A stretch of DNA of 64,000 bases from Halorientalis persicus. Lineage in GTDB: Archaea; Halobacteriota; Halobacteria; Halobacteriales; Haloarculaceae. The DNA is taken from NCBI RefSeq assembly GCF_900110215.1, contig NZ_FOCX01000011.1:62001-126000 (forward strand). Direction: 5' to 3'. The stretch's first letter is position 1. Every line of letters begins with the position of its first letter. The position numbers were made by a program, and so were the translations under genes. A model generated the notes under the pieces. That model was not told the DNA's origin, made no database searches, and saw only the letters and a program-made list of their open reading frames with translations. Positions 1 to 64,000 of this stretch are shown one piece after another.

Positions 1-3000
1 CCGTACATCGACACCTCGATCGAGATCATCGGCCCGCTGACGACCGCCGATCTCCTCCTGTACCTGCCGGCCGGGGTCGGGGCGCTGGTCGCGCTGTTCG
101 CGCTGCTGTCGGAGTCGTGGCTCTTTTTCCCGGCGCTGATCGCCGCTGGCGTCCTCACCTTCGTCGCGACGGCGGCCAAGATCACGACCGACTGGTACTC
201 CTCGCCGCGCGGGCGCGTCGAGGGATGGCTCAACTCGCTGTGGCGCTCGCGGACGCTCCCCTGGGACCACGAGGACGTCGTCGGCCGGTCGATCCCCGGC
301 GTTCGCGGGTTCCAGCCCGAGGGGACCGCCAAGATGGACGATGGCCGCTACGTCGGGGTCGTCCGTGTCGATCCGACCAACGCCGCGCTGGGTTCGGATC
401 GTGAACTCGACGGCCTCGCGGCACAGCTGTCGGGCGTCATCGACGAACAGATCAAGGACTTCGATTTCAAGCTGTTCGCGACGACCGGCGAGTACGACGC
501 CGAGGAGATCGTCGGGCAGTACGAACAACGTGCTGGAAGCGCCAACACACTCGACGAGGACTTCCAGACCGCGATGTACAAGCGGGAACTGCTGGAGGAC
601 GTGGCCGACTGGTACCGCGAGACCGACCGCCCCCAGTGGGCCGCCAACGACTGGCGCTACTACGTCGTCGTCGAGGTCACGCCCGGTGACGTGCAGTCTC
701 CGGGCGACGTGAGCGTCTGGGAGATGCTCAACCCGCTAACGAGTGTCGACCCGGCCGAGGCGGACAAGCGCCAGTACGCCACCCTGCTCGACCGGCTCTC
801 GACGGTCGAGGGGGCCATCGACGGCATCACGGGCCTGAACGCGGCCCGGATCGGGGTGCGGGAACACATCGAACTCTTGAGCGAGTACTGGACCGGGCAG
901 GACGCCGTGCCCAGCGAGAACCTGATCCGGGCCATCGAGGAGGAGGAACTCTCGGAAGCCCAGCAGGCTCGCATGGACGAACTGTTCGCGCCCGACGAAC
1001 TCGACGTGCACGGGGACTACGTCGAGGTGGGCGACGAGTTTTGCCGGACCTTCTGGATCGCCGAGTGGCCCGTCGAGCCCCAGTCACTGTTCCTCCGAGA
1101 CCTGTTCACCCTGCGGGGCGTCGACGTGGACGTGTGTTTCCACGTCGGGGCCAGCGACAAGCGGATGAAGGTCGCGGAACTCGAACAGGTCATCGCCGAC
1201 ATCGAGTCCGAGGGCCACGAGCGCCGCGAGAGCTCCGACGTGTCGGCGGCGGACATCGACCGTGACGTGGACGCCTACGTGACGTACCGGGAACTCCTGC
1301 GGACGACCCGGACCCAGCCCTGGGACTTTGCCGGCTACGTCACCGTCCGGGCCGACACCGAGGCCGCGCTCAGGCGCGCCGAGTCGGCCATCGAGGAGTT
1401 CGACGACGTGGCCTTCGCCAAGCGCTCGGTCCTCGACGACGACGGCGAGATGATCCGCGACACGCTCGAATCCTCGCCCGCGGACTGTTTCACCGTCGTC
1501 CCGACCAGCCGGCAACTCGAAGCGTTCCAGTCCGGTGCGCCGACCGGGCGTGACGCCTTCACCGAGGCCTCGAAGATCGACAAGACCACCTCGGTCCCCG
1601 GCGGGGCCATCGGCGCGACCTTCCCGTTCTGCGGGACCGACGTGCGCGAACCGACCGGGATGGACTGGGGGCGCAACAAACAGAACGGCGCGATGCTCAA
1701 GGCCGACCCCTTCGAGCGCGAGAGCGCCCCGCACGTCCTGACCATCGGGAAGTCCCGGAGCGGGAAGACCTACGCCTCGACGAAGGCCGCGGCCCGGTGG
1801 TACCTCCAGAGTGAGGACCACACGCTGATCCTCTGTGACACCCAGAGCGGGTTCGACGGCATCACGAAACTGCTGGGCGGCGAGCACATCGTCGTCGACG
1901 GCACCCAGACGATCAACCCGCTGGACATCCAGCCCTTGCCCGATCACGTCCGGGAGTCCGCGGGTGGCCGCGTCGACCCCTACCGCATGAAAATCGAGGA
2001 GGCCACGCAGTTTTTCGCCGGCATCCTCCGCTCACAGGGGATCGACCCCGGCAACTACGTCGCCACCATCGAGGAGGGACTCGAAGGCACCTACAACCGC
2101 GCGGGCATCTACCAGGACGACCTCGACAGCCACGCCCGCGAGAGTCCGACCATCGAGGACTTCATCGACACGCTCGGGGATATGCTGGAGAACCCCGAGT
2201 CCTATACCCACACGGAACACGCCGCCGAGATCGAGCAGAAAGTCGAGCGGGTCAGCGACCTGCTGGACAAGCTCTCGGGGTTCAAGGAGGGCGGAAAGTA
2301 CCACCACCTCGAAACCGGCGCGGGGATCATGAACCCCGACGTGGGCATGGCCTACCTGGACCTCCAGCAACTCCGAGACGCCAGCGACGCCGAGAAGTCG
2401 ATCATGCTCCAGCTCATGCTCGGGCAGGTCGCACAGAAGGCCAAGCGCACCCGGGGCAAGCTCGTGTTCATGATCGACGAGGCCCACGTCCTCTTCCACT
2501 CCGAGGAGATGACCCGCTGGCTCCAGAAGGCCGCCCGGGAGTGGGCCCGCTACGACGCCGCGCTGTGGTTCATCAGCCAGTCGCCACGGGAGTTCATCCA
2601 GCAGTCCGCAGACCGGGACGTGGGCCAGGAGAACGAACGCCGGACGATCATCGATCAGTGTTCGACGATCAACTTCTTCCGAACCCCGCGAGTCTCCCCG
2701 GAGACGCTCGCCGAATTCGGACTCAACCGCCAGCAGATCGACTGGATCCGGGAGGAGGCCACGCCCGGGAAGGCCGGGCGGGGGTACTCGGAGGCGCTGA
2801 CCTACTTCGAGGACTACGAGGGGTGGTTCCCGACGTACGTGGAAGCCTCGCCGTTCGAGGATCTCGTCTACAACTACACGCCACGGGAACACGGGAACTT
2901 CCACGAGTACGTCCAGCGCCACTGGGGGACCGTCGAGGAGGGAATCATCGTCGACGGCGAGATTACCGTCGATCCCAGCGTCCCGCTGACCGGTTCACAG

Positions 3001-3231
3001 CCCGCCGAGGCGGAACCGATCACGGACGGGAAAGGACAGGAACCTGACGAGTCCACGCTGGAACCGCCCGAACCCGAGCCCGAGGAGATCGAGGCCGAGA
3101 CCGGCGATCCGATCGATCCCGGCCTCGACGACGCGTCCACGACGGAGGCCGCGACCGATCCCAACGGGACGCCGCCGTGGCTCGACGAGTCCGAAGAGGA
3201 ACCCGATCCGGACGACGTGGACCTATTCTAA
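1..3231 (+). CDS. VirB4/TraC-like ATPase of a conjugation or secretion apparatus (5' end outside window)
   Basis: The frame is open from base 1, so the true start lies upstream; 1076 codons are visible. The first ~55 residues hold two hydrophobic segments, suggesting a membrane anchor. A P-loop (GKSRSGKT, about residue 583) and a Walker B (VFMIDEAH, about residue 822) lie in a HerA/VirB4-type motor domain; a conserved 'FISQSPRE' sensor-like stretch follows Walker B. The C-terminus is a Pro/Glu/Asp-rich acidic tail. VirB4 family ATPases power DNA or protein transfer through type IV secretion-like channels; this role is inferred from the family. Downstream genes are housekeeping, so any partner genes would lie upstream of the window. 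Its 3' end overlaps the end of the convergent GNAT gene by 9 bp. A HerA-type DNA translocase is the alternative. Confidence 0.75.
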   Translation, partial: PYIDTSIEIIGPLTTADLLLYLPAGVGALVALFALLSESWLFFPALIAAGVLTFVATAAKITTDWYSSPRGRVEGWLNSLWRSRTLPWDHEDVVGRSIPGVRGFQPEGTAKMDDGRYVGVVRVDPTNAALGSDRELDGLAAQLSGVIDEQIKDFDFKLFATTGEYDAEEIVGQYEQRAGSANTLDEDFQTAMYKRELLEDVADWYRETDRPQWAANDWRYYVVVEVTPGDVQSPGDVSVWEMLNPLTSVDPAEADKRQYATLLDRLSTVEGAIDGITGLNAARIGVREHIELLSEYWTGQDAVPSENLIRAIEEEELSEAQQARMDELFAPDELDVHGDYVEVGDEFCRTFWIAEWPVEPQSLFLRDLFTLRGVDVDVCFHVGASDKRMKVAELEQVIADIESEGHERRESSDVSAADIDRDVDAYVTYRELLRTTRTQPWDFAGYVTVRADTEAALRRAESAIEEFDDVAFAKRSVLDDDGEMIRDTLESSPADCFTVVPTSRQLEAFQSGAPTGRDAFTEASKIDKTTSVPGGAIGATFPFCGTDVREPTGMDWGRNKQNGAMLKADPFERESAPHVLTIGKSRSGKTYASTKAAARWYLQSEDHTLILCDTQSGFDGITKLLGGEHIVVDGTQTINPLDIQPLPDHVRESAGGRVDPYRMKIEEATQFFAGILRSQGIDPGNYVATIEEGLEGTYNRAGIYQDDLDSHARESPTIEDFIDTLGDMLENPESYTHTEHAAEIEQKVERVSDLLDKLSGFKEGGKYHHLETGAGIMNPDVGMAYLDLQQLRDASDAEKSIMLQLMLGQVAQKAKRTRGKLVFMIDEAHVLFHSEEMTRWLQKAAREWARYDAALWFISQSPREFIQQSADRDVGQENERRTIIDQCSTINFFRTPRVSPETLAEFGLNRQQIDWIREEATPGKAGRGYSEALTYFEDYEGWFPTYVEASPFEDLVYNYTPREHGNFHEYVQRHWGTVEEGIIVDGEITVDPSVPLTGSQPAEAEPITDGKGQEPDESTLEPPEPEPEEIEAETGDPIDPGLDDASTTEAATDPNGTPPWLDESEEEPDPDDVDLF

Positions 3232-3747
3232 TCTGATGGCCATCTCCAGCTCGAAGCTCTCGGTGCTGATCATGTCGAAGCCGACCTTCTTGTAGACCGC
3301 GATTGCGGGGTCGTTCCAGCGTTCGACGGTGAGCCAGACGCGCTCGACGCCCTCGTCCTGTGCGTACCCGAGCAGGTGTTCGAGCAGTTCGGTGCCGATA
3401 CCCGCGCCCTGGTAGGGCCGGACGACGAAGATCGCCAGTTCGTAGCTCCCGTCCTCGTCGGGGACGAGCGTCGCGTGCCCGACCGGGTCGCCGTCGTGCA
3501 GTGCCACGACGTTCAGGCAGTCGTCGGAGAGCAACACGTCGAGCCAGTCGCGGATCGGGTCTTCACGGACCGGGGGGATCCCCTGGGCGCGATCTTCGGC
3601 CTCGAAGTCGAGGTACATCTCGACGAGCGCTTCGGTGTCGTCGTCGCTGCCGGAGCGGTACCGGATCTCGCGCCCGTCGCCGTCGGTGACGGTGTCGGGC
3701 GGACTCGGGAACTCGCCGGCGGGTTCGTCGGGGTATTCCCGGGTCAT
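3223..3747 (-). CDS. GNAT-family N-acetyltransferase
   Basis: A 174-residue protein with a full GNAT domain. The acetyl-CoA loop reads RPYQGAGIG, preceded by the beta strand ELAIFVV and followed by the late 'VYKKVGF' strand typical of the fold. The substrate cannot be read from the sequence. The start is the ATG whose last bases overlap the TGA of the upstream UspA gene (ATGA), so the two genes are very likely cotranscribed and translationally coupled. A frame fusing both products is also open, but it would read through UspA in the wrong frame, so I split them. Confidence 0.8.
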   Translation of the reverse strand: MTREYPDEPAGEFPSPPDTVTDGDGREIRYRSGSDDDTEALVEMYLDFEAEDRAQGIPPVREDPIRDWLDVLLSDDCLNVVALHDGDPVGHATLVPDEDGSYELAIFVVRPYQGAGIGTELLEHLLGYAQDEGVERVWLTVERWNDPAIAVYKKVGFDMISTESFELEMAIRLE

Positions 3748-4112
3748 CTGACGAGGGTCACCGTCGTTTCGGCGTTCAACAGGACGAACTCGAGCGTCTC
3801 GTCGAAGTTGATCTTCCCGAGCGGGCTGCGCTCGCCCCCGGCGACGACCAGCCGGTCGAACTGTTCTTGCTCTGCGAGTTCGACCAGCCGACTGCCGGGG
3901 TGGCCCGAGAGGTGGCGGATCTCGGGATCCATTCCGGTCTCGGCCAGCCGCTCGCGGACTTCGGTCTCGATCTCCTCGGGCGTGCGGGCGATGTCCTCGC
4001 GGTCGACGATGGCGACCGTCACCGCGTCGCCGGCTTCCTCGGCCCGCGTGACCGTGTCGGCGAGCGCCTCGAACGATCCGTCGCTGCCGCCGATGCCCAG
4101 CAACACTTTCAT
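3744..4112 (-). CDS. Universal stress protein UspA family
   Basis: A 122-residue single Usp domain. It begins MKVLLGIGGSDGS, the usual first strand and loop, and ends with the Usp nucleotide-loop pattern (VVAGGERSPLGK) and a final beta strand (TTVTLVR). Usp proteins bind ATP or other nucleotides and accumulate under stress. I chose the MKVLL start rather than an ATG nine codons upstream because it matches the family N-terminus. It is the first gene of a two-gene unit with the GNAT acetyltransferase. Confidence 0.8.
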   Translation of the reverse strand: MKVLLGIGGSDGSFEALADTVTRAEEAGDAVTVAIVDREDIARTPEEIETEVRERLAETGMDPEIRHLSGHPGSRLVELAEQEQFDRLVVAGGERSPLGKINFDETLEFVLLNAETTVTLVR

Positions 4113-4241
4113 ATCCGTGCCCTCGCACCGACGGGTCAAAAACCCTCAACACGTTTCCGCCGCCACACACCGCGCCGCCCGCGTCTGACGCACGGCCGAC
4201 ACCGCCGATACGCTTTTTCGCCCGGGGCACGGACACCTGCT

Positions 4242-5048
4242 ATGCCCGATTCTCCCGTGTCCGACGCCGACGATGCGCCCGGCGACGACCACGACGCCCG
4301 GGAGTCCCCGCCCGAGGACCAGCCCACAGACGAGGCCGCCGACGGAACCCCACCCGAGGACGGCGACGCCACCGACCAGTCGGCCGACCCGGCTACCGCC
4401 GACGAGGGTGACGAGTCCGCGAGCACGTCTCCGATGCCATCGGTACCCGATGACGGTGCCGAATCGTCCGATTCGGCGGCCCGTGAGGCCGTGCCTGACG
4501 ACGTGCAGAAGTACGACCGCTTCAAGAAGATCGAGGGCGGCACCTACGACCGCGCCAACGAGTTCCTCCGGGACCGGACCTACATCACCGCCCGCGAGTG
4601 GGCCATCGCCCGCCTGTGTGCGGACTTCCGGACCGAGACCGGCGTCGAGATGACCAAGATCGGCGAGAACCTGCCGGAACTGGTCCCGTTCATGACCGAC
4701 ACGTACACGCCCCAGGCGGTCAACCAGGCCCGCGCCGCCTTCGAGGAGAAGGTCCGCAAGGCCGGCGCGACCTTCCTCTACGGCGCGATGTGTGACTTCT
4801 TCACCGCCGAGGAACTCGACGACGTGATGTACGAGGCCACCGAGGTCGCGAAGTTCCTGCTGGAAGTCGAGGGCGTCGAACTCTCGGTCGAGGAGGAACT
4901 GGAGGCCGAAGACCGCATCTCCGAGGTCATGCGGGACGTGCGCGAACACTCCGCCGCCCTGCGCCACGACGAGTGTCCCCACTGCGGCGGCGACCTCGAC
5001 GGCGGCGAGAGCGGCGGGAGCGACACGACGGCCGAGGCTGACGACTAA
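4242..5048 (+). CDS. DUF5806-like haloarchaeal protein
   Basis: 268 residues. The first ~85 are a low-complexity Asp/Glu/Pro/Ser tail typical of haloarchaeal surface-exposed linkers. A conserved globular core follows from VQKYDRFKKIEGG, predicted mostly helical. The C-terminus carries one CPHCGG pair, so a zinc site would need ligands from elsewhere or a dimer. I recall the core as the haloarchaeal DUF5806 family; no function is known to me. A T-rich stretch (CTTTTT at about 4212) lies about 30 bp before the ATG and fits a leaderless promoter. Immediately after the stop is a set of three strong hairpins. Confidence 0.7.
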   Translation: MPDSPVSDADDAPGDDHDARESPPEDQPTDEAADGTPPEDGDATDQSADPATADEGDESASTSPMPSVPDDGAESSDSAAREAVPDDVQKYDRFKKIEGGTYDRANEFLRDRTYITAREWAIARLCADFRTETGVEMTKIGENLPELVPFMTDTYTPQAVNQARAAFEEKVRKAGATFLYGAMCDFFTAEELDDVMYEATEVAKFLLEVEGVELSVEEELEAEDRISEVMRDVREHSAALRHDECPHCGGDLDGGESGGSDTTAEADD

Positions 5049-5174
5049 CCACCTTTTTACTGCAGGGGGTGCGCCGACGGCGCACCCCCCTTGCAAAAAC
5101 GTGGGCGAAAAACCGCTCGTCGCGGAGCACTGCTCCGCGACGAGGGAACCGCGCGCCGAAGGCGCGCGGATGCT
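5049..5174. repeat. Structured repeat element, copy A (three hairpins with conserved boxes)
   Basis: It starts with CCACCTTTTT, followed by a perfect 11-bp hairpin (5065-5075/5079-5089), the box AAAAACGTGGGCGAAAAAC (5095-5113), a perfect 12-bp hairpin (5116-5127/5133-5144), the box GGGAACCGCGC (5144-5154), a 9-bp hairpin (5149-5157/5161-5169) and the end box GCGCGGATGCT (5164-5174). The same boxes in the same order recur at 27210-27387 with different stem sequences. The first hairpin directly follows a stop codon and could also terminate transcription. Confidence 0.8.
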
Positions 5175-5619
5175 GGATGCCTTCCGCCCCGCAACACTGA
5201 AATTAAACCGTGACGACGAACTGAACGTGACGCCCGAACGAAAGGTACTGCTGATAGACGGATTGGTGGGCGCTGGAGCGCTCCTGAACGGTGCTCTGTC
5301 CTTCTCGTTGTCCGTCCAGCGGTGGGTCGTTTTCGTGCTCGTCGGGGCAGCCCTCTGGATCACAGGGATCTATTATTGGGTGGACCGGACGGCGATCGAG
5401 GAGAGTCTCCGTAACGTGCTCGTGGGAAGTTTCGGAATTGCCGGTCCATTTCTGGTCGGTCTCACGATGGCATTATTGGACTATCCACTGGCCCCCACGG
5501 TCGTGGCCGGTGTCATGACCGGGTACGGATTGGGCATCCTTGGCTATCGCGTCGTCTACGGCCTTGTCCGGCCGATTCCCGATTGTCGGCTCGAACGGAT
5601 GCGTGGGCGGGCGGTCTAG
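5170..5619 (+). CDS. Small multi-spanning membrane protein, unrecognised
   Basis: 149 residues with about four hydrophobic spans (roughly residues 28-48, 52-70, 82-104, 110-132) and short charged ends. I do not recognise a family. The chosen ATG lies in the last bases of the upstream hairpin repeat; a GTG at 5227 (VTPERK) is an alternative that would avoid the repeat. Composition is visibly less GC-rich than neighbours (for example TATTATTGG and AAATTAAACC), which suggests recent acquisition or weak constraint. The gene ends convergently against the AAC(3)-like gene with a 4-bp overlap. Confidence 0.6.
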   Translation: MLDAFRPATLKLNRDDELNVTPERKVLLIDGLVGAGALLNGALSFSLSVQRWVVFVLVGAALWITGIYYWVDRTAIEESLRNVLVGSFGIAGPFLVGLTMALLDYPLAPTVVAGVMTGYGLGILGYRVVYGLVRPIPDCRLERMRGRAV

Positions 5620-6503
5620 CGGACCATGTAGTACGGGTCCTCGGCGATCCGCGGTTCCAGCGCCTCGCGCAGGTCCCGGGCCGACACGGAGATGACGCGC
5701 AGGCCGTTGAGGTCGTGGTGGTCGAGGACGCCGTCGTCGATCAGGTCCCGCTGGATGCCCAGGCGGTCCCAGAAGTAGAGGTAGTTGTTCTTGTCGTAGT
5801 TCCGCTGGGTGACTCGTTCTACGCGGCCGCCGGGGTAGCGAACGGTTCCCTCGACCTCGACCGTCTCGCTGTAGGGTACGTCGGTGACCCGCTCGATGTA
5901 GTGCAGTTGCGTGCTGACGAGCCAGCGGGTCCCGATGTCGAGGATGCGCACGTCGTCGCGTTCCAGCTGGGCGTAACAGCCCTCCGGGGCGAAGGTGTCC
6001 CTGACGGTACAGCCCTCGAAGCGGTAGTCGCCGCGCACCTGGATCGAGTGGAGGGGATCGGCGGTTCGGTAATCGGCCTCCTCGAAGAACAGGGCGGCAA
6101 AGGCACCGAGTTCGGGTTCGGTGTCCGTACGGTGGAACTGCCCGGTCCGGCGGAACGACTGGGTGAACGCGGGGGTGAGGATGGAGTCGAACCGGGCGTC
6201 GAGGTGGTCGCGGACGAACTCGTAGGGGTTGCCGTCGAACGCGGCGTTCACGTCGCTGAGGCCGACGTGGACGAACACCGCGTCTTCGTCGTAGCCGTCC
6301 AGAATCTCGGCGAAGACGGCCTCGTCGACGGGGCCGGTCGGTTCCTCGCGCTGGCGGACGGCGTAGTGTTTCGCGCTACTCCAGAGCGTCTCCGCGAGCG
6401 TCGCGGGTGGGGGGACGTGCGTCGACGGCGTCACCGGGAGCGACCCGCTCACCAGGCCGTCGAAACGGCGTTTCGACCGTAGCTCCGGGAGGTGGCGCAC
6501 CAT
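5616..6503 (-). CDS. AAC(3)-fold N-acetyltransferase
   Basis: 295 residues. The pattern of the aminoglycoside 3-N-acetyltransferase superfamily is visible: an early VFVHVGLSDV strand, a 'SILTPAFTQSF' segment, 'GAFAALFF', and 'RTADPLHSI' in place of the usual R-S-x-H-P-x-x-S motif. These enzymes move acetyl groups from acetyl-CoA to an amine. In archaea the true substrate is probably a sugar or small amine rather than a drug, but that is inference. It stands alone, convergent with the membrane gene on its 3' side. Confidence 0.7.
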   Translation of the reverse strand: MVRHLPELRSKRRFDGLVSGSLPVTPSTHVPPPATLAETLWSSAKHYAVRQREEPTGPVDEAVFAEILDGYDEDAVFVHVGLSDVNAAFDGNPYEFVRDHLDARFDSILTPAFTQSFRRTGQFHRTDTEPELGAFAALFFEEADYRTADPLHSIQVRGDYRFEGCTVRDTFAPEGCYAQLERDDVRILDIGTRWLVSTQLHYIERVTDVPYSETVEVEGTVRYPGGRVERVTQRNYDKNNYLYFWDRLGIQRDLIDDGVLDHHDLNGLRVISVSARDLREALEPRIAEDPYYMVR

Positions 6504-6591
6504 CCCGCGGAACTGCCCGCTCCACGCGGTTAGTTATGGACTGCCCCAACCGGGTGACCGCCAGTAAGCGGTGGTTAGCCGGTCACCCCGG

Positions 6592-8001
6592 TCAGGCGCG
6601 GTCGTCGCCACCGTCGTCGCCGTCCTCGCCGTCGGTGTCGGTCGCCGTCGCGTCCGGGTCCGGCGAGCGCTCGATGGAACGGACGTTGACGCCGACCGCG
6701 TCGCCGAACCGCTCGTTGGCCGTCTCGCCTGCCTCGGCGGCCTCGATGGCCGAGTCCGGGCCGAACCGCTCGTAGACGACCTCGCCGCGAACCAGCGTGA
6801 GCTCGGGGAAGACCCCCTGTTTCCCCTCGAACGGCGTCCACTCACACTTCGAGTGGAGGTCCTCGCCGCGAATCTCGCGGCTGTCCGACGGGTCGACGAG
6901 GACGAGGTCGGCGTCCATGCCCGCCTCGATCCGGCCTTTCGTCGGGAGGTCGAACACGTCGGCGACGTTCGCGGCCGTGAGGTCTCGGACGCGCTCGTAG
7001 GAGATCTCGTCGTTGCGGGCGGCTTCCAGCAGGAGTGGGAGCGCGGTCTCGACGCCGGGCACGCCCGAGGGGGCGTCCCAGATGCTGGCGTCTTTCTCCT
7101 CTCGGGTGTGGGGCGCGTGGTCGGTGGCGACGATGTCGACGGTGCCGTCGACGACGCGCTCCCAGACCTTGCTCCGGAGGCGTTCGCGACGCAGTGGCGG
7201 GTTCATCCGGCCGAACGTGTCCAGATCGCCCAGATCACGGCGGGAGAGGAACATGTGGTGGGGCGTGACCTCGCAGGTCATGCCGTGGTCTTTGGCCACG
7301 TCGATGCCCTCGGGCGTGGAGGTGTGGGCGACGTGGAGGTGGGCGTCGAAGCGGTCGCCGACTTCGGCGGCGGCCCGGACGGCGGCGGCCTCGGCGCGGG
7401 CGGTGCGGTAGGCGCTCCAGGCGTCGGCGTCGTCGCGTTCCTTCGCACCCGGCTCGAACTCCGTGGCGTCCTCGGCGTGGACGGTGACCACGGCGTCCTG
7501 TCGGGCGGCGGTCTTGACCGCGCTGGCGAACAGTTCCACGTCGATTCCCATGTCGCCGGTCGAATCCGCGAGGAAGACTTCCCCGAGCGCGAACATCGGC
7601 CGCTGGAGCAGGGCGCTTGGCACCCACTGCTCGGTGACGCCGCCGTTGATGCCGAAGTCGACGAGTGAGGCCTCGCTTGCCAGTTTTTCTTTCTCGTCGA
7701 AGGCGGCCCCGTCGATGGTCGGTGGGTCGGTGTTGGGCTGGTCGACGACGCAGGTCACCCCGCCCGCCGCCGCGGATCGACTGCCGGTCTCCCAGGTCTC
7801 CTTGTGGGAGAAACCGGGTTCCCGGAAGTGGACGTGGGCGTCGATCATCCCCGGCAGGAGTCGCTTGCCGCTGGCGTCCACGAACCGTTCGTCGGCCGAC
7901 TCGGGCATCGGCAGGTCCTCGCCGACGGCCGCGATGGTCTCCCCCTCGAGTAGCACGTCGCGCTCCCGACCGTCCGGGAGCGTCGCGTTCCGAATGAGCA
8001 T
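6592..8001 (-). CDS. pyrC: Dihydroorotase
   Basis: 469 residues of an amidohydrolase with the dihydroorotase signature: the metal site DAHVHFREPG near residue 55, the lysine-loop region, H-bearing strands 'LHVAHTST' and 'CEVTPHHMF', and a late 'ATDHAPH' motif carrying the catalytic Asp. It cyclises carbamoyl-aspartate to dihydroorotate in pyrimidine synthesis. I chose the ATG of MLIRNATL over a GTG two codons earlier. The C-terminal ~30 residues are a haloarchaeal acidic tail. It is monocistronic as far as visible. Confidence 0.93.
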   Translation of the reverse strand: MLIRNATLPDGRERDVLLEGETIAAVGEDLPMPESADERFVDASGKRLLPGMIDAHVHFREPGFSHKETWETGSRSAAAGGVTCVVDQPNTDPPTIDGAAFDEKEKLASEASLVDFGINGGVTEQWVPSALLQRPMFALGEVFLADSTGDMGIDVELFASAVKTAARQDAVVTVHAEDATEFEPGAKERDDADAWSAYRTARAEAAAVRAAAEVGDRFDAHLHVAHTSTPEGIDVAKDHGMTCEVTPHHMFLSRRDLGDLDTFGRMNPPLRRERLRSKVWERVVDGTVDIVATDHAPHTREEKDASIWDAPSGVPGVETALPLLLEAARNDEISYERVRDLTAANVADVFDLPTKGRIEAGMDADLVLVDPSDSREIRGEDLHSKCEWTPFEGKQGVFPELTLVRGEVVYERFGPDSAIEAAEAGETANERFGDAVGVNVRSIERSPDPDATATDTDGEDGDDGGDDRA

Positions 8002-8061
8002 ACCCACCTTCGGAGCGGGTGGGTCCTAAAACTCGCGGACGGGTTGGCCCGAGAAACGCTT

Positions 8062-8166
8062 ATGAGCGCGAGCGCCGACGCCCTATATATGTCAGCCCTC
8101 CACCACGTCACGGTTGATCTGGATATCGAACGGCACACGCTCCGGGCGGGGGTGTCGAACGGATGA
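8062..8166 (+). CDS. Possible small ORF preceding the CPBP protease
   Basis: A 34-residue frame begins at ATG 8062 (a second ATG at 8089 would give 25 residues) and ends in a TGA that overlaps the ATG of the following protease gene as ATGA. The ATGA overlap is the only positive sign; the composition is unremarkable and the TATA-like CCTATATATG lies inside the frame rather than upstream. It may be the leader of the protease mRNA rather than a gene. Confidence 0.2.
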   Translation: MSASADALYMSALHHVTVDLDIERHTLRAGVSNG

Positions 8167-9047
8167 CGGCGCTCGACCGGGCACGGCTTGGACTGTTCGT
8201 CGGCGTCCTGGCCGCGGCCGCGGCGGTGCTGGTCGCGGTCTCGACGCTCGCGGACGTGAGTCCCATCGTGCTCGCGCCGGCGTATATGTTCTCTCCGCTG
8301 GTCGCGGGGCTCGCGGTCACGCTCACCAGCGCCGACCTGTCGCTGTCGACGGTTGGATTGCGCGTCGGTCGCCCCCGGTGGCTCGCGGCGGCGGTCGTGA
8401 GCGCACTCGCGCTAGTCGGCCTGACGCTGGCGCTGGCGCTCGCGGTGCCCGGTATCGGCCTCGAAACCGGCGTCGATCCGATCCCCGGCCTCGAACTGCC
8501 CGGTGGCCTCGTCGGCGTGGCGGCGGCCCTCGCGCTCGCCGTCGCGCTCGGGGCGACCGTCAACGCGGTCTTCGCCTTCGGCGAGGAGTTCGGCTGGCGG
8601 GGTTACCTGCTGTGGGAACTCGCGCCACTTGGCTTCTGGAAGGCCTCGCTCGCCATCGGGGCGCTGTGGGGGCTCTGGCACGCGCCGGTGATCGCGGCCG
8701 GCTACAACTACCCCGCTTTCCCGATCGTAGGGGTCGGCCTCATGACCGCGGCCTGTATCGCGTTCTCGCCAGTGTACACCTATCTGGTCGTCCGGGCGGA
8801 GTCGGTACTCGCGGCCGCCCTGCTCCACGGCGTGTTCAACGGCTCGGCGGGACTGGTCGTCGCGTACGCGGCCGCGGACGGCGTCGCGCTCGCCCAGCTG
8901 GTCGCCAACCCGGTCGGTGCGGCCGGCATTGTCGCGTTCGGTCTCGCGGCGCTGGCCATCGCCGCGGCCGGATCGCCCGCACTGACCGAGACGTTCCCCG
9001 ATCGCGGCGGGTCGCCCCTGGGCGGTGTGACGCCGGGCGACGACTGA
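8163..9047 (+). CDS. CPBP-family intramembrane metalloprotease
   Basis: 294 residues with about eight membrane spans. The CPBP/Abi (Rce1-like) motifs are present: EEFGWRGYL (Glu-Glu and Arg, about residue 140), 'WGLWHAP' (catalytic His) and a late 'HGVFN'. Family members cleave or process membrane-associated peptides; some protect bacteriocin producers. The target is unknown. The TATA-like CTATATAT at about 8083 is at a distance that would give a ~50-nt leader. The downstream lipoate ligase-like gene is convergent, with stops directly abutting. Confidence 0.85.
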   Translation: MTALDRARLGLFVGVLAAAAAVLVAVSTLADVSPIVLAPAYMFSPLVAGLAVTLTSADLSLSTVGLRVGRPRWLAAAVVSALALVGLTLALALAVPGIGLETGVDPIPGLELPGGLVGVAAALALAVALGATVNAVFAFGEEFGWRGYLLWELAPLGFWKASLAIGALWGLWHAPVIAAGYNYPAFPIVGVGLMTAACIAFSPVYTYLVVRAESVLAAALLHGVFNGSAGLVVAYAAADGVALAQLVANPVGAAGIVAFGLAALAIAAAGSPALTETFPDRGGSPLGGVTPGDD

Positions 9048-9761
9048 CTACTCCCCGGCCCACTCCACGGTCGGCAGGTCGTCGACCCACTCGACGCTGC
9101 CGAGGTGGTCGCCGACCAGCGCGTCCTCGATGCGCATGATGATCGCGACGGGATCGACCTCGCCACCGGCCCGCTCGATGCTCCCGACGGTGTCGGGGTC
9201 GAAGGGCACGTCGAGGGCGTCGTAGACGGGTTCGAGGACCGACCCGATCTCGTCGTGGCCGTCGACCACGACGACCCCGGCGACCAGCGCCGCGTCGCCG
9301 GTGACCCGCTGGGCGATGCCACAGACCTTGCCGCCGGCGGCCTGCAGCGAGTAACTCCCCGGGCAGAAAGCGTTCTCGGGCTCGCCGCGTTCGGCGTCGA
9401 CGCCGATCTCGCGGAGCGCGTCGCGCACGTCGACGCGGACGGCCGCGTAGCGCTCGTCGACCCCCTGGCGCTCGTCGTCCTCGACGGGTTCGATCCGCGC
9501 GAAGGCGATGGTGTCGCCGGTGTAGGCGACCGGGCGGCCGCCGACCCGGCGCTCGCAGACGGGAAACTCCCGCTCGCGGGCGGCGGCGACGGCTGCCTCG
9601 TACCCCTCGCTGTTGGTGTCCCGGGGGCCGAAGGCGACCTGTCGGTGGGGCCGCCAGACCCGGACCGCGGGCTCGTCGGCGGTGCCCGCGTGTTCGATGA
9701 GGAACTGGGTGACTGCCCGGTCGGCCTCGGCGTCCTCGCCCCGTCCCCGGACCACTCGCAT
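9048..9761 (-). CDS. Lipoate-protein ligase A family protein (biotin/lipoate transferase fold)
   Basis: 237 residues of the BPL/LPL catalytic fold: 'RVWRPHRQVAFGPRD', the glycine-rich 'RRVGGRPVAYTGDT', and 'SYSLQAAGGKVCGIAQR' with the conserved Lys that contacts the lipoyl-adenylate. It probably transfers lipoate or octanoate to E2 or GcvH subunits. No lipoylated target gene is nearby. No separate C-terminal accessory domain is present, which matches small archaeal LplA-N proteins or LipM-like octanoyltransferases, so the exact reaction is open. Confidence 0.75.
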   Translation of the reverse strand: MRVVRGRGEDAEADRAVTQFLIEHAGTADEPAVRVWRPHRQVAFGPRDTNSEGYEAAVAAAREREFPVCERRVGGRPVAYTGDTIAFARIEPVEDDERQGVDERYAAVRVDVRDALREIGVDAERGEPENAFCPGSYSLQAAGGKVCGIAQRVTGDAALVAGVVVVDGHDEIGSVLEPVYDALDVPFDPDTVGSIERAGGEVDPVAIIMRIEDALVGDHLGSVEWVDDLPTVEWAGE

Positions 9762-9844
9762 ATCTCGGACAGGGGGACCGCCGAATAAGGACCTGACGGC
9801 TCGTTCCCGACGGGTTGACGTGTGCCCCGCCCGTCCCTCCGGTG

Positions 9845-10768
9845 ATGGCCGTCACGCTCGACGCCGCACTGCTGGATCGGTACCCCCGCTTTTCCCTGTA
9901 CAACTCGCCGTACGCCGCCCACGATGCGGGCGCGGCCGTCGACCTCTATCCCGAGGTGGCGATCGGCGGCGACGACGACCGGGACCCAGCGGACGGCGGC
10001 CCCGCTCCCTCGCCGGTCGCCGGCGAGGTGCTGGATACCCGAACCGTCGACGCGCCGTCGAAACCCTACGCCGTCGAGCACGACCACCTGCTCCTCGTGG
10101 ACACGGGCGAGCACGTCGCTCGCCTCCTCCACGTCGACCCCGCCGTCGCGGCCGGCGACCGGATCGCAGTCGGTGACTCGCTCGGCCGACTGATCCGCTC
10201 TGGATTCTTCGCCCCCTGGGTCGACGACCACGTTCATCTGGGATTTCGCTCGCCCGACGCCAACCACTACCGTGCGTCGGGGTCGCTCCCGCTGGACCTG
10301 GGGGTCGACGTGGCCCCGGTCCGCTGGGACGGGACCGGGACCGTCGTCGAGACCGGCGAGAGCTACGCCGTGCTGGACGCGCCGGACCATCCCAATCCAG
10401 GGGCGGCGTTCGCCGGTGTGGCCGCGACCGTCGACGGAAGCGAGCGCGTGCTCGACGGTGGGCTCCCTCACTACGACGGTGGTGGCGTCCTCGGCGGTGG
10501 GTTGGGGCCGGTCACGGTCCTCGGCCAGCGAGTCGGCACGAGCGACGGGCGGACTGTCGCGTGGGCGGACGTGACCGTGCGGGCGGACGTTCCCGCGAGC
10601 GAAGCGAGTGGGAACTCGGAAGACGGGCACGGCCCGTCTTCCGGTGGGGGGCCGATCACGGGGTTGTCGCTGTTCTGCGGTCGCGACGCACTGGGTGTCA
10701 AACTCGTCTGTCCGGACCGGGAGTTCGCGGTCGGGGACGAGGTGGTCGTCGATGTGGCCACTGAGTGA
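9845..10768 (+). CDS. Hypothetical protein with an M23-peptidase-like / barrel-sandwich core
   Basis: 307 residues. The middle contains 'SPVAGEV', 'VEHDHLLLVDTGEHVARLLHVDP', 'GDRIAVGDSLGRL' and 'WVDDHVHLGF', the order seen in duplicated-hybrid-motif (LytM/M23) domains, including the HxH-like end. The usual first zinc ligands (HxxxD) are not clear, so catalytic activity is doubtful. I chose the ATG of MAVTLDAAL. A perfect-stem hairpin pair sits inside the coding region at about 10587-10650, coding for the Ser/Gly-rich stretch 'ASEASGNSEDGHGPSS', and looks like a repeat inserted into a linker. Confidence 0.55.
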   Translation: MAVTLDAALLDRYPRFSLYNSPYAAHDAGAAVDLYPEVAIGGDDDRDPADGGPAPSPVAGEVLDTRTVDAPSKPYAVEHDHLLLVDTGEHVARLLHVDPAVAAGDRIAVGDSLGRLIRSGFFAPWVDDHVHLGFRSPDANHYRASGSLPLDLGVDVAPVRWDGTGTVVETGESYAVLDAPDHPNPGAAFAGVAATVDGSERVLDGGLPHYDGGGVLGGGLGPVTVLGQRVGTSDGRTVAWADVTVRADVPASEASGNSEDGHGPSSGGGPITGLSLFCGRDALGVKLVCPDREFAVGDEVVVDVATE

Positions 10769-10836
10769 GATTCGGGGCTTCACGCGTCGAAAGAACCGGT
10801 GAGTAAAAGATGGGTGGGTGTACACGTATTGCACAC

Positions 10837-11280
10837 ATGGCCAACGACCTTCCGGAAGGCGCACCGGTGATGCTCCGGATGTCAGTCGAACGGGAGAACG
10901 GGTACCTCTCCTGGCTTGGGGTACAGATGGGGGACATCGAGTTCGGCGAGGCGAATCTGACGATTCCGTTCGACGAGCGGTTCACCGACAACGAGGCCGA
11001 GCCGCCGACCGTCCACGACGGCATCGTGACGACGCTGGTCGAACAGACCACGGAACTGGCGATCCGCACCACGATGCCCGACCCCGTCAACGACCGGGTC
11101 GACCTCCTGAGCACGACGGTGAACTTCCTCGACGAGGCGGCTCACGATCTGGAAGCCACCGCCAGCGTCGTCGACAGCGGCGACGGGTCGGCGGTCGCCG
11201 AGGCGTCCGTCGAGAGCCGCGATCCACAGGGCACGCCGGTGACCGTCGCCGCCGGCCAGGGCGTCTTCCGGACCGACTAG
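10837..11280 (+). CDS. PaaI-like hotdog thioesterase
   Basis: 147 residues of the hotdog fold: an N-terminal helix and 'GYLSWLGVQMGDIE', the central 'VHDGIVTTLVEQTTELAI' helix with the PaaI-type H-x-G pattern, and closing strands 'LEATASVVDSGDGSAVAEASV'. These hydrolyse acyl-CoA thioesters; aromatic acyl-CoA substrates are common for PaaI. I chose the ATG of MANDLPEG; GTAAAAGA at 10802-10809 is about 27 bp upstream and would serve a leaderless message. Its stop overlaps the end of the convergent nicotinamidase-like gene. Confidence 0.7.
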   Translation: MANDLPEGAPVMLRMSVERENGYLSWLGVQMGDIEFGEANLTIPFDERFTDNEAEPPTVHDGIVTTLVEQTTELAIRTTMPDPVNDRVDLLSTTVNFLDEAAHDLEATASVVDSGDGSAVAEASVESRDPQGTPVTVAAGQGVFRTD

Positions 11281-11849
11281 TCGAAGGCCACCGACGCCAG
11301 GGTCGTGACTTCGCCGAACAGCCAGTCGGCGTGGTCGATGGCGTACTCGTGGTGTTCCTCCTCGATGTATCCGATGGCATCTTCGACCAGTACCGGCCGG
11401 TAGTCCCGGAGCCCGGCACTGCCCGCGGTGTGGAGGACACAGACGTTGGCCAGCGTCCCGCAAAAGAGCAGGTCGTCGATCCCACGCGCCGAGAGCCAGC
11501 CGTCGAGTTCCGTCTCGTGGAACGCGTCGTAGGTGTGTTTTTCGACGACGTGGTCGTCGGATCGAACGGGCAGGTCCTCGACGATCTCGGCCTCCCAGGA
11601 CCCCTCGAGGACGTGTTCGCCCCACTGCTCGAACTCGTCGTAGTAGTGGGCGTCTTCGAACTGCTCGGGCGGGTGCACGTCCCGGGTGTAGATCACCTGG
11701 AGGCCGGCCTCGCGGGCCCGATCGATCAGGTCGCCGATGGGATCGATCACGGCCTCGCTCTCGGGCGCGTAGAGGCTTCCGTCGGGGTGACAGAAGCCGT
11801 TCTGCATATCCACCACTACCACTGCCGTCGAGTCGCTGTCGAAGTCCAT
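11277..11849 (-). CDS. Isochorismatase-family cysteine hydrolase, probable nicotinamidase
   Basis: 190 residues. The catalytic triad of the family is visible: Asp in VVVVDMQNGF, Lys in VVEKHTYDAF and Cys in ANVCVLHTA. A TRDVHP segment matches the Asp-x-His metal site that marks nicotinamidases, and 'WGEHVLEGSWEAEI' resembles the nicotinamidase W-x-x-H loop. It would deamidate nicotinamide to nicotinate. The neighbouring nicotinate phosphoribosyltransferase (14815-15963) would use the product, supporting the assignment. It is divergent from the lipoprotein genes. Confidence 0.75.
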   Translation of the reverse strand: MDFDSDSTAVVVVDMQNGFCHPDGSLYAPESEAVIDPIGDLIDRAREAGLQVIYTRDVHPPEQFEDAHYYDEFEQWGEHVLEGSWEAEIVEDLPVRSDDHVVEKHTYDAFHETELDGWLSARGIDDLLFCGTLANVCVLHTAGSAGLRDYRPVLVEDAIGYIEEEHHEYAIDHADWLFGEVTTLASVAFD

Positions 11850-11928
11850 GTGCGGGCGTACGGCTGTGCCGGAAAAACCCCTTTCCCCGGTCGGTTCACT
11901 TTTCCCCCGCCGAGTCCAGGGTCCGGGT

Positions 11929-13470
11929 ATGCGTGCCGCGCACGGACTGATACTGGCCGCCCTCCTCGTCCTCGCCGGCTGTAGCGGGGTGCCGGGCACT
12001 GGAACCGACGCGCCCGGAGCCACCGTCGCCGACACGGCGACCGACGGCGAGGCCGCCGAAGCGACTGCCGACACGGACGACGGATCGAACGGCACCGGAA
12101 CGCGGACTGGCACGGACGAGTCGGCCGACCCCGACGATGGGTCGACGACGCCAGCCGATCCGGCCACCGACCGAATCGGCTGGGAGGACGGCTACTGGGC
12201 CAACGAGTCGCTGTCGGTGACCAACGGCGACGGCCTGAACGAGAGCGAACTCGACGCCGTGGTCGCCCGCTCGATGGCCCGTGTCGAGGTCATCCGGGAT
12301 CGGGAGTTCCGCGAGTCGGTCCCCGTCGAGATTATCTCCCGGGCCGAGTTCAGATCGGAGAGCCGGCCCGATCTGACGCCCTCACTGCGAACGTTCGACA
12401 ACGCGAAGTTCGAGGCGCTGTTTTTCGTCGGGGAGGACCGCTCCTCGATCCGGGTCCAGCGGGCCAACCAGGGCGAGAACGTGTTGGGGTACTTCGATCC
12501 CCGCAACGACACGATCAAACTGATCGCCGAGAGCGGCCAGCCCCAACTGCGCGACGAACGCACCCTGGGCCACGAACTCGTCCACGCGATGCAGGATCAG
12601 TACCACAATCTCTCAGCCATCACCGGCGAGACCCGGGACGAGAACAACGCGCAGTCGTCGCTGATCGAGGGCGAGGCCCGGACGGTCGGGCTAGAGTATC
12701 GGGGGCGCTGTGGCGGTGAGTGGGACTGTGTCTCTGCGCCCGGTAGCCAGCCGTCGCTGTCGGACATCCACACCGGCATCTACCTGCTGAACTTCTTCCC
12801 GTATGCCGACGGGCCCGGGCTGATCAGCCACCTCCGCGAACAGGGCGGCTGGGACGCCGTCGACGCGGCGTTCGGCGACCCGCCCGAGAGCGCCGAACAG
12901 GCCATCTACCCCAACAAGTACACGCCACCCCGTGACTCGCCCGACCAGGTTTCGCTGAACGACACGGCGACCGACGGCTGGACGCGGGTCCGACCGGAGT
13001 CGCCGGTCGGCGGAATCGACCGCGCCGACTACGGTCGGCTGGGCCAGTCCGGGCTGAGTGCGATGTTCGCGTACACGGTACTCGACGGAACCGCCGACGC
13101 GCTCCTCCCGCCGCGTTCGGTGACTTCGCCCGATCCGTCCGATCCGCTGAACTACGACTTTACCGTCACCGACGGCTGGGCGGGCGACCGGCTCCACGTC
13201 TACGAGAACGCCGAGGCCGGCACGAACGAGACCGCCTACGTCTGGCGACTGGGCTGGGACTCGGCCACCCACGCCCGGGAGTTCGCCGACGGCTACCGCG
13301 AACTGCTGGCGTACAACGGCGCGACCCCTGCCGACGGCCGCGAGACCGTCTGGACCATCCCCCAGAACGATACCTTCGGTGACGCCTTCCGGGTGACCCG
13401 CGAGGACGACACCGTGACGATCGTGAACGCGCCGACGGTCGGCGAGTTGAACGCGGTGCACGGGTCGTGA
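11929..13470 (+). CDS. Hvo_1808-type surface lipoprotein with a gluzincin-like motif
   Basis: 513 residues. The N-terminus is a lipoprotein signal (hydrophobic stretch and lipobox LAGCSG, Cys at residue 19), followed by a ~65-residue Thr/Asp-rich linker likely to be glycosylated outside the cell. The core, from 'RIGWEDGYW', matches the haloarchaeal Hvo_1808 surface proteins as I recall them. A zinc-protease-like HELVHAMQDQ (about residue 220) is followed 30 residues later by 'IEGEAR', a plausible third Glu ligand. The protein is therefore probably a cell-surface metalloprotease or a relative that has lost activity. It is coupled to a paralogue directly downstream (GTGA overlap). Confidence 0.75.
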   Translation: MRAAHGLILAALLVLAGCSGVPGTGTDAPGATVADTATDGEAAEATADTDDGSNGTGTRTGTDESADPDDGSTTPADPATDRIGWEDGYWANESLSVTNGDGLNESELDAVVARSMARVEVIRDREFRESVPVEIISRAEFRSESRPDLTPSLRTFDNAKFEALFFVGEDRSSIRVQRANQGENVLGYFDPRNDTIKLIAESGQPQLRDERTLGHELVHAMQDQYHNLSAITGETRDENNAQSSLIEGEARTVGLEYRGRCGGEWDCVSAPGSQPSLSDIHTGIYLLNFFPYADGPGLISHLREQGGWDAVDAAFGDPPESAEQAIYPNKYTPPRDSPDQVSLNDTATDGWTRVRPESPVGGIDRADYGRLGQSGLSAMFAYTVLDGTADALLPPRSVTSPDPSDPLNYDFTVTDGWAGDRLHVYENAEAGTNETAYVWRLGWDSATHAREFADGYRELLAYNGATPADGRETVWTIPQNDTFGDAFRVTREDDTVTIVNAPTVGELNAVHGS

Positions 13471-14783
13471 AGCGGACGCTCGCCGCGCTGGCCCTGCTCG
13501 CACTCGTCGCGCTGGCGGGCTGTAACGCGCCAATCGACGACGGTGGCCGGCCGGATCCGGTCTTCGACCGGCTCGGCTGGGAGGCCGGTCACTGGTACGA
13601 CGACCCGGTCTCCGTCACCGCCGAGGACGGGCTGAACGGGAGCGAACGCGAGGTCGTCGTCGCCCGCGCGATGGCCCGGATCGAACACCTCCGGGGCAAG
13701 GAGTTCACCGAGTCGGTGCCCGTCGAGGTCATCTCTCGACAGGAGTACCGTGACCGCTACGGCGGTGGCGGCGGCCGCGACCGATTCGGCGACCAGCTCT
13801 ACGAGGCGCTCTTGCTCGTGGGTGAGAACACCTCGACCGCCGACGACCGCGGACAGGCGCTGGACGCCTCCGTCCAGGGCTTCTACTCGAGTCGTACCGG
13901 CGAGATCGTCCTCGTCAGCGACTCGGCGACGCCTACCGTCGACCGGTCGACGCTGGTCCACGAACTCGTCCACGCGATGCAGGACCAGCAACTCTCGCTG
14001 GGCACCGCGACCGAGACCCAGGACGCCCGCCGGGCGCAGTCGAGCGTGATCGAGGGCGAGGCCAACACCCTCCAGCGGATGTACGCCGACCGCTGTGGTG
14101 AGGACTGGGACTGTCTCGACCGTCCGACTCGACAGGGAAGCGGCGGCGGTGGGAGCGACGACCTCAACGTCGGCCTGTTCCTGACGATCTACGCCCCCTA
14201 CGCGACCGGGCCGGAGTTCGTCGCGGCGATCCGCGACCGGGGCGGCTGGGCGGCCGTCGACGAACTCTACGAACAGTTCCCGATGAGTACGGAGCAGGTG
14301 ATCCACCCCGAGGCCTACCCCGACGAGCGTCCGAACGCGGTGACCGTCGCCGACCGCTCGAACGACGAGTGGCGACGGTACGATCGGGACCCGGCCGGCG
14401 ATACGGCGGGCGAAGCGGCGATCTACGCGATGCTGTGGGCCAACGGCGCTATCGACGTACAGGGTCGCGCGATCTACGACTACGAGAGCCGTTACTCCGC
14501 GGGCTGGGCGGGCGACCGGATCGTCCCCTACCGCAACGGCGACCGCGGTGGGTACGTCTGGGCGAGCGAGTGGGACACCACCGCCGACGCCCGGGAGTTC
14601 GTCCGGGCCTACCGGGCGATACTGTCCTCGCGGGCGAGCGAGCGGCCGGCACAGAACGTCTACGTCCTGCCCGAATCGGACCCGTTCGGTGACGCCTTCC
14701 GCGTGAGCAGGGACGGGCGTCGCGTCCGGATCGTCAACGGGCCGACCGTCGGCGCGCTCCCGGCCATCGGCGGCGACGAGTAG
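13467..14783 (+). CDS. Second Hvo_1808-type surface lipoprotein (tandem paralogue)
   Basis: 438 residues. It starts at a GTG overlapping the TGA of the preceding gene. The lipobox LAGCNA places the mature Cys near residue 19. The core repeats the upstream protein almost motif for motif: 'RLGWEAGHWYDDPVSV', 'ARAMARIEHLRGKEFTESVPVE', HELVHAMQDQ, 'VIEGEANTLQ' and the C-terminal 'DAFRVSRDGRRVRIVNGPTVG'. The long Thr/Asp linker of the first copy is missing. This is a tandem duplication followed by divergence. The next gene, nicotinate phosphoribosyltransferase, follows after only 31 bp and may be cotranscribed. Confidence 0.75.
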   Translation: MKRTLAALALLALVALAGCNAPIDDGGRPDPVFDRLGWEAGHWYDDPVSVTAEDGLNGSEREVVVARAMARIEHLRGKEFTESVPVEVISRQEYRDRYGGGGGRDRFGDQLYEALLLVGENTSTADDRGQALDASVQGFYSSRTGEIVLVSDSATPTVDRSTLVHELVHAMQDQQLSLGTATETQDARRAQSSVIEGEANTLQRMYADRCGEDWDCLDRPTRQGSGGGGSDDLNVGLFLTIYAPYATGPEFVAAIRDRGGWAAVDELYEQFPMSTEQVIHPEAYPDERPNAVTVADRSNDEWRRYDRDPAGDTAGEAAIYAMLWANGAIDVQGRAIYDYESRYSAGWAGDRIVPYRNGDRGGYVWASEWDTTADAREFVRAYRAILSSRASERPAQNVYVLPESDPFGDAFRVSRDGRRVRIVNGPTVGALPAIGGDE

Positions 14784-14814
14784 GTTTTTCGTCCGGGCGA
14801 CAGTATCTCCGGCA

Positions 14815-15963
14815 ATGCGTTCCTTCGACATCGTCGCACCCGAGGCCATCGCCGCGGGCCGCGCGACCGACGCCTACTTCGACCGGACCGTCGAGGCCCT
14901 CGACCACGCCGGGCGCAATCCCCACGTCGTCGCCGAGGTCACCGCAGACCAGTTCCCTACCGGCGAGTTCGAGGCGCTGGCCGGGGTCAAAGACACCGCC
15001 CACCTGCTCGAAGGCCTGCCCGTCGACGTGTACGCGCTCCGGGAAGGCCAACTGTTCGACGGCGGGCCGGTCTGTCGGATCGAAGGGTCCTATCGCGACT
15101 TCGCCGTCTACGAGACCGCGCTCCTGGGTTTTCTCTCCCACGCCTCGGCGGCCGCGACCAGCGCTCTGCGGGCAAAGCGGGCCGCCCCGGATTCGCAGGT
15201 CCTCAGCTTCGGGACCCGGCACGTCCATCCCTCGATCGCGGCGATGATCGAGCGCAGCGCCCTGATCGGCGGGATGGACGGCATCTCCAACGTGGCCGGG
15301 GGCGACGTGATCGGCCGCGAGGCCGGCGGCACGATTCCCCACGCACTGATGATCGCCTTCGGCAAGGGCAACCAGGAGGACGCCTGGCGGGCCTTCGACG
15401 AAGGGGTCGCGCCCGAGGTCCCACGGATCGCGCTCTGTGACACCTACAGCGACGAGACCGACGAAGCCGTCCGGGCCGCCGAGACCATCCCGGATCTGGA
15501 CGGCGTGCGGATCGACACGACCGGCTCCCGCCGGGGCGATTTCCGGCACATCCTCCGGGAAGTCCGCTGGGAATTGGACGCCCGCGGCCACGAGGACGTG
15601 GACGTGTTCGCCAGCGGCGGGATCACGCCCGAGACGATCCGCGAACTCCGGGACGTGGTCGACGGCTTCGGCGTGGGCAGTTACGTCAGCAACGCCGACC
15701 CCGTCGACTTCGCGCTGGACATCGTCGCGGTCGAAGGCGAACCCGCGGCCAAGCGGGGGAAACTCTCCGGCACGAAGCAGGTCTACCGGACGCCCGACGG
15801 CGGCCACCACGTCGGGCTGGCCGACCGCGAGGGGCCCGAGGACGGCGAGCCCTTGCTGGAGCCGTTGCTCGCGGACGGCGAGATCGTTCGCGAGTTCGAC
15901 GTGGACGCGGCGGCCTCGCGGGCGCTCGACGACGCCGAGCGGGTCGCGCTCGGCGCTCAGTAA
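14815..15963 (+). CDS. pncB: Nicotinate phosphoribosyltransferase
   Basis: 382 residues of the NAPRTase family: an N-terminal 'EVTADQFPTGEF', the 'FGTRHVHP' strand with the catalytic His loop, 'GGTIPHALMIAFG', 'RIDTTGSRRGD' and 'VFASGGITPETIRELRDVVDGFGVGS' forming the phosphate site. It joins nicotinate and PRPP to nicotinate mononucleotide in NAD salvage. A TTTTTCG box lies ~25 bp before the ATG, so it may also have its own promoter. Its last codon region overlaps the end of the convergent CBS gene by 7 bp. Confidence 0.85.
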   Translation: MRSFDIVAPEAIAAGRATDAYFDRTVEALDHAGRNPHVVAEVTADQFPTGEFEALAGVKDTAHLLEGLPVDVYALREGQLFDGGPVCRIEGSYRDFAVYETALLGFLSHASAAATSALRAKRAAPDSQVLSFGTRHVHPSIAAMIERSALIGGMDGISNVAGGDVIGREAGGTIPHALMIAFGKGNQEDAWRAFDEGVAPEVPRIALCDTYSDETDEAVRAAETIPDLDGVRIDTTGSRRGDFRHILREVRWELDARGHEDVDVFASGGITPETIRELRDVVDGFGVGSYVSNADPVDFALDIVAVEGEPAAKRGKLSGTKQVYRTPDGGHHVGLADREGPEDGEPLLEPLLADGEIVREFDVDAAASRALDDAERVALGAQ

Positions 15964-16376
15964 GTGGGCGACTCGGCCTCGACGACGCGGCTGAGATTCC
16001 CCAGTTCGGCGACGAGCAACACGATCAGGTCGTCCATCGTGACGATGCCGACCAGCTTGTCGTCGTCGACGACCGGGAGCCGTCGCACGGCGTGTTCGGC
16101 CATCGCGTTCGTCGCGGTCAGGATACCTTCGTCGGCCTCGACGGTCACCGGTGTCTCGGTCATGATCTCGGCCGCCGTCACCTCGTCGGGCGCGTGACCC
16201 GCCGCCAGCACCTTCACGGCGAGGTCGCGGTCGGTGACGATCCCGACCGGTTCCATGTCCGTCTCGACGACGATGCTCCCGACGCCGACTTCCTCCATGC
16301 GCAGGGCCAGCGCCTCCGCTGTGGTGTCCGGTCCGGCCGTTTCGATCCCCGTGGTCGCGATATCGCGGACTGTCAT
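15957..16376 (-). CDS. Two-CBS-domain protein
   Basis: 139 residues containing a tandem CBS pair and nothing else. Each unit shows the CBS hallmark: 'VGSIVVETDMEPVGIVTDRDL' and 'VRRLPVVDDDKLVGIVTMDDL'. CBS pairs bind adenosine nucleotides such as AMP, ATP or SAM and relay energy status to partners. No partner domain is fused here, so the partner is unknown. ATG start at 16376 with a CTATCTAGA-like AT-rich stretch ~15-25 bp upstream. Confidence 0.85.
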   Translation of the reverse strand: MTVRDIATTGIETAGPDTTAEALALRMEEVGVGSIVVETDMEPVGIVTDRDLAVKVLAAGHAPDEVTAAEIMTETPVTVEADEGILTATNAMAEHAVRRLPVVDDDKLVGIVTMDDLIVLLVAELGNLSRVVEAESPTY

Positions 16377-16457
16377 ATCGATCCCTCTATCTAGAACGAG
16401 AACTGCCAGCGGGCTAACTACGGCGGACGTTCCCAGTTCGCGGGAACGACGCCGGGG

Positions 16458-17063
16458 TCAGAACGTCAGTTCCTCCACCGAGCCTTCGGGCTCGCGCTCG
16501 CGGAAGACCCGGCCCTCGAAGAGGGTGACCATCGTGTCGTCGTCTTCCCAGGCACCCGGGGCGAACCCGGAGGTCCGACAGGCCCGGTCGAGGTACTCGG
16601 CGGCGCTCCAGCCGTTCTCCATGGGGACCGTGGGGTAGAGCCAGCCGCTCTCGGCTCCGCGCTCGACGGCGACGCCGTGGCGGCCCAGTTCGATGTCCGC
16701 GAGCGGGTCGTCGGTCAGGACGACGTTCCCGACGATACAGACCGACACCGAGATCGAGGAGAGTTCAGCGGTGTCGACGCCCGACCCACAGGAGTCCTCG
16801 CTGGCGGCGTCGATGGCCGCGTCGACCAGGGCCTCTCCGAGGTGGTCGTTCCAGTCGTAACTGCCGGCACAGCCCCGCAGCCGGCCCCGACCGTGGGTGT
16901 TTTCGAGTCGGACGAACGCCCCGGTCCGCAGGTAGAAGGCGTCGCGCATACTCCCGAGTTGTTCGCGTGTGCCGTTCTCCACGAACGACTCGACGGCGCT
17001 CCGGGCCAGCTCGACGGCTCGGACTCCGTCAGTTTGCGTGAGATTGCCCGCTGCCTCTGACAT
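16458..17063 (-). CDS. AMMECR1-domain protein
   Basis: 201 residues of the AMMECR1 (TIGR00296) family, showing the highly conserved LRGCAG motif (about residue 70), preceded by 'AFVRLENTHGRGRLRG', and the later 'WLYPTVPMENGWSAAEYLDRAC'. The function is not established; a proposed link to RNA or nucleotide metabolism is not testable here. I chose MSEAAGN; six further codons upstream are open but lie near the promoter. It is divergent from the RNase P RNA gene. Confidence 0.8.
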   Translation of the reverse strand: MSEAAGNLTQTDGVRAVELARSAVESFVENGTREQLGSMRDAFYLRTGAFVRLENTHGRGRLRGCAGSYDWNDHLGEALVDAAIDAASEDSCGSGVDTAELSSISVSVCIVGNVVLTDDPLADIELGRHGVAVERGAESGWLYPTVPMENGWSAAEYLDRACRTSGFAPGAWEDDDTMVTLFEGRVFREREPEGSVEELTF

Positions 17064-17150
17064 TGTCTTCCTTATGGGCACCGGCTCCTTGAAGATTCCT
17101 AAATTATCGTCCCTCCGAGATTCACCGTTAGAAGGGGTCCCGAGTCGACC

Positions 17151-17162
17151 GAACGCCTTAAT
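17151..17162 (+). promoter_or_regulatory. Probable TATA box for RNase P RNA
   Basis: GAACGCCTTAAT is the most AT-rich short stretch before the RNA and ends about 25 bp upstream of the predicted 5' end near 17186. The placement agrees with archaeal TATA spacing; the sequence itself is weak. Confidence 0.4.
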
Positions 17163-17185
17163 CCCGGGCGTCGTTTACGGTTCGA

Positions 17186-17615
17186 TGGCAGAGGGAGTCC
17201 GGCCACCGTGCCCCGGCCCGCATCCGCGCAAGGGGCATGAGGAAAGTCCCCCCACCGTTCGGGCAGGTGACCGGGCGCAAGCCCGGAGCGGGAGACCGCT
17301 GGCTCTGGAACAGAAACGACACCGCTCCGCGCGAGCGATGAGGCGTGCGAACCCCGACCGTAAGGGAGGGGGAGTTGACCCGCCGAGCGTAGCGGGGTTC
17401 GCGAGAACCCCGAATGGCAAACGGGCACCTCGTGCCCGCTCGCGAAAACGTGGTGGCGCTGCCACCACGCTGACCGCGGAGAACGGATGGAACGGCGAAT
17501 CCCCACCGGTGCAAGCCCGCGTCGTCAGGTAGCCCGGACACCGCCGGATTCGGCGACCTGGCGCGGGCGCGCAGCCGAATGCCGGATCGAACAGAAGGGG
17601 GCTTACTCCCCTCAG
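17186..17615 (+). ncRNA. rnpB: RNase P RNA
   Basis: The universally conserved CR-I core GAGGAAAGTCC is at about 17239-17249 and the CR-V core ACAGAAGGGGGCTTACT at 17591-17607; both belong to P4, the catalytic helix. Further features fit archaeal type A RNA: an 'ACAGAAACGACACCGCTCC' stretch (~17310), several GC-rich stems between, and P1 closing between GAGGGAGT (17191-17198) and ACTCCCCTC (17605-17613). The RNA cleaves the 5' leader of pre-tRNAs. No protein gene is convincing on either strand here; the long open frames over it are a side effect of high GC. Confidence 0.93.
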
Positions 17616-17696
17616 CCACTCGATTCCGTGAGCGACCGCCATCGAGAGTCGTGTTACCCACAATTGACTTGACGGTCGCACTCTACGGATCGATCG

Positions 17697-18686
17697 ATGA
17701 GGTTAGCCGTCGCCGTCGTCGCCGTCCTCGCCGCCGTCCTGCTGGCCGGGTGTTCGCTGCCCAGTGATACGCTCGGGTCGGATACGGAGCCGTGGTCCGA
17801 GACCGAGTTCGTCGTCGCCGTCGACGCGGGACCGCGGGATTCGACAGCCAACTACACCGCGGACACCCGCGCAGCCATCGACTTCTGGGAGACCAACGCT
17901 CAGCAGTACCTCGGTCACCCCGTCGAGTTCACCCTGCAACCCGACGCCACCGACCCGGACGTGGTCGTCCGCGTCGTCGCGGAAGTGACCGACTGCGGGA
18001 CCGAGGACCACGCCGCCGGCTGTGCGCCGCTGGCCGAGGACCTCCGGGAACAGCCGACGCCCGTCACGGTGCGGGTCAGACGCGGGTTCGACCGCGAGTC
18101 GACCCGGCAGGTCCTCAAACACGAGTTCGGGCACATCCTCGGGCGGGGCCACGACGACCGGCCGGCCGACGTGATGCGGGCCGAGAGTACGCTCGCGACC
18201 GAACCCCGGCCGGACGCGACCGACCGCCCCGTCCCCTGGAGTAATTCCGAACTGGCGGTCTACGTGGACACCGGCAACGTCTCGGCCGACGACCGCGCAC
18301 AGGTCCGCGAGCAGGTAGACCACGCGCTCGACTACTACGCCGACGGCGCGGCGGGGACGGTCCCGGCAAACGTCTCCTTCCGCCGGGTCGAGGACCGCGC
18401 GGCCGCGGACGTGGTTGTCGCCTTCCCCGATCGGCTCCCCTGTGAGGGGATCGATCGGTCCCAGGGGTCCTGTCGCCAACTCACCGGAATCGACCCCGAC
18501 AGCGACGGCACGAGCGAGCGCTACACCCGCGCCGAGATCTACCTGACGGGGCTCGCGCCCGACGCGGTCGGCTGGCACGTCGGCCGCTGGCTCGGCGACG
18601 CCTTCGGTGCCGCCGACGTGACCGACCTCGCGCCGCCGTTCCGTGACGCCTCCTACGAGGACCGTCGCAGTGACTGGTGGCGCTAG
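17697..18686 (+). CDS. Matrixin-like metalloprotease lipoprotein with a degenerate second domain
   Basis: 329 residues. Lipobox LAGCSL gives a lipid-anchored Cys near residue 19. The first domain has the full metzincin zinc motif HEFGHILGRGHD (about residues 142-153) followed by 'DVMRAE', a plausible Met-turn. The second half begins with a repeat of the domain start (PWSETEF versus PWSNSEL), shows the same Cys-containing strand pair (TDCGTEDHAAGC versus LPCEGIDRSQGSC), but has WHVGRWLGDAFG where the zinc motif should be. So one domain can bind zinc and the other cannot. Likely an extracellular protease; substrate unknown. Confidence 0.75.
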   Translation: MRLAVAVVAVLAAVLLAGCSLPSDTLGSDTEPWSETEFVVAVDAGPRDSTANYTADTRAAIDFWETNAQQYLGHPVEFTLQPDATDPDVVVRVVAEVTDCGTEDHAAGCAPLAEDLREQPTPVTVRVRRGFDRESTRQVLKHEFGHILGRGHDDRPADVMRAESTLATEPRPDATDRPVPWSNSELAVYVDTGNVSADDRAQVREQVDHALDYYADGAAGTVPANVSFRRVEDRAAADVVVAFPDRLPCEGIDRSQGSCRQLTGIDPDSDGTSERYTRAEIYLTGLAPDAVGWHVGRWLGDAFGAADVTDLAPPFRDASYEDRRSDWWR

Positions 18687-19117
18687 TCGAGCCCGACGAT
18701 CGTCGACACGCGCGCGTTCTCCTTCAGCCTGAGTCCGGCACCGCCGACCGACAGCGGCACGCGGTCCAGTTCGGTCACCCGGAGCGTCGGATGGAAGGCC
18801 CCGCGGGCCAGCAGTTCGTCGCGCGTCTGGATCACGAATCGGCGGTCCGCCGGCGCGTCAGCCGCCACTGACTCGTTGTATTCGAGCAGGTACTGGCCGG
18901 TGTCGAGGTGCCACCACTCGTAGTCGTCATCGGCGTCGCGTTTCTGGCTCGGGTGGGGCTCGGTCTCGGCGGGGGCGAGTTCGCCGCCGCCGAAGTCCAC
19001 TCGGCCAGGGGCGGTCACTTCGTACACGTCGGCGACCGTCAGGTCGAGGCCGCCGTCCCCGGTCTGGGTCGGTTCGTGGACGATTCCCTCGACGAAGCGC
19101 GCTGGATCGGCCTGCAT
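18683..19117 (-). CDS. dUTPase/dCTP-deaminase-fold protein with altered active-site loop
   Basis: 144 residues. 'PTQTGDGGLDLTVADVYEV', 'PGRVDFGGGEL', 'WWHLDTGQYLLEYNESV' and the closing 'GGAGLRLKENARVSTIV' follow the trimeric dUTPase / dCTP deaminase fold used by haloarchaea. The canonical PRSSL-type loop reads QTRDELLARG here, so ordinary catalysis is uncertain. Start taken at ATG (MQADP); a GTG two codons upstream is the alternative. The 3' end overlaps that of the matrixin-like gene by 4 bp. Confidence 0.6.
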   Translation of the reverse strand: MQADPARFVEGIVHEPTQTGDGGLDLTVADVYEVTAPGRVDFGGGELAPAETEPHPSQKRDADDDYEWWHLDTGQYLLEYNESVAADAPADRRFVIQTRDELLARGAFHPTLRVTELDRVPLSVGGAGLRLKENARVSTIVGLD

Positions 19118-19159
19118 AGCCACGAATCGTCGTGCCCGACGGAAAAAATCTCACCAGGT

Positions 19160-19726
19160 TCAGGCGCTCGCGTCCGCCCTCGTCACGGTTTCGTCGCCGT
19201 CGGTCTCCCACGTGGAGTAGAAGCGGACGTCGGAGACGACGAACCGGGCCCCGCCGTCTTCTCCCTCGCCGGCCTCGACCGCCCAGCCGTAGGCGTGACA
19301 GAGCGTTCGGACCATCCCGAGGCCGAGCCCCTGGCAGTCGGCGCGGGTACTGTAGCCCAACTCGAACACTCGTTCCCGCTCGTCCTTGGGGATACCGGGG
19401 CCGTCGTCCTCGACGGCGAACCCGTCGCGGGCCCGGACGAGACGGACTCGTACGTCCCGACCGCCGTATTCGACCGAATTCTCGAACAGGGCCTCGAACA
19501 GGCCTCTCAGTTTCTCCGGGTCGGCCGCCACCGCGAGATCCGTATCGATCTCGACCGTCAACGTCGCCGACGGTGGTGCAGTCGCCTCCCACGCGTCGGT
19601 CGCGGTGTCAGCCAGCGACACCTGCGTCCGCTGGGAGCGGCCCCACAGCCACAGCCCGCAGGCCCCGAGGACGGCGACGATGCCGCTGCCCAGCAGCGCC
19701 CCCTTCAGTACGGTGTCCGCGACCAT
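19160..19726 (-). CDS. Membrane-anchored HATPase_c protein (histidine kinase ATPase domain without H-box)
   Basis: 188 residues. One transmembrane helix (about residues 10-29) is followed by a short linker and a GHKL ATPase domain with N box 'LFEALFENSVEYGG', G1 'VEDDGPGIP', F/G2 region 'LGYSTRADCQGLGLGMV'. There is no HisKA dimerisation/phosphoacceptor helix: the residues between the helix and the N box contain no His. It therefore cannot be a normal autokinase alone. It could act on, or pair with, another kinase, or be a truncated gene that is still intact in frame. Confidence 0.7.
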   Translation of the reverse strand: MVADTVLKGALLGSGIVAVLGACGLWLWGRSQRTQVSLADTATDAWEATAPPSATLTVEIDTDLAVAADPEKLRGLFEALFENSVEYGGRDVRVRLVRARDGFAVEDDGPGIPKDERERVFELGYSTRADCQGLGLGMVRTLCHAYGWAVEAGEGEDGGARFVVSDVRFYSTWETDGDETVTRADASA

Positions 19727-19834
19727 CGTACAGACGTTCGGCGGTCACGGTAAAAAGTCTCATACCCGGATTTTTCGATTCGATAGTCGGGGTATGGAAA
19801 AAGGAAGCCGAGACTCTCCCTGCGGTCGACCCTC

Positions 19835-20929
19835 CTACTCCCACCGAAAGACCCCATCCGCCTGCACCACGTCGCCGTCGATCACCAGTCGCGACCCCTC
19901 GTCCATCCGCCGGATCAGGTCGACGTGGACCGCCGACTCGTTGCGCTCGTCGGCGTGTCCCTCGGAGAAGTTCGAGGCGTAGGCCCGGCCGAGCGCCATG
20001 TGGACGGTCCCGCCCATCTTCTCGTCGAAGAGGATCGTGTCCGTCGGGCGGTCGATCCCGCGATTCATCCCGATCCCGAGTTCGCCCAGCCGTTTCGCCC
20101 CGGCGTCGGTCTCCAGCGTCTCGGCGATGGCGTCTTCCCCCTGCGCGGCGGCGAAGTCGACGACCTCGCCGCCCTCGAAGGTCAGTTCCACGTCCCGGAC
20201 CCGTCGGTCCGAGATGGTCATGGGCACGTCGAACGTGACGGTGCCCGCGACGGACTCGACGACGGGCGCGGTGAACACCTCCCCGCTGGGCAGGTTGTGC
20301 GAGTCGTAGGCCACCGAGGCGGCGCTGTTGACCGCGATCCGGTTCTCGACGGACATGGTGAGGTCGGTCCCCGCGCCGACGATGCGGACCTCGCTCCCCG
20401 CATCCAGCAGGTCCTTCAGCTGGCCCATCTCCGCGGCCAGTGACTCCCAGTCCCGGAGGACGGCGTCGTAGACGAAGTCCTGATACTCCGCGTAGGCCAT
20501 CCCGGCCTGCTGGGCGAGCGAGCGCGTGGGATGGATCGTCGATACCCAGTCGGTGTCGAGGCGGGCCTCGCGGATCCCTTCGCGGGCGCGGGCCGCGGCC
20601 TGCCGGCGGTCGCTGGGCACGTCCGCCAGCGCCGTGGTGTTGCGCCCGCCCCCCAGCGAGAGGACGCTATCGGCGCGTTCGTACATCGCCAGTTCGTACT
20701 CGGGGTCGTCCTCGAAGTCGCCGTCGTGGCCCCGGAGGTACGCCCGCGAGATCTCGTCGGAACTGTAGACGGTCAGCAGGTTCGCGCCGCGCTCGCCCAG
20801 TTTCTCGGCGACGGCGACCGCGAGGTCGTGGGCTCCCTCCGACACCCGGAGGACCACGTCGTCGCCGGCCTCGATGCGTGCGCTCCAGTCCACCAGCGTC
20901 TCCGCGTGGTCGTGAACGCGCTGGTCCAT
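19835..20929 (-). CDS. M29-family aminopeptidase
   Basis: 364 residues matching thermophilic M29 aminopeptidases (AmpS/PepS/AmpT). Conserved stretches include 'NLPSGEVFTAPVVESVAGTV' with a Glu metal ligand, 'ELGIGMNRGIDRPT' (the usual LGIG-N segment), 'MGGTVHMALGRAY' and 'NESAVHVDLIRRM', carrying His/Glu/Asp ligands of the dinuclear centre. It removes N-terminal residues from peptides in the cytoplasm. I chose MDQRVHDHAE; nine more codons upstream are open but not conserved-looking. It stands 48 bp from the upstream GNAT gene on the same strand. Confidence 0.85.
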   Translation of the reverse strand: MDQRVHDHAETLVDWSARIEAGDDVVLRVSEGAHDLAVAVAEKLGERGANLLTVYSSDEISRAYLRGHDGDFEDDPEYELAMYERADSVLSLGGGRNTTALADVPSDRRQAAARAREGIREARLDTDWVSTIHPTRSLAQQAGMAYAEYQDFVYDAVLRDWESLAAEMGQLKDLLDAGSEVRIVGAGTDLTMSVENRIAVNSAASVAYDSHNLPSGEVFTAPVVESVAGTVTFDVPMTISDRRVRDVELTFEGGEVVDFAAAQGEDAIAETLETDAGAKRLGELGIGMNRGIDRPTDTILFDEKMGGTVHMALGRAYASNFSEGHADERNESAVHVDLIRRMDEGSRLVIDGDVVQADGVFRWE

Positions 20930-20977
20930 GCCGACGGAGAGGGGCGGGACCGTCAAAACGGCGGTGATCGGCCGCGC

Positions 20978-21499
20978 TCAGTCGGCCCATTCCCCGGCGA
21001 GCAGGCCGAACAGGAGTGTGTCCCGGTGGGCTCCCCGAACGTAGTCCTGTTCGCGGAGCCGTCCCTCTCGCTGGAAGCCCAACGTTTCCAGAACCGCCGT
21101 CGAGGCGTCGTTGTGCTCGAACACGCGGGCCAGAACCTTGTGGAGGCCCCGATCCGCGAAGGCATGGTCGAGACAGAGTTCGGTGGCCTCGGTCGCGTAC
21201 CCCTCGCCCTGCTGGTCGGAAGCGATCCAGCAGCCGATCTCGGCGTGGTCCCGGTGGGGCTCGATATCGAACAGGAACACAAAGCCCACCGGTTCGCCGT
21301 TCCGGCAGGGGAGAAACTGGACGGACGACTCGTCGTCCTCGACGAAGGCAGCGAGGTCGTCACGGGAGATGGGTGTCGGTGCCGGCGCTCCCTCCCTGAT
21401 CGCCGGGTCGTTGCCGTGTTCCAGCAGGAACGCGTAGTCGTCGCGTGTGACGGTCCGGAGGGTCAGCCGGTCACCGCGGAGGAACGGAGCGCCTGACAT
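20978..21499 (-). CDS. RimJ/RimL-type GNAT acetyltransferase
   Basis: 173 residues of the RimJ/L branch: 'LRGDRLTLRTVTRDDYAFL' at the start, 'EIGCWIASDQQGEGYATEA' containing the acetyl-CoA loop (Q-x-x-G-x-A-like), 'LHKVLARVFEHNDASTAVLETLGF' and a terminal strand. Family members acetylate protein N-termini or small amines. It probably forms a unit with the M29 aminopeptidase downstream on the same strand. Confidence 0.8.
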   Translation of the reverse strand: MSGAPFLRGDRLTLRTVTRDDYAFLLEHGNDPAIREGAPAPTPISRDDLAAFVEDDESSVQFLPCRNGEPVGFVFLFDIEPHRDHAEIGCWIASDQQGEGYATEATELCLDHAFADRGLHKVLARVFEHNDASTAVLETLGFQREGRLREQDYVRGAHRDTLLFGLLAGEWAD

Positions 21500-21556
21500 A
21501 CCGGCCCGTCACGACAGCTGACAAAAAACGTTCCCCACGTGTGTCGCCGACCGGTG

Positions 21557-24199
21557 CTACTCCGGATAAATGAGGATCGTCGCCAGGTCGGTCTCGACGA
21601 CTTCGACTTCTTCACCGGACTCGGCGCGGTGTTCCTCGTGGATTTCGACGGCGTCACCCGGAATCACGGCGACCTCCTCGCCGAGATCCAGTTCGATCTC
21701 GCCGTCGAGTTGTTGCTGCTGTTTCACGTCTTCGGGGTCGGCCTCCTCCAGCGCGGCGACGATCTGGCCGGTCCGCTCGCCGAACTCGGGGCCGATGACG
21801 CTGTGGTCGGGGTCGACCTCGACGGGGACGAGTTCGATGGCAGGGACGCCCTCCCGGACGTGGACCGGGGCGTTGACGGCCTCGCTGAGGTCGTAGGTGT
21901 CGACGGCGCGCTCGGGGGTCTCCTCGGGGTAGACCTCGATCTTGTCGAGTTCGGCGTTCAGCGCGATGCCGGCGTCGGACTTCCAGCTTCGAACCGTGGC
22001 GGCGACCTCGGCGATGAGTTCACCGGCGAGTTCGGCCTCCTCGTCGTGCATATCGATATCGGGCCAGTCGGCCGCGTGGACGCTGCCCTCGGTGTGGGGC
22101 AGGCCGTCGTAGGCCTCCTCGGTCAGGAAGGGGGCAAACGGCGAGAGCATCCGCAGGGAAGCCGACAGCGCAGTCGCCAGCGCCTGCTTGGCGGCGTTTG
22201 CCTCGCCGGGACGGCCCTCGTAGAGGCGACCTTTGATGAGTTCGAGGTAGTCGTCGGCGAGGTCGTGCCAGACGAACTCCCGGAGTTCACGCAGGGCGGC
22301 GTCGAAGCGGTACTCGTCCATGTGGGCGGCCACCGAGTCGGCGACCTCCGAGGTCCGCGAGAGGATCCACTTGTCGGCGTCGCGGTAGGCCGGGTCCGGC
22401 CGGTCGAGGTGCTCGGTGTCGAGGTGCCCGGAAGCGAACTTCGTGATGTTCCAGATCTTGGTGCCGAACTTCGAGGCCGACTTGACCTCCTTCCACTGGA
22501 ACTGGATGTCGGAGCCGGGCTGGCCGCCCAGCGCCATCGCCTGCCGGAAGGCGTCGGCGGAGTACTCCTCGACGGCTTCCTCGGGCTGGACGAAGTTGCC
22601 ACGCGATTTGGACATCTTGTTGCCGTCCTCGCCGAAGACCATGCCGTTGATGAGCGCTTCCTCCCACGGGATGTCGTCGGCGATCTCGCCGGTCCGGAGG
22701 AGCGTGTAGAACGCCCACGTGCGGATGATGTCGTGGCCCTGCTCGCGGAGGGCCGTGGGCTCGAACTCTTCTTCGGGCCACCCTCTCACATAGAGCGGCG
22801 TGATCGAGGAGTCCATCCACGTGTCCATCACGTCGGTCTCGCCGGTCCACTCGTCGTTGCCACACTCGGGACACTCGTCGACGGCGGGCCCCTCTTCGGT
22901 CGGGTTCGCCGGCAACTCCTCGGGGCCGGCGACGTGGATGTGGTCACAGTCCTCGGTCTCGCAGAACCAGGCGGGGATCGGGGTCGCGAACACGCGCTGG
23001 CGGGAGATGACCCAGTCCCACTCCATCCCGGTGGTCCAGTCCTCCAGCCGGTCGTACATGTGCTCGGGGATCCAGTCGACCTGCTGGGCGCGTTCGAGGA
23101 TGGCGTCCTGATCGACCTCCACGAACCACTGCTCCTTCGAGAGGATCTCGATGGGCGTGTCACACCGCCAGCACTGCCCGACGGCCTGCTCGGTCGGTTC
23201 GGTATCTTCGAGGTAGCCTTCGTCGTCGAGGTCCGCGGCGATGGCCTCCTTGGCCTCGTCGATCTCCAGGCCGGCGTACTCGCCGGCGTCGTCGTTCAGG
23301 CGGCCGTCCTCGGTGAACACCATCCGCAGGTCCAGGTCGTGTTCGGCCCACCACTCGACGTCCTGTTTGTCCCCGAAGGTACAGATCATCACCGCGCCGG
23401 TCCCGAAGTCGGGGTCCGATTCCTCGTCGGCGATGAGTTCGACCTCCTGCCCGAACAGGGGGACCTCGAAGCGGTCGCCGATCCGGTCCGCGTAGCGCTC
23501 GTCGTCGGGGTGGACGGCCATCGAGACACACGCGGCCAGCAGTTCCGGGCGGGTCGTGGCGATCTCGATGTCCTCCGTTTCGTCGTCAGCTCCCTCGAAG
23601 GTGACGTAGTAGAGGGTCCCGTCGACGCCTTCTTCAGTTTCGACCTCGGCGTCGGCGATGGCGGTCTCACACCGGGGACACCAGTTGACGGGGTGTTCGT
23701 CCCGGTAGACCAGATCGTCGTCGGCCATCTCGACGAACGACCGCTGGGTCGTGCCCCAGTACTCGGGGTCCATCGTCCGGAACTCGTGGGTCCAGTCCTG
23801 GGAGAACCCCAGGGTCCCCATCGTCTCTTTCATCGCGTCGATCTGGTCCTCGGTGTGCTCGATGCACATCTGGCGGAACTCGTCACGGGGCACGTCCGTC
23901 CGGTGGATTCCCTGGTTCTCCTCGACTTTCACCTCGGTCGGGAGGCCGTGACAGTCCCACCCCTGCGGGAAGAGCACGTCGTCGCCCACGAGCCGGTGGT
24001 ACCGGGCGGCGAAGTCCATGTAACACCAGCCCAGCGCGTTCCCGATGTGGAGGTTGCCGGTCGGGTACGGCGGGGGTGTGTCGACGACGTAGTCCGTATC
24101 CGAATCGCCGTCGTACTCGTAGACGTCCATGTCTTGCCACTCGTCACGCCACTTCGGCTCCACCTGGTCCGGGTCGTAGTTGTCGGGTAACTCACTCAT
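21557..24199 (-). CDS. valS: Valyl-tRNA synthetase
   Basis: 880 residues, a full class I synthetase. Signatures: HIGH as '[11 protein letters not shown]' (about residue 48-58), KMSKS as '[10 protein letters not shown]' (about residue 530), the CP1 editing domain between them, two Cys pairs (CPRC, CWRC, CPEC) for zinc, and the anticodon-binding domain with a C-terminal arm. It charges tRNA-Val. The start [17 protein letters not shown] is the usual N-terminus. A long open frame lies exactly opposite and is a codon-bias shadow. Confidence 0.96.
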
Positions 24200-24336
24200 A
24201 TTTTAGAATGCGCTGATGGGTCGGTAGCCTCGCACAGAATACGTGTGACTGCTCCCCTCGCTAACGTACTACCGACGACATCAGGCCCATACATCCCGGT
24301 TGTTCCGGTCGACTGTATAACTTTTCGCTTCGGTCG

Positions 24337-24828
24337 TCACTGGGCCGTTCCGAACACGTACCTGTCCAGCAGGAACACGCAGGCACCCGCGAGGACCGCG
24401 ACGACCGTCACGCGCGGATCCGAGGTCACGTAGAGGTTCGGCGTCGGCGGCCGCCACCAGAGCGGATACAGCCAGAACCCGGCGTGTCCGTCGGCGTACA
24501 TCCGCAGTCCGTCGAGGACGAGCGAACTCACGCCACCGGCGACCAGCAGGCCGAACACGCGCCGCCGGGACTCGGTGAAACACAGCGTGAGTCCGCCCGC
24601 GACGACGAGCACGCCACCGAGCGAACTGATCGGCGCGTACGAAAAGGGCACCCCGAGCAGGCCTTCGAGTATCCGCTCGTCGACGAGGCGTTCGACTTTG
24701 AGCAGGTCCGGGATCGCCGCTCCGGCCATCCCGATCGGGACCCAGCGGTCCGTGATCGCGTCGATCCGCCAGCCGGCGACCGTCAACAGGACGTACACCA
24801 GCAGGACGTGTGTCAGTAGCTCCGCCAT
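24337..24828 (-). CDS. YdjM/LexA-binding-like membrane-bound hydrolase family protein
   Basis: 163 residues with four or five membrane spans and the family pattern: an early 'AELLTHVLLVYVLLTV' and 'AAIPDLLKVERLVD' (an Asp in the position of a metal ligand), then 'LLVAGGVSSLVLDGLRMYADG' with another Asp. Members are annotated as metal-dependent hydrolases of unknown substrate; the usual His residues are only partly kept. Its ATG overlaps the TAA of the upstream gene (TAATG), so the two are coupled. Confidence 0.55.
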   Translation of the reverse strand: MAELLTHVLLVYVLLTVAGWRIDAITDRWVPIGMAGAAIPDLLKVERLVDERILEGLLGVPFSYAPISSLGGVLVVAGGLTLCFTESRRRVFGLLVAGGVSSLVLDGLRMYADGHAGFWLYPLWWRPPTPNLYVTSDPRVTVVAVLAGACVFLLDRYVFGTAQ

Positions 24829-25301
24829 TATCGCACCTCGAACCCGAGTCCATCGGTGTCGAATCGCCAGCGTCTGAAAAACAGGACGACCACGAGGAGC
24901 GCGCCCACGAGCGAGACGCCGTATTTGAAGACGAGGGAACTCCCGGCCGGGTTGACCACGACGACACGGTCCGCTGCGAGGTGGTGGTCGGGTTCGACCG
25001 TGCCGTACACCTGCACCGCGCCACCGGGCTCGACGGACTGCTCCACGCCACCGACCGTCAGCGGGAGCGGTCCCCGGCCGGTCTCGACCAGTATCTCGAC
25101 TGTCGCGTTCTCGCGGTCGACTGCCTGGACGGTCCCGAACAGGAACGTCCGGTCGCCGACGTGTGACTCGTAGTCCGTTTCGAGCGCGTCCCCGGTCGGA
25201 TACGGCCAGTTGGTCTCGTAGTTCGCGTCGTAGTGGACCCCCATGCCGAGCACGAGTAGACCCACCAGCACGATGCCGAACAGTCGCAGACTGGGACGCA
25301 T
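24828..25301 (-). CDS. Membrane protein with an OB-like extracytoplasmic domain, unrecognised
   Basis: 157 residues: an N-terminal helix (residues 6-24), a ~95-residue soluble domain rich in beta strands ('DRTFLFGTVQAVDRENATVEILVET', 'AVQVYGTVEPDHHLAADRVVVVN'), and a C-terminal helix (about 126-143). The strand pattern resembles a small OB or NfeD-like barrel, which is a guess. It is the first gene of a coupled pair with the hydrolase-like membrane protein and is divergent from gndA. Confidence 0.6.
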   Translation of the reverse strand: MRPSLRLFGIVLVGLLVLGMGVHYDANYETNWPYPTGDALETDYESHVGDRTFLFGTVQAVDRENATVEILVETGRGPLPLTVGGVEQSVEPGGAVQVYGTVEPDHHLAADRVVVVNPAGSSLVFKYGVSLVGALLVVVLFFRRWRFDTDGLGFEVR

Positions 25302-25398
25302 TGGTTTGCGTTGTCGGTGTCTCTCGCCGCCGGGTAAAGAGCGGTTCGGGTTCGCGGTGAACCACAACCCATACCTCGCCAGCGCGGAGAGGGCGGGT

Positions 25399-26310
25399 AT
25401 GGAAATCGGTGTTATCGGACTCGGGCGGATGGGCCGGATCGTCGTCGACCGCGTGCTGGACGCGGGCCACGACGTGACTGCCTTCGACATCGACGAGGAA
25501 GCCGTCGCGGACGTGGCCGATGCGGGCGCGACGCCGGCGGACTCGATCCCCGACCTCGCACAGCGACTGGGCGAGGACAAGCGCATCTGGCTGATGGTTC
25601 CCGCGGGCGACCCCGTCGACGCCGCGCTGGAGGAACTCGCCCCGCACCTCGACGGCGACGACGTGGTGGTCGACGGCGGGAACTCCCACTTCGAGGACTC
25701 GGTGCGCCGCGCGGAGGACACCGACGCGGCCTATCTCGACTGTGGCACGTCGGGCGGCCCCGCGGGCGCGGAACTGGGCTTTTCCCTGATGGTCGGCGGC
25801 CCGGGGTGGGCCTACGAGGAACTCGCGCCGGTCTTCGACGCCGTGGCGACCGGGCCCGAGGGCCACGACCGGATGGGTGCGGCGGGCTCCGGTCACTACG
25901 TGAAGATGGTCCACAACGGCGTCGAGTACGCGCTGATGCAGGCCTACGGCGAGGGGTTCGAGTTGCTGGCCAACGGGCGGTACGATCTCGATCTGGAAAC
26001 TGTCGCGCGCACGTGGAACAACGGTGCGGTGATCCGCTCGTGGCTGCTGGAACTCTGCGAGGAGGCGTTCCGCGAGGAGGGCTCCGATCTGGGAACGGTC
26101 GCGGACCACGTCGCGGGCGGCTCCACCGGCACGTGGACGGTTCAGGAGGCACTGGAACAGGAGGTGTCGGTGCCGCTGATCTATCAGGCACTCGCCGAGC
26201 GGTTCGACTCGCGCGCGACCGACGAGAAGCCGGGCCGGTTCTCGCGGCGGTTGGCCAACCGTCTGCGGTACGGGTTCGGGCGACACGAGGTCGCACGCCG
26301 GGAGGAGTGA
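25399..26310 (+). CDS. gndA: 6-phosphogluconate dehydrogenase (short, decarboxylating type)
   Basis: 303 residues. The N-terminal Rossmann motif GVIGLGRMG starts at residue 4; 'VVDGGNSHFEDS' and 'DCGTSGGPAGAELGFSLMVGG' form the substrate site, and 'GHYVKMVHNGVEYALMQAYGEG' carries the catalytic Lys and Asn. The short form (about 300 residues) is typical of the archaeal and some bacterial NAD-linked enzymes and serves the oxidative pentose phosphate pathway, as shown in Haloferax for GndA. ATG chosen directly after GGGCGGGT. Confidence 0.9.
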   Translation: MEIGVIGLGRMGRIVVDRVLDAGHDVTAFDIDEEAVADVADAGATPADSIPDLAQRLGEDKRIWLMVPAGDPVDAALEELAPHLDGDDVVVDGGNSHFEDSVRRAEDTDAAYLDCGTSGGPAGAELGFSLMVGGPGWAYEELAPVFDAVATGPEGHDRMGAAGSGHYVKMVHNGVEYALMQAYGEGFELLANGRYDLDLETVARTWNNGAVIRSWLLELCEEAFREEGSDLGTVADHVAGGSTGTWTVQEALEQEVSVPLIYQALAERFDSRATDEKPGRFSRRLANRLRYGFGRHEVARREE

Positions 26311-26393
26311 CTGCGCGACCCGGGGGCACGCCGGTCGTTTCCGACGATCTGCAGTCCGTCACTTAGATAAACCCGTATTCCGTAGCTCGCGGT

Positions 26394-26975
26394 ATGGTAG
26401 ATGCAGGAATCCTGACCGGGGCGTTTCTGACGCTCGTGGCGGTCGCCCTTCACTACTCGAAGGGGACCGGCTGGGAGGCCAACGAGGATATCTCTCAGGA
26501 GGTCCTGGAAAAGCGGGCCGAGTCGGTCCCGGAGACGGAGTTCCCGGAGCCGATGAACCGCTCGATCGGTGGCGGCGGCGTCGCGGCCGGCGCGGTCGCC
26601 GGCGGATCCGAGGGCGAACTCGCTGAGGGCGGCGAGGACGAGGAAGACGAGGGCTTCGACCCCGACGCGATCGCCGACGACGAGGTCGAGACCTACGAGA
26701 TCGAGTTCGCCAAGGAGGGCGAGACCATCGAGATCGCGAACAACGAGAACATCCTCGACATCGGCGAGGACAAAGGCTGGGACCTGCCCTACGCCTGCCG
26801 CGAGGGCTCGTGTCTCTCCTGTGCCGGCCACATCGAGGAAGGACCGGCCGACGAGTACATCCGGCACTCCAACAACGACACGCTCAACGAGGAGGAGATG
26901 GACAACGGGTACTGCCTGACCTGTACGGCCTACCCGACGGACTCGTTCACACTCGAAACCGGCGAGCAACCCTGA
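26394..26975 (+). CDS. Membrane-anchored 2Fe-2S ferredoxin
   Basis: 193 residues. An N-terminal hydrophobic helix (residues 5-20) and a Glu/Asp/Gly-rich linker precede a plant-type ferredoxin domain. Cluster ligands are in CREGSCLSC and, after a ~30-residue halophilic acidic stretch, CLTC. The late 'YIRHSNNDTLNEEEMDNGYCL' is the usual haloarchaeal variant. It passes single electrons, here probably at the membrane surface; the partner is not in the window. AT-rich TTAGATAA ~30 bp upstream fits a leaderless promoter. Confidence 0.88.
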   Translation: MVDAGILTGAFLTLVAVALHYSKGTGWEANEDISQEVLEKRAESVPETEFPEPMNRSIGGGGVAAGAVAGGSEGELAEGGEDEEDEGFDPDAIADDEVETYEIEFAKEGETIEIANNENILDIGEDKGWDLPYACREGSCLSCAGHIEEGPADEYIRHSNNDTLNEEEMDNGYCLTCTAYPTDSFTLETGEQP

Positions 26976-27025
26976 GCTCTGCGGTTCAAAACGGTTATAC
27001 CGACGCCTCCTGTAGCACTGGTCGA

Positions 27026-27098
27026 GGGCGGCTAGTTCAGCGGACAGAACGCCTGGTTCCGGACCAGATGGTCGGGGGTTCAAATCCCTCGCCGCCCG
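27026..27098 (+). tRNA. tRNA-Arg, anticodon CCG
   Basis: 73 nt folding as a complete cloverleaf: acceptor GGGCGGC/GCCGCCC with discriminator G, D arm GTTC/GAAC, anticodon arm CCTGG-TTCCGGA-CCAGA (the outermost pair is a C-A mismatch) and T arm GGGGG-TTCAAAT-CCCTC. The loop gives anticodon CCG, reading CGG (Arg). No intron is seen and CCA is not encoded. Confidence 0.93.
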
Positions 27099-27099
27099 T
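27077..27099 (+). repeat. att-like direct repeat, copy 1 (tRNA-Arg 3' end)
   Basis: The last 22 nt of the tRNA plus one T are repeated exactly at 27187-27209. Duplicated tRNA 3' ends are the usual trace left by tyrosine-integrase elements. Confidence 0.7.
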
Positions 27100-27131
27100 T
27101 GCTGTCGCGAACGATTCGTGAGCGACAGCAA
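27099..27131 (+). terminator. Perfect 10-bp hairpin directly after tRNA-Arg
   Basis: TTGCTGTCGC (27099-27108) pairs with GCGACAGCAA (27122-27131); the loop itself contains CGAA/TTCG. No T-run follows, so it may be part of an attachment site or a processing signal rather than a terminator. Confidence 0.4.
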
Positions 27132-27186
27132 TCGGCACGAGGATTTGAAGTAGACCAAGAGGGAGCGAAGCGACCGAAGTGGGTGT

Positions 27187-27209
27187 GGTTCAAATCCCTC
27201 GCCGCCCGT
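27187..27209 (+). repeat. att-like direct repeat, copy 2 (detached tRNA 3' end)
   Basis: Exact 23-nt copy of the tRNA-Arg 3' end, 110 bp after the first. The DNA between carries no gene, so if an element was ever integrated here it is deleted or this is a minimal remnant. A further T-arm-like segment, GGTTCGAATCCCTCG, lies at 27391-27405. Confidence 0.7.
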
Positions 27210-27387
27210 CCACCTTTTTCTCCTCGGGTGACTCGCTACGCTCGTCACCACTCTCACCAGAACACGGAGTGTTCTGGTTGGCTCACGAGAGCTGTGCTCT
27301 CGTGAACGTCGAAAAACGTGGGCGAAAAACGGGACCGCACATTCGTTCGGTCCCGGGAACCGCGCTCGCTTCGCTCGCGCGGATGCT
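27210..27387. repeat. Structured repeat element, copy B (with five stem-loops)
   Basis: It starts with the same CCACCTTTTT as copy A and carries the same boxes in order: AAAAACGTGGGCGAAAAAC (27312-27330), GGGAACCGCGC (27355-27365), GCGCGGATGCT (27377-27387). Between them the stems differ from copy A but remain paired, for example GGGACCG/CGGTCCC (27331-27337/27348-27354). Before the first box there are extra hairpins, including perfect stems CCAGAACAC/GTGTTCTGG and TCACGAGAGC/GCTCTCGTGA. No coding frame is convincing. Confidence 0.7.
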
Positions 27388-27413
27388 CGTGGTTCGAATC
27401 CCTCGTCGCTCCG

Positions 27414-28685
27414 TTAGGAGTCCACGTCCTCGCTCACCACGCTCGCGCTCGCGGTGAAGCCGACGGCCCGCAGTCGCTCGGCGAGCGGTTTTCCGATGGC
27501 CGACGCGGGCGTCAGGACGCCGCCGGACAGCGGGGAGTCGGTGTCGTCTTCGACCAGGCACATCGCGGACTCGCCGAGCATCCGTGCGGTCCCGCCGTAG
27601 CCCGGGTCGCGGTCGGCACCGATCACGGCGTCGACGGTGAAGGGGCCGTCCTCGTTGGTCCCCTGTCCGCGCACGCGAACCCGGAAGTGGCCCTGTTCCA
27701 TCTGTTCCTCGCTCGGCCCGTCGCCGGGGTCGGGGAACACGAAGCGCTCGAGCGCAGAGCGCGTCGGGCCGATGGACATGGCGAGCGTGAACAGCCCGAG
27801 CCCGCCGGAAATCAGGCCCGCGGTCGCCGCACCGCCGAGCCCGGGGCCAGTGGGGATGACCTCGGTACAGCGGAAGCCCCGCCCCCAGGGGTACTCCAGC
27901 AGTGCGTTACTGCGGCGAACCACGCGCTCGTTCACTGGGGCCATCGGCGACGGGGCCGTCCACGACGACCGCAACGGGTCTTTTCGGGGGAGGCGCTGCT
28001 CGCCCGGATCGACGCCCTCGCGCTCTCCCGGTGGGGCCAGCGAGTACGGGTTCCCGAGCACCCGTCTGACCTCGGGGTCGTTCGACGCGGCCTCGAACAG
28101 TTCGGCTGCACTGGCCAGCGTACCACCACTCACACCGCCGCTCCCGGATTCCACGTAGATCCGGACCTGGCTACAGGGGGCCCCGAACTCCGCCCTGGCG
28201 AACGACTGGGCGAGCAGGGTGCCCAGATCGGCGGGGACGGAGTCGAAGCCACAGCTGTGGACGATCCGTGTGTCGGCGTCCACCGCCGCGTCGTGGTACT
28301 CGTCGACGATCTCCCGGGTCCAGTTCACCTCGCCGGTCAGGTCGCAGTACTCGGTCCCGGCCTCGACACACGCCTCGACCAGCGGGGTCCCGTACGTCGT
28401 GTACGGGCCGACGGTCGTACAGACGACACGGGTCTCACGGGCCAGTTCCCGGAGAGTCTCCGGGACCGTCGCGTCGCCGAGCACGATGGGGACCGACTCC
28501 CACTCGTCGCTCCCGTCGACGAGGTCGGACTCGACGGCTTGCAGCCGGGTTTCGTTTCGACCCCCGAGGGCCAGCGACAGGGTGTCGGGTGTGTACTGTT
28601 CGGTGAGGTACTCGGCGACGAGGCGGCCAGCCACGCCGGTTGCACCCCACACGACCAGATCGTATCGTCGGTCAGTGTTCGACAC
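27414..28685 (-). CDS. Saccharopine dehydrogenase / trans-acting enoyl reductase family protein
   Basis: 423 residues starting at GTG. The N-terminal Rossmann fold reads VVWGATGVAGRLVAEYL; 'TTVGPYTTYGTPLVEACVEAGTEYCDLTGE' and 'IVHSCGFDSVPADLG' are hallmark stretches of the saccharopine dehydrogenase-like reductases. In haloarchaea such proteins are placed near lipid or polyketide-like reductases, but the substrate is unknown. The C-terminal half has a glycine-rich hydrophobic segment that could touch membrane. The gene ends just beyond the tRNA-derived repeats. Confidence 0.8.
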   Translation of the reverse strand: MSNTDRRYDLVVWGATGVAGRLVAEYLTEQYTPDTLSLALGGRNETRLQAVESDLVDGSDEWESVPIVLGDATVPETLRELARETRVVCTTVGPYTTYGTPLVEACVEAGTEYCDLTGEVNWTREIVDEYHDAAVDADTRIVHSCGFDSVPADLGTLLAQSFARAEFGAPCSQVRIYVESGSGGVSGGTLASAAELFEAASNDPEVRRVLGNPYSLAPPGEREGVDPGEQRLPRKDPLRSSWTAPSPMAPVNERVVRRSNALLEYPWGRGFRCTEVIPTGPGLGGAATAGLISGGLGLFTLAMSIGPTRSALERFVFPDPGDGPSEEQMEQGHFRVRVRGQGTNEDGPFTVDAVIGADRDPGYGGTARMLGESAMCLVEDDTDSPLSGGVLTPASAIGKPLAERLRAVGFTASASVVSEDVDS

Positions 28686-28877
28686 GGGTATCTACTCCCG
28701 GTTGTGGGGCCACGGGCTCAAGGGTTGCCATTGCGTGTGACTCTCTGGCGTGTGTGTTCGTTCCTCGCATCCAAACATTCATAATTGCGTAAAACACTCG
28801 TAGGAACCAGACTGGGGGAACGACGATGCAAGAACACGCCTACAGTGAGAGTCGGACAGACGGGGGCGACACGGGCG

Positions 28878-29237
28878 GTGAGCGACGAGGTGAGGCGGAT
28901 GGTTAGGAGTGCGATCGCCCGCGTGCTGTTGGACGCGGCTATCGTGGCGCTGATCCTGGCGTCGATCGTGGAGGTAATCATCGACGTTCGGGGAATCGAC
29001 ACGCCGGAGTTCCTCCCATCGACACTGGCTGGACTGTCGCCGTCGGAGCCGGCGACGGCACTCGGCGTCGGTGGTATCGCCGTGCTCGTTCTCGGGATCG
29101 TCGTCGAGATGGCGCTCGTCGGCCCGCTACCCGGTGGCCGGTTCCTGGTCGGGACCATCGCGGTGCTCGCGTTCCTGCTCACCGGCGGGTTCCTCATCGG
29201 TGAGGAAGAGGAAGACAGTAGCGGCTACGGCGGGTGA
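28878..29237 (+). CDS. Small membrane protein, unrecognised
   Basis: 119 residues from a GTG (VSDEVRRMVRS), or 112 from the ATG at 28899. Three hydrophobic spans are seen (about residues 14-33, 53-75, 82-100), followed by a short Glu/Asp/Ser/Gly tail. The frame is open further upstream to 28785, but those codons look like non-coding sequence. No family recognised. The ~190 bp before it hold only an AT-rich promoter-like stretch (CATTCATAATTGCG near 28776-28788). Confidence 0.5.
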   Translation: MSDEVRRMVRSAIARVLLDAAIVALILASIVEVIIDVRGIDTPEFLPSTLAGLSPSEPATALGVGGIAVLVLGIVVEMALVGPLPGGRFLVGTIAVLAFLLTGGFLIGEEEEDSSGYGG

Positions 29238-29363
29238 CCCGTCGCCCGGGGTGTCCATATACGCACCCCGGACGCCGATAGAGCCGCTACACTCGTGCGA
29301 CGCGGCTCGTTCTCGACGGCCCGGAGCGGCACGGTTTTGCCTGTCGCGGTCCCAGCGCGGGGC

Positions 29364-29660
29364 ATGGAGTCCATCGACGACGTCGAAACGTTTCGGGCGG
29401 AGCTGACAGAACTGCTCGCGGCCGCCGAGGACGGAGGTGTCTCCTCGGACGCCGTGGTGGGGCTGTTGACCGCGCAACTCGCGGGGATGCGCGGCGACGT
29501 ACGCCTCCCGCTGTCGATGCCACCGGAGAGGGCTCGGGAGTTCACCGATGAGGCGAGCGACCACGTCGGTGAACGGATGGAAGTTGATCTACTCGTCTCC
29601 GAGGACGTGATTCAGGATCTAGAACTGCAGTTACAGGTCTTCGAGCGGCGACGCGACTAA
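29364..29660 (+). CDS. Small hypothetical protein, mostly helical
   Basis: 98 residues, acidic, without signal or membrane segment. It begins MESIDDVETFRAELTELL and ends with a probable amphipathic helix DVIQDLELQLQVFERRRD. I do not recognise a family. The leaderless-type ATG follows GGGGC, with ACGGTTTTGCC ~25-30 bp upstream as a weak promoter. Its 3' end overlaps that of the convergent rhodanese gene by 4 bp. Confidence 0.55.
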   Translation: MESIDDVETFRAELTELLAAAEDGGVSSDAVVGLLTAQLAGMRGDVRLPLSMPPERAREFTDEASDHVGERMEVDLLVSEDVIQDLELQLQVFERRRD

Positions 29661-29980
29661 TCCTCGGTTTCGAGGTCGAACTCCCAGGCGTCGTAGCCGC
29701 CGGCGAGGCTGGTGACGGTGGCGTCGTCGTCGATGCCTTCGTAGGATTCGAGTAGCCGACCGGCCTGGACCGAGCTGACCCCTTCCTGACAGACCATGAC
29801 GACCTCGTCGCCCCAGTCGATCTCGTCGATCCGGCCGGCCAGCTGGCCGTAGGGGACGTTCGTCGCGCCGGGGATGTGGCCGGCCGCGTACTGCCGGGGC
29901 GGACGGGTGTCGACGACCTGTACGTCCGCGCCGTCTTCGAGTTTTGACTGTAACCGCGACGGGGAAAGCTCCTCGACCAT
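29657..29980 (-). CDS. Single-domain rhodanese-like sulfurtransferase
   Basis: 107 residues with one rhodanese domain: 'VQVVDTRPPRQYAAGHIPGATNVPY' is the CH2A-like region and 'VVMVCQEGVSSVQAG' is the active-site loop with catalytic Cys in CQEGVS. It moves sulfane sulfur, with acceptors unknown. I chose the ATG of MVEELSPSRL; longer versions add Arg-rich non-conserved residues. Another rhodanese lies at 48302. Confidence 0.85.
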   Translation of the reverse strand: MVEELSPSRLQSKLEDGADVQVVDTRPPRQYAAGHIPGATNVPYGQLAGRIDEIDWGDEVVMVCQEGVSSVQAGRLLESYEGIDDDATVTSLAGGYDAWEFDLETED

Positions 29981-30085
29981 CGCCCGCCCGTAGACACGGC
30001 GCGGGCTAAAGCCCATCGTCCCGATCCGGTGAGACTTGTGTCCGACCAATAGAGCTAAATAGTGGTGTGGTATACCATATCATGT

Positions 30086-30265
30086 ATGGCGTCAGCACCG
30101 AGCGACGACGAGATCTTCGATCAGTTCCTCACGGAGCGCGGGCACGAGACGGAGCAGGTCGGCTGGGACCGGAGCTACAACAAAAAGCAGTGCCCGGAGT
30201 GCGGTGGCCTCCACGACACCGCGGCGACAGAGTGCTCGGTGTGTGGCTGGGGACCGGGCAACTGA
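30086..30265 (+). CDS. HVO_0416-type small zinc finger protein
   Basis: 59 residues with two CPxCG-like knuckles, CPECG and CSVCG, the pattern of haloarchaeal zinc-finger micro-proteins. The N-terminal 'SDDEIFDQFLTERGHETEQVGWDRSYNKKQ' matches the HVO_0416 family as I remember it. Function unknown; such proteins bind zinc and some affect swarming or biofilm in Haloferax. GTATACCATATCATG just upstream is AT-rich, and CTAAATAG at about 30055 sits at TATA distance for a leaderless mRNA. Confidence 0.75.
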   Translation: MASAPSDDEIFDQFLTERGHETEQVGWDRSYNKKQCPECGGLHDTAATECSVCGWGPGN

Positions 30266-30394
30266 CGGCCACGCGCGGCGCGCGGAGATTTTTCTCGGCG
30301 ATTCGATGCATCAAGAGCCGCTGAAGCCTTCGAAAGAGAGCGTCCGACAGGAGTGAGGAGTCCTGCGCGGGTCGATGGGTGAACGGGCGGTCGG

Positions 30395-30883
30395 CTACAG
30401 CTCGTCCAGCGAGTCGTGCAGGAACAGGCCCAGTGCCAGATGGTGGTACATCGCCTGCTCGATCTGCGACCGGGCGGCGTCCTCGTCTGCGACGGAGTAC
30501 TCTTTGGTCCGCACCAGCTCGTGCATCGACAACACGTCGTCGCCTTCGATATCGTGGAGCCGTGGGTACACCGTTCCCGGGCTCAGTTGGGCGTCGAACA
30601 GCCGCGACAGGTCGTCGATCAGCGCCTTCCCGTGAGTGCCATCCCGCAACGCGATCAGCGCGATGAGGATCTCGTCCAGGTTCTGTTTGACGATCTCGTC
30701 GTCGAACTCGAACGACTCCTCGACTGCCAGTCGTTCCATGACCGAAGACAACACCTGCTCCGGGTCGTCTTCTTGACCGGTGCCTGGGGCATCGGGTGAC
30801 GCCGCCTCCAGATCGTCACCGGCCGAAAGTTCTTGTATCAGCGTATTCACCAGCGGACTCGTGCTCACGTTATCTCCGGACAT
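30395..30883 (-). CDS. PadR-family transcriptional regulator
   Basis: 162 residues. After ~55 variable acidic residues comes a winged-helix domain: 'NLDEILIALIALRDGTHGKALIDDLSRLFDAQLSPGTVYPRLHDIEGDDVLSMHE', the PadR N-terminal pattern with its recognition helix around SPGTVYPRL. Its targets are unknown; the divergent 217-bp intergenic region with mirrored TATA boxes is the natural place for autoregulation. ATG chosen at MSGDNVSTS. Confidence 0.75.
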   Translation of the reverse strand: MSGDNVSTSPLVNTLIQELSAGDDLEAASPDAPGTGQEDDPEQVLSSVMERLAVEESFEFDDEIVKQNLDEILIALIALRDGTHGKALIDDLSRLFDAQLSPGTVYPRLHDIEGDDVLSMHELVRTKEYSVADEDAARSQIEQAMYHHLALGLFLHDSLDEL

Positions 30884-30928
30884 TGGCAATCACTTGGACT
30901 CGATCCACACTCATCTCTCTCTACCACG

Positions 30929-30985
30929 GATATATAATGCCTCTCCCCCGGTTTCCGAGAATGAAAATGGGTATATAAAGGCATT
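30929..30985. promoter_or_regulatory. Divergent promoter pair with inverted TATA boxes
   Basis: TATATAATGCC (30931-30941) and TATATAAAGGCATT (30972-30985) form an inverted repeat centred near 30958, with AATGCC mirrored by GGCATT. Read leftward, the first box would serve the PadR gene with a ~20-nt leader; the second points rightward. This is a strong operator candidate. Confidence 0.6.
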
Positions 30986-31100
30986 TTCACGCGCTGAAAG
31001 AACCCCCACAGGACCGGGCACGATCGCTGGCCGACTGGACTTTCTCATCGGTGATACTCCCCGCAATATCTTTTTACACTGGTGGACTCTACACGGCATA

Positions 31101-31454
31101 GTGGCAGAGGAACGTAGTATCGAGGAGGTCCTCGACACGATCGGGGACGAGAACGCGCGGGAGATACTCGCGGCGATCAGTATCGAGCCGCGCTCGGCCA
31201 AGGAACTGGCCGAAGAGTGTGACCTGTCGCTTCCCACCGTGTATCGACGCATCGAGATCCTCGAGGAACACGACCTCGTCAAGGATCGGACGCTGGTGGC
31301 CGACGACGGCAACCACTACAAGATCTACGAGTCCAACTTCGACAGCACCGTCATCTCACTGGAGGAGCAAGGAGAGTACCGGGTGCGGATCTACCGCGAG
31401 GAGAACCTTCCCGACCGGTTCAGTCAGCTCTGGGACGAATTGAATCCGGAGTAA
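31101..31454 (+). CDS. Winged-helix HTH regulator (ArsR-like)
   Basis: 117 residues starting at GTG. 'VLDTIGDENAREILAAISIEPRSAKELAEECDLSLPTVYRRIEILEEHDLVKDR' is a typical ArsR-like HTH with recognition helix LPTVYRRIEIL. Its partner is probably the small membrane protein at 31550, a pairing I recall as common in haloarchaea. The T-rich box CTTTTTACA at 31070-31078 lies ~25 bp upstream and fits a leaderless promoter. Confidence 0.75.
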   Translation: MAEERSIEEVLDTIGDENAREILAAISIEPRSAKELAEECDLSLPTVYRRIEILEEHDLVKDRTLVADDGNHYKIYESNFDSTVISLEEQGEYRVRIYREENLPDRFSQLWDELNPE

Positions 31455-31549
31455 GTCACGCGCCGTCCCGCGGTCGTTCGGGACGGGCACCCGGCGCACG
31501 GCGAACTGTCCGACGTACTTTTATATTCAGTGGGTGAGCAGAGGGTGCC

Positions 31550-31852
31550 ATGGTCGAGACGGTGGCGATCGCGCGCGGGGTCCTCGTCCTGATGCGACTC
31601 GTCACGTTCGGGTTGACGCTGGGGATCACGCTGATCAGCTTTCAGGCGTACCGGAAGAAACAGTCGGAGAAACTCCAGTCGGCGTTCATCGGCTTCGCCT
31701 TCATCAGCATGGGTGTCGCCATCACCAACGTCATCACGCAACTGGGTGCCGGCGGCGGGACCTCCTCGCTCCAGTTCATCTTCCTCCAGATGACCGAGAC
31801 GATCCCCTTCATCATCGGTTTCGCCATGCTCTATCTCTCGCTGTACCGCTAA
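31550..31852 (+). CDS. Small membrane protein paired with the HTH regulator (DUF7521-like)
   Basis: 100 residues with three hydrophobic spans (about residues 8-29, 43-62, 76-96) and a cationic patch 'AYRKKQSEK' between the first two. It fits the haloarchaeal DUF7521 proteins as I recall them, which lie downstream of ArsR-like regulators. Function unknown; a membrane signal passed to the regulator is inference. A TATA-like TTTTATATTCAG at about 31518-31530 suggests a separate promoter. Confidence 0.6.
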   Translation: MVETVAIARGVLVLMRLVTFGLTLGITLISFQAYRKKQSEKLQSAFIGFAFISMGVAITNVITQLGAGGGTSSLQFIFLQMTETIPFIIGFAMLYLSLYR

Positions 31853-31937
31853 CTACCGACGAGGGAAAAATTCGCGTATGGCCGGTTCGGAATCGAAGCC
31901 ACGTTGCTTATGAGTGAGTAGCACCATTAGTGGTCTA

Positions 31938-33779
31938 ATGACCGACACGACGCCCGAAGTGGTTCGCCTGTTCGGGGGGCCGGGGAGCGGGAAGACCACG
32001 GCCCTGCTGGACCGGGTCGAACAGTTACAGAAAGAGGGGGCAGACGTCCGTGATATCCTCGTCGTCTCGTACACACGCGCGGCGGCCGCGGAGATCCGCG
32101 AACGCCTTGCAGAGCGACTGGACATGACCCCGCGAGCCCTCCGGGGGAACGTCTCGACGATGCACGCGAAGGCGTACGAACTCCTCAATCTCTCGCGTGG
32201 CGACGTGGTGAGTGAATCTGACAAAGAGGAGTTCTGCGAGGAGTACGGCATCGAGTACGAGGACGAGAACAAGGGGGCACGCCGCCGCAGTGCCCGTTCG
32301 ACGACCATCGGCAACAAGGTCATCGCGACCAGCCAGTGGCTCCAGCGCACCCGCCGTGACGTGGCCGACTGGTACGACGTGCCATTCAAGTGGAACGTCG
32401 AGAAAGTTCGCCTCCCCCCGGAAGAAGACCCCAACTCCCAGACCGGCAACAAGTACACGCCGACCTGGCCCTCCGACGACGACCGGATCGACGTACCCGA
32501 GGCCGTCCGCGCCTGGCGTGCCTACAAAGGCGAGAACGGTCTCGTCGGCTTCGCGGATATGCTCGAACGCGTCAAACAGCGCTCGCTCCTCCCCAACGTC
32601 GAGTACCTGGTGATCGACGAGTTTCAGGACATCACCACCCTCCAGTACGACGTGTACGAGGAGTGGAAGCCCCACATGAAGCGGGTCCTGATCGCGGGCG
32701 ACGACGACCAGGTCGTCTACGCCTGGCAGGGTGCCGACCCCGACCTCCTGCTGGACGAGGACGTGACCGAGGACGAGGTGCTCCCGAACTCCTACCGGCT
32801 TCCCTCGAAGATCCTCAACGTCGTCAACAAGGAGATCAGCCACATCGAGAAACGGCAGGAGAAAGACCTCGAACCGCGCAAGGAGGGCGGTCGCGTCGAG
32901 GCCCCGCCCCGCCCTTCGATGCTCGATCTGGTCCGGAACGTTCGGGCCACGCTCGAAGAGGACGAGGACAGCACGTCGATGATTCTGTTCCGGGCGCGCT
33001 ACCAGATGTTCCAGTTCATCGACGAGTTCATCGGTGAGGGGATTCCCTTCCAGTGTCTGACCGACCAGCGGATGTGGACCGACCGGCTGACCCAGTACGT
33101 CCGGGCCGTCGAGGCGCTGGCCGAGGACGAACCCGTCACGGCCCTGCAGGCTCGGCGGCTGGCGGATATGCTCGCCGACTCGGCCTTCGGCACCGGCGAG
33201 CGTGACGAACTGTTCGACGCCATCGACGAGGTCCAGGAAGAGGCCGACACCGACGACCTCGCGGAGATCACGGTCGAGCCCGAGTTCGTCCGCGATCACG
33301 CGCCGTTCATGCCCGATCCGCGGTCGGCGGCCGATATGCTCCGGAAGGTCACCAACTTCCAGGAGCGGTCGGTCGACGCCTACTTCTCGGGCGAGTATCA
33401 GGGGCTGGCCACCGACGCGGTGCGGGTCGGGACGATCCACTCCGCGAAGGGTCGCGAGGCCGACCACGTGTTCCTCGCGACCGACCTCACCGAGAAGGTG
33501 GTCGAGCAGATGGCCGCGACCGTCGAACAGGAGGGTCGGGACGTCCCGGGTGTCGAGGAGTTCACCAAACACACCGATCCGGTGCCGACCCTGACCGACA
33601 ACGAGCGCCGCGTGTTCTACGTCGGGATGTCCCGTGCCCGCGAACGGCTAGTCCTGCTTGAGAATCTGGTCGACGGCGCGCCGACGCTGCCTATCGACGT
33701 GTTGCTGGAGAACGAGCCCTCCGAGAAGACCGTCGACCAGTTGCTCGACGAAGCGAAAAACGCCGTCGCGGTCCAGTAA
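31938..33779 (+). CDS. UvrD/Rep-family superfamily I DNA helicase
   Basis: 613 residues with the SF1A helicase motifs: I GGPGSGKTTAL (residue ~12), Ia 'VVSYTRAAAAEI', II 'YLVIDEFQDI', III 'LIAGDDDQVVYAWQGAD', IV 'NSYRLPSKIL', V 'VGTIHSAKGREADHVFLA', VI 'FYVGMSRARERLVLL'. It unwinds DNA 3' to 5' during repair or replication restart. It is shorter than bacterial UvrD (about 720), as in haloarchaeal relatives. It probably has its own promoter, ~70 bp beyond the preceding small gene. Confidence 0.9.
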   Translation: MTDTTPEVVRLFGGPGSGKTTALLDRVEQLQKEGADVRDILVVSYTRAAAAEIRERLAERLDMTPRALRGNVSTMHAKAYELLNLSRGDVVSESDKEEFCEEYGIEYEDENKGARRRSARSTTIGNKVIATSQWLQRTRRDVADWYDVPFKWNVEKVRLPPEEDPNSQTGNKYTPTWPSDDDRIDVPEAVRAWRAYKGENGLVGFADMLERVKQRSLLPNVEYLVIDEFQDITTLQYDVYEEWKPHMKRVLIAGDDDQVVYAWQGADPDLLLDEDVTEDEVLPNSYRLPSKILNVVNKEISHIEKRQEKDLEPRKEGGRVEAPPRPSMLDLVRNVRATLEEDEDSTSMILFRARYQMFQFIDEFIGEGIPFQCLTDQRMWTDRLTQYVRAVEALAEDEPVTALQARRLADMLADSAFGTGERDELFDAIDEVQEEADTDDLAEITVEPEFVRDHAPFMPDPRSAADMLRKVTNFQERSVDAYFSGEYQGLATDAVRVGTIHSAKGREADHVFLATDLTEKVVEQMAATVEQEGRDVPGVEEFTKHTDPVPTLTDNERRVFYVGMSRARERLVLLENLVDGAPTLPIDVLLENEPSEKTVDQLLDEAKNAVAVQ

Positions 33780-34025
33780 TCACTCGTCGTCGTCCTCGGG
33801 CGTCTCGACGACGGAACTGGCTACGTCCTGTGCGGCGTCGGCCGCCACGTCGGTTGGCTTGGTGACGTACTCCTCCGCGGCGATCATCAGGGCGGCGACG
33901 AGGATGAACGCGCCGCCGACGAGCCGACTGCCACTGAGGAATTTGTCGAGGCCGAACAGCGCGACCGGTGCGGCCAGTATCACCGCGCCCATCAGGCCGA
34001 ACGTATCGAGGATGCCCAGGCCCAT
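33780..34025 (-). CDS. Small membrane protein with acidic tail
   Basis: 81 residues: two hydrophobic helices (about 8-27 and 35-53) followed by an Asp/Glu-rich tail 'DVASSVVETPEDDDE'. No family that I can name with confidence. The start MGLGILDTFGLMG was chosen because upstream codons are Arg/Gly-rich non-coding type. It is convergent with the helicase (stops adjoin) and divergent from another membrane gene. Confidence 0.6.
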   Translation of the reverse strand: MGLGILDTFGLMGAVILAAPVALFGLDKFLSGSRLVGGAFILVAALMIAAEEYVTKPTDVAADAAQDVASSVVETPEDDDE

Positions 34026-34114
34026 CTCGCCTGCGCCTTGGGAGCCACCGGACAAAAGCGGTGGGTGTTCGGCCTCGCGACACGTTTTTGCGCCTGGTCC
34101 GTCTGGGTTCGCGT

Positions 34115-34498
34115 ATGGTCTCCCGCGAAAGTCGCGTCGCCCTCGCCGCCCTCTCGGTCGCCGCCCTCGTCGTCGCCGTGAGTCTCGCTTTGAACCTCGA
34201 AGCGATGCTCCCGTACGGAAGCACGATTCTCTATCTGGTCGCGTTCCCCGGTCTCGCCCTGCTCGTCCCGCAACTGTATCTGGCCCGGACGACCGACGAC
34301 CCCGGAATGTGCAAGTGGCACCGCCGTGCCGGACTCGGACTCGCCGGGCTGATGACGCTGGCCGGCGCGGGCGTCGATCCGTCGGGTCGGACGGCGATGC
34401 AGGTGATCGGCGTGGGACTACTGATCGCGCTCTTGGTCTTCGAAGCCGTGCAGGGCTACTACGAGTCGTCGCTGTTCGAGGGCGCCAGCGCCGAATGA
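34115..34498 (+). CDS. Four-helix membrane protein, unrecognised
   Basis: 127 residues with four predicted spans (about residues 6-26, 36-55, 72-88, 97-115). The loop 'ARTTDDPGMCKWHRRAG' is cationic. No family recognised. GTTTTTGCG ~28 bp before the ATG is a reasonable leaderless promoter. It is followed after 34 bp by riboflavin synthase on the same strand. Confidence 0.6.
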   Translation: MVSRESRVALAALSVAALVVAVSLALNLEAMLPYGSTILYLVAFPGLALLVPQLYLARTTDDPGMCKWHRRAGLGLAGLMTLAGAGVDPSGRTAMQVIGVGLLIALLVFEAVQGYYESSLFEGASAE

Positions 34499-34532
34499 AA
34501 ACGGGTTTCGGCCCGCCCCGCCTAGGGGGGGT

Positions 34533-35165
34533 ATGTTCACCGGCATCGTCGAGCGGACGGGCGAGATCACCGACGTAACCGACGACGAAGGGGGCCGCCG
34601 GCTGACGGTCGCGGCCGACCTCGACGACCTGCATCACGGCCAGAGCATCGCCATCAGCGGCGCGTGCCTGACCGTCGAGGAGTTCGGCTCGGACTGGTTC
34701 TCCCTCTTTCTCTCCGAGGAGACACTCGACCGGACGTATCTCGGCGAGTTGACCGAGGGCGACCTCGTGAACGTCGAGCGGGCACTGCCCGCCGACGGGC
34801 GCTTCGACGGTCACGTCGTGCAGGGTCACGTCGATGGCACCGCCGAGGTGACTGCTGTGGAGCGAATCGGGGATGATTGGGCGTTCCGGTTTTCCATTCC
34901 AGAGGACATGGAGCGCTATCTGGTCGAGAAAGGATCGGTGACGGTCGACGGGATCAGTCTCACCGTCGCCACCCTCTCCGAGGCGGACTTCGGCGTCGCG
35001 GTCATCCCGGCGACCTACGACATCACGACGCTTTCCGAGAAGTCGGTTGGCGATCCGGTCCACCTGGAGGTGGACGTGGTGGCCAAGTACGTCGAACGAC
35101 TGCTGGCGGCCGACGCCGATCTGACGGCGAGCCAGACACCCTACGCCGAACGATTCGAGGACTAG
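34533..35165 (+). CDS. ribE: Riboflavin synthase (alpha-type)
   Basis: 210 residues with two lumazine-binding repeats. The invariant N-terminus MFTGIVERTGEI is present; 'SIAISGACLTVEEF' and 'GSVTVDGISLTVATL' are the matching core strands of repeats one and two, and 'FDGHVVQGHVDGTAEV' opens the second repeat. It dismutates two 6,7-dimethyl-8-ribityllumazines into riboflavin. Haloarchaea use this bacterial-type enzyme rather than the RibC of methanogens. It is convergent with the PrsW protease (4-bp overlap). Confidence 0.9.
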   Translation: MFTGIVERTGEITDVTDDEGGRRLTVAADLDDLHHGQSIAISGACLTVEEFGSDWFSLFLSEETLDRTYLGELTEGDLVNVERALPADGRFDGHVVQGHVDGTAEVTAVERIGDDWAFRFSIPEDMERYLVEKGSVTVDGISLTVATLSEADFGVAVIPATYDITTLSEKSVGDPVHLEVDVVAKYVERLLAADADLTASQTPYAERFED

Positions 35166-36175
35166 CCCAGATCGGGGCTGTCCGCCGGGTCGTCACTCCG
35201 ATTGGCCCGTCGGTAGGCGTCGTTGTACTTCGAGAGCTTCCGGAGCAACAGGTAGACGAACAGGCCGTCGTAGAGGACGACGAAGCTCAGGAAGACGAGG
35301 AACGTATCGACGGCAGTCGCTCCGGCGACGATGGGGACCAGGACGGTGGCGCTGGTGTTGTAGGTGGCGTGGACGAGCGTGGCGATGAGGAGTCCCTTCA
35401 CGACGATGGGCCCGGCGTCCTCGGGGTTGAACTTGGCGAGGCCGAGGTAGTAGCCCGCGAAGGCCGAGTAGATGACGTGGCCTGGCCCGGCCAGCGCCCG
35501 GATCGTCGCGATGTCCGAGCCGGCCTGGATCAGGTTCACGCCCGGGGCGACCGTCTGCAGGGAGTTGGTGATGTAGAGCGCGTTCTCGATGGTGGCGAAG
35601 CCGAGTCCGGCGACCGCACCGTACACCGCGCCGTCGATCACCGCGTCGAACGCCGGCGTGCGGTAGGCGTACATCCGGACGGCGAGCAGTTTCACGGCCT
35701 CCTCGACGGGACCGACGACGAGGAAGTAGAGTGCGAGCACTCCCAGAATCGGGACGAGGCCGAATCCCGAGCCGATCACCTGGACTGTGGTGCCGACGGT
35801 GTCGTTGAGAATCCCCGCGAAGTTCGCGAACAGGATGCCCAGCAGGAAGGTGACGACGAGGATTTCGAGGGGTTCGGATGTCGTCACGTCGGCCCGCCAG
35901 AGGTACGCCGCGAGGACGAACGCCGGCACGATAGAGAGCGCGACGAAGGTGCCGACCCGGGGGTCGACCAGCAGTCCGAACCCGCCGAGCAACAACTGGA
36001 GTCCGAGGATGAGGACCGCGGCGACGATGACGGTCCAGCGCAATCCGACGATAGCGGCGTGGTAGAGTTGTTGAGCGACCCGGTCGAGCCCGGACCGGGT
36101 CTCCCACTCCGAGATCTCGTAGAGGTCCATCGACCCGTCGTCCATCGACTGGACCGGGTCTCGATCCTCGTCCAT
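35162..36175 (-). CDS. PrsW-family intramembrane metalloprotease
   Basis: 337 residues with about eight spans. The PrsW/CPBP-like motifs appear in order: 'GPVEEAVKLLAV' (Glu-Glu-x-x-Lys), 'GFATIENALYI' (Glu), 'AGPGHVIYSAFAGYYLG' (His) and 'LVHATYN' (His). In Bacillus PrsW cleaves an anti-sigma factor; the haloarchaeal target is unknown. ATG at MDEDRDP chosen; the first ~40 residues are an acidic cytoplasmic leader. Confidence 0.85.
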   Translation of the reverse strand: MDEDRDPVQSMDDGSMDLYEISEWETRSGLDRVAQQLYHAAIVGLRWTVIVAAVLILGLQLLLGGFGLLVDPRVGTFVALSIVPAFVLAAYLWRADVTTSEPLEILVVTFLLGILFANFAGILNDTVGTTVQVIGSGFGLVPILGVLALYFLVVGPVEEAVKLLAVRMYAYRTPAFDAVIDGAVYGAVAGLGFATIENALYITNSLQTVAPGVNLIQAGSDIATIRALAGPGHVIYSAFAGYYLGLAKFNPEDAGPIVVKGLLIATLVHATYNTSATVLVPIVAGATAVDTFLVFLSFVVLYDGLFVYLLLRKLSKYNDAYRRANRSDDPADSPDLG

Positions 36176-36218
36176 ATCCGTGGGTCGGGTGACTCGCACC
36201 TAACGTTTTGGCTCTCTC

Positions 36219-37121
36219 TCAGTGGACCTCGGCTTTCGCGGCGTCGCCGAGCAGGCGCAGGGCGGCCGCGCCGAGAACGAGGTTGCAGGCCAGGAGGACG
36301 GCGGCGGCGGGGACCACGGTGTTCCAGAGTCCGCCGAAGGCGGTCACGTCGAACACGCTCAGCACGTCCCGGCCGAGCATGAGCGCTCGGATGCCGTCGA
36401 CGCCGTAGGTGATCGGGTTGACGACCGCGACCGCTCGAATCCAGCCGGGCAGGACCGACAGCGGGAGGAAGGCACTGGAGACGAACAACAGCGGGAATGT
36501 AAGCAGGTTCGCGATCATGATCGTCGCCTCCCGGTCGCGGGTCACCAGCGCGACGACGTTCGAGTACGCCATGAACACGCCGCCGAAAAGCACCGTGACG
36601 CCGACGATGCCGATCAGGCCCGGCAGGCCGGTCCGGAGATACCCCGCGGTCGTCGCGTCCGACGTGAGCGCCAGCATGCCATAGCCCAGTGCGAGGATGA
36701 TCAGCGTCTGGACGGCGATGCGGACGACTTCCGAGCAGACCTTGCCGAGGAACATCGCGCCCCGGTGCATCGGGGAGACGAGCGTCTTCTCGAACATCCC
36801 GGTCTCCATGTCGTCGACCAGCCCGATCCCGGAGACGGCGGCCGCGGCCAGCGCCGACTGGATCACGATGGCCGGCGTGAGATAGGTGACGTAGTGTACG
36901 TCGCCGACGGTCGCGGCGAGCGCCGGACCGGCGACCGCACCCAGCACCTCGGCCATCAACACGAAGAAGATGACCGGCTGGACCAGCGAACTGAACGTGA
37001 CGTAGGGGTTCCGGGAGGTCTTGCGGAGCCAGCGCGTCAGGCTGATCCGCATATCCGTGAGGGGACCGTTCCCGTCGGCCCGCCGGGCGGTGTCGCTCCC
37101 GGCGTCGTCGGCGTGACTCAT
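36219..37121 (-). CDS. ABC-2 type transporter permease (DrrB-like)
   Basis: 300 residues with six spans in the ABC-2 permease arrangement, including 'DMETGMFEKTLVSPMHRGAMFLGKVCSEVVR' (the coupling segment after helix two) and the terminal 'FLPLSVLPGWIRAVAVVNPITYGVDGIRALMLG' signature of DrrB/NodJ-type exporters. It forms the membrane part of the exporter encoded with the upstream ATPase; the two genes overlap by ATGA. The cargo is unknown. Confidence 0.88.
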   Translation of the reverse strand: MSHADDAGSDTARRADGNGPLTDMRISLTRWLRKTSRNPYVTFSSLVQPVIFFVLMAEVLGAVAGPALAATVGDVHYVTYLTPAIVIQSALAAAAVSGIGLVDDMETGMFEKTLVSPMHRGAMFLGKVCSEVVRIAVQTLIILALGYGMLALTSDATTAGYLRTGLPGLIGIVGVTVLFGGVFMAYSNVVALVTRDREATIMIANLLTFPLLFVSSAFLPLSVLPGWIRAVAVVNPITYGVDGIRALMLGRDVLSVFDVTAFGGLWNTVVPAAAVLLACNLVLGAAALRLLGDAAKAEVH

Positions 37122-38161
37122 CGGGCCACCTCTAGCTTCCGGACCGCGTCGTCCTCGTCGGTCGACTCCCGTTCCTCGCCGGTGAGGCTGAGGAACACGT
37201 CGTCGAGCGTGGGCGACCGCGCGTCGAAGCCAGTGATGGCGACCCCTGCTTCGTCGAGCGCGCGGAACAGATCGCCGATCCCGTCTCTGGCGTTCTCGGC
37301 GGTGATCGTGAGCCCGCTGTCCGTGGGTTCGACGGTCGGGTCCTCGAAGGCGTCCGACCGATACACGGCTCGTGTCGCCCGCTCGGTGTCCGCGGCGTCG
37401 ACGAGGGTCACCTCGAGTACGTCGCCGCCGACGGCCGACTTCAACGCGGCCGGCGTGTCGGTGGTGACGACCTCGCCGTCCTGGAGCAGGGCGAGCCGAT
37501 CACAGAGTCGGTCCACCTCTTCGAGGTACTGGGTCGTCAGGAACACTGTCGTCCCGCGGTCGTTGATCGACTGCAGGTACTCCCAGAACCGGAGCCGGGC
37601 CTCGGGGTCGAGGCCGGTCGTGGGTTCGTCGAGGAAGACGACCGGGGGCCGGTGGACGAGGACGGTCGCGGCGTCCAGTCGTTTCTGCATCCCGCCGGAG
37701 AACGTCTCCGCACGCTGGTCGGCAACGTCGTCGAGTCCCACGAGATCGAGCAACTCGGCGATGCGGTCGTCGCGCTCTCCCGTCGGGACGCCATAGACCT
37801 CGCAGGTGTACCGCACGTTCTCGCGAGCGGTCAGTTCCTCGTCGACGCTGGTCTCCTGGGCCATGTAGCCGATGGACTCGCGGACGGCCCGTGGATCCGC
37901 GGTGGTGTCGTACCCGTTGATCCGGACCGAGCCCCGGGTCGGGTGCAACAGTGTCACGAGGGTCTTGATGGTGGTCGTCTTGCCGGCCCCGTTCGGGCCG
38001 AGAAAGCCGAAGAACTCCCCGGCACCGACGGCGAGGTCGACGCCGCGGACGGCCTCCGTCCCGTCGGCGTAGGTGACGTGGACGTTCTCGGCCTCGATGG
38101 CGAGGTCGTCCGTCGGTGGGTCGGCACTGTCCGTTTCGGTCGCTGATCGTGTCGGTTGCAT
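37118..38161 (-). CDS. ABC transporter ATPase (DrrA-like)
   Basis: 347 residues. Walker A GPNGAGKTTT, Q-loop 'YMAQETSVDEELTAREN', signature 'ETFSGGMQKRL', Walker B 'VVFLDEPTTGLD' and H-loop 'LTTQYLEE' are all present. The ~90-residue C-terminal extension ('VTLVDAADTERATRAVYRSDAF') is that of the daunorubicin resistance DrrA group. With the permease it makes an exporter; a Bat-type regulator lies 67 bp upstream on the same strand and could control it. Confidence 0.92.
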   Translation of the reverse strand: MQPTRSATETDSADPPTDDLAIEAENVHVTYADGTEAVRGVDLAVGAGEFFGFLGPNGAGKTTTIKTLVTLLHPTRGSVRINGYDTTADPRAVRESIGYMAQETSVDEELTARENVRYTCEVYGVPTGERDDRIAELLDLVGLDDVADQRAETFSGGMQKRLDAATVLVHRPPVVFLDEPTTGLDPEARLRFWEYLQSINDRGTTVFLTTQYLEEVDRLCDRLALLQDGEVVTTDTPAALKSAVGGDVLEVTLVDAADTERATRAVYRSDAFEDPTVEPTDSGLTITAENARDGIGDLFRALDEAGVAITGFDARSPTLDDVFLSLTGEERESTDEDDAVRKLEVAR

Positions 38162-38228
38162 CGCTGGACACAGTGATATCCCACCGACCGGGCTAACCCT
38201 GACTCTCAGCCGTGCGGCCGTTTAAGTG

Positions 38229-38942
38229 TCAGTCGGGCAGTGGCGGCCAGGTCGAGGCGACGGTCGTCTCGATGACGTGGGTCTGGGCGCGCCGGAGGCG
38301 TTCGGACAGCGACGAGGCGGTGATTCCCAGTTCCGACGCCACGGCCTCCAGCGAGGCCGTCCGCGGGATCTCGAAGTAGCCCATCTCGTAGGCGGTCCGG
38401 AGCGCTTCCTGCTGGCGGTCGGTCAGGCCCTCGCCCGGGGCCTCGGGTTCCCCGTCGCGGGTGAGCCGCCGGAGGGTAAAGCCCGCGTTCGCCTGCCAGA
38501 ACTCGCGGAACGCGTCGAAGGCCTCGCGGTCGGCGAACCACCCGGCCTGGATCCACCCGGTCGGTGTGGCTTCGATCCGTTTGATCAGGGCGTCGGTCGT
38601 CGCCAGCGCGCGCAGGCCGTCGAGGTCGTCGATGGCGTCGCCGAGCGTCCCCGCCAGACTCGTGGCGGGGACGGTCTGGTACTGTCGAGTGTCGCCCGCC
38701 TGCCCGACGAGGGTGTAGTCGGCGACGAACGCCGCGGACTCGAAGGCCCGCTCGATCTCGTCGGGTCTCCCCCCGGTCACGTACGCGACGAACAGCGGCC
38801 AGTTCCCGTGATTGTACTGGATCTTCAGATCCAGTTGCGTCTCGGGGACCGCCTTCGCCACCGATACGAGCGGGAGCGCCTCGCAGTCGATCTCGAACTC
38901 GGCGACCAGTCCCATGCCCGAGGGATGCTCGGCCTGGCCCAT
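38229..38942 (-). CDS. Bat-type HTH-10 transcriptional regulator
   Basis: 237 residues. The C-terminal HTH_10 (bacterioopsin activator-type) domain is clear: 'LTDRQQEALRTAYEMGYFEIPRTASLEAVASELGITASSLSERLRRAQTHVI'. The ~150-residue N-terminal part is the sensor-like domain common in the family. No PAS or GAF motif is obvious. It is likely to regulate the adjacent exporter, or itself, by position. An AT-rich CAGTATAATCTCG at 39002-39014 lies in the divergent region toward the next small ORF. Confidence 0.85.
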   Translation of the reverse strand: MGQAEHPSGMGLVAEFEIDCEALPLVSVAKAVPETQLDLKIQYNHGNWPLFVAYVTGGRPDEIERAFESAAFVADYTLVGQAGDTRQYQTVPATSLAGTLGDAIDDLDGLRALATTDALIKRIEATPTGWIQAGWFADREAFDAFREFWQANAGFTLRRLTRDGEPEAPGEGLTDRQQEALRTAYEMGYFEIPRTASLEAVASELGITASSLSERLRRAQTHVIETTVASTWPPLPD

Positions 38943-39058
38943 GTGCGTGTCGGACCGCGACGATGCTTGCGGGTAATCCGCCCATCACCTGGGTGATTAA
39001 ACAGTATAATCTCGTTTAAGGGACAGCGCTTTACGCGCGTATCGGTCACTGACTGGTA

Positions 39059-39184
39059 ATGACACGCTACAGCGCCAGTCGGGGGATCATGTACTCGGCT
39101 CCGCCGACAGACGAGGACGAGGAGGATGCGGTCGAGGCGGCGACGGCCGCCGAGAGTGGGGAAGCGGCGACGGCGGACGACTGA
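39059..39184 (+). CDS. Small acidic protein (41 residues)
   Basis: ATG-started frame of 42 codons. The first 16 residues, MTRYSASRGIMYSAPP, are neutral and look ordered; the rest is Asp/Glu/Ala-rich. The sharp change from a defined start to an acidic halophilic tail, and the AT-rich TATAATCTCGTTTAAG at 39004-39019 about 40-55 bp upstream, favour a true small gene. No function known to me. Confidence 0.45.
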   Translation: MTRYSASRGIMYSAPPTDEDEEDAVEAATAAESGEAATADD

Positions 39185-39186
39185 CG

Positions 39187-39345
39187 GGAGGTCGAGCGGA
39201 GCGAGACCTCCGGACGAGTGAGCGGGGAGAAACGACCCGCGAACGGCTCGAACGAAGTGAGAGCCGTTGTTCGTGCGAGCGGGGACCGACGTGACCCGCG
39301 AGCGGCGCGACCGAAGGGAGTGCCCTCGAACGTGCGAACGGAGAC
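39187..39345. repeat. Hairpin cluster of GAGCGAAGCGAG type before pdxT
   Basis: Stems GGAGGTC/GACCTCC (39187-39193/39205-39211) and ACGGCTC/GAGCCGT (39243-39249/39261-39267) flank GTGAGCGGGGAGAAACGACC (39219-39238). Nearly the same segment, GTGAGCGGGGAGGAACGACC, recurs at about 46691-46710 inside a coding region. No gene is visible in this ~190-bp gap apart from the repeat. Confidence 0.55.
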
Positions 39346-39375
39346 GTTTTTCCGCACAGGTCCTAACAGAGGGTA

Positions 39376-39960
39376 ATGACTGTGACTGCAGGCGTCGTCG
39401 CCGTGCAGGGCGACGTGAGCGAACACGCCGCGGCTATCGAGCGGGCCGCCGCGTCCCACGGGCAGGACGCCGAGGTGCGGGAGATCAGGGAGTCGGGGGT
39501 CGTTCCCGACTGTGATCTCCTGTTGTTGCCCGGCGGCGAGTCGACGACGATCTCGCGGTTGCTCCACCGCGAGGGGATCGCTCCCGAGATCGTCGACCAC
39601 GTCGGGGCGGGCAAGCCGGTGCTGGCGACGTGTGCCGGACTGATCGTCCTCTCGACGGACGCCAACGACGACCGCGTCGAGACGCTGGATCTGGTGGACG
39701 CCACTGTCGAACGGAACGCCTTCGGCCGGCAGAAAGACAGCTTCGAGGCTCCACTGGACGTGGCCGGACTCGACGACCCCTTCCACGCCGTGTTCATCCG
39801 TGCGCCGCTGATCGAATCGGTCGGCGAGGCCGAGGTGCTGGCCGAGTGGGACGGGCGGCCGGTCGCCGTGCGGGACGGCCCGGTCGTGGGGACCTCGTTC
39901 CACCCGGAACTGACCGACGACGCCCGGATTCACGATCTGGCCTTCTTCGCCGCGGACTGA
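39376..39960 (+). CDS. pdxT: Pyridoxal 5'-phosphate synthase glutaminase subunit
   Basis: 194 residues of a class I glutamine amidotransferase. 'GVVAVQGDVSEH' and 'LLLPGGESTTI' are PdxT-specific, the nucleophile is Cys in 'VLATCAGLIVLS', and 'GTSFHPELTDD' carries the His-Glu of the triad. It supplies ammonia to PdxS for vitamin B6 synthesis. PdxS is not in the window, so the two subunits are encoded apart. ATG preceded by ACGTTTTTCC about 30 bp upstream. Confidence 0.93.
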   Translation: MTVTAGVVAVQGDVSEHAAAIERAAASHGQDAEVREIRESGVVPDCDLLLLPGGESTTISRLLHREGIAPEIVDHVGAGKPVLATCAGLIVLSTDANDDRVETLDLVDATVERNAFGRQKDSFEAPLDVAGLDDPFHAVFIRAPLIESVGEAEVLAEWDGRPVAVRDGPVVGTSFHPELTDDARIHDLAFFAAD

Positions 39961-40024
39961 CCGCAGCGGTGTGGCTGCGGGTCGGTAGCCGGGATTTTTG
40001 CCCGCCGACGCCCTCGGGCAGGGT

Positions 40025-40471
40025 ATGGACGCAGCTATCGATGCCGTGCGAGTCGCCGGCACACCGACGGGGCCGGTGCCGGTCGTCTTGCTCGCGGTCG
40101 AGGGCGAGTCGGATCTGCTGCCGATCTTCATCGGGTTCGACGAGGCCGCGAGCATCGCCCGCGGGCTCGACGCCGAGGACATCGGGCGGCCGCTGACTCA
40201 CGACCTCACGCTGAATCTGGTCGAGGAACTGGGCGGGCGGATCGAGCGTGTCGTCGTCAGCGACGTGGACGACGGCACGTACATCGCGGACCTCCACCTG
40301 GCGACGCCGCGGGAATCGACGGTGATCGACGCGCGGCCGAGCGACTCGCTGGCCCTGGCCGCCCGGACGAACGCGCCGCTCGCGGTCGACGAAGATGTCT
40401 TCGAGGCGGGACGACGCGATCCCGACGAGTTCGATGACATGGACGACATCCGCGAAGTGATGGAAGTTTAG
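40025..40471 (+). CDS. Bifunctional nuclease family (DUF151) protein
   Basis: 148 residues with the BFN signature: 'LPIFIGFDEAASIARGLDAEDIGRPLTHDL', 'VVVSDVDDGTYIADLHLA' and 'VIDARPSDSLALAARTNAPLAVDEDVF'. In plants and bacteria members degrade RNA and single-stranded DNA; in archaea the role is not tested to my knowledge. GGGATTTTTGCC ~25-30 bp upstream supports the ATG. A 22-bp gap follows to hisE. Confidence 0.85.
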   Translation: MDAAIDAVRVAGTPTGPVPVVLLAVEGESDLLPIFIGFDEAASIARGLDAEDIGRPLTHDLTLNLVEELGGRIERVVVSDVDDGTYIADLHLATPRESTVIDARPSDSLALAARTNAPLAVDEDVFEAGRRDPDEFDDMDDIREVMEV

Positions 40472-40493
40472 TCGCCCGGCGAGAAGGGCGGGC

Positions 40494-40787
40494 ATGGACG
40501 ACACCGACGCCGTCCTCGACGAGTTGTTCGCGGTTATCGAGGACCGCAAAGAGCAGTTGCCCGAGGACTCCTACACTGCCTCGCTGTTCACCCACGAGAA
40601 AGGCGAGAACGCGGTGTTAGAGAAGCTCGGTGAGGAGTCGACCGAACTCCTGCTGGCGGCCAAAGACGACGACCGCGAGGAGATCGCCCACGAGGCCGCC
40701 GACATCGTCTACCATCTGCTCGTCTTGCTTTCGCTGAAAGACATGGATGTAGAAGATTTGCGGGCAGAGTTGCGCGAGCGGCGGTGA
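40494..40787 (+). CDS. hisE: Phosphoribosyl-ATP diphosphatase
   Basis: 97 residues, a MazG-like all-alpha HisE: 'SYTASLF' near residue 23, 'KLGEESTELLLAAKDDDREEIAHEAADIVYHLLVLL' with the E-x-x-E and E-x-x-D metal sites. It performs the second step of histidine synthesis. Other his genes are not here, in line with the scattered his genes of haloarchaea. Confidence 0.92.
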   Translation: MDDTDAVLDELFAVIEDRKEQLPEDSYTASLFTHEKGENAVLEKLGEESTELLLAAKDDDREEIAHEAADIVYHLLVLLSLKDMDVEDLRAELRERR

Positions 40788-40831
40788 AGGTCGGGTTCGC
40801 ACCGCTCGGGACCGGTGGGTACGCCGTACCG

Positions 40832-42253
40832 TCACTCGCGGTTCGGGCACACGGTGACGCCGGTGAACTCGAAGCGGGTTCCGTCGGCCCCGTCGGCCAG
40901 TGATACCTCCCAGCCGTGGGCCTGGACGATCTCCCTGACGATCGCGAGGCCCATGCCCGTCCCGTCGCCGGTCGTGTAGCCGTAGTCGAACACGAGGTCT
41001 CGCTCGTCGATCGAGATGCCGGGGCCGTCGTCTTCGACGTAGAACCCGACGCGATCGTCGTCGCCGAGGACGCCGATTCGGACGGTCACGTCGGGACCGG
41101 CGTGGGTGACGGCGTTGGAGTAGAGGTTCTGGAGCAGTTCCACCAGTCGGTCGGCGTCGGCTTCGATAGCGCAGTCGGTTCGACACTCCAGCGTGGCATC
41201 GGGGGCGTTGATCCGGCCCCACGCGGCACGGGCACAGTCGTCGAGGGCCGTCTCTCCGAGGTCGCCGATGACCCGTCCGTCACGGGCCAGTGTGAGGACA
41301 TCGTCGATCAACGTCTCCATGCGGTCGACGGCGTCCTCGATGTGGTCGTGGTGGGCGCTCTGGCTCTCGGCCCGGGCGGCCTCGACGCGAGCGCGGATCA
41401 CCTGCAGTGGGTTCCGGAGGTCGTGGGAGACGACACTCGCAAACTTCTCTAGTCGTTCGTTCTGCCGTTCGAGTTCCCGCTGGTACTGCTGACGCTCGGT
41501 CACGTCCCGGGAGTTGACGACCACGCCGGCCAGCGCGGGGTCTTTGAGTCGGTTGTGTCCGACCGATTCCAGGGTCCGCCACTCGCCCTCGGCGGTTCGC
41601 ATCCGGTAGATGACTTCCCTGGTCTCGCCGAGCCACTCCTTCGGGTCGGCGAAAAACGAAAGCACCCTGTCCTGGTCGTCGGGGTGGATGCGGTCGATTG
41701 GTTTCCGACCGACGAACTCCGATGGGGAGTAGCCCATGATGTCTTCGATGATCGGATTGACGTAGCGGACCGTCCCGTCCCGGCGGTGGATGGTGAGCAG
41801 GTCAGTCGAGAACTCGACGAGCTGTTCGAACCGCCCGGCCGCCTCCGCCTCGCCGGTCAGGTCCGGCCGGACGCGAGCGAGCGCGTCGGTCAACCGGTCG
41901 GCCAGAGCGTCCGCGTCCGGGTTCGATTCCACGGGGACGTACTCGGTCACGCCGACCGAGAGGGCGTCGCTGACGAGACGTTCGTCGCCGTCACGCGAGA
42001 ACAGGACGAACGGGACCGTCGTCCGCTGCTGTCGCGCCCGCCGCAGGAGATCGACACCGTCCATGTCCGCGAGCTCCGCGGCGCTCAGCACGGCACCGAC
42101 CGGTCCCTCCTCCAGCAACTCGAGGGCCGCCGCGCCCTGTTCGGCCGTCTCCACCGATGACACCTCGGCCGTCTCGGCCAACTCCTCGCTCAGCGTGTCC
42201 GGATCCGGCTCGGGTGTGACTAGCACCGTCGGCGGGCAACTCCCGTCGACCAT
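40832..42253 (-). CDS. PAS sensor histidine kinase with degenerate N-terminal receiver
   Basis: 473 residues in four parts: a receiver-like domain (1-130), a PAS domain (about 145-262, 'YVNPIIEDIMGYSPSEFVGRKPID'), HisKA with H-box 'FASVVSHDLRNPLQVI' (about residue 295) and HATPase_c ('LYSNAVTHAG', 'VEDDGPGISI', 'TGDGTGMGLAI'). The receiver retains 'MDGVDLLRRAR' but has Ala where the phospho-Asp belongs (VLSAAELADMDG), no acidic pair at the start and no KP lysine. It is a cytoplasmic kinase; cognate regulator unknown. Confidence 0.9.
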   Translation of the reverse strand: MVDGSCPPTVLVTPEPDPDTLSEELAETAEVSSVETAEQGAAALELLEEGPVGAVLSAAELADMDGVDLLRRARQQRTTVPFVLFSRDGDERLVSDALSVGVTEYVPVESNPDADALADRLTDALARVRPDLTGEAEAAGRFEQLVEFSTDLLTIHRRDGTVRYVNPIIEDIMGYSPSEFVGRKPIDRIHPDDQDRVLSFFADPKEWLGETREVIYRMRTAEGEWRTLESVGHNRLKDPALAGVVVNSRDVTERQQYQRELERQNERLEKFASVVSHDLRNPLQVIRARVEAARAESQSAHHDHIEDAVDRMETLIDDVLTLARDGRVIGDLGETALDDCARAAWGRINAPDATLECRTDCAIEADADRLVELLQNLYSNAVTHAGPDVTVRIGVLGDDDRVGFYVEDDGPGISIDERDLVFDYGYTTGDGTGMGLAIVREIVQAHGWEVSLADGADGTRFEFTGVTVCPNRE

Positions 42254-42398
42254 TGCTCGCGTTATGCATTCCTCCTACTTATCAATTTATGGTTATTTCG
42301 TCCCGGACAGCAAAAAGGAGTGTTCCGTGTCTCGGACTGTTCGCGATGGCTCCCGACGTGGTGATCAGTTCGTGGCGCATCGAGTGCGCGCCAAAGGA

Positions 42399-42410
42399 CG
42401 CGTTTTTATG
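42399..42410 (+). promoter_or_regulatory. TATA-like box for the NOG1-like GTPase
   Basis: GCGTTTTTATGC lies ~26-36 bp before the ATG at 42435, the spacing for a leaderless haloarchaeal mRNA. Confidence 0.5.
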
Positions 42411-42434
42411 CACGAACCGTCTACGGACGGCAAC

Positions 42435-43397
42435 ATGATTCTCGAGGACCTCCCGACGACGCCCACGTCGGAGGAGCTGATCGACCAGGCGTTCTCCCGG
42501 GCGGCCCGCGCGGGCCGAGCCAAATCCGGGTTCGAGGCCCAGCAGTCGATGCTCCAGACCGCCGCGAACGTCGTCTCGGACAACCTCGAGAACGTCGTCA
42601 CCGCGTGGCCCGACATCGACGAACTCGACCCGTTCTACCGCGAGTTGATCGACGCGCTGGTGGGAGTCGACGACCTGCGCCAGCACCTCTCGGAGATCGG
42701 CTGGGCCAGCCGGAAGGCCAGCGACATCCGCGACGAGTACCAGGGCCGGTTCCGCGAGGTCGACGCCGACGGGGCCAAGAAGCTCCGCAAGCAGGCGTTC
42801 GCCCGCATCGCTGACGTTGTCGAGGAGGTCGAGGACGACCTGCTCGCGGTCAACGAGGCCCGCAACACGCTCCGTGACCTGCCGGACATCAGGCCCGACG
42901 AACCGACCATCGTCGTCGCCGGCTACCCCAACGTCGGGAAGTCCTCTTTCGTGAATACTGTCACCAACGCCCGTAACGAGACCGCGTCCTACCCGTTCAC
43001 GACGACCGAGATCCGGGTGGGCCACATCGAGCGCGACCACATCCGCTATCAACTCGTGGACACGCCCGGCCTGCTCGACCGACCCCCGGAGGACCGCAAC
43101 GAGATCGAATCACAGGCGGTGAGCGCGCTCGAGCACCTCGCCGACGCCGTCCTCGTGATGGTCGACGCCAGCGGGGAGTGCGGGTACCCCATCGAGGTGC
43201 AACTGGAACTTCGAGACGCCCTTGCCGAGCGGTTCGCGGATGTCCCCGTCCTGACGGTCTGTAACAAGAGCGACCGCTCGACCGACGTGGAGGCCGACCT
43301 GTACATGAGCGTCACCGAGGGCGAGAACGTACAGGAAACGCTCGACGCGGCGGTCGAGGCCGTCGGATACGAACCCGAACTGCCCTACGACGAGTAG
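42435..43397 (+). CDS. NOG1-like GTP-binding protein
   Basis: 320 residues. A helical N-terminal domain (1-155) is followed by a TRAFAC GTPase: G1 GYPNVGKSS (about residue 161), G3 'LVDTPGLLDR', G4 'CNKSD'. The N-terminal 'DQAFSRAARAG' is typical of the NOG1 group, which in eukaryotes matures the 60S ribosomal subunit. Archaeal members probably aid 50S assembly; that is inference. No zinc or RNA domain follows the GTPase. Confidence 0.9.
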   Translation: MILEDLPTTPTSEELIDQAFSRAARAGRAKSGFEAQQSMLQTAANVVSDNLENVVTAWPDIDELDPFYRELIDALVGVDDLRQHLSEIGWASRKASDIRDEYQGRFREVDADGAKKLRKQAFARIADVVEEVEDDLLAVNEARNTLRDLPDIRPDEPTIVVAGYPNVGKSSFVNTVTNARNETASYPFTTTEIRVGHIERDHIRYQLVDTPGLLDRPPEDRNEIESQAVSALEHLADAVLVMVDASGECGYPIEVQLELRDALAERFADVPVLTVCNKSDRSTDVEADLYMSVTEGENVQETLDAAVEAVGYEPELPYDE

Positions 43398-43398
43398 G

Positions 43399-44703
43399 TC
43401 AGGCGTCCTCGATGGTGACGTAGCGGACCTGTACCTGTACGTCGTGGCCGGCCGCGCGGTCGACGGCGGTGTCGATCCGCTCGCTGAGGCCGCCCACCGA
43501 CTCGCCGTTCCCGGGCGGGACGCCGACGGTCACGACGACACGGTTGGACCGGCTCAACAGGATGCCGTCGGTGAACTCGGTCTGTGTGTCAAGCAGCGTC
43601 GCGCGCTCGCTCTCGGCGACGACGCTCTCGACGCCTTTGCGGATGTCCGTCTCGGTCTCGGCGTTCTGAAAGGAGTTGTAGGTGACGCCGCCCAGAAAGA
43701 TCGAGAGGACGGCGATGGCCACCGCGAGGATGGCGACGCGTTTCAGCACCGCGCTCCGCGCCTGGTCGAGCTGGAACCAGTTGTGGGGGCGGTAGCCGCT
43801 GTACCAGAGGACGGCGATGGCGGCGACGTTGATCGAGAGGCCGTTGACCAGCGCGAGGACGCCCGAGCCGACACTGACCATCGGAAGACCCCAGGCGATG
43901 CCGATGCCGACCGTGGCGGCCGGCGGGATCAGAGCGACGGCGATCATGACGCCGACGATGGCCGCCGAGACACCCGAGGACAGCGAGAGCGCACCGGCCA
44001 CGCCGGCCCCGAGTGCGACCGCCAGCGAGAGGAAGTCGGGGGCCAGTCGCTCGCGGATTTCGGGGACCTGGGTAATCTCGATGCCAGGTGGGACGAGGCG
44101 CGCGTATCTGACGAAGACGGCGAAGGCCGCGGCGCTGACGACTGCCAGCAACATCCCGAGGACCTGGAGTTTGACGCCCCGGACGAACAGTTCGTCTTCG
44201 TCTAGCACCGTGCCGACGCTGGCGGCCATCGCCGGGCCGATCAGGGGCGCGATGACCATCGAGCCGACGACGACCGCCGGCGAGTCGAGCAACAGGCCGG
44301 CGGTCGCGATGATGGCGCTGATGACCGTCATCGTGGCGTAGGTCCGCAACGTCGGAGCGAGCTCTTTCGCTCGGCTCTGGAGTTCCTCGCGGGCGATACG
44401 GCCCTCGTCGACTTCCTCCTGCTCGGCGTACCGGTCCTCCAGTTCCTCGAACCGTCTGGAGACGACCGTGCTGGCCTCGACGACGACGGTGTAGGCTTCG
44501 TCGTCGATCCCTGCGTCCTGAAGTCGTTCGAGGACGGGTTCGACCGCGGGGTTGGGCAGCGGTGCGTAGACGATGGCCGTAAACTCACGGCCGCTGGTCT
44601 CGTCGGTGACGACGTAGTCGACACCCTCGTCGTCGAGGGCACCGAGGACCGTCTCGCGTTTCCCCGTCGGGATGGTCACCTGGAGGAGTCGCACACCGGA
44701 CAC
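43399..44703 (-). CDS. TIGR00341/DUF389 membrane protein
   Basis: 434 residues starting at GTG. A soluble N-terminal region (1-~115) with an ACT-like fold, then the DUF389 core: '[20 protein letters not shown]' and '[31 protein letters not shown]', with about seven or eight spans, and a C-terminal soluble domain rich in beta strands. Function unknown. It is divergent from engB with 101 bp between; 4 bp off the end of the NOG1-like gene. Confidence 0.85.
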
Positions 44704-44804
44704 TCCGAGGGGGTACGGGAAATACGTGGCGGGCCAGTCATCGCTCGATCCGTCTACGGCCGGAAACAGCGACCCTTATCCGCCCAAGTCGTCTAGGGGC
44801 TCCC

Positions 44805-45422
44805 ATGTTCGATTCGCGGCCGGACCGGAGCGCGGAGGTCGTCCTCGTGGGGCGCTCGAACGTCGGCAAGTCGACGCTGATGCGTGAGCTGACAGGCCAC
44901 ACGTTCGACACGGGCCAGCGGCCGGGCGTCACCCGCCAGCCCAACCACTACGACTGGAACGCCGAGGACTTCGTCCTCACCGACCTCCCCGGGTTCGGGT
45001 TCATGAAGGGCGTCCCCGACGAGGTTCGTGAGGAGATCAAAGACGATATCGTCGCCTATCTGGAGACCTACGCCGAGCAGATCCTCGTCGCGGTGCTGGT
45101 GGTCGACGGCAAAGCCGTGATCGACATCATCGACCGCCACTCCGGCCCCGACGAGATTCCCCACGACGTGGAGATGTTCCACTTCCTGCGCGACATGGGG
45201 ATCCCGGTCGTCGTCGCGGTCAACAAGATGGACAAGGTACCGGATCGGGACGAGCGCCTGAACGAACTCTGTGATCGACTCGGCCTGCTCCCGCCCTGGA
45301 AGCAGTGGCAGGAAACCATCGCGCCGATCACTGCCAAGCGCGGCTCGATCGACCCCCTGACCGAGGCGGTCCGCCACCACCTCCACGAACAGCAACGCGA
45401 CGACCTCTTTACCTTTTTCTGA
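44805..45422 (+). CDS. engB: GTP-binding protein EngB
   Basis: 205 residues. G1 GRSNVGKST at residue 16, G2 region '[11 protein letters not shown]', G3 'DLPGFGFM', G4 'VNKMDK' and G5 'ITAKRG'. The '[10 protein letters not shown]' stretch is typical of EngB/YihA, a ribosome assembly GTPase. The start is the ATG of [11 protein letters not shown]. It ends with a T-rich TTTACCTTTTTC region around the stop, which could serve as a termination signal. Confidence 0.9.
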
Positions 45423-45758
45423 GGGGTTAATTCTAGGCAGTTATCGAGCGTGAAAAACGTCTGCGGATCGACTGGCTGGATCGACCGATTGCTCTCCGGC
45501 GGCCGAAACCGCCGCTTATCGGTGGGACAGCAGAAAACGGGGGGTAGAGGGGGATGTTGGGGGGTGGCACCCGAAAATTGGGTGCGCCTGAGCTTAGGAG
45601 CCTGATAATAATGAACCTTCCGACTGGCGATCTTCGTGACAGGGGACGAACACGGGCGCTGGTGGGATTTGGCGGTGCAGTCGGCGTCGTCGGCTCGTGT
45701 TAGCGCGCTCACTCGGAGCGGTGAAAGGGCTTAGTGGGCCCGCCGCCAAGTCACGGTC
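45423..45758. other. 336-bp intergenic region with hairpins, no gene seen
   Basis: No start-to-stop frame here looks coding. It holds small stems such as GGCGG-CCGAAA-CCGCC (about 45498-45513) and GCACCC-GAAAATT-GGGTGC (about 45567-45585), then CTGAGCTTAGGAGCCTGATA. CTTAGTGGG at about 45730 lies 25-30 bp before the GTG of rimI and may be its promoter. A small RNA is possible but not shown. Confidence 0.4.
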
Positions 45759-46232
45759 GTGACCACGCCCGCACCCGAATCCGATACGCCCGCGCCGACC
45801 GTCCGGGAGGCGGTCAAGGCGGACCTGCTCGCGGTGTATCGCATCGAGAAGGCCTCGTTCCCCCAGCCGTGGCCCTTCGCCGCGTTCCAGCGATACGTCG
45901 GGGAGCCGGGCTTTCTCGTCGCCGAGATCGGACCTGGCGTCGCGGGCTACATCGTCGCCGACTCGGTGCCCAACCACGGCCGGCCGCTGGGTCACGTCAA
46001 GGACCTGGCCGTGCATCCCGACCAGCGGGGCCAGGGTGTCGGGTCGACTCTCCTCCGGCGGGCCCTGGGCGTCATGCGCGCCCAGGGGGTCGCGGAGGTG
46101 AAACTCGAAGTCCGGGCGGGCAACGAGACGGCGCGAGATCTCTACGAGTCCTTCGGCTTCGACCACCGGCGGACGGTTCCTCGCTACTACGACGACGGGG
46201 AGAACGCGCTGGTGATGGTCGCCGACCTGTAA
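45759..46232 (+). CDS. rimI: Ribosomal-protein-alanine N-acetyltransferase (RimI family)
   Basis: 157 residues starting at GTG. The GNAT domain has the RimI/Ard1 pattern: 'RIEKASFPQPWPFAAFQRYV', 'LGHVKDLAVHPDQRGQGVGSTLLRRAL' (acetyl-CoA loop QRGQGVG) and 'LEVRAGNETARDLYESFGF'. It acetylates protein N-termini, probably of many substrates in archaea. GTG rather than a later start is chosen because the 'TPAPTVREAVKADLLAVY' segment is part of the fold. Confidence 0.85.
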   Translation: MTTPAPESDTPAPTVREAVKADLLAVYRIEKASFPQPWPFAAFQRYVGEPGFLVAEIGPGVAGYIVADSVPNHGRPLGHVKDLAVHPDQRGQGVGSTLLRRALGVMRAQGVAEVKLEVRAGNETARDLYESFGFDHRRTVPRYYDDGENALVMVADL

Positions 46233-46263
46233 GGTCTATCCGTCCGCGCGCGTACTCTCGGAC

Positions 46264-46776
46264 ATGGGATACACCTGTCCGGTGTGTGCGGACCCACAGG
46301 CCGACGCCGAACACCTGGCCAACCACCTCGCCTTCACCGCCATGCTCGGCGACGACGACCACGAGGCCTGGCTGGCGGAACACGCGCCCGACTGGGACGA
46401 GGCCGACGCCGACGCCCTGGCCGCGACCGTTACCGAACTCGCCGAGGAGACCGACTACCCGCAGGTCTTCGAGGATACGACGCAGGGCCACGATCACGAC
46501 CACGACCACAACCACGAACGTTCGGGCGCGCTGTTCGACGATGAGCGCCGGACCGTCGAGCGCGGCCGCGAGCGCGCCAGCCAGATGAGCGGCCTCGACG
46601 ACGCCGACGAGGAGATTCTGGAAGCGGCCCGCGAGATGACCCGGCAGATGCGGGATGGGGAAGGCGAGCGGAGCGAGCCCTCGGATTCCGTGAGCGGGGA
46701 GGAACGACCCGCGAGCGAGGGGGGAGGCGACGGCGACGATGGCGACGAGAACGCGACCGACTCCGAAACCGAGTAA
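46264..46776 (+). CDS. DUF5810-like zinc-finger protein
   Basis: 170 residues. The N-terminus 'MGYTCPVCADPQADAEHLANHLAFTAML' has a CPVC pair and two His residues, forming a C2H2-like zinc site. A His/Asp run (GHDHDHDHNH) in the middle may bind extra metal. The last third is low complexity; it is encoded by a hairpin repeat (46660-46730) that has become coding ('GERSEPSDSVSGEERPASEG'). I recall this family as DUF5810, next to DUF5809 as here. Function unknown. Confidence 0.7.
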   Translation: MGYTCPVCADPQADAEHLANHLAFTAMLGDDDHEAWLAEHAPDWDEADADALAATVTELAEETDYPQVFEDTTQGHDHDHDHNHERSGALFDDERRTVERGRERASQMSGLDDADEEILEAAREMTRQMRDGEGERSEPSDSVSGEERPASEGGGDGDDGDENATDSETE

Positions 46777-46800
46777 CCACAGCGACCCCCAGAGCCGGAT

Positions 46801-47226
46801 ATGCACACCGAGGGAGTGTTCGCGCCGGAGACGGCGGCCGAGGCGAGCGAACTGTACGCGACCGTTGGTCCGGCCGCCCAGACCAGCGTTCGCGAAGTCG
46901 CGAAGGCCATGGACTTCGACAGCGAGGAGTACGAGGACCGGGTGACGAGTTCCGTCGTCGCGACCGCCCACGAGGCCATCTTCGCCTCCCTGCTCGAAGT
47001 CCGGGTCGGAAGCGACGCGGCGTTCGAAGACTGGTGTGGTGACCACCCCGACTACGAGCGCGAGGTGATCGGGAGCGAGAACGTCGACCGTGTCGTCTGG
47101 CACGCCGCTCCCTTCGCAGAGACGGTCGTCGCCGCGACGTTCCAGGAGCGACAGGACGCGGCCGTCGGGACCCTCCGCCGGCAGGCCTTCGGCAGCGTCT
47201 ACCGCGAGGTCGTCACCGAGGTCTGA
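46801..47226 (+). CDS. DUF5809-like haloarchaeal protein
   Basis: 141 residues, all-alpha in appearance, acidic, without signal or membrane segment: 'HTEGVFAPETAAEASELYATVGPAAQTSVREVAKAMDF' and 'VVWHAAPFAETVVAATFQERQDAAVGTLRRQAFG'. It matches the DUF5809 family as I recall it and follows the DUF5810-like gene by 24 bp, so they are probably one operon. Function unknown. Confidence 0.7.
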   Translation: MHTEGVFAPETAAEASELYATVGPAAQTSVREVAKAMDFDSEEYEDRVTSSVVATAHEAIFASLLEVRVGSDAAFEDWCGDHPDYEREVIGSENVDRVVWHAAPFAETVVAATFQERQDAAVGTLRRQAFGSVYREVVTEV

Positions 47227-47268
47227 GCGATCCGCTATCGTTTTTCGGCCGGCGCACGCAGTGGGGGT

Positions 47269-47685
47269 ATGCGCCAGATCACGCGCCGGGTGACGATAGC
47301 GATCCTCGTCGCGATTGCCCTGTTGCTCGCGCTCGGTGCCCTCCCCGGGTATCTCAAGTCCGGCGATCCCTACTACGTGACGGCGACGGAGACGGACAAC
47401 CGGACGGCCGTCCCGGCCGACGCGCTCGCGCCGAACCGCTACCCATACACGACGGCCGCGCTGGCGAACGCCACCGGCGCTGCCGGGAACGGAACGGAAA
47501 ACGCCACGGGCCGGTCCGGCCCCTACTGGAAGGGCCCCATCGGGCTGAAGGGCGCGTTCACGCACTCGCCGTTCGACGAGTTCGACGCGATCGGCCAGCG
47601 CAACACCTCCGCCGCGACCGAAACTGCCGTGTTCGTCCGCGACAACGGCACCGTTTACCGCCTGGAGGTGACACAGAATCCATGA
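47269..47685 (+). CDS. Secreted or membrane-anchored hypothetical protein
   Basis: 138 residues. A cationic start (MRQITRRVT) and one hydrophobic segment (residues 9-26) form a signal anchor; the rest is extracellular-type with several N-glycosylation sequons (NRT, NAT, NGT, NTS). No family recognised. ATG follows GGGGGT, with GTTTTTCGG ~30 bp upstream. Its TGA overlaps the ATG of the NUDIX gene (ATGA). Confidence 0.55.
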   Translation: MRQITRRVTIAILVAIALLLALGALPGYLKSGDPYYVTATETDNRTAVPADALAPNRYPYTTAALANATGAAGNGTENATGRSGPYWKGPIGLKGAFTHSPFDEFDAIGQRNTSAATETAVFVRDNGTVYRLEVTQNP

Positions 47686-48305
47686 CCGACGACCCAACGA
47701 TCCGACGGTTCGACCCCGACCGCCACCCCGTCCGGGAGCCCGCGGACTTCGACTGGCCCGTCTTGGAGTCGGCGATCGAGTACGAGACCGGCTGGTACAC
47801 CGGCGGCTACGACCGCGTCGGCCAGCCCGACGGCTCCGAGAAACGCTACTACTGGGCGGACCTGCCCGCCGCCGCGGTGATCGTGGCCGTGGCACCGGGG
47901 CACGTCGTGGGGGACGCCGCCGCCGACGAAGACCATCTCGTCATGGTCGATCAGTACCGGCCGACGATCCAGGAGCAGTGTCTCGAACTCCCCGCGGGCA
48001 TCGTCGAGGACGGCGAGAGCTACACCGACGCCGGCCGCCGGGAACTCCGCGAGGAGACCGGCTTCGACGCCGCCGGCGTCTCCCTGATCGAGGAGTTCTG
48101 GTGCTCGACCGGCGTCCTCCGACACCGCCGGGGCATCGTCTTCGCCGAGGGCCTGGAGCCGACCGACGCCGACCTCGACGACAACGAGTTCCTCACCGTC
48201 ACGACCGTCCCCGTCAGCGAGGCGCTGGACGTGGCCCGGCAGGAACCGTCCAACGACGCGACTATCGAAGGCATCCTGCTCGCACAGGCGGAGGGCCTGC
48301 TGTGA
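47682..48305 (+). CDS. NUDIX hydrolase (ADP-ribose pyrophosphatase-like)
   Basis: 207 residues. The Nudix box GIVEDGESYTDAGRRELREE (about residue 107-126) continues as TGFDAAG. 'MVDQYRPTIQEQCLELPAG' before the box and 'FWCSTGVLRHRRGIVFAEGL' after it place it with ADP-ribose pyrophosphatases. It cleaves nucleoside diphosphate derivatives. Coupled at both ends: ATGA with the upstream gene, GTGA with the rhodanese gene downstream. Confidence 0.85.
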   Translation: MTDDPTIRRFDPDRHPVREPADFDWPVLESAIEYETGWYTGGYDRVGQPDGSEKRYYWADLPAAAVIVAVAPGHVVGDAAADEDHLVMVDQYRPTIQEQCLELPAGIVEDGESYTDAGRRELREETGFDAAGVSLIEEFWCSTGVLRHRRGIVFAEGLEPTDADLDDNEFLTVTTVPVSEALDVARQEPSNDATIEGILLAQAEGLL

Positions 48306-48661
48306 TCGACGAGATCACACCGGACGACCTCGCGGCGTTGCTGGGGGCCGATAAACCGGTTCGGATCGTCGACATCCGGTCACCGACCGCCTTCCGTCGC
48401 GGTCACATCCCCGGGAGCGTAAACCTCCCGTTCCCGCAGTTGCCGACCCGGGTCGACGACCTCGACGATGCGGACCGCATCGTGACTGTCTGTCCCCACG
48501 GGCACGACAGCCTTCGGGCCGGTCGGCTGATCGTCTCCGCCGAGAGCGTCGACGATGCGACCGTTCAGAGCCTGGCCGGCGGGCTGGAAGCGTGGGACGG
48601 CGAGCTAGAAGGCGGTGCCGACGGACGGGATAGCGACGACGGTCCGGCTGCGCCGTTCTGA
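48302..48661 (+). CDS. Rhodanese-like sulfurtransferase
   Basis: 119 residues from a GTG overlapping the TGA of the NUDIX gene. The domain shows 'VRIVDIRSPTAFRRGHIPGSVNLPF' and the active-site loop 'VTVCPHGHDSLRAG' with Cys. The C-terminus is a short acidic tail. Translational coupling with a NUDIX hydrolase is notable, but I see no defined pathway. Confidence 0.85.
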   Translation: MIDEITPDDLAALLGADKPVRIVDIRSPTAFRRGHIPGSVNLPFPQLPTRVDDLDDADRIVTVCPHGHDSLRAGRLIVSAESVDDATVQSLAGGLEAWDGELEGGADGRDSDDGPAAPF

Positions 48662-48709
48662 TCGAACGAACGAGTACTGGTGCCGGCGAGCGGCCGGCGA
48701 GGTGAAAGA

Positions 48710-49015
<306 letters not shown>

Positions 49016-49083
49016 CTACGAAACCGACGTATTAAACACCTTCGGGACCCCCGGAAGCAAGCCTTGCAAGCCGGTCTCGGCGG

Positions 49084-51267
49084 TCAGTCCAGCGGGCCCG
49101 TCCGCGCCCGCACGATCTCGTCGGCCACAGCCACGGCGTCGTCGGCGAGGCTCGTCGTCACCTCTCCCGCGTACCGGGCCCGCTCGTGGAGCCGATACAG
49201 CCGCTCGACGTCCTCGTCGGCGTCGATGGCCGCCAGGTACTGCCGCGGTGTCTCCCCGTCCTGGCGCGGCCGTTCCTCGCGCGCGAGAACGTATTCGACG
49301 CGCTCGAACGCCCGCTGTACGTCACTCGTCGGGTCGGCCCGTGGTTGCCAGCGGAGCCACACGGCTCGATAGGCGCGCTCGGTGAGCCCCAGTCGACGTG
49401 CCCCCGCCACGGTCCCGGCCAGCACCACGAGGATGAGGGCCGCCTCCTCGCGCGACGGCGGTTCGGGCAGGGGAATGCCGCCGCCCTCGTCCCTCGTCGT
49501 CCGCTCTACGGCCCCGTCGGTGGCCGGCGTCTGGATCGTCGCCGGCGTCGCGTCCGGCGTCTCCGGTGCCTGGCTCGTCGTCGGTGCCGGGGTCGACGGC
49601 GGTTCGGTCGTCGCTTCGGGGTCGTCGTCGACCTCCCCGAGATCCCCGCCGCCGCCCTCGATCTGATCCTGCTCTGTGGCCTGTCGCGGGCCGGCCGGCG
49701 TCGGGTCGAACTGGACCCAGCCCACCTCCGGGACGTAGACCTCGACCCAGGCGTGCGAGTCCAGTCCCCGGACCTGATACTCCCCGTCGCCGACCTGTTC
49801 GCCCGTCGTGTACCCGACGACGAACCGCGCCGGGATGTTCTGGGTCCGCAACATCGTCACCATCGTCGTGGCGTAGTAGGTGCAGTACCCCTCGTTCATC
49901 TCGAACAGGAAGCTATCGGCGACCTCGCCGTCTGGACGGTCCACATCCAGTGAGTACCCTTTCTCCCGTTCCAGGTAGGACTCGATCGCTCTGGCGGTCT
50001 CGTAGGGCGTCTCGGCGTCGGCCGCGTCCTGGATCTGGCGGGTGCGCGTCGCCACCCGGTCGGGCGTACTCGCCGGGAGGTTCGTGTAGCGTGACTCGAT
50101 CCGGCTGGGATAGTCGTCGCTGGCCCGCTGGAGCCGACTCGGTGCCGCCACGGGCTGGCGGCTGACGACCGTGTAACTGTCGCCGGGTGCGAACGCCGAC
50201 GCGGGCTGGAGTCCGCCCAGCGAGGTCACCGACGTACTCTCGGCCACGCCGTCGCCGACGCTGATCGGCTTCCAGGCGGCGGGCATGGCGTCGAGTTCCG
50301 ACTCGATCGTGACCTCCTGCTCGACGACCCGGCTCTCGCCCCGTGGGCCGCTCATCTCGCCGCGATAGTCGAGCGTCGAGCCGGTCCGGACCCAGCCGTC
50401 GCCCGTGTAGCGGTCGTAAGCACCCGTCCGCCAGTAGGCCTCGCGCGGGCTCTCGACGGTGAACCGGACCTCGTCAGAGAGACTGATCGACCCCTGGATC
50501 GAGACGCGTTGATCGGAGTTGATGAGACTTCCCTCGATGGTGTCGGTGTCGCTGTCCCCGAACAGGCCGAAGGGTGTCCCGGTCCCGCCGGGAACGACGC
50601 TGACCAGCATCGTCACGACCACCATCGCCGCCAGGACGACGGCCATCGTCTCGACGGCACGGTCGGTCCCGCCGAACCGTTCGAGTCGGCCGAACCCGAC
50701 CGTCCCGACCGCACCCAGCGCGCCGAGCAACGCCACCAGCGTCTCCACGTCGCCCGTGAGGACGAAGAAGGTCAGCGCGGCCCCGCCGACGAGCGCCGCC
50801 CCGACGTACCGCCGCCGGAGCGCCAGGTACCACGTCAGGAAGACGGGGGCTGGCGTGTACGCCAGCGCGAACAGTTCGATCATCTGGAGGCGCAACACCG
50901 ACAGCCCCATCAACAGCGACACCACGTCGCCGAGGATGCGGTCCTGCTGGGCCACCACGTCCGCCGGTAGCGCCGAGGCGTACATCCAGAGCCCGAGCAC
51001 CAGCAGTCCCAACCCAACGGGCAGGGCCGTCCACGCGCCGACGACCCGCGACAGCCCCGTCGCTAGCGCGAGCGTCACCGCCACGACCAGCAGGAACGTG
51101 CTCGGGTCGCCGACCACGTCGATGATCCCGTACAGCGGGAAGGTGAAGGAAAACAGCATGAGGCCGGTCGACAGCAGGGCCAGCCCGCGCGGCGCGAACA
51201 CCGCCGCCCAGGACCGCTTCGCCGCGTCGACACTCCTCTCCGTCGGACCACCGGTCTCCGCGCTCAT
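49084..51267 (-). CDS. Membrane transglutaminase-like protein (TgpA / DUF3488 with DUF4129)
   Basis: 727 residues. The first ~215 form about eight or nine spans; then an extracytoplasmic domain with a transglutaminase core whose Cys-His-Asp triad is in 'NEGYCTYYATTMVTML', 'GLDSHAWVEVY' and 'GWVQFDPTP'. A Thr/Pro/Ala linker (570-610) leads to one more helix and a cytoplasmic DUF4129 C-terminus. It probably cuts or crosslinks surface proteins. Third gene of a coupled MoxR-DUF58-TgpA operon (ATGA overlap). Confidence 0.9.
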   Translation of the reverse strand: MSAETGGPTERSVDAAKRSWAAVFAPRGLALLSTGLMLFSFTFPLYGIIDVVGDPSTFLLVVAVTLALATGLSRVVGAWTALPVGLGLLVLGLWMYASALPADVVAQQDRILGDVVSLLMGLSVLRLQMIELFALAYTPAPVFLTWYLALRRRYVGAALVGGAALTFFVLTGDVETLVALLGALGAVGTVGFGRLERFGGTDRAVETMAVVLAAMVVVTMLVSVVPGGTGTPFGLFGDSDTDTIEGSLINSDQRVSIQGSISLSDEVRFTVESPREAYWRTGAYDRYTGDGWVRTGSTLDYRGEMSGPRGESRVVEQEVTIESELDAMPAAWKPISVGDGVAESTSVTSLGGLQPASAFAPGDSYTVVSRQPVAAPSRLQRASDDYPSRIESRYTNLPASTPDRVATRTRQIQDAADAETPYETARAIESYLEREKGYSLDVDRPDGEVADSFLFEMNEGYCTYYATTMVTMLRTQNIPARFVVGYTTGEQVGDGEYQVRGLDSHAWVEVYVPEVGWVQFDPTPAGPRQATEQDQIEGGGGDLGEVDDDPEATTEPPSTPAPTTSQAPETPDATPATIQTPATDGAVERTTRDEGGGIPLPEPPSREEAALILVVLAGTVAGARRLGLTERAYRAVWLRWQPRADPTSDVQRAFERVEYVLAREERPRQDGETPRQYLAAIDADEDVERLYRLHERARYAGEVTTSLADDAVAVADEIVRARTGPLD

Positions 51268-52334
51268 CGCGACACCTCCTGTTCGGCCGGGGCGTCCTCG
51301 ATCGGGTCGTCGCCGCTGGCACCGCCCGCACTGACAGCCCCGCGCGCCCGCTCGCCGTCACCTGCCGGGGACTCCGGCGGCGTCGGGCCGAGCGAGAGCC
51401 GGTGGTCCTGCCCGTCGATGGTCGCGGTCACGCCGTCCGCGTCGGCGGTGAGGATCACGTCCGCGCCCTCGCGGGCCGGTCGGGCCGGCTGTCCCGGCCC
51501 GGTGCGTGCGAGCAGGTCGAGGACGTGTTGCCGGTGGGCCTGTCCGCGGCCGGTCGCGACTTCGCCGGCCGGACAGGTGACGCCGACCGACAGGCCCGCC
51601 TCCATCGCCAGCACCGCGAGGCTGGCCGCGGCGGACGCCATCGCGTCGTCGTGGCCCGTCGCGGCCCCCGCCGCGATGGTCAGCGTCGACTCGCGTTGCT
51701 CGCTGACGAACTGTTTGACCACGAGGTCGCCGTCGCTCCGCTTGGCACTGGACTTCCAGTGCACGTCACGCAACGGGTCGCCCGGCGCGTACTCACGGAT
51801 CGTGTCGAAGGCCTGTCGGTCGGTCGCGGTGTCGTATCCCAGCAGGTGCGCGACGGCGTCGTCCTCGCGCAGGTCGACCAGCGGCGGGTAGACCAGCGCC
51901 GTCGCGGTCCCCTCGGGCTCGAAGGCGCGGACGAACAGGCCGAGCACGTCGGTCACGACGACGCGTGGCGGCCCGAGGTCCCACGCGCCCCGCGCCCCGA
52001 GTTCGATCTCGTACTCGACGGTCGCCGGGAGCGTCACCCGCCGGTCGTATCCATCCGCCGCCACACCCGGCGGGATCGAGTCGGTCACGCGCGCGAGCGC
52101 GCCGCCGTCGACGGTCAGTTCGACGGTACGTGACTCGCCGGGATGTCCGGGAACGGGGTCACCGCGGTCGATCTCGGGTCGACCGGCGTAGAACACCTGG
52201 ACGGCGCTCACGAGCAGTGCGATCAGCGCGGGTGCGGCCAGCGCGTTCAGCGCGCGAGCGCCCGACGCGGCCGCCATCAGGATCGAGCCGACGGCGACGC
52301 CGACGACGCCGACGGTGCGCCAGGTCGGTCTCAT
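51264..52334 (-). CDS. DUF58 family protein
   Basis: 356 residues. Two hydrophobic helices (about 9-24 and 27-45), a beta-rich segment, then the DUF58 hallmark 'REYAPGDPLRDVHWKSSAKRSDGDLVVKQF' (about residue 185-215) and a vWA-like region. DUF58 proteins accompany MoxR ATPases and may serve as their substrates. It overlaps both neighbours by ATGA-type junctions. Confidence 0.9.
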   Translation of the reverse strand: MRPTWRTVGVVGVAVGSILMAAASGARALNALAAPALIALLVSAVQVFYAGRPEIDRGDPVPGHPGESRTVELTVDGGALARVTDSIPPGVAADGYDRRVTLPATVEYEIELGARGAWDLGPPRVVVTDVLGLFVRAFEPEGTATALVYPPLVDLREDDAVAHLLGYDTATDRQAFDTIREYAPGDPLRDVHWKSSAKRSDGDLVVKQFVSEQRESTLTIAAGAATGHDDAMASAAASLAVLAMEAGLSVGVTCPAGEVATGRGQAHRQHVLDLLARTGPGQPARPAREGADVILTADADGVTATIDGQDHRLSLGPTPPESPAGDGERARGAVSAGGASGDDPIEDAPAEQEVSR

Positions 52335-53293
52335 TCGACTGCGACGGTGTCCAGTGCCTCGGCGACGATCGCTTCGCCGGTCCGGTCGGCCGCCGCCGTC
52401 CGGACCCGGTGGGGCATGATCGCCCGTGCCTCCGTCTGTACGTCGTCGGGGACGACGTAGTCACGGCCCGTGAGCGCCGCCCTGGCCTGGGCGGCCCGCA
52501 AGAGCGCGATGGAACCCCGCGGACTCACCCCCAGCTGGGCCTGGTCGCGCGTGTACGCCGCTAGCTGGGTGACGTAGGCCCGGATCGGTTCCTCGACGGT
52601 GATCTCGCTGACCGCCGTCCGCGCGGCCTGGAGGTCTTCGAGCGTGGCCACCGGCGAGAGCTCCTCGATGGGGTGGTTCCCCACCACGCGGCCGAGCATC
52701 TCGGCCTCGTCGTCGGAGTCCGGATACCCGAGGTGGAGTTTCTTCATGAACCGGTCGAGTTCGGCCATCGGGAGTTCGTAGGTCCGGTCGCGCTCGACCG
52801 TGTTCTGGGTCGCGATCACGGTGAAGGGGTCGGGCATCTCGTGGGTCACCCCGTCCACCGTGACCTGCTGTTCTTCCATCGCTTCGAGCAGGGCGCTCTG
52901 GGTCTTCGGCGGTGCGCGGTTGATCTCGTCACCGAGGACGACGTTGGCGAACACCGGCCCCGGTCGGAAGTCGAACTCGCCGGTCTTCTGGTTGTAGACG
53001 TTGACGCCGGTGATGTCGGAGGGCAACAGGTCCGGCGTGAACTGCACGCGTTTGAAGGATCCGTCGAAGGAGGCGGCGATGGAGCGGGCGAGCATCGTCT
53101 TGCCGACTCCGGGCACGTCCTCCAGCAGGACGTGCCCCCGGCCGAGTATCGCGGTGAGGATGTGTTCGATCTCCGCGTCGTGGCCGACGATCACCTCGCC
53201 GACGTTCTCGGCGACGCGGCGGGCGAGCGCGCCCGCGTCCTCGACTCCGTCGGCCGACTCCGATCCTAGCGTCGATGTGTCTGCGTCAGTCAT
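52331..53293 (-). CDS. MoxR-family AAA+ ATPase
   Basis: 320 residues. Walker A EDVPGVGKTMLAR (about residue 60), Walker B 'VVLGDEINRAPPKTQSALLEAMEE', 'FTVIATQNTVERDRTYELPMAELDRF' with sensor 1 and arginine finger, and the C-terminal 'GVSPRGSIALLRAAQARAALTGRDYVVPDDV' lid. MoxR proteins act as chaperones for vWA or DUF58 proteins. First gene of the operon. I chose MTDADTSTLG; earlier codons look like promoter sequence. Confidence 0.92.
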   Translation of the reverse strand: MTDADTSTLGSESADGVEDAGALARRVAENVGEVIVGHDAEIEHILTAILGRGHVLLEDVPGVGKTMLARSIAASFDGSFKRVQFTPDLLPSDITGVNVYNQKTGEFDFRPGPVFANVVLGDEINRAPPKTQSALLEAMEEQQVTVDGVTHEMPDPFTVIATQNTVERDRTYELPMAELDRFMKKLHLGYPDSDDEAEMLGRVVGNHPIEELSPVATLEDLQAARTAVSEITVEEPIRAYVTQLAAYTRDQAQLGVSPRGSIALLRAAQARAALTGRDYVVPDDVQTEARAIMPHRVRTAAADRTGEAIVAEALDTVAVE

Positions 53294-53478
53294 GGGTAGC
53301 GGGGGGTGCTGGGCGAGTAGCGGGTCCTGCACTGCCGACCTGTAAGTGCTTTCTCCACGCGGCCCGACGAACCGCGGGCTCGGACACTGCATCCGGCGGG
53401 ACCGCGACCGTCAGTGCCGTTCACATACGCGGTTCGGACCGGTCCCACGTAATATTGCTGTATCAACCGGCTGACTCG

Positions 53479-53727
53479 TTACCACTCTTTGCAGTCGGGA
53501 CAGACCAGGTCGTCACCGTCCCGCCAGCGGCGCGCAACCGAGTCGTCACAGACCGCACAAACTGCGCCGTCCCCGCTCCAGGCGTACGTCGAGACCGCCG
53601 GGTCGACCGCGTCGGTCGCGGGTTCGTCGGCGGGGTCGGTATCGTCGTCGCCCGCCCCTGCCCCGTCGCTGTCGGCGTCCGCGTCGTCGCTCGCGTCCGT
53701 GAACTCGTCGAGCGAAGCGTCGTCCAT
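53479..53727 (-). CDS. Small acidic zinc-ribbon protein (DUF7573-like)
   Basis: 82 residues. An Asp/Ala-rich N-terminus of ~45 residues is followed by 'STYAWSGDGAVCAVCDDSVARRWRDGDDLVCPDCKEW' with two C-x-x-C pairs, a zinc ribbon. I recall such proteins as haloarchaeal DUF7573, with moderate certainty. Function unknown. It lies 185 bp from the MoxR gene on the same strand; the gap has no other gene. Confidence 0.65.
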   Translation of the reverse strand: MDDASLDEFTDASDDADADSDGAGAGDDDTDPADEPATDAVDPAVSTYAWSGDGAVCAVCDDSVARRWRDGDDLVCPDCKEW

Positions 53728-53806
53728 GGGAGTGCCTGTGGCTCCGGTCGTCTTAGACCTTCGCCAAACCACGACACACAAGTACCAGCGCCCCAATCTC
53801 TCGGGT

Positions 53807-54022
53807 ATGGCAGGACTCGTCGATATCGTCACTAGCATCCCGGAACTCGTCCGGAGCATCAGCGAGATCGCCCTTTCGGACCCGCTCAGCGCCGTCCTGA
53901 TCACCGTCGGTGGCCTCCTGATCGCCGGGACGGTCGGCCTGACGGCCTACCTCGTCCTCGGCGTGCTGGTCTCGGCGGTGATCCCGGACCTCAGCGGAGG
54001 ACAGCCCCCGCAAGCTCGATAG
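53807..54022 (+). CDS. Small membrane protein
   Basis: 71 residues with a long hydrophobic stretch (about residues 27-60) that could form two helices, an amphipathic start and a Gly/Pro/Gln tail. No family recognised. The ATG follows CTCTCGGGT; ACACACAAGTACC ~30 bp upstream is a weak promoter. It overlaps the 3' end of the convergent F420 oxidoreductase by 32 bp. Confidence 0.5.
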   Translation: MAGLVDIVTSIPELVRSISEIALSDPLSAVLITVGGLLIAGTVGLTAYLVLGVLVSAVIPDLSGGQPPQAR

Positions 54023-54959
54023 CCCGCTCCAGATCCGGCCCGAGCGGCGCACCGACGACGAAACTGTCCGCGTACTCCATCACCGCCTCGATCTCTTCCT
54101 CGACCTGTGTCTGTGTCCCGGCGATACAGAACGCGTCGATCATCGCCTCGGTCACGAGCCCGAAGGCCTCGCTGAACGACCCGGCCTCGATGGCCGCCCC
54201 GATCTCCTCGGCCCGCTCGTGGTCGAGGTCGTGGCGGTCCAGCACGGGCGGGGCCGCGCCGCCAGCGATGAACGCCACGGGTGGCCGTGCGGCCTCCCGG
54301 GCGGCCGCTTCTTCCTCGGCGACGCTGACGCTCGCGTAGGCCGCGAAGTCGAACGATCCTCGCTGTTCGGGTCGCTCTTCGAGCCCCTTCTCGACCTGTT
54401 CGGCCGCCCACGCCATGTCACGGGGGTGTGAGCCGTTGTAGAGGACGCCGTCGGCGTGTTTCGCGCTCATCCGGATCATGTGGGGGCCCTGTGCGCCGAC
54501 GTAGACTGGGATCTCGCCCTCGACCGGGTATTCGAGATCGGCGTCGGCCGCCTGGAAGGTCCCGTCCGCGTCGACGGACTCGCCAGCCCACAGGTCCTGT
54601 GCGACCTTGAACGTCTCCAGCACTCTGCGGAGCGGGCTGTCGCGCTCGACGCCCAGCGCCGACAGGGTCGAGCGGTCGCCGGGGCCGACGCCGAAGACGG
54701 CCCGGCCGTCGCTGACCTCTTGGATCGTCGCGACCCGGGAGGCCAGCGCGACGGGGTGTGTGTCGTAGGGGTTGGCCGCCGCCGGGCCCAGCGCCACCTC
54801 GTCGGTGGCCGCCGCGATCCGGTCCAGGGCGACGTAGGGATCGCGGTTGAAGTAGTGACAGGACGCCAGGACGGTGTCGAAGCCCGCCTGCTCGGCGGTG
54901 ACTGCCAGTTCGGTAACCTCTTCGATCGGATGCTCGGGGGTGAGTTCGATAGCCTTCAT
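53991..54959 (-). CDS. F420-dependent LLM-class oxidoreductase (Mer-like)
   Basis: 322 residues of a luciferase-like TIM barrel: 'AIELTPEHPIEEVTELAVTAEQAGFDTVL', 'VALGPAAANPYDTHPVALASRVATIQEVSDGRAVFGVGPGD' and 'IPVYVGAQGPHMIRMSAKHADGVLY'. These are the F420 and substrate walls of the Mer group (methylenetetrahydromethanopterin reductase). I recall the haloarchaeal members as the NP1902A family. Haloarchaea lack methanogenesis, so the substrate is open. Its ATG overlaps the stop of the F420 ligase gene. Confidence 0.85.
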   Translation of the reverse strand: MKAIELTPEHPIEEVTELAVTAEQAGFDTVLASCHYFNRDPYVALDRIAAATDEVALGPAAANPYDTHPVALASRVATIQEVSDGRAVFGVGPGDRSTLSALGVERDSPLRRVLETFKVAQDLWAGESVDADGTFQAADADLEYPVEGEIPVYVGAQGPHMIRMSAKHADGVLYNGSHPRDMAWAAEQVEKGLEERPEQRGSFDFAAYASVSVAEEEAAAREAARPPVAFIAGGAAPPVLDRHDLDHERAEEIGAAIEAGSFSEAFGLVTEAMIDAFCIAGTQTQVEEEIEAVMEYADSFVVGAPLGPDLERAIELAGAVLR

Positions 54960-55708
54960 GAGTCGTATTCCCACGCTTCCAGTGCCTGGCGGACGAGGTC
55001 GTCCGCCCGGTCCCGGAACAGTTCGTCGCTACCGTCGTGGTCGCCGAACTGCCAGTCGCGGACGACGGTCACCGGCGTGCCGCCGCCGCCCTCGCCGGCG
55101 ACCAGGTTGCTCGCCGCCGCCAGTTCGTCGACCACCGATTGGACTGTCACGTCGAGTTCGCGGCCGTCGCGGTCGAGTTCGCCCCGCCAGTCGCGGCTGG
55201 CGGGCATCCCGGCCCAGCCGAGTGCGACGCCACGCTGGCCGTGCCGGAAGGGCCGGCCCGAGGTATCCGAGACGATCACCGGCCGGTCCAGCGCCTCGGA
55301 CAGGGCCTGTGCGCTCGCCCCCGGGTCCTCGGGCAACAGCAGGAGATCCGCGTCGGCCACGTTCGAGCGGTCGATGCCCGCGTTGACCGTCACGTGCCCG
55401 AAACGAGTCTTCGTGAGCAGGAACGGTGCCGACAGCAAGAGCGACGCGCTCTCTTCGAGCACCGCCTGTGCGAACCGCGGATCCTTCGCCTCGCCGGTCA
55501 GGTCCGCCAGGCGCTCGGCGATCTCTCGGGCGCGTGCACTCGGTTCGAAATCCGAGCGGTCGGCCGTCCGTCCCTCCGCTTTCGAGACGACGGTACTGGC
55601 GACCACCACCACGTCGTCGGGCCGGAGCCGGACGCGACGCTCGATCAACTCGGCCAGGTCGTCGTCCGGCCGAACCTCCGGCAGTCCCGGGACCGCGAAC
55701 ACCTCCAT
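54956..55708 (-). CDS. cofE: Coenzyme F420-0:L-glutamate ligase
   Basis: 250 residues of the CofE fold: 'VVVVASTVVSKAEGRTADRSDFEPSARA' (substrate and Mg loop), 'TRFGHVTVNAGIDRSNVADADLLLLPEDP' (catalytic Asn/Asp region) and 'IVSDTSGRPFRHGQRGVALGWAGM'. It adds glutamate residues to F420-0 using GTP. It precedes an F420-dependent enzyme with an ATGA overlap, which links cofactor maturation and use. I chose the ATG of MEVFAVPGL. Confidence 0.9.
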   Translation of the reverse strand: MEVFAVPGLPEVRPDDDLAELIERRVRLRPDDVVVVASTVVSKAEGRTADRSDFEPSARAREIAERLADLTGEAKDPRFAQAVLEESASLLLSAPFLLTKTRFGHVTVNAGIDRSNVADADLLLLPEDPGASAQALSEALDRPVIVSDTSGRPFRHGQRGVALGWAGMPASRDWRGELDRDGRELDVTVQSVVDELAAASNLVAGEGGGGTPVTVVRDWQFGDHDGSDELFRDRADDLVRQALEAWEYDS

Positions 55709-55813
55709 ACCCCCACTGTGGGGTGGCCGACAAAAAGGGACGCGCCACTGGCAAGGTCGGCCACCATCGCGGACGCACTCCCAGTTCGTCACCCGCGCCA
55801 CCGACGCCACCCG

Positions 55814-55950
55814 CACTTAAACTGCCGGCCCTTTCCGGAAGAACTACCGGATACCGGACATACCTCGATATTCGGCTATTTTTAAATACTCACTTAAACT
55901 ACCGGCTATCTACGCGGGGGGATATATCAGATATAGACGAATAATTAAAG
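55814..55950. promoter_or_regulatory. AT-rich control region with three AACTRCCGG repeats
   Basis: AACTGCCGG (55819-55827), AACTACCGG (55842-55850) and AACTACCGG (55897-55905) are all on the plus strand; two of them extend to CACTTAAACTRCCGGC (55814-55829 and 55891-55906). A TATA candidate TATTTTTAAATAC (about 55878-55890) and further AT-rich GGATATATCAGATATAG (55920-55936) precede the membrane gene at 55987. These are candidate operator sites. Confidence 0.5.
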
Positions 55951-55986
55951 TGCCGTGGCGTGGAAGAAACGACTGGGGTGACCGAT

Positions 55987-56364
55987 ATGGCGACTACGAC
56001 CCGGACCCGGCGACGGCTGCCGAGGGTGGACCTGACGGTGTTCGTGCCGACAGTGGTACTCATCGCCGCGGAGGTGTGGTTCCTGGCGACGCAGGCGCGG
56101 TCGGTACTCCTCCCGCTCATCTGGATGGCACCGATGAACCTGCTCCTGCTGGCCTACGCCGTCGAGGAGTCGATCGCGCTCTCGATGGTGGCGATGCTGT
56201 TGTTCTTCGCGCGGTTCGTCTACCTGCCGGTCCTGCTGTTTGCCCCCATGGGTAACTTCCTGCTGTTCTACGCGCTGTTCATGGCACCGGTCGACGTGCT
56301 CATCGTCGGCTACATGACCAGCGCCGCCGGGAAACGGGTCACTGGATCGTCGTCGGCCACCTGA
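55987..56364 (+). CDS. Small polytopic membrane protein, unrecognised
   Basis: 125 residues with three or four spans (about residues 17-35, 42-60, 63-81, 88-107). The start used is ATG (MATTTRTRRR); a GTG at 55960 would add nine residues. No family known to me. The upstream AT-rich region is unusually long and repeat-bearing, so expression may be regulated. Confidence 0.55.
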   Translation: MATTTRTRRRLPRVDLTVFVPTVVLIAAEVWFLATQARSVLLPLIWMAPMNLLLLAYAVEESIALSMVAMLLFFARFVYLPVLLFAPMGNFLLFYALFMAPVDVLIVGYMTSAAGKRVTGSSSAT

Positions 56365-56569
56365 CCACTCCCATCCCCCAACGCTCCCATAGAACGCTCC
56401 CCCCAACACCACGGGACCGTCTCCACACGGAACGCACTCCCGAACCGATGCTCCCTCACGGAACGCTCTCCCCACACGCGTTCCGGTCTCTCACTCTCGA
56501 ACCGACCGCTCCGGAGCGACGCAGACGTGTCGAGAACCAGCCACCGCAACCGGCATCGGCCAGTGACGT
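56365..56569. other. 205-bp convergent intergenic region with short repeats
   Basis: No gene is seen. CACGGAACGC occurs at 56426-56435 and 56457-56466, both followed by CTCC-type runs, and AGAACGCTCC at 56391-56400 is a third, weaker copy. The region separates the 3' ends of two genes. Confidence 0.35.
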
Positions 56570-58210
56570 TCAGTCCCGTTCCGCCGAGTCCGACTCCCCG
56601 AGCGCCTGCGTCGTCACGTCCTCGGGCATCTCCGGGCGGTCCGGCGCGTCCCGTGACTCGGGCGTCTCGGGCGTCTCGTAGACGCCGGCGGCCGTCTCGA
56701 CGACGACTTCGATGGGCAGGACTTCCCGGCAGAAGTCGACGCCGAAGGGCGTCAGGTGGATGCTCCGGCGGATCAGCTTTGCGCGTTTGGCCGCCTCGAT
56801 GGCCTCCTGGACGTCGGGCTGGGCCTGCAGGATCTGGTACTCGTTCAGGTCCTCGACCGGCTCGTCGGAGAACCAGATCAGACCCAGTCGCTTGAGGTTG
56901 TTCAGGTAGGCGTGAACCCGGTCGAGGTGTTGACAGCCCGCCTCGTTGCCGATCATCGTCAGCCCGGCCGCCACGAGCTCGGAGTTGATCGGCACCCAGC
57001 CCACGTCGCGCACGTCCATCGAGGGCTGGCGACCCTCGGTGGCAAGCAGGCGGAGGATGCGCACTTCGTCGGGTGCCACCTGATCGAGGATCGACGCGTA
57101 CGCGGGGTGGACTTCCTCGACGTAATCCACGTCGGCGGACGCCTCCATCAGGCGCGCGCCGCGCCGTCGCAGTCGGTCCCGGTCGGCTGGGAGCGAGGAT
57201 GTCGGACGGTCGACCTCCGGCTCGTCGTTGTCCGCGGGCGTCTCGACGCCGAGCCGATCCAGTTCGTCGAGCGTGATCGACCGCACCTCCTCGACCATGT
57301 CGACCATCGACTCCGACGTGGCCGCGGCCCGCACCAGCCGCGGGCCGGTCCGTACCCCCGACCGGACGGAGTAGCCCGTCGACCGCTGGAGGGCGGCCGC
57401 CCCGATCCGGGCGACCCGGAACGAGTCGTCGAGGTCGCTCGGCGTCGACAGCGACGGGTGATCGCCCTCGTCGAGATCCGGCGGCGAGAACTTGTCTTCC
57501 TCGATCTCGTCCGGGTTCAGCAGGTGTGACATCACCCTGTCGACGGACGAGAGTGTGTCCCCCGAGTCCGTCGCCGGGTCCGCCATGTCGGCGACGGCCT
57601 CGTCGAGCGAGCCGACCAGTTCGTCGGTATCGACCGACGGGTCCAGCAGGCTCGTGACCGTCGAGTCTAGCGTCGAGAACACCTCTTCGGAGTCCCCCGA
57701 GGGATCTGTCAGCGTCGCGAGGGCGGCGTCGAACATCGTAAAGGCCTCCTCGATGCCCTCCTCGGCGACGGTCGGATCGGTCATCGCAGACTCGATCACC
57801 GAGAGCACGCCGTCGGTCCGGGTCGCCGAGGACCCCGTCGGGTCGACGATGGCCGTACTCAGCACCGACAGCGCCTCCTCGGTGGCGTCGGGATCGACCG
57901 GATCGATGATCGTCGACTCCAGTACCGAGAGGAGTCGCTCGGTCTCGCCGGGGGAAAGCGGCGTCGGTGTGACGATCGACGCCTCCAGCACGTCGAGCAA
58001 CTGATCGACCTGGTCCTGTCCGAGGTCGCGCTCGGTCGTGGCCACGTCGAGGACGTCGAACAGCTGGACGACCGACGACGGATCGAGGGCGTCGGTGGTG
58101 TCCGCAGTCCCCTCTGTTTCGCGTGCGATCTCCGACACCCAGTCGTCGCTGTTCCCCCCTTCTGGCTCGGAATCGCCCGGTCTCCGTTCGCTGTCGTTGA
58201 ACTCGCTCAT
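56570..58210 (-). CDS. Abi-alpha (DUF4393) family protein with N-terminal repeat array
   Basis: 546 residues. Residues ~48-236 form about seven or eight imperfect units of 25-30 residues with consensus 'LSVLES-I-DP', for example 'LLDVLEASIV', 'LLSVLESTII', 'ALSVLSTAIV', 'VLSVIESAMT'. A central segment follows, then the C-terminal domain (~400-520) with 'VAPDEVRILRLLATEGRQPSMDVRDVG', 'YLNNLKRLGLIWFSDE' and 'HLTPFGVDFCREVLPIE', which I identify as DUF4393/Abi-alpha. Bacterial relatives occur in abortive-infection contexts, so defence is a possibility. The start overlaps the stop of the DUF445 gene (ATGA). Confidence 0.65.
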   Translation of the reverse strand: MSEFNDSERRPGDSEPEGGNSDDWVSEIARETEGTADTTDALDPSSVVQLFDVLDVATTERDLGQDQVDQLLDVLEASIVTPTPLSPGETERLLSVLESTIIDPVDPDATEEALSVLSTAIVDPTGSSATRTDGVLSVIESAMTDPTVAEEGIEEAFTMFDAALATLTDPSGDSEEVFSTLDSTVTSLLDPSVDTDELVGSLDEAVADMADPATDSGDTLSSVDRVMSHLLNPDEIEEDKFSPPDLDEGDHPSLSTPSDLDDSFRVARIGAAALQRSTGYSVRSGVRTGPRLVRAAATSESMVDMVEEVRSITLDELDRLGVETPADNDEPEVDRPTSSLPADRDRLRRRGARLMEASADVDYVEEVHPAYASILDQVAPDEVRILRLLATEGRQPSMDVRDVGWVPINSELVAAGLTMIGNEAGCQHLDRVHAYLNNLKRLGLIWFSDEPVEDLNEYQILQAQPDVQEAIEAAKRAKLIRRSIHLTPFGVDFCREVLPIEVVVETAAGVYETPETPESRDAPDRPEMPEDVTTQALGESDSAERD

Positions 58211-59523
58211 ATTGGCACCGTGGTTACCACCAGTAGCTGGATCCACCCGGCAACGAACCCGAGAGCCGCTCCGATACCGATGAGCAGCCACTCATCTTCT
58301 TTGAAAGCAGAACGTAGCGTCATGGTAAAGTCTTGCGGGGGGAGTTCCTGCATCCGGCTCGCGATCAGTTCCTTGACCGGAATAGACCGCTCGCGGTTGA
58401 ACTCGGTGTCCTGTAACGGCTCCAGCGCGTACTCGACGCCCTCGGTCGCCAGCGCGTCGCGAATCTCCTCGTAGCGCCGATCACCCGTCGCGACGCGGAT
58501 GACCGGTGCGGCCATCCCCAGTGCCTCGTCCAGCGAGGGCCGGATCGCGTCTTCGATCATCCGTCGAGTCCGGTCGGACCGTTTCCCGTACAGCAGGTTC
58601 TGGGCGACGTTTTCGACGGTGATGATCTCCTCGGCGACGATCTCGCCGTACCGTTCGGCCACCTCCTCCTGACGCTGGATGAACAGGCCCTGGAGCGTGA
58701 ACGGGCCGATCTCGACGGGCTCCTGTGGGTTGAAGATCGCCTTGATCGCGATGTAGTTGGTGAAATAGCCCACGAGAACGCCCGACACCGGCAGGACCCA
58801 CCACGCCCGATCGAAAAACAGGAACAGCGGGATCGAGAACACGCCAAGTAGCGTCCCGAAATAAAACCCGGAGTTGACGAGAAACGACAGTTCCTCATCG
58901 CCGACCTCCAGAAACATCCGATTGAGCAACTCGGGATGGTTGTCGAGGTAGTCGATGACCATCAGCTTGAGGCTCAACACCTCGTCGATGTTCTCGGCCG
59001 TCGACTGCATGATCCGGTCGGCCACTTCCGGGAGCTGCTGTTCGATCCGTGCGTGGACGAACTGCCGTGCGCCGTCGGGAACGGAGTTCCAGACGACCGG
59101 CTGTTCCCGGCCCAGCAGATCGTCCACGTACGCGTGGAAGTTGTCGCGGGACTGGGCGACCATGTGCTGGGCGATCCGGTCGGGGTCGAGCCGCTCGTAG
59201 AACTCCTGTTGGCTCGCCAGTTTCGCGATCGAGGCGTCGTAGGCGACACTCCCCATCTTCGCCGACCGTGAGGGGATGATCCCCTGCCACCCGACCTTGC
59301 CCTCCATCACGCCGGGGATCTGCTGGATCTTTCTCGGGAGCATCGGGGCCAGTTGCTTCAGGCCCGGCATCTTGAATCCGCGGAACTCGAGCGGGTGAAA
59401 GAGCAGTCTGATCCCGACCCAGTTGGTGACGTATCCGATGATTCCGGTGATCGGCGGGATCAGTACCAGATTCCACTGGAGCGGCGGGAGCGACGCCAGT
59501 ATCCAGTCGAGCGACGGGATCAT
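58207..59523 (-). CDS. DUF445 membrane protein
   Basis: 438 residues with membrane spans near both ends and in the middle, and two DUF445 half-motifs: 'ITGIIGYVTNWVGIRLLFHPLEFRG' (about residue 26-50) and 'GVLVGYFTNYIAIKAIFNPQEP' (about residue 245-266). Between them are helical soluble segments ('DRIMQSTAENIDEVLSLKLMVIDYL'). DUF445 proteins are of unknown function. Coupled to the Abi-alpha gene by ATGA, so the two products are probably needed together at the membrane. Confidence 0.85.
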   Translation of the reverse strand: MIPSLDWILASLPPLQWNLVLIPPITGIIGYVTNWVGIRLLFHPLEFRGFKMPGLKQLAPMLPRKIQQIPGVMEGKVGWQGIIPSRSAKMGSVAYDASIAKLASQQEFYERLDPDRIAQHMVAQSRDNFHAYVDDLLGREQPVVWNSVPDGARQFVHARIEQQLPEVADRIMQSTAENIDEVLSLKLMVIDYLDNHPELLNRMFLEVGDEELSFLVNSGFYFGTLLGVFSIPLFLFFDRAWWVLPVSGVLVGYFTNYIAIKAIFNPQEPVEIGPFTLQGLFIQRQEEVAERYGEIVAEEIITVENVAQNLLYGKRSDRTRRMIEDAIRPSLDEALGMAAPVIRVATGDRRYEEIRDALATEGVEYALEPLQDTEFNRERSIPVKELIASRMQELPPQDFTMTLRSAFKEDEWLLIGIGAALGFVAGWIQLLVVTTVPI

Positions 59524-59729
59524 CGCGCGTCACCCGCCACGCTCTCGGGTCGATCGGCCGTCCCGCCGACGCCCCCACCGAACGATACACTCCCGACTCC
59601 CGCGGCGTGTGTGGCTCCCCCACATCCGTCTCGTGCCAGCATCATCTCTGTGGACGTATGTGAAACCCCTGGTCCGCACTCCCCCCTCGAGTTCGGAAAC
59701 GATGCGGCGCGGTGCCGCGTGGTCGCCGA

Positions 59730-60401
59730 TCAGGCTTCGGCGGTGTCGTCGTCGTCCTCGGCGCTGACCTCGTCGGGCAGTTCCTCGAACTGCTCCTGGA
59801 GGTCGTCGACCTGCTCACGGTAGCGGTCGATCTGGTCGCCCAGCGCTTCCTCGAACTCCTCGGCCTGTTCCTCGAAGCGGCCGCCGAGGTCCTCGGCCTG
59901 CTCGCTGACCTCGTCCTGGAGTTCCTCGAACTGGTCGATCAGTTCGTTGAGGGCGTCGACGGTCTGCTCCTCGACGGTCTCGTTGGCGTCGATCAGGACC
60001 TCGAACTGCTTGTCGATGATCTCGAGGGTCTGGTCGAGCTGTTCCTCGTAGAGGTCGAGCGTGTCCTCGTAGCTCTCGTCGATGCTGTCGAGTGCCTGCT
60101 CGTGCTGGTCGAGCAGCTCCTCGAAGCCTTCGTCGACGGCCTCGCGGATGTCCTCGACCGTCTGCTCGCCCTGTTCGGGCGTCGCCGACTCGACGGTGTC
60201 GAGCAGTTGATCGATGGTGTCCTGGACGAACTTGACGGTGTCCTGCTGGGCCTTCTTCTGGTCGCCGATGGTGCCGTGGAGCGACTCGTTGGCCGCTTTC
60301 GGAACCTTGAGCGTCTGCTCGATGACGTCCTGTCCGGTCTCGATTGTCCGACGCTGCACCTCGAAGATCGTGCCGATCGGTGAGTTGTCGTCTTCGCTCA
60401 T
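59730..60401 (-). CDS. Long coiled-coil protein, possibly phasin-like
   Basis: 223 residues, nearly all predicted coiled coil, very rich in Glu/Gln/Asp with heptad hydrophobics ('LDLYEEQLDQTLEIIDKQFEVLIDANETVEEQTVDALNELIDQ'). The N-terminus 'SPIGTIFEVQRRTIETGQDVIEQTLKVP' resembles the start of haloarchaeal PHA-granule phasins as I remember them, but no pha gene is in the window. A structural or scaffold role is the safest reading. It lies 206 bp upstream of DUF445 on the same strand. Confidence 0.6.
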   Translation of the reverse strand: MSEDDNSPIGTIFEVQRRTIETGQDVIEQTLKVPKAANESLHGTIGDQKKAQQDTVKFVQDTIDQLLDTVESATPEQGEQTVEDIREAVDEGFEELLDQHEQALDSIDESYEDTLDLYEEQLDQTLEIIDKQFEVLIDANETVEEQTVDALNELIDQFEELQDEVSEQAEDLGGRFEEQAEEFEEALGDQIDRYREQVDDLQEQFEELPDEVSAEDDDDTAEA

Positions 60402-60745
60402 TGTGTTACCTCCATCATGTCGCTGGTTGCCACCGGAATGTCGGACTGGTGTCGCCGACGATCTCGTCGCGTGGGCCATCCACCGTCTCTACCCCCACAG
60501 GGTCCCGGGGTGACGACCGATCGCCAGTCGCCCCGGCGTCGGCCGGTCCACGTCGACGCTGACGGTCGCCCCGGGCGAGACGAACACCACTCCGTTCCAC
60601 CGACTGCGTCCAACATTCCCTGTACACGGACACCTACGTTTCTTTCCCCTATTTAGCTGGTGCCATAAATGTGGGTTGCATTAAATACCTTGTCAGGGGA
60701 TCACACGCGGTGTCTGTGGGGGCCTTCTCACGAGGGAAATAAAAC
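60402..60745. other. 344-bp intergenic region, AT-rich in its right half
   Basis: No gene seen. CCTATTTAGCTGGTGCCATAAAT and CATTAAATACC (about 60648-60700) are TATA-like boxes; they are oriented such that a leftward transcript toward the coiled-coil gene would carry a leader of over 200 nt. GAGGGAAATAAAACTC at about 60733 sits at the end of the phosphoesterase gene. Confidence 0.4.
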
Positions 60746-61243
60746 TCACCGCTCACGCTCGTGGACCCTGACGGAGACTGCGCCGTCTTCGACGGTGGCG
60801 GTCAGCATCGTGACCTGTGTCGCCGGCGGTGCGCCGGTCGCGCTCCCGGGGTTGAGCAGTCTGACGCCATCGGTCACCGTGTCGAGGACTCTGTGCGTGT
60901 GGCCGGCGACGCCCACCGTCGGGCCAGCGCCGGCGTGGTCCCGGACCGTCTCGGCGACGCGCTCCTCGTACCCGACTGGACTGCCAGTCCCGTGCGTGAC
61001 GACGAACTCGGCCCCGCCGAGCGTGACGGTTTCGACCGCAGACAGGCCTAGTCCCACGTCCGTGTTCCCCGAGACGGCGGTCAGATCGCTGGCGAGGTCC
61101 TCGACAGTCGCGAGCGCCTCGGCGGAGTCGAAATCACCCGCGTGAACGACGTGGTCCGCCGCCCGCATCCGGTCACGGACCCAGTCGGGGATGCGGTCGA
61201 TCCGGGACGGGACGTGTGTGTCGCTGACGATGGCGACCTCCAT
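60746..61243 (-). CDS. YfcE/MJ0936-type phosphodiesterase
   Basis: 165 residues of a small calcineurin-like phosphoesterase: 'AIVSDTHV', 'HAGDFDS', 'VSGNTDVG', 'VVTHGTG' and 'GVAGHTHR' supply the dinuclear metal ligands in the usual order, then 'LLNPGSATG'. MJ0936-like enzymes hydrolyse phosphodiesters of unknown cellular targets. Start at MEVAIVSD. It is divergent from the NUDIX-eIF2B gene. Confidence 0.9.
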   Translation of the reverse strand: MEVAIVSDTHVPSRIDRIPDWVRDRMRAADHVVHAGDFDSAEALATVEDLASDLTAVSGNTDVGLGLSAVETVTLGGAEFVVTHGTGSPVGYEERVAETVRDHAGAGPTVGVAGHTHRVLDTVTDGVRLLNPGSATGAPPATQVTMLTATVEDGAVSVRVHERER

Positions 61244-61321
61244 ACCGGCGACTCTGGCCGGCACCGACAAAAACCGTCGCGTCGGCCGCGGGTTTTTGCC
61301 CGTGCCGACCCCACTGCCACC

Positions 61322-62608
61322 ATGGACGAGACGCCGGTCGTCACCTGCTTCCTGCGTCATCGCGGGGACGTGTTGCTCCTGTGCCGGAGCGACGCCGTCG
61401 GCTCCTACACCGGCCAGTGGGGCGGCGTCGCCGGCCACGTCGCCCGCGAGGACGAATCCGCGACCGATCCCGATTCGACGCCGGACGAAGCTGCCCGCCG
61501 CGAGATCGACGAGGAGACGGGCCTGGCGGACGCCGTGACCCTTGTCCGTCGCGGCGACCCGTTTCCCGTCGAGGACGACGATCTGGGCCGCCGCTGGCTG
61601 GTCCACCCGTACCTCTTCGACTGTACGTCCCGGGACGTGACTCTCGACGACGAGACGACCGAGTACGAGTGGGTCCCGCCGACCGAAATCCTGCGCCGGC
61701 AGACGGTTCCGCAACTGTGGACTTCCTACGACCGGGTGCGTCCGACCGTCGACACTGTGGCCGCCGACCGCGACCACGGCTCGGCGTACCTCTCCGTGCG
61801 CGCGCTCGAAGTCCTCCGTGACGCCGCCGCCCTCGCCACGGACCGCGACGCCGGCGACTGGACCACGCTCGCCGACCGCGCGCGCGACCTGCTGGCCGCC
61901 CGCCCGGCGATGACCGTCGTCCGCAACCGCGTCAACCGCGTGATGCACGCGGCCGACGACCGGACCCCGGCGGCGGTCGAAGAATCTGCCTACGACGGAA
62001 TCGATGCGGCACTGACTGCCGACGACGCGGCCGCGGACCGCGCCGCCGAGCGAGTGGCCGGGGACGCCATCGTCACGCTCTCGCGGTCGGGGACCGTCGA
62101 GCGCGCCCTGTCGTCGGCCGATCCGGAGCGCCTGCTGGTCGCCGAGTCCCGGCCCGGGGCGGAGGGGGTCGGGGTCGCCGAGCGGCGAGCCAGAGCGGGT
62201 GACGACGTGACGCTGGCCCCGGACGCGGCGCTCCCCTGGCTCCTGGCCGACGGCGACTACGACGCCGTGCTCGTCGGTGCCGACACCGTCCTCGCCGACG
62301 GGCGCGTGGTGAACAAGGTCGGAACCCGCGCGCTCGCGCTCACCGCCGCACGCGAGCACGTCCCTCTCTACGTCGTCGCGGCGCAGGACAAGATCAGCCC
62401 CGGGTCCGACCTCCACCTCGAAGCCGCCGACCCGTCGACGGTGTACGACGGCGACGCCGACCTCTCGGTCGAGACGCCGCTGTTCGACGTGACACCGCCC
62501 GATCTCGTCGCTGGGCTCGTCACCGAGGACGGCGTGCTCGACGCCGACGCGGTGGGGACAGTGGCCGACGATCACCGCGAGCTCGCCGACTGGAACGCAA
62601 AGGCTTAG
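61322..62608 (+). CDS. NUDIX hydrolase fused to an eIF2B-like domain
   Basis: 428 residues. The N-terminal half is a NUDIX domain with box 'GHVAREDE...DEAARREIDEETGL' (an insertion of ~10 residues lies inside the box). From about residue 165 to the end it matches the eIF2B alpha/ribose-1,5-bisphosphate isomerase fold: 'VVRNRVNRVMHAAD', 'VTLSRSGTVERAL', 'VAESRPGAEGVGVA', 'VLVGADTVLADGRVVNKVGTRALAL' and 'PLYVVAAQDKISP'. Eukaryotic eIF2B regulates initiation; archaeal relatives act on AMP-derived sugars. The fusion suggests nucleotide or sugar phosphate metabolism. Confidence 0.8.
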   Translation: MDETPVVTCFLRHRGDVLLLCRSDAVGSYTGQWGGVAGHVAREDESATDPDSTPDEAARREIDEETGLADAVTLVRRGDPFPVEDDDLGRRWLVHPYLFDCTSRDVTLDDETTEYEWVPPTEILRRQTVPQLWTSYDRVRPTVDTVAADRDHGSAYLSVRALEVLRDAAALATDRDAGDWTTLADRARDLLAARPAMTVVRNRVNRVMHAADDRTPAAVEESAYDGIDAALTADDAAADRAAERVAGDAIVTLSRSGTVERALSSADPERLLVAESRPGAEGVGVAERRARAGDDVTLAPDAALPWLLADGDYDAVLVGADTVLADGRVVNKVGTRALALTAAREHVPLYVVAAQDKISPGSDLHLEAADPSTVYDGDADLSVETPLFDVTPPDLVAGLVTEDGVLDADAVGTVADDHRELADWNAKA

Positions 62609-62939
62609 CCGCGCGGTCGGGTAGTCTCGTCCGGGCGGCAGTGACGAAGGGTTACCCCCACCGAGCCCCGTGTGACGAGAGGGTTTCCCCGAGCCGCCCG
62701 TTCCGATTCGTCCAGCGACGGCCGTGAGCCACGCTGGCATTGGTATGTGTATAAGGTCATACGGCCGACCGAACCCCGTCCGGTGATTTCACACGTAAAA
62801 GGGGCTATCTCTATATAGGGAGTGGTCGTAATTTACTGTACGGCCAGGCGGATCGCGTGAGGGGAGGGACGCGACCGGGTGCGTGTCACGGCCGACGGCT
62901 GTGGCACCCGCGAGCGTGACCCGCCGACCGGAGTGAACC
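62609..62939. other. 331-bp intergenic region with promoter and long leader for the zinc ribbon
   Basis: No gene seen. CTATCTCTATATAGGGAG (62805-62822) is the clearest TATA-like box; it is ~120 bp before the ATG at 62940, so a leader of ~90 nt is likely. The leader contains GGTGC/GCACC and GGCC/GGCT-type stems (about 62878-62910), and GGAG stands 6-9 nt before the ATG as a Shine-Dalgarno candidate. Confidence 0.4.
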
Positions 62940-63101
62940 ATGCTACAACACAAACCGACACCGGGGACCGAGCGATTCGGGAGCGACCACGAAACAGTGT
63001 CGACACACGTTACCACCTGCCCGACCTGTGACGCCACTGTCGTCGACGGGCAGGGACTGCTCGCCTGCACAGACTGCGACTGGGCCGGTTACGTGGGCTG
63101 A
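62940..63101 (+). CDS. Small zinc-ribbon protein (53 residues)
   Basis: Two C-x-x-C pairs, CPTC and CTDC, 15 residues apart, end with 'DWAGYVG'. This is the haloarchaeal single zinc-ribbon micro-protein pattern. The first 25 residues are variable. Function unknown. It is convergent with the Bat-type regulator (9-bp gap between stops). Confidence 0.7.
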   Translation: MLQHKPTPGTERFGSDHETVSTHVTTCPTCDATVVDGQGLLACTDCDWAGYVG

Positions 63102-63110
63102 CTGACCGGC

Positions 63111-63767
63111 TCAGTCCATCGCGGAGTGGATGATCTGTGACTCGATGCGGTTGAGGTGTTCGCCGACGGTCCCGACGGTACAGTCGCAGGCCTCGGCGAT
63201 CTCCTCGTAGGTGGCCTGTCGCGGGACCTCGTAGTATCCCATCTCGACGGCCGCTTCCAGCACTTCCCGCTGGCGCTCGGTGAGGCCGGCGATGGCGCGC
63301 TCGTCGTCGGGGTTGTACTCGCCCATCTGGGTGGCCTGGGCGTCGATGGTCTCGGGGACGTTCCGGAGCGCCTGCTGGATGTTGTCGTCGCTCCCGATGA
63401 CGGTCACGCGGAGGTATCCCTCGCTGGTGAACCGGAGCGGGAGTTCGAGCACGAGGCGGTACTCGTCGAGGAGTTTCAGCAGGCCGACCGCCGGTTCGCG
63501 GCCGACGAAGTGGATGTACACGTAGAACCCATCGTCGCCGGGGATCAGTTCCCAGTCGACGACGTCTTCGCTGGCCTGCAGAACCTCCTCGGCGGCCGCC
63601 TCGCTGCCCCGGCCGCCGAGCAGGACGACCCCGGTGTCGTCCTCGAACAGGTTGATGTACTTCATCTGTTCGAGGGTCAGATTCTGGTGCTGTCTGGCAT
63701 TCGCCAGCGACGGGTGGAAGTACCGGTCGGCCAGCGGAACGAGTGTGAACGTGAAATACCGCATCAT
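63111..63767 (-). CDS. Bat-type HTH-10 transcriptional regulator
   Basis: 218 residues. The HTH_10 domain at the C-terminus is unambiguous: 'LTERQREVLEAAVEMGYYEVPRQATYEEIAEACDCTVGTVGEHLNRIESQII'. The N-terminal ~150 residues ('RYFTFTLVPLADRYFHPSLANARQHQNLTLEQMKYINLFEDDTGVVLL') are a sensor domain of the kind found with these proteins. I chose the double ATG (MMRYFTF) although the frame is open further. Targets unknown; a second family member is at 38229. Confidence 0.85.
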   Translation of the reverse strand: MMRYFTFTLVPLADRYFHPSLANARQHQNLTLEQMKYINLFEDDTGVVLLGGRGSEAAAEEVLQASEDVVDWELIPGDDGFYVYIHFVGREPAVGLLKLLDEYRLVLELPLRFTSEGYLRVTVIGSDDNIQQALRNVPETIDAQATQMGEYNPDDERAIAGLTERQREVLEAAVEMGYYEVPRQATYEEIAEACDCTVGTVGEHLNRIESQIIHSAMD

Positions 63768-63976
63768 GCGCCGTATGCCCCCGTTCTGTCTGACGGTGTG
63801 AACGTGGCCCCTGTCCGAGCGGACTGGTCTGTGAGCGGTCGAACGTCGTGTGTCTGGTGTTGCGTGATCATCTCTCGACACTGCCCCCCTGAGGGACGAC
63901 TGTGTGAACCGACGGCGTATCTGCTCCCGTCGTTTTGCTTCTGAACCCTTATTTTGCGGTGGTTGTATGGAGGCGT

Positions 63977-64000
63977 ATGGACGTAACAGAAATCTTCTCG
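63977..64000 (+). CDS. Probable gene start cut by the window edge
   Basis: ATG at 63977 opens MDVTEIFS and runs off the window; TTATTTTGCGG at about 63949-63959 is ~25 bp upstream, the usual distance for a leaderless start. Only eight codons are visible, so the product cannot be named. Confidence 0.35.

What the first reader, a model, noticed from the sequence alone, without database searches (positions are those of the whole stretch)
56570..59523. Coupled DUF4393 (Abi-alpha) and DUF445 membrane gene pair with a repeat-array sensor-like N-terminus
Seen: the two genes overlap by ATGA; the DUF4393 protein carries seven to eight short helical repeats before its Abi-alpha domain. Known: DUF4393 relatives occur in abortive-infection contexts; DUF445 is an uncharacterised membrane family. 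Inferred: a two-component membrane-linked stress or phage response in which the repeats bind a partner. I know of no described system with this pairing.
Basis: partly seen in the sequence, partly recalled or inferred. Interest (0 to 1): 0.65.

Follow-up and report, generated by a model that had tools for sequence, protein, structure and literature searches.

The report
Membrane gene pair beside a phasin
Two overlapping genes, one for a membrane protein and one for a protein usually labelled 'phage-abortive', form a unit kept together across haloarchaea and several bacterial phyla; in haloarchaea it usually sits beside a storage-granule coat protein, so it looks like a membrane or storage-granule stress module and not an antivirus system.

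Summary
DUF445 (58207-59523, minus) and an Abi_alpha/DUF4393 protein (56570-58210, minus) overlap by ATGA; the latter has about nine 21-residue helical repeats. The pair is real and undescribed in the literature searched. In Halobacteriales it is rare (10 of 195 genomes) but always together. It also occurs in Actinomycetota, Chloroflexota and Pseudomonadota: 50 of 51 testable bacterial relatives have Abi_alpha adjacent, as do 10 of 10 housekeeping-type Abi_alpha loci in 396 Actinomycetota genomes. Haloarchaea probably gained both genes once, from bacteria.

Phage defence is not supported. Paired loci lie among housekeeping genes: the dnaK-hspR-clpB heat-shock locus in Nocardioidaceae, and in haloarchaea a third gene (window 59730-60401), a paralogue of the PHA-granule phasin PhaP. 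In many relatives that phasin has the tandem-repeat promoter of phaRP, and in two an adjacent phaR copy. Only solo Abi_alpha genes lie in defence-like islands.

Best reading (mechanism inferred): a four-helix membrane protein recruits a winged-helix partner; in haloarchaea the partner's acidic repeats dock a phasin, linking polymer or lipid surfaces to the membrane. A membrane-held transcription factor is the main rival.

The parts
58207..59523 (-). DUF445 gene (438 aa): predicted four TM helices (about residues 17-42, 212-236, 243-264, 408-435) in two duplicated halves, each followed or preceded by a long helical lobe
   Evidence: PF04286 53.9 bits; AlphaFold2 mean pLDDT 74.7; hydropathy, and half-versus-half alignment score 72 against a shuffle maximum of 57
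56570..58210 (-). Abi_alpha (DUF4393) gene, 546 aa, start overlapping the DUF445 stop by ATGA (58207-58210)
   Evidence: PF14337 143 bits; PADLOC PDC-S47 54.8 bits; sequence
57518..58081 (-). array of about nine acidic helical repeats of about 21 residues (residues 44-231 of Abi_alpha)
   Evidence: self-similarity at offsets 21 and 42 against shuffles; nine predicted helices
57311..57385 (-). conserved cationic amphipathic helix (about residues 276-300 of Abi_alpha)
   Evidence: highest hydrophobic moment in the protein, 0.70, net charge +4; conserved in the alignment
56726..57199 (-). Abi_alpha domain (residues 338-495): winged-helix fold with a two-helix insertion where the wing would be
   Evidence: PF14337; 3h35 Z 14.1 over 133 residues, MarR-type regulators Z about 8; secondary structure
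59730..60401 (-). phasin (PhaP) paralogue, 223 aa, usual third gene of the haloarchaeal locus
   Evidence: linked in about 25 haloarchaeal loci; same family as the phaP of the phaR-phaP-phaE-phaC operon of the same genome
59524..59729 (-). 206-bp spacer between phasin paralogue and DUF445; no shared operator recognised

Best explanation
DUF445 and Abi_alpha form an old two-protein unit at the cytoplasmic membrane that belongs to general or stress physiology, not to antiviral immunity. SHOWN by sequence: translational coupling, near-obligate adjacency across several phyla, joint inheritance, a DUF445 with four predicted TM helices, and a winged-helix Abi_alpha domain preceded by a cationic amphipathic helix. 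SHOWN by context: the heat-shock locus in Nocardioidaceae; in haloarchaea a PhaP-type phasin, in many relatives under a phaRP-type promoter. INFERRED: DUF445 anchors Abi_alpha to the membrane, through the amphipathic helix and/or the winged-helix domain used as a protein-binding module; the complex responds to, or organises, exposed hydrophobic surfaces (stressed membrane, aggregates, storage polymer). In haloarchaea the acidic repeat array added to Abi_alpha docks the phasin coat, so that PHA granules or nascent polymer are held at, or handed over from, the membrane. I put 'not a defence system' at about 0.85 and the phasin-docking step at about 0.25; the confidence given here is for the membrane-complex reading as a whole.
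For: Strict pairing: 10 of 195 genomes each, the same 10, 11 of 11 places adjacent; 33 and 32 of 146 in the family, the mismatch being a contig end. Bacteria: 50 of 51 testable relatives adjacent; unbiased Actinomycetota sample 10 of 10 housekeeping-type loci. One joint acquisition by haloarchaea, distance correlation 0.91. Housekeeping neighbours, no diagnostic defence genes. Heat-shock locus with HspR operators before dnaK and clpB in Nocardioidaceae. Phasin paralogue beside the pair; phaRP-type promoter motif in 9 of 16 representative loci above 95% of controls, and a phaR paralogue in two. In one genome Abi_alpha has lost its adjacent DUF445 but a solo DUF445 persists elsewhere.
Against: No physical interaction or phenotype is shown. 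Heat-shock linkage is confined to one bacterial clade and phasin linkage to one haloarchaeal clade. Several haloarchaeal loci (families f9 and f5; L025, L058, L066, L068, L073, L079, L081) have no phasin beside the pair. The window's own phasin promoter does not pass the motif test (5.8 bits, exceeded by 10% of controls). Other phasin paralogues sit among menaquinone genes (L100, L103), so the family is not purely PHA-related. No HspR operator lies directly before DUF445. DUF445 has no solved relative.
Confidence: 0.45

Rival explanations
1. Membrane-sequestered transcription factor: the winged-helix Abi_alpha protein binds DNA, and DUF445 holds it at the membrane until a membrane or polymer signal releases it, for instance to control the divergent phasin gene.
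For: MarR-type winged-helix fold at Z about 8; phasin and DUF445-Abi_alpha divergent in 20 of 25 loci, a usual layout for regulator and target.
Against: Where the wing would be, the model has a two-helix insertion; no shared operator in the phasin-DUF445 spacers; the motif found there is that of PhaR; the strongest structural match, 3h35, has no known function.
Confidence: 0.27
2. Abortive-infection or other antiviral system: Abi_alpha senses infection and DUF445 mediates membrane damage.
For: PF14337 is the family of E. faecalis AbiAlpha, shown to cause early lysis of phage-infected cells (PMC6356687); PADLOC PDC-S47 match of 54.8 bits; patchy distribution in haloarchaea.
Against: Neighbours of paired loci are housekeeping genes, unlike those of solo Abi_alpha; stable place within genera and joint vertical descent; no relative in viral contigs; heat-shock and phasin contexts.
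Confidence: 0.1
3. Lipid or polymer transfer device: DUF445 works like the TTYH proteins, unloading lipid from a particle coated by an apolipoprotein-like phasin.
For: The first eight Foldseek matches of the DUF445 model in PDB are TTYH structures (best E 1.1e-3); the phasin paralogue matches the Pfam apolipoprotein model below its cut-off (36 bits); TTYH2 accelerates lipid transfer from APOE particles (PMC12328215).
Against: The structural match is not significant: TM about 0.2, VIA-align Z 3.4 among many unrelated helical membrane proteins; coiled-coil proteins match apolipoproteins by composition; bacterial loci show no such carrier beside the pair.
Confidence: 0.08

Closest known systems
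AbiAlpha (EF2833) of Enterococcus faecalis V583 prophage 6 (PF14337/DUF4393; PADLOC candidate PDC-S47)
   Same: Same Pfam domain; the paper also notes similarity to PDB 3H35, the best structural match here.
   Different: AbiAlpha is a single 272-aa prophage gene; the window protein is DUF445-coupled, 546 aa, carries a repeat array and lies among housekeeping genes.
DUF445 membrane proteins (PF04286; present in E. coli and B. subtilis)
   Same: Same family, over the Pfam cut-off.
   Different: Belongs to a subfamily almost always paired with Abi_alpha; E. coli, B. subtilis and the other control genomes have no PF14337 match at all.
Haloarchaeal phasin locus phaR-phaP-phaE-phaC (Haloferax mediterranei type)
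   Same: Third gene is a PhaP paralogue; many relatives have a phaRP-type tandem-repeat promoter and two have a phaR paralogue.
   Different: No PHA synthase genes at the locus; a membrane protein and an Abi_alpha protein instead; the window's own promoter does not pass the motif test.
HspR-controlled dnaK operon and clpB of actinobacteria
   Same: In Nocardioidaceae the pair lies downstream of hspR on the same strand, with clpB nearby.
   Different: No HspR operator directly before DUF445; no such context in haloarchaea or in the other bacterial loci.

Membership tests
Abortive-infection AbiAlpha system | PF14337 domain | tested here: met
   143 bits, cut-off 29
Abortive-infection AbiAlpha system | works as a single gene | tested here: not met
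   gene layout only: coupled to DUF445 by ATGA overlap and kept with it across phyla
Abortive-infection AbiAlpha system | lies in a prophage or defence island | tested here: not met
   housekeeping neighbours, generic PADLOC matches only
Abortive-infection AbiAlpha system | kills or lyses infected cells early | not testable with these tools
   needs infection assays
DUF445 (PF04286) | match over the family cut-off | tested here: met
   53.9 bits against 33.8
Haloarchaeal phasin PhaP (window 59730-60401) | homology to the phaP gene of a phaR-phaP-phaE-phaC operon | tested here: met
   profile of linked copies hits the canonical phaP of the same genome at 163 bits; operon confirmed by PhaC and PhaE profiles
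Haloarchaeal phasin PhaP (window 59730-60401) | own position beside phaE and phaC | tested here: not met
   window copy lies beside DUF445; canonical copy is elsewhere in the genome
Haloarchaeal phasin PhaP (window 59730-60401) | phaRP-type tandem-repeat promoter | tested here: inconclusive
   window copy 5.8 bits, not significant; 9 of 16 representative loci pass
Haloarchaeal phasin PhaP (window 59730-60401) | sits on PHA granules | not testable with these tools
   needs microscopy or granule proteomics
HspR heat-shock regulon | linkage to dnaK-hspR or clpB | tested here: not met
   met in Nocardioidaceae, not at the window locus
MarR-like DNA-binding regulator | winged-helix fold with DNA-binding wing | tested here: inconclusive
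   fold Z about 8, wing replaced by a two-helix insertion in the model
TTYH lipid-transfer proteins | TTYH fold | tested here: inconclusive
   Foldseek E 1.1e-3 but TM about 0.2; VIA-align Z 3.4

The most novel reading that the evidence does not exclude
DUF445 and Abi_alpha form a dedicated membrane docking station; in haloarchaea it captures phasin-coated PHA granules or nascent polymer through the acidic repeats of Abi_alpha, and in bacteria it serves the heat-shock machinery at the membrane: a conserved membrane-to-inclusion tether shared by archaea and bacteria.
Probability: 0.2. Interest if true: 0.8.

Novelty: categorically new. Interest (0 to 1): 0.58.

Why it matters
Both families are catalogued but poorly understood; the pairing gives each a functional partner and two strong leads (heat-shock locus, PHA phasin) that can be tested in tractable organisms. 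It also warns that defence scans which call every Abi_alpha/PDC-S47 hit antiviral will probably mislabel the DUF445-coupled clade: in the samples read here, solo genes had defence-like neighbours and coupled ones did not. If the phasin link is functional, it names membrane partners for PHA granules in archaea.

Tried and rejected
The first Pfam scan of the Abi_alpha protein used a frame shifted by one base and found nothing (protein 1); corrected. TTYH/APOE analogy: suggestive names, not significant structurally. A shared operator in the phasin-DUF445 spacers: no k-mer above the null. A strict link of repeats to an adjacent phasin: only 20 of 24 against 4 of 11, p = 0.015, confounded by kinship. 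HspR operator directly before DUF445: none. Viral contigs: no relative. Plasmids: 11 records, several of them chromosome-sized, some with the pair. Acinetobacter DUF445 (L187, L188) has no recognisable Abi_alpha beside it. Solo Abi_alpha in three genomes of other classes of the phylum (family f19): no DUF445 in those genomes. Not pursued for lack of quota: PHA-synthase co-occurrence across the order, and a full PF14337 tree separating solo from coupled clades. Literature was searched only in the held open-access library, so 'undescribed' is limited to that; the original H. mediterranei PhaP and PhaR papers are not held.

Full report
OBSERVATION. DUF445 runs 59523 to 58207 and Abi_alpha 58210 to 56570, both on the minus strand, sharing ATGA. 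Pfam gives PF04286 at 53.9 bits and PF14337 at 143 bits for residues 338-495. The N-terminal array is genuine: period 21 (and 42), self-similarity far above 500 shuffles, nine units, nine predicted helices. Residues 1-255 hold 64 acidic and 8 basic residues; haloarchaeal proteins are acidic in general, so this alone is not remarkable. The own genome has one copy of each gene.

HOW CONSERVED IS THE PAIR. In 195 Halobacteriales genomes PF14337 occurs in 10, and a DUF445 like this one in the same 10, with all 11 places adjacent. In 146 genomes of the family the counts are 33 and 32; the single mismatch is a contig that ends inside Abi_alpha. One genome, G254 (its solo-DUF445 contig matches Halorientalis salina by length and place, L108), keeps Abi_alpha with its phasin but has lost the adjacent DUF445, and carries a solo DUF445 on another contig. 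The 4-base overlap is kept in 31 of 34 haloarchaeal pairs. A scan of the species-genome collection with the DUF445 alignment found 382 relatives; the 80 best include Halorientalis at 95% identity, other haloarchaea, and 52 bacterial loci at 41-52% identity. Of the bacterial loci with enough flank, 50 of 51 carry Abi_alpha directly beside DUF445; the exception is L134, and L135 is cut by the contig end.

Because those loci were chosen by similarity to the coupled DUF445, I also took a sample that does not depend on DUF445: 396 Actinomycetota genomes searched for PF14337 alone gave 13 positive genomes. All ten loci of the chromosomal type (L191-L200) have DUF445 adjacent, two of them with an Abi_alpha on each side of it, as in Nocardia farcinica. 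One of the ten (L193) is also in the similarity-chosen set. Marinobacter and Tsukamurella plasmids carry the pair too. Trees of 79 pairs place all haloarchaea in one clade for each gene (support 1.0 and 0.999), and the two distance matrices correlate at 0.91. The simplest reading is one transfer of the intact pair from bacteria, then diversification. The correlation is not corrected for species kinship, and the direction rests on haloarchaea forming a single clade beside a wider bacterial spread.

WHAT LIES AROUND IT. The most telling neighbour was not in the finding. The gene just upstream (59730-60401) recurs beside the pair in about 25 haloarchaeal loci from several genera and different chromosomal contexts, divergent from DUF445 in 20 and on the same strand in 5. 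It belongs to the haloarchaeal PhaP family: a profile of the linked copies finds members in 138 of 146 family genomes, and the own genome's second copy (G000:C50, L094) lies in a textbook phaR-phaP-phaE-phaC operon, with PhaC matching TIGR01836 at 387.9 bits and PhaE matching PF09712 at 58.7 bits. PhaP is the main granule phasin of Haloferax mediterranei (PMC10948481), and the phaRP promoter there has four tandem repeats thought to bind PhaR (PMC9049629).

I built a matrix from the promoters of seven phaR genes (a tandem WTGGYATCAR-ATGGTANCAA element) and tested it on the linked phasins: 9 of 16 representative loci exceed 95% of 220 intergenic controls and 8 exceed 99%, against a mean of 1.2 loci for column-shuffled matrices (the largest of 60 gave 7). 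The motif was first noticed by eye in some of the test promoters, so the test is not fully blind, although the matrix was trained only on phaR promoters; some representative loci are also related to each other. In two loci (L075, L083) a phaR paralogue stands beside the phasin, with the motif upstream of it. The window's own copy does not pass (5.8 bits).

In bacteria the pair has other neighbours. In 16 loci, all Nocardioidaceae or close relatives, dnaK-grpE-dnaJ-hspR lies just upstream, and clpB is nearby in 15. Strong HspR operators (TTGAGY-N7-ACTCAA, PMC2687793) stand before dnaK and before clpB but not between hspR and DUF445, so membership of the regulon would need read-through from the dnaK promoter. 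A second, more distant DUF445 of Tsukamurella stands directly before groES-groEL, without Abi_alpha, and one haloarchaeal pair (L032) is next to an Hsp20 gene. These last two are single cases.

IS IT DEFENCE. The name comes from E. faecalis AbiAlpha, a single 272-aa prophage gene that makes infected cells lyse early (PMC6356687). I scanned 143 neighbours of 28 paired loci against PADLOC: the matches are generic (oxidoreductase, helicase and ABC-type families), with no restriction-modification enzyme; one weak match each to Cas3-like and DinG helicase models is of the same generic kind (Pfam). The 52 neighbours of seven unpaired Abi_alpha loci (L090-L093 from other classes of the phylum, actinobacterial L201-L203) include a type I methyltransferase (E 5.6e-218), a SIR2-type protein and candidate-defence proteins. 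So Abi_alpha seems to lead two lives, solo in defence-like surroundings and DUF445-coupled in housekeeping surroundings. The sample of solo loci is small, three of those hits are weak, and the phenotype of coupled loci is untested.

STRUCTURE. The Abi_alpha domain model matches 3h35 (Alcanivorax ABO_0056, function unknown) at Z 14.1 over 133 residues and, well below, MarR-type winged-helix regulators at Z about 8. Where a DNA-binding wing would be, the model has a two-helix insertion. In front of the domain lies a cationic amphipathic helix; a similar one is seen in some bacterial partners such as L132 and L146. DUF445 is predicted with four TM helices in two duplicated halves and two long helical lobes; no solved relative was found. 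Weak matches to TTYH lipid-transfer proteins are not significant.

MECHANISM. Committed reading: a membrane complex in which DUF445 is the anchor and Abi_alpha the soluble, surface-seeking partner, serving membrane or proteostatic stress in bacteria and, in haloarchaea, coupled to phasin-coated surfaces. Steps shown: gene coupling, co-inheritance, contexts, predicted folds, promoter motif in relatives. Steps inferred: physical contact of the two proteins, the side of the membrane on which the lobes lie, docking of the phasin by the repeats, any effect on PHA. The main rival is a membrane-held transcription factor. The chief points against my reading are that both functional hints come from single clades and that phasin paralogues also occur among menaquinone genes (L100, L103).

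NOVELTY. I rate the unit categorically new only in the sense that no described system I could find contains this pairing; both families are catalogued, and the literature search covered an open-access library only. It fails the test for membership of an abortive-infection system on gene layout and context, although its domain is of that family.

Noticed in passing
L085:7473-12074 (G292, genus g4): Three tandem DUF445 genes without Abi_alpha beside them, in a genome that also has a normal DUF445-Abi_alpha pair; solo DUF445 copies also in G288, G289, G300 and G254.
   Followed up: partly
L062:9075-11594 and L088:8139-9530 (G254): Abi_alpha and phasin remain together while the DUF445 between them is missing; a solo DUF445 lies on another contig.
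   Followed up: partly
L189:4893-8162; L196; L197: One DUF445 flanked by two Abi_alpha genes (Nocardia farcinica and two sampled genomes), suggesting two partner variants per membrane protein.
   Followed up: no
L190:4941-8489: A distant DUF445 directly upstream of groES-groEL on a Tsukamurella plasmid, without Abi_alpha.
   Followed up: no
L100:8231-8926 and L103:1585-2262: Phasin paralogues lying among what read as menaquinone biosynthesis genes (menD, menB and menA-like by sequence; not profile-tested), hinting at membrane or lipid roles beyond PHA.
   Followed up: no
L096:1964-2999 (G254:C16): A second phaR-phaP pair without phaE or phaC beside it, with the tandem-repeat motif upstream of its phaR.
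   Followed up: partly
L202, L203: Weak solo PF14337 matches beside SIR2-type and type I restriction-modification genes; PADLOC calls the coupled and solo kinds by the same candidate name PDC-S47.
   Followed up: partly
window:49084-53293 (-): A MoxR-type AAA ATPase gene followed by two overlapping genes (356 and 727 aa), which looks like a common MoxR operon and is conserved in place in related genomes; only the MoxR ATPase was profile-tested.
   Followed up: no
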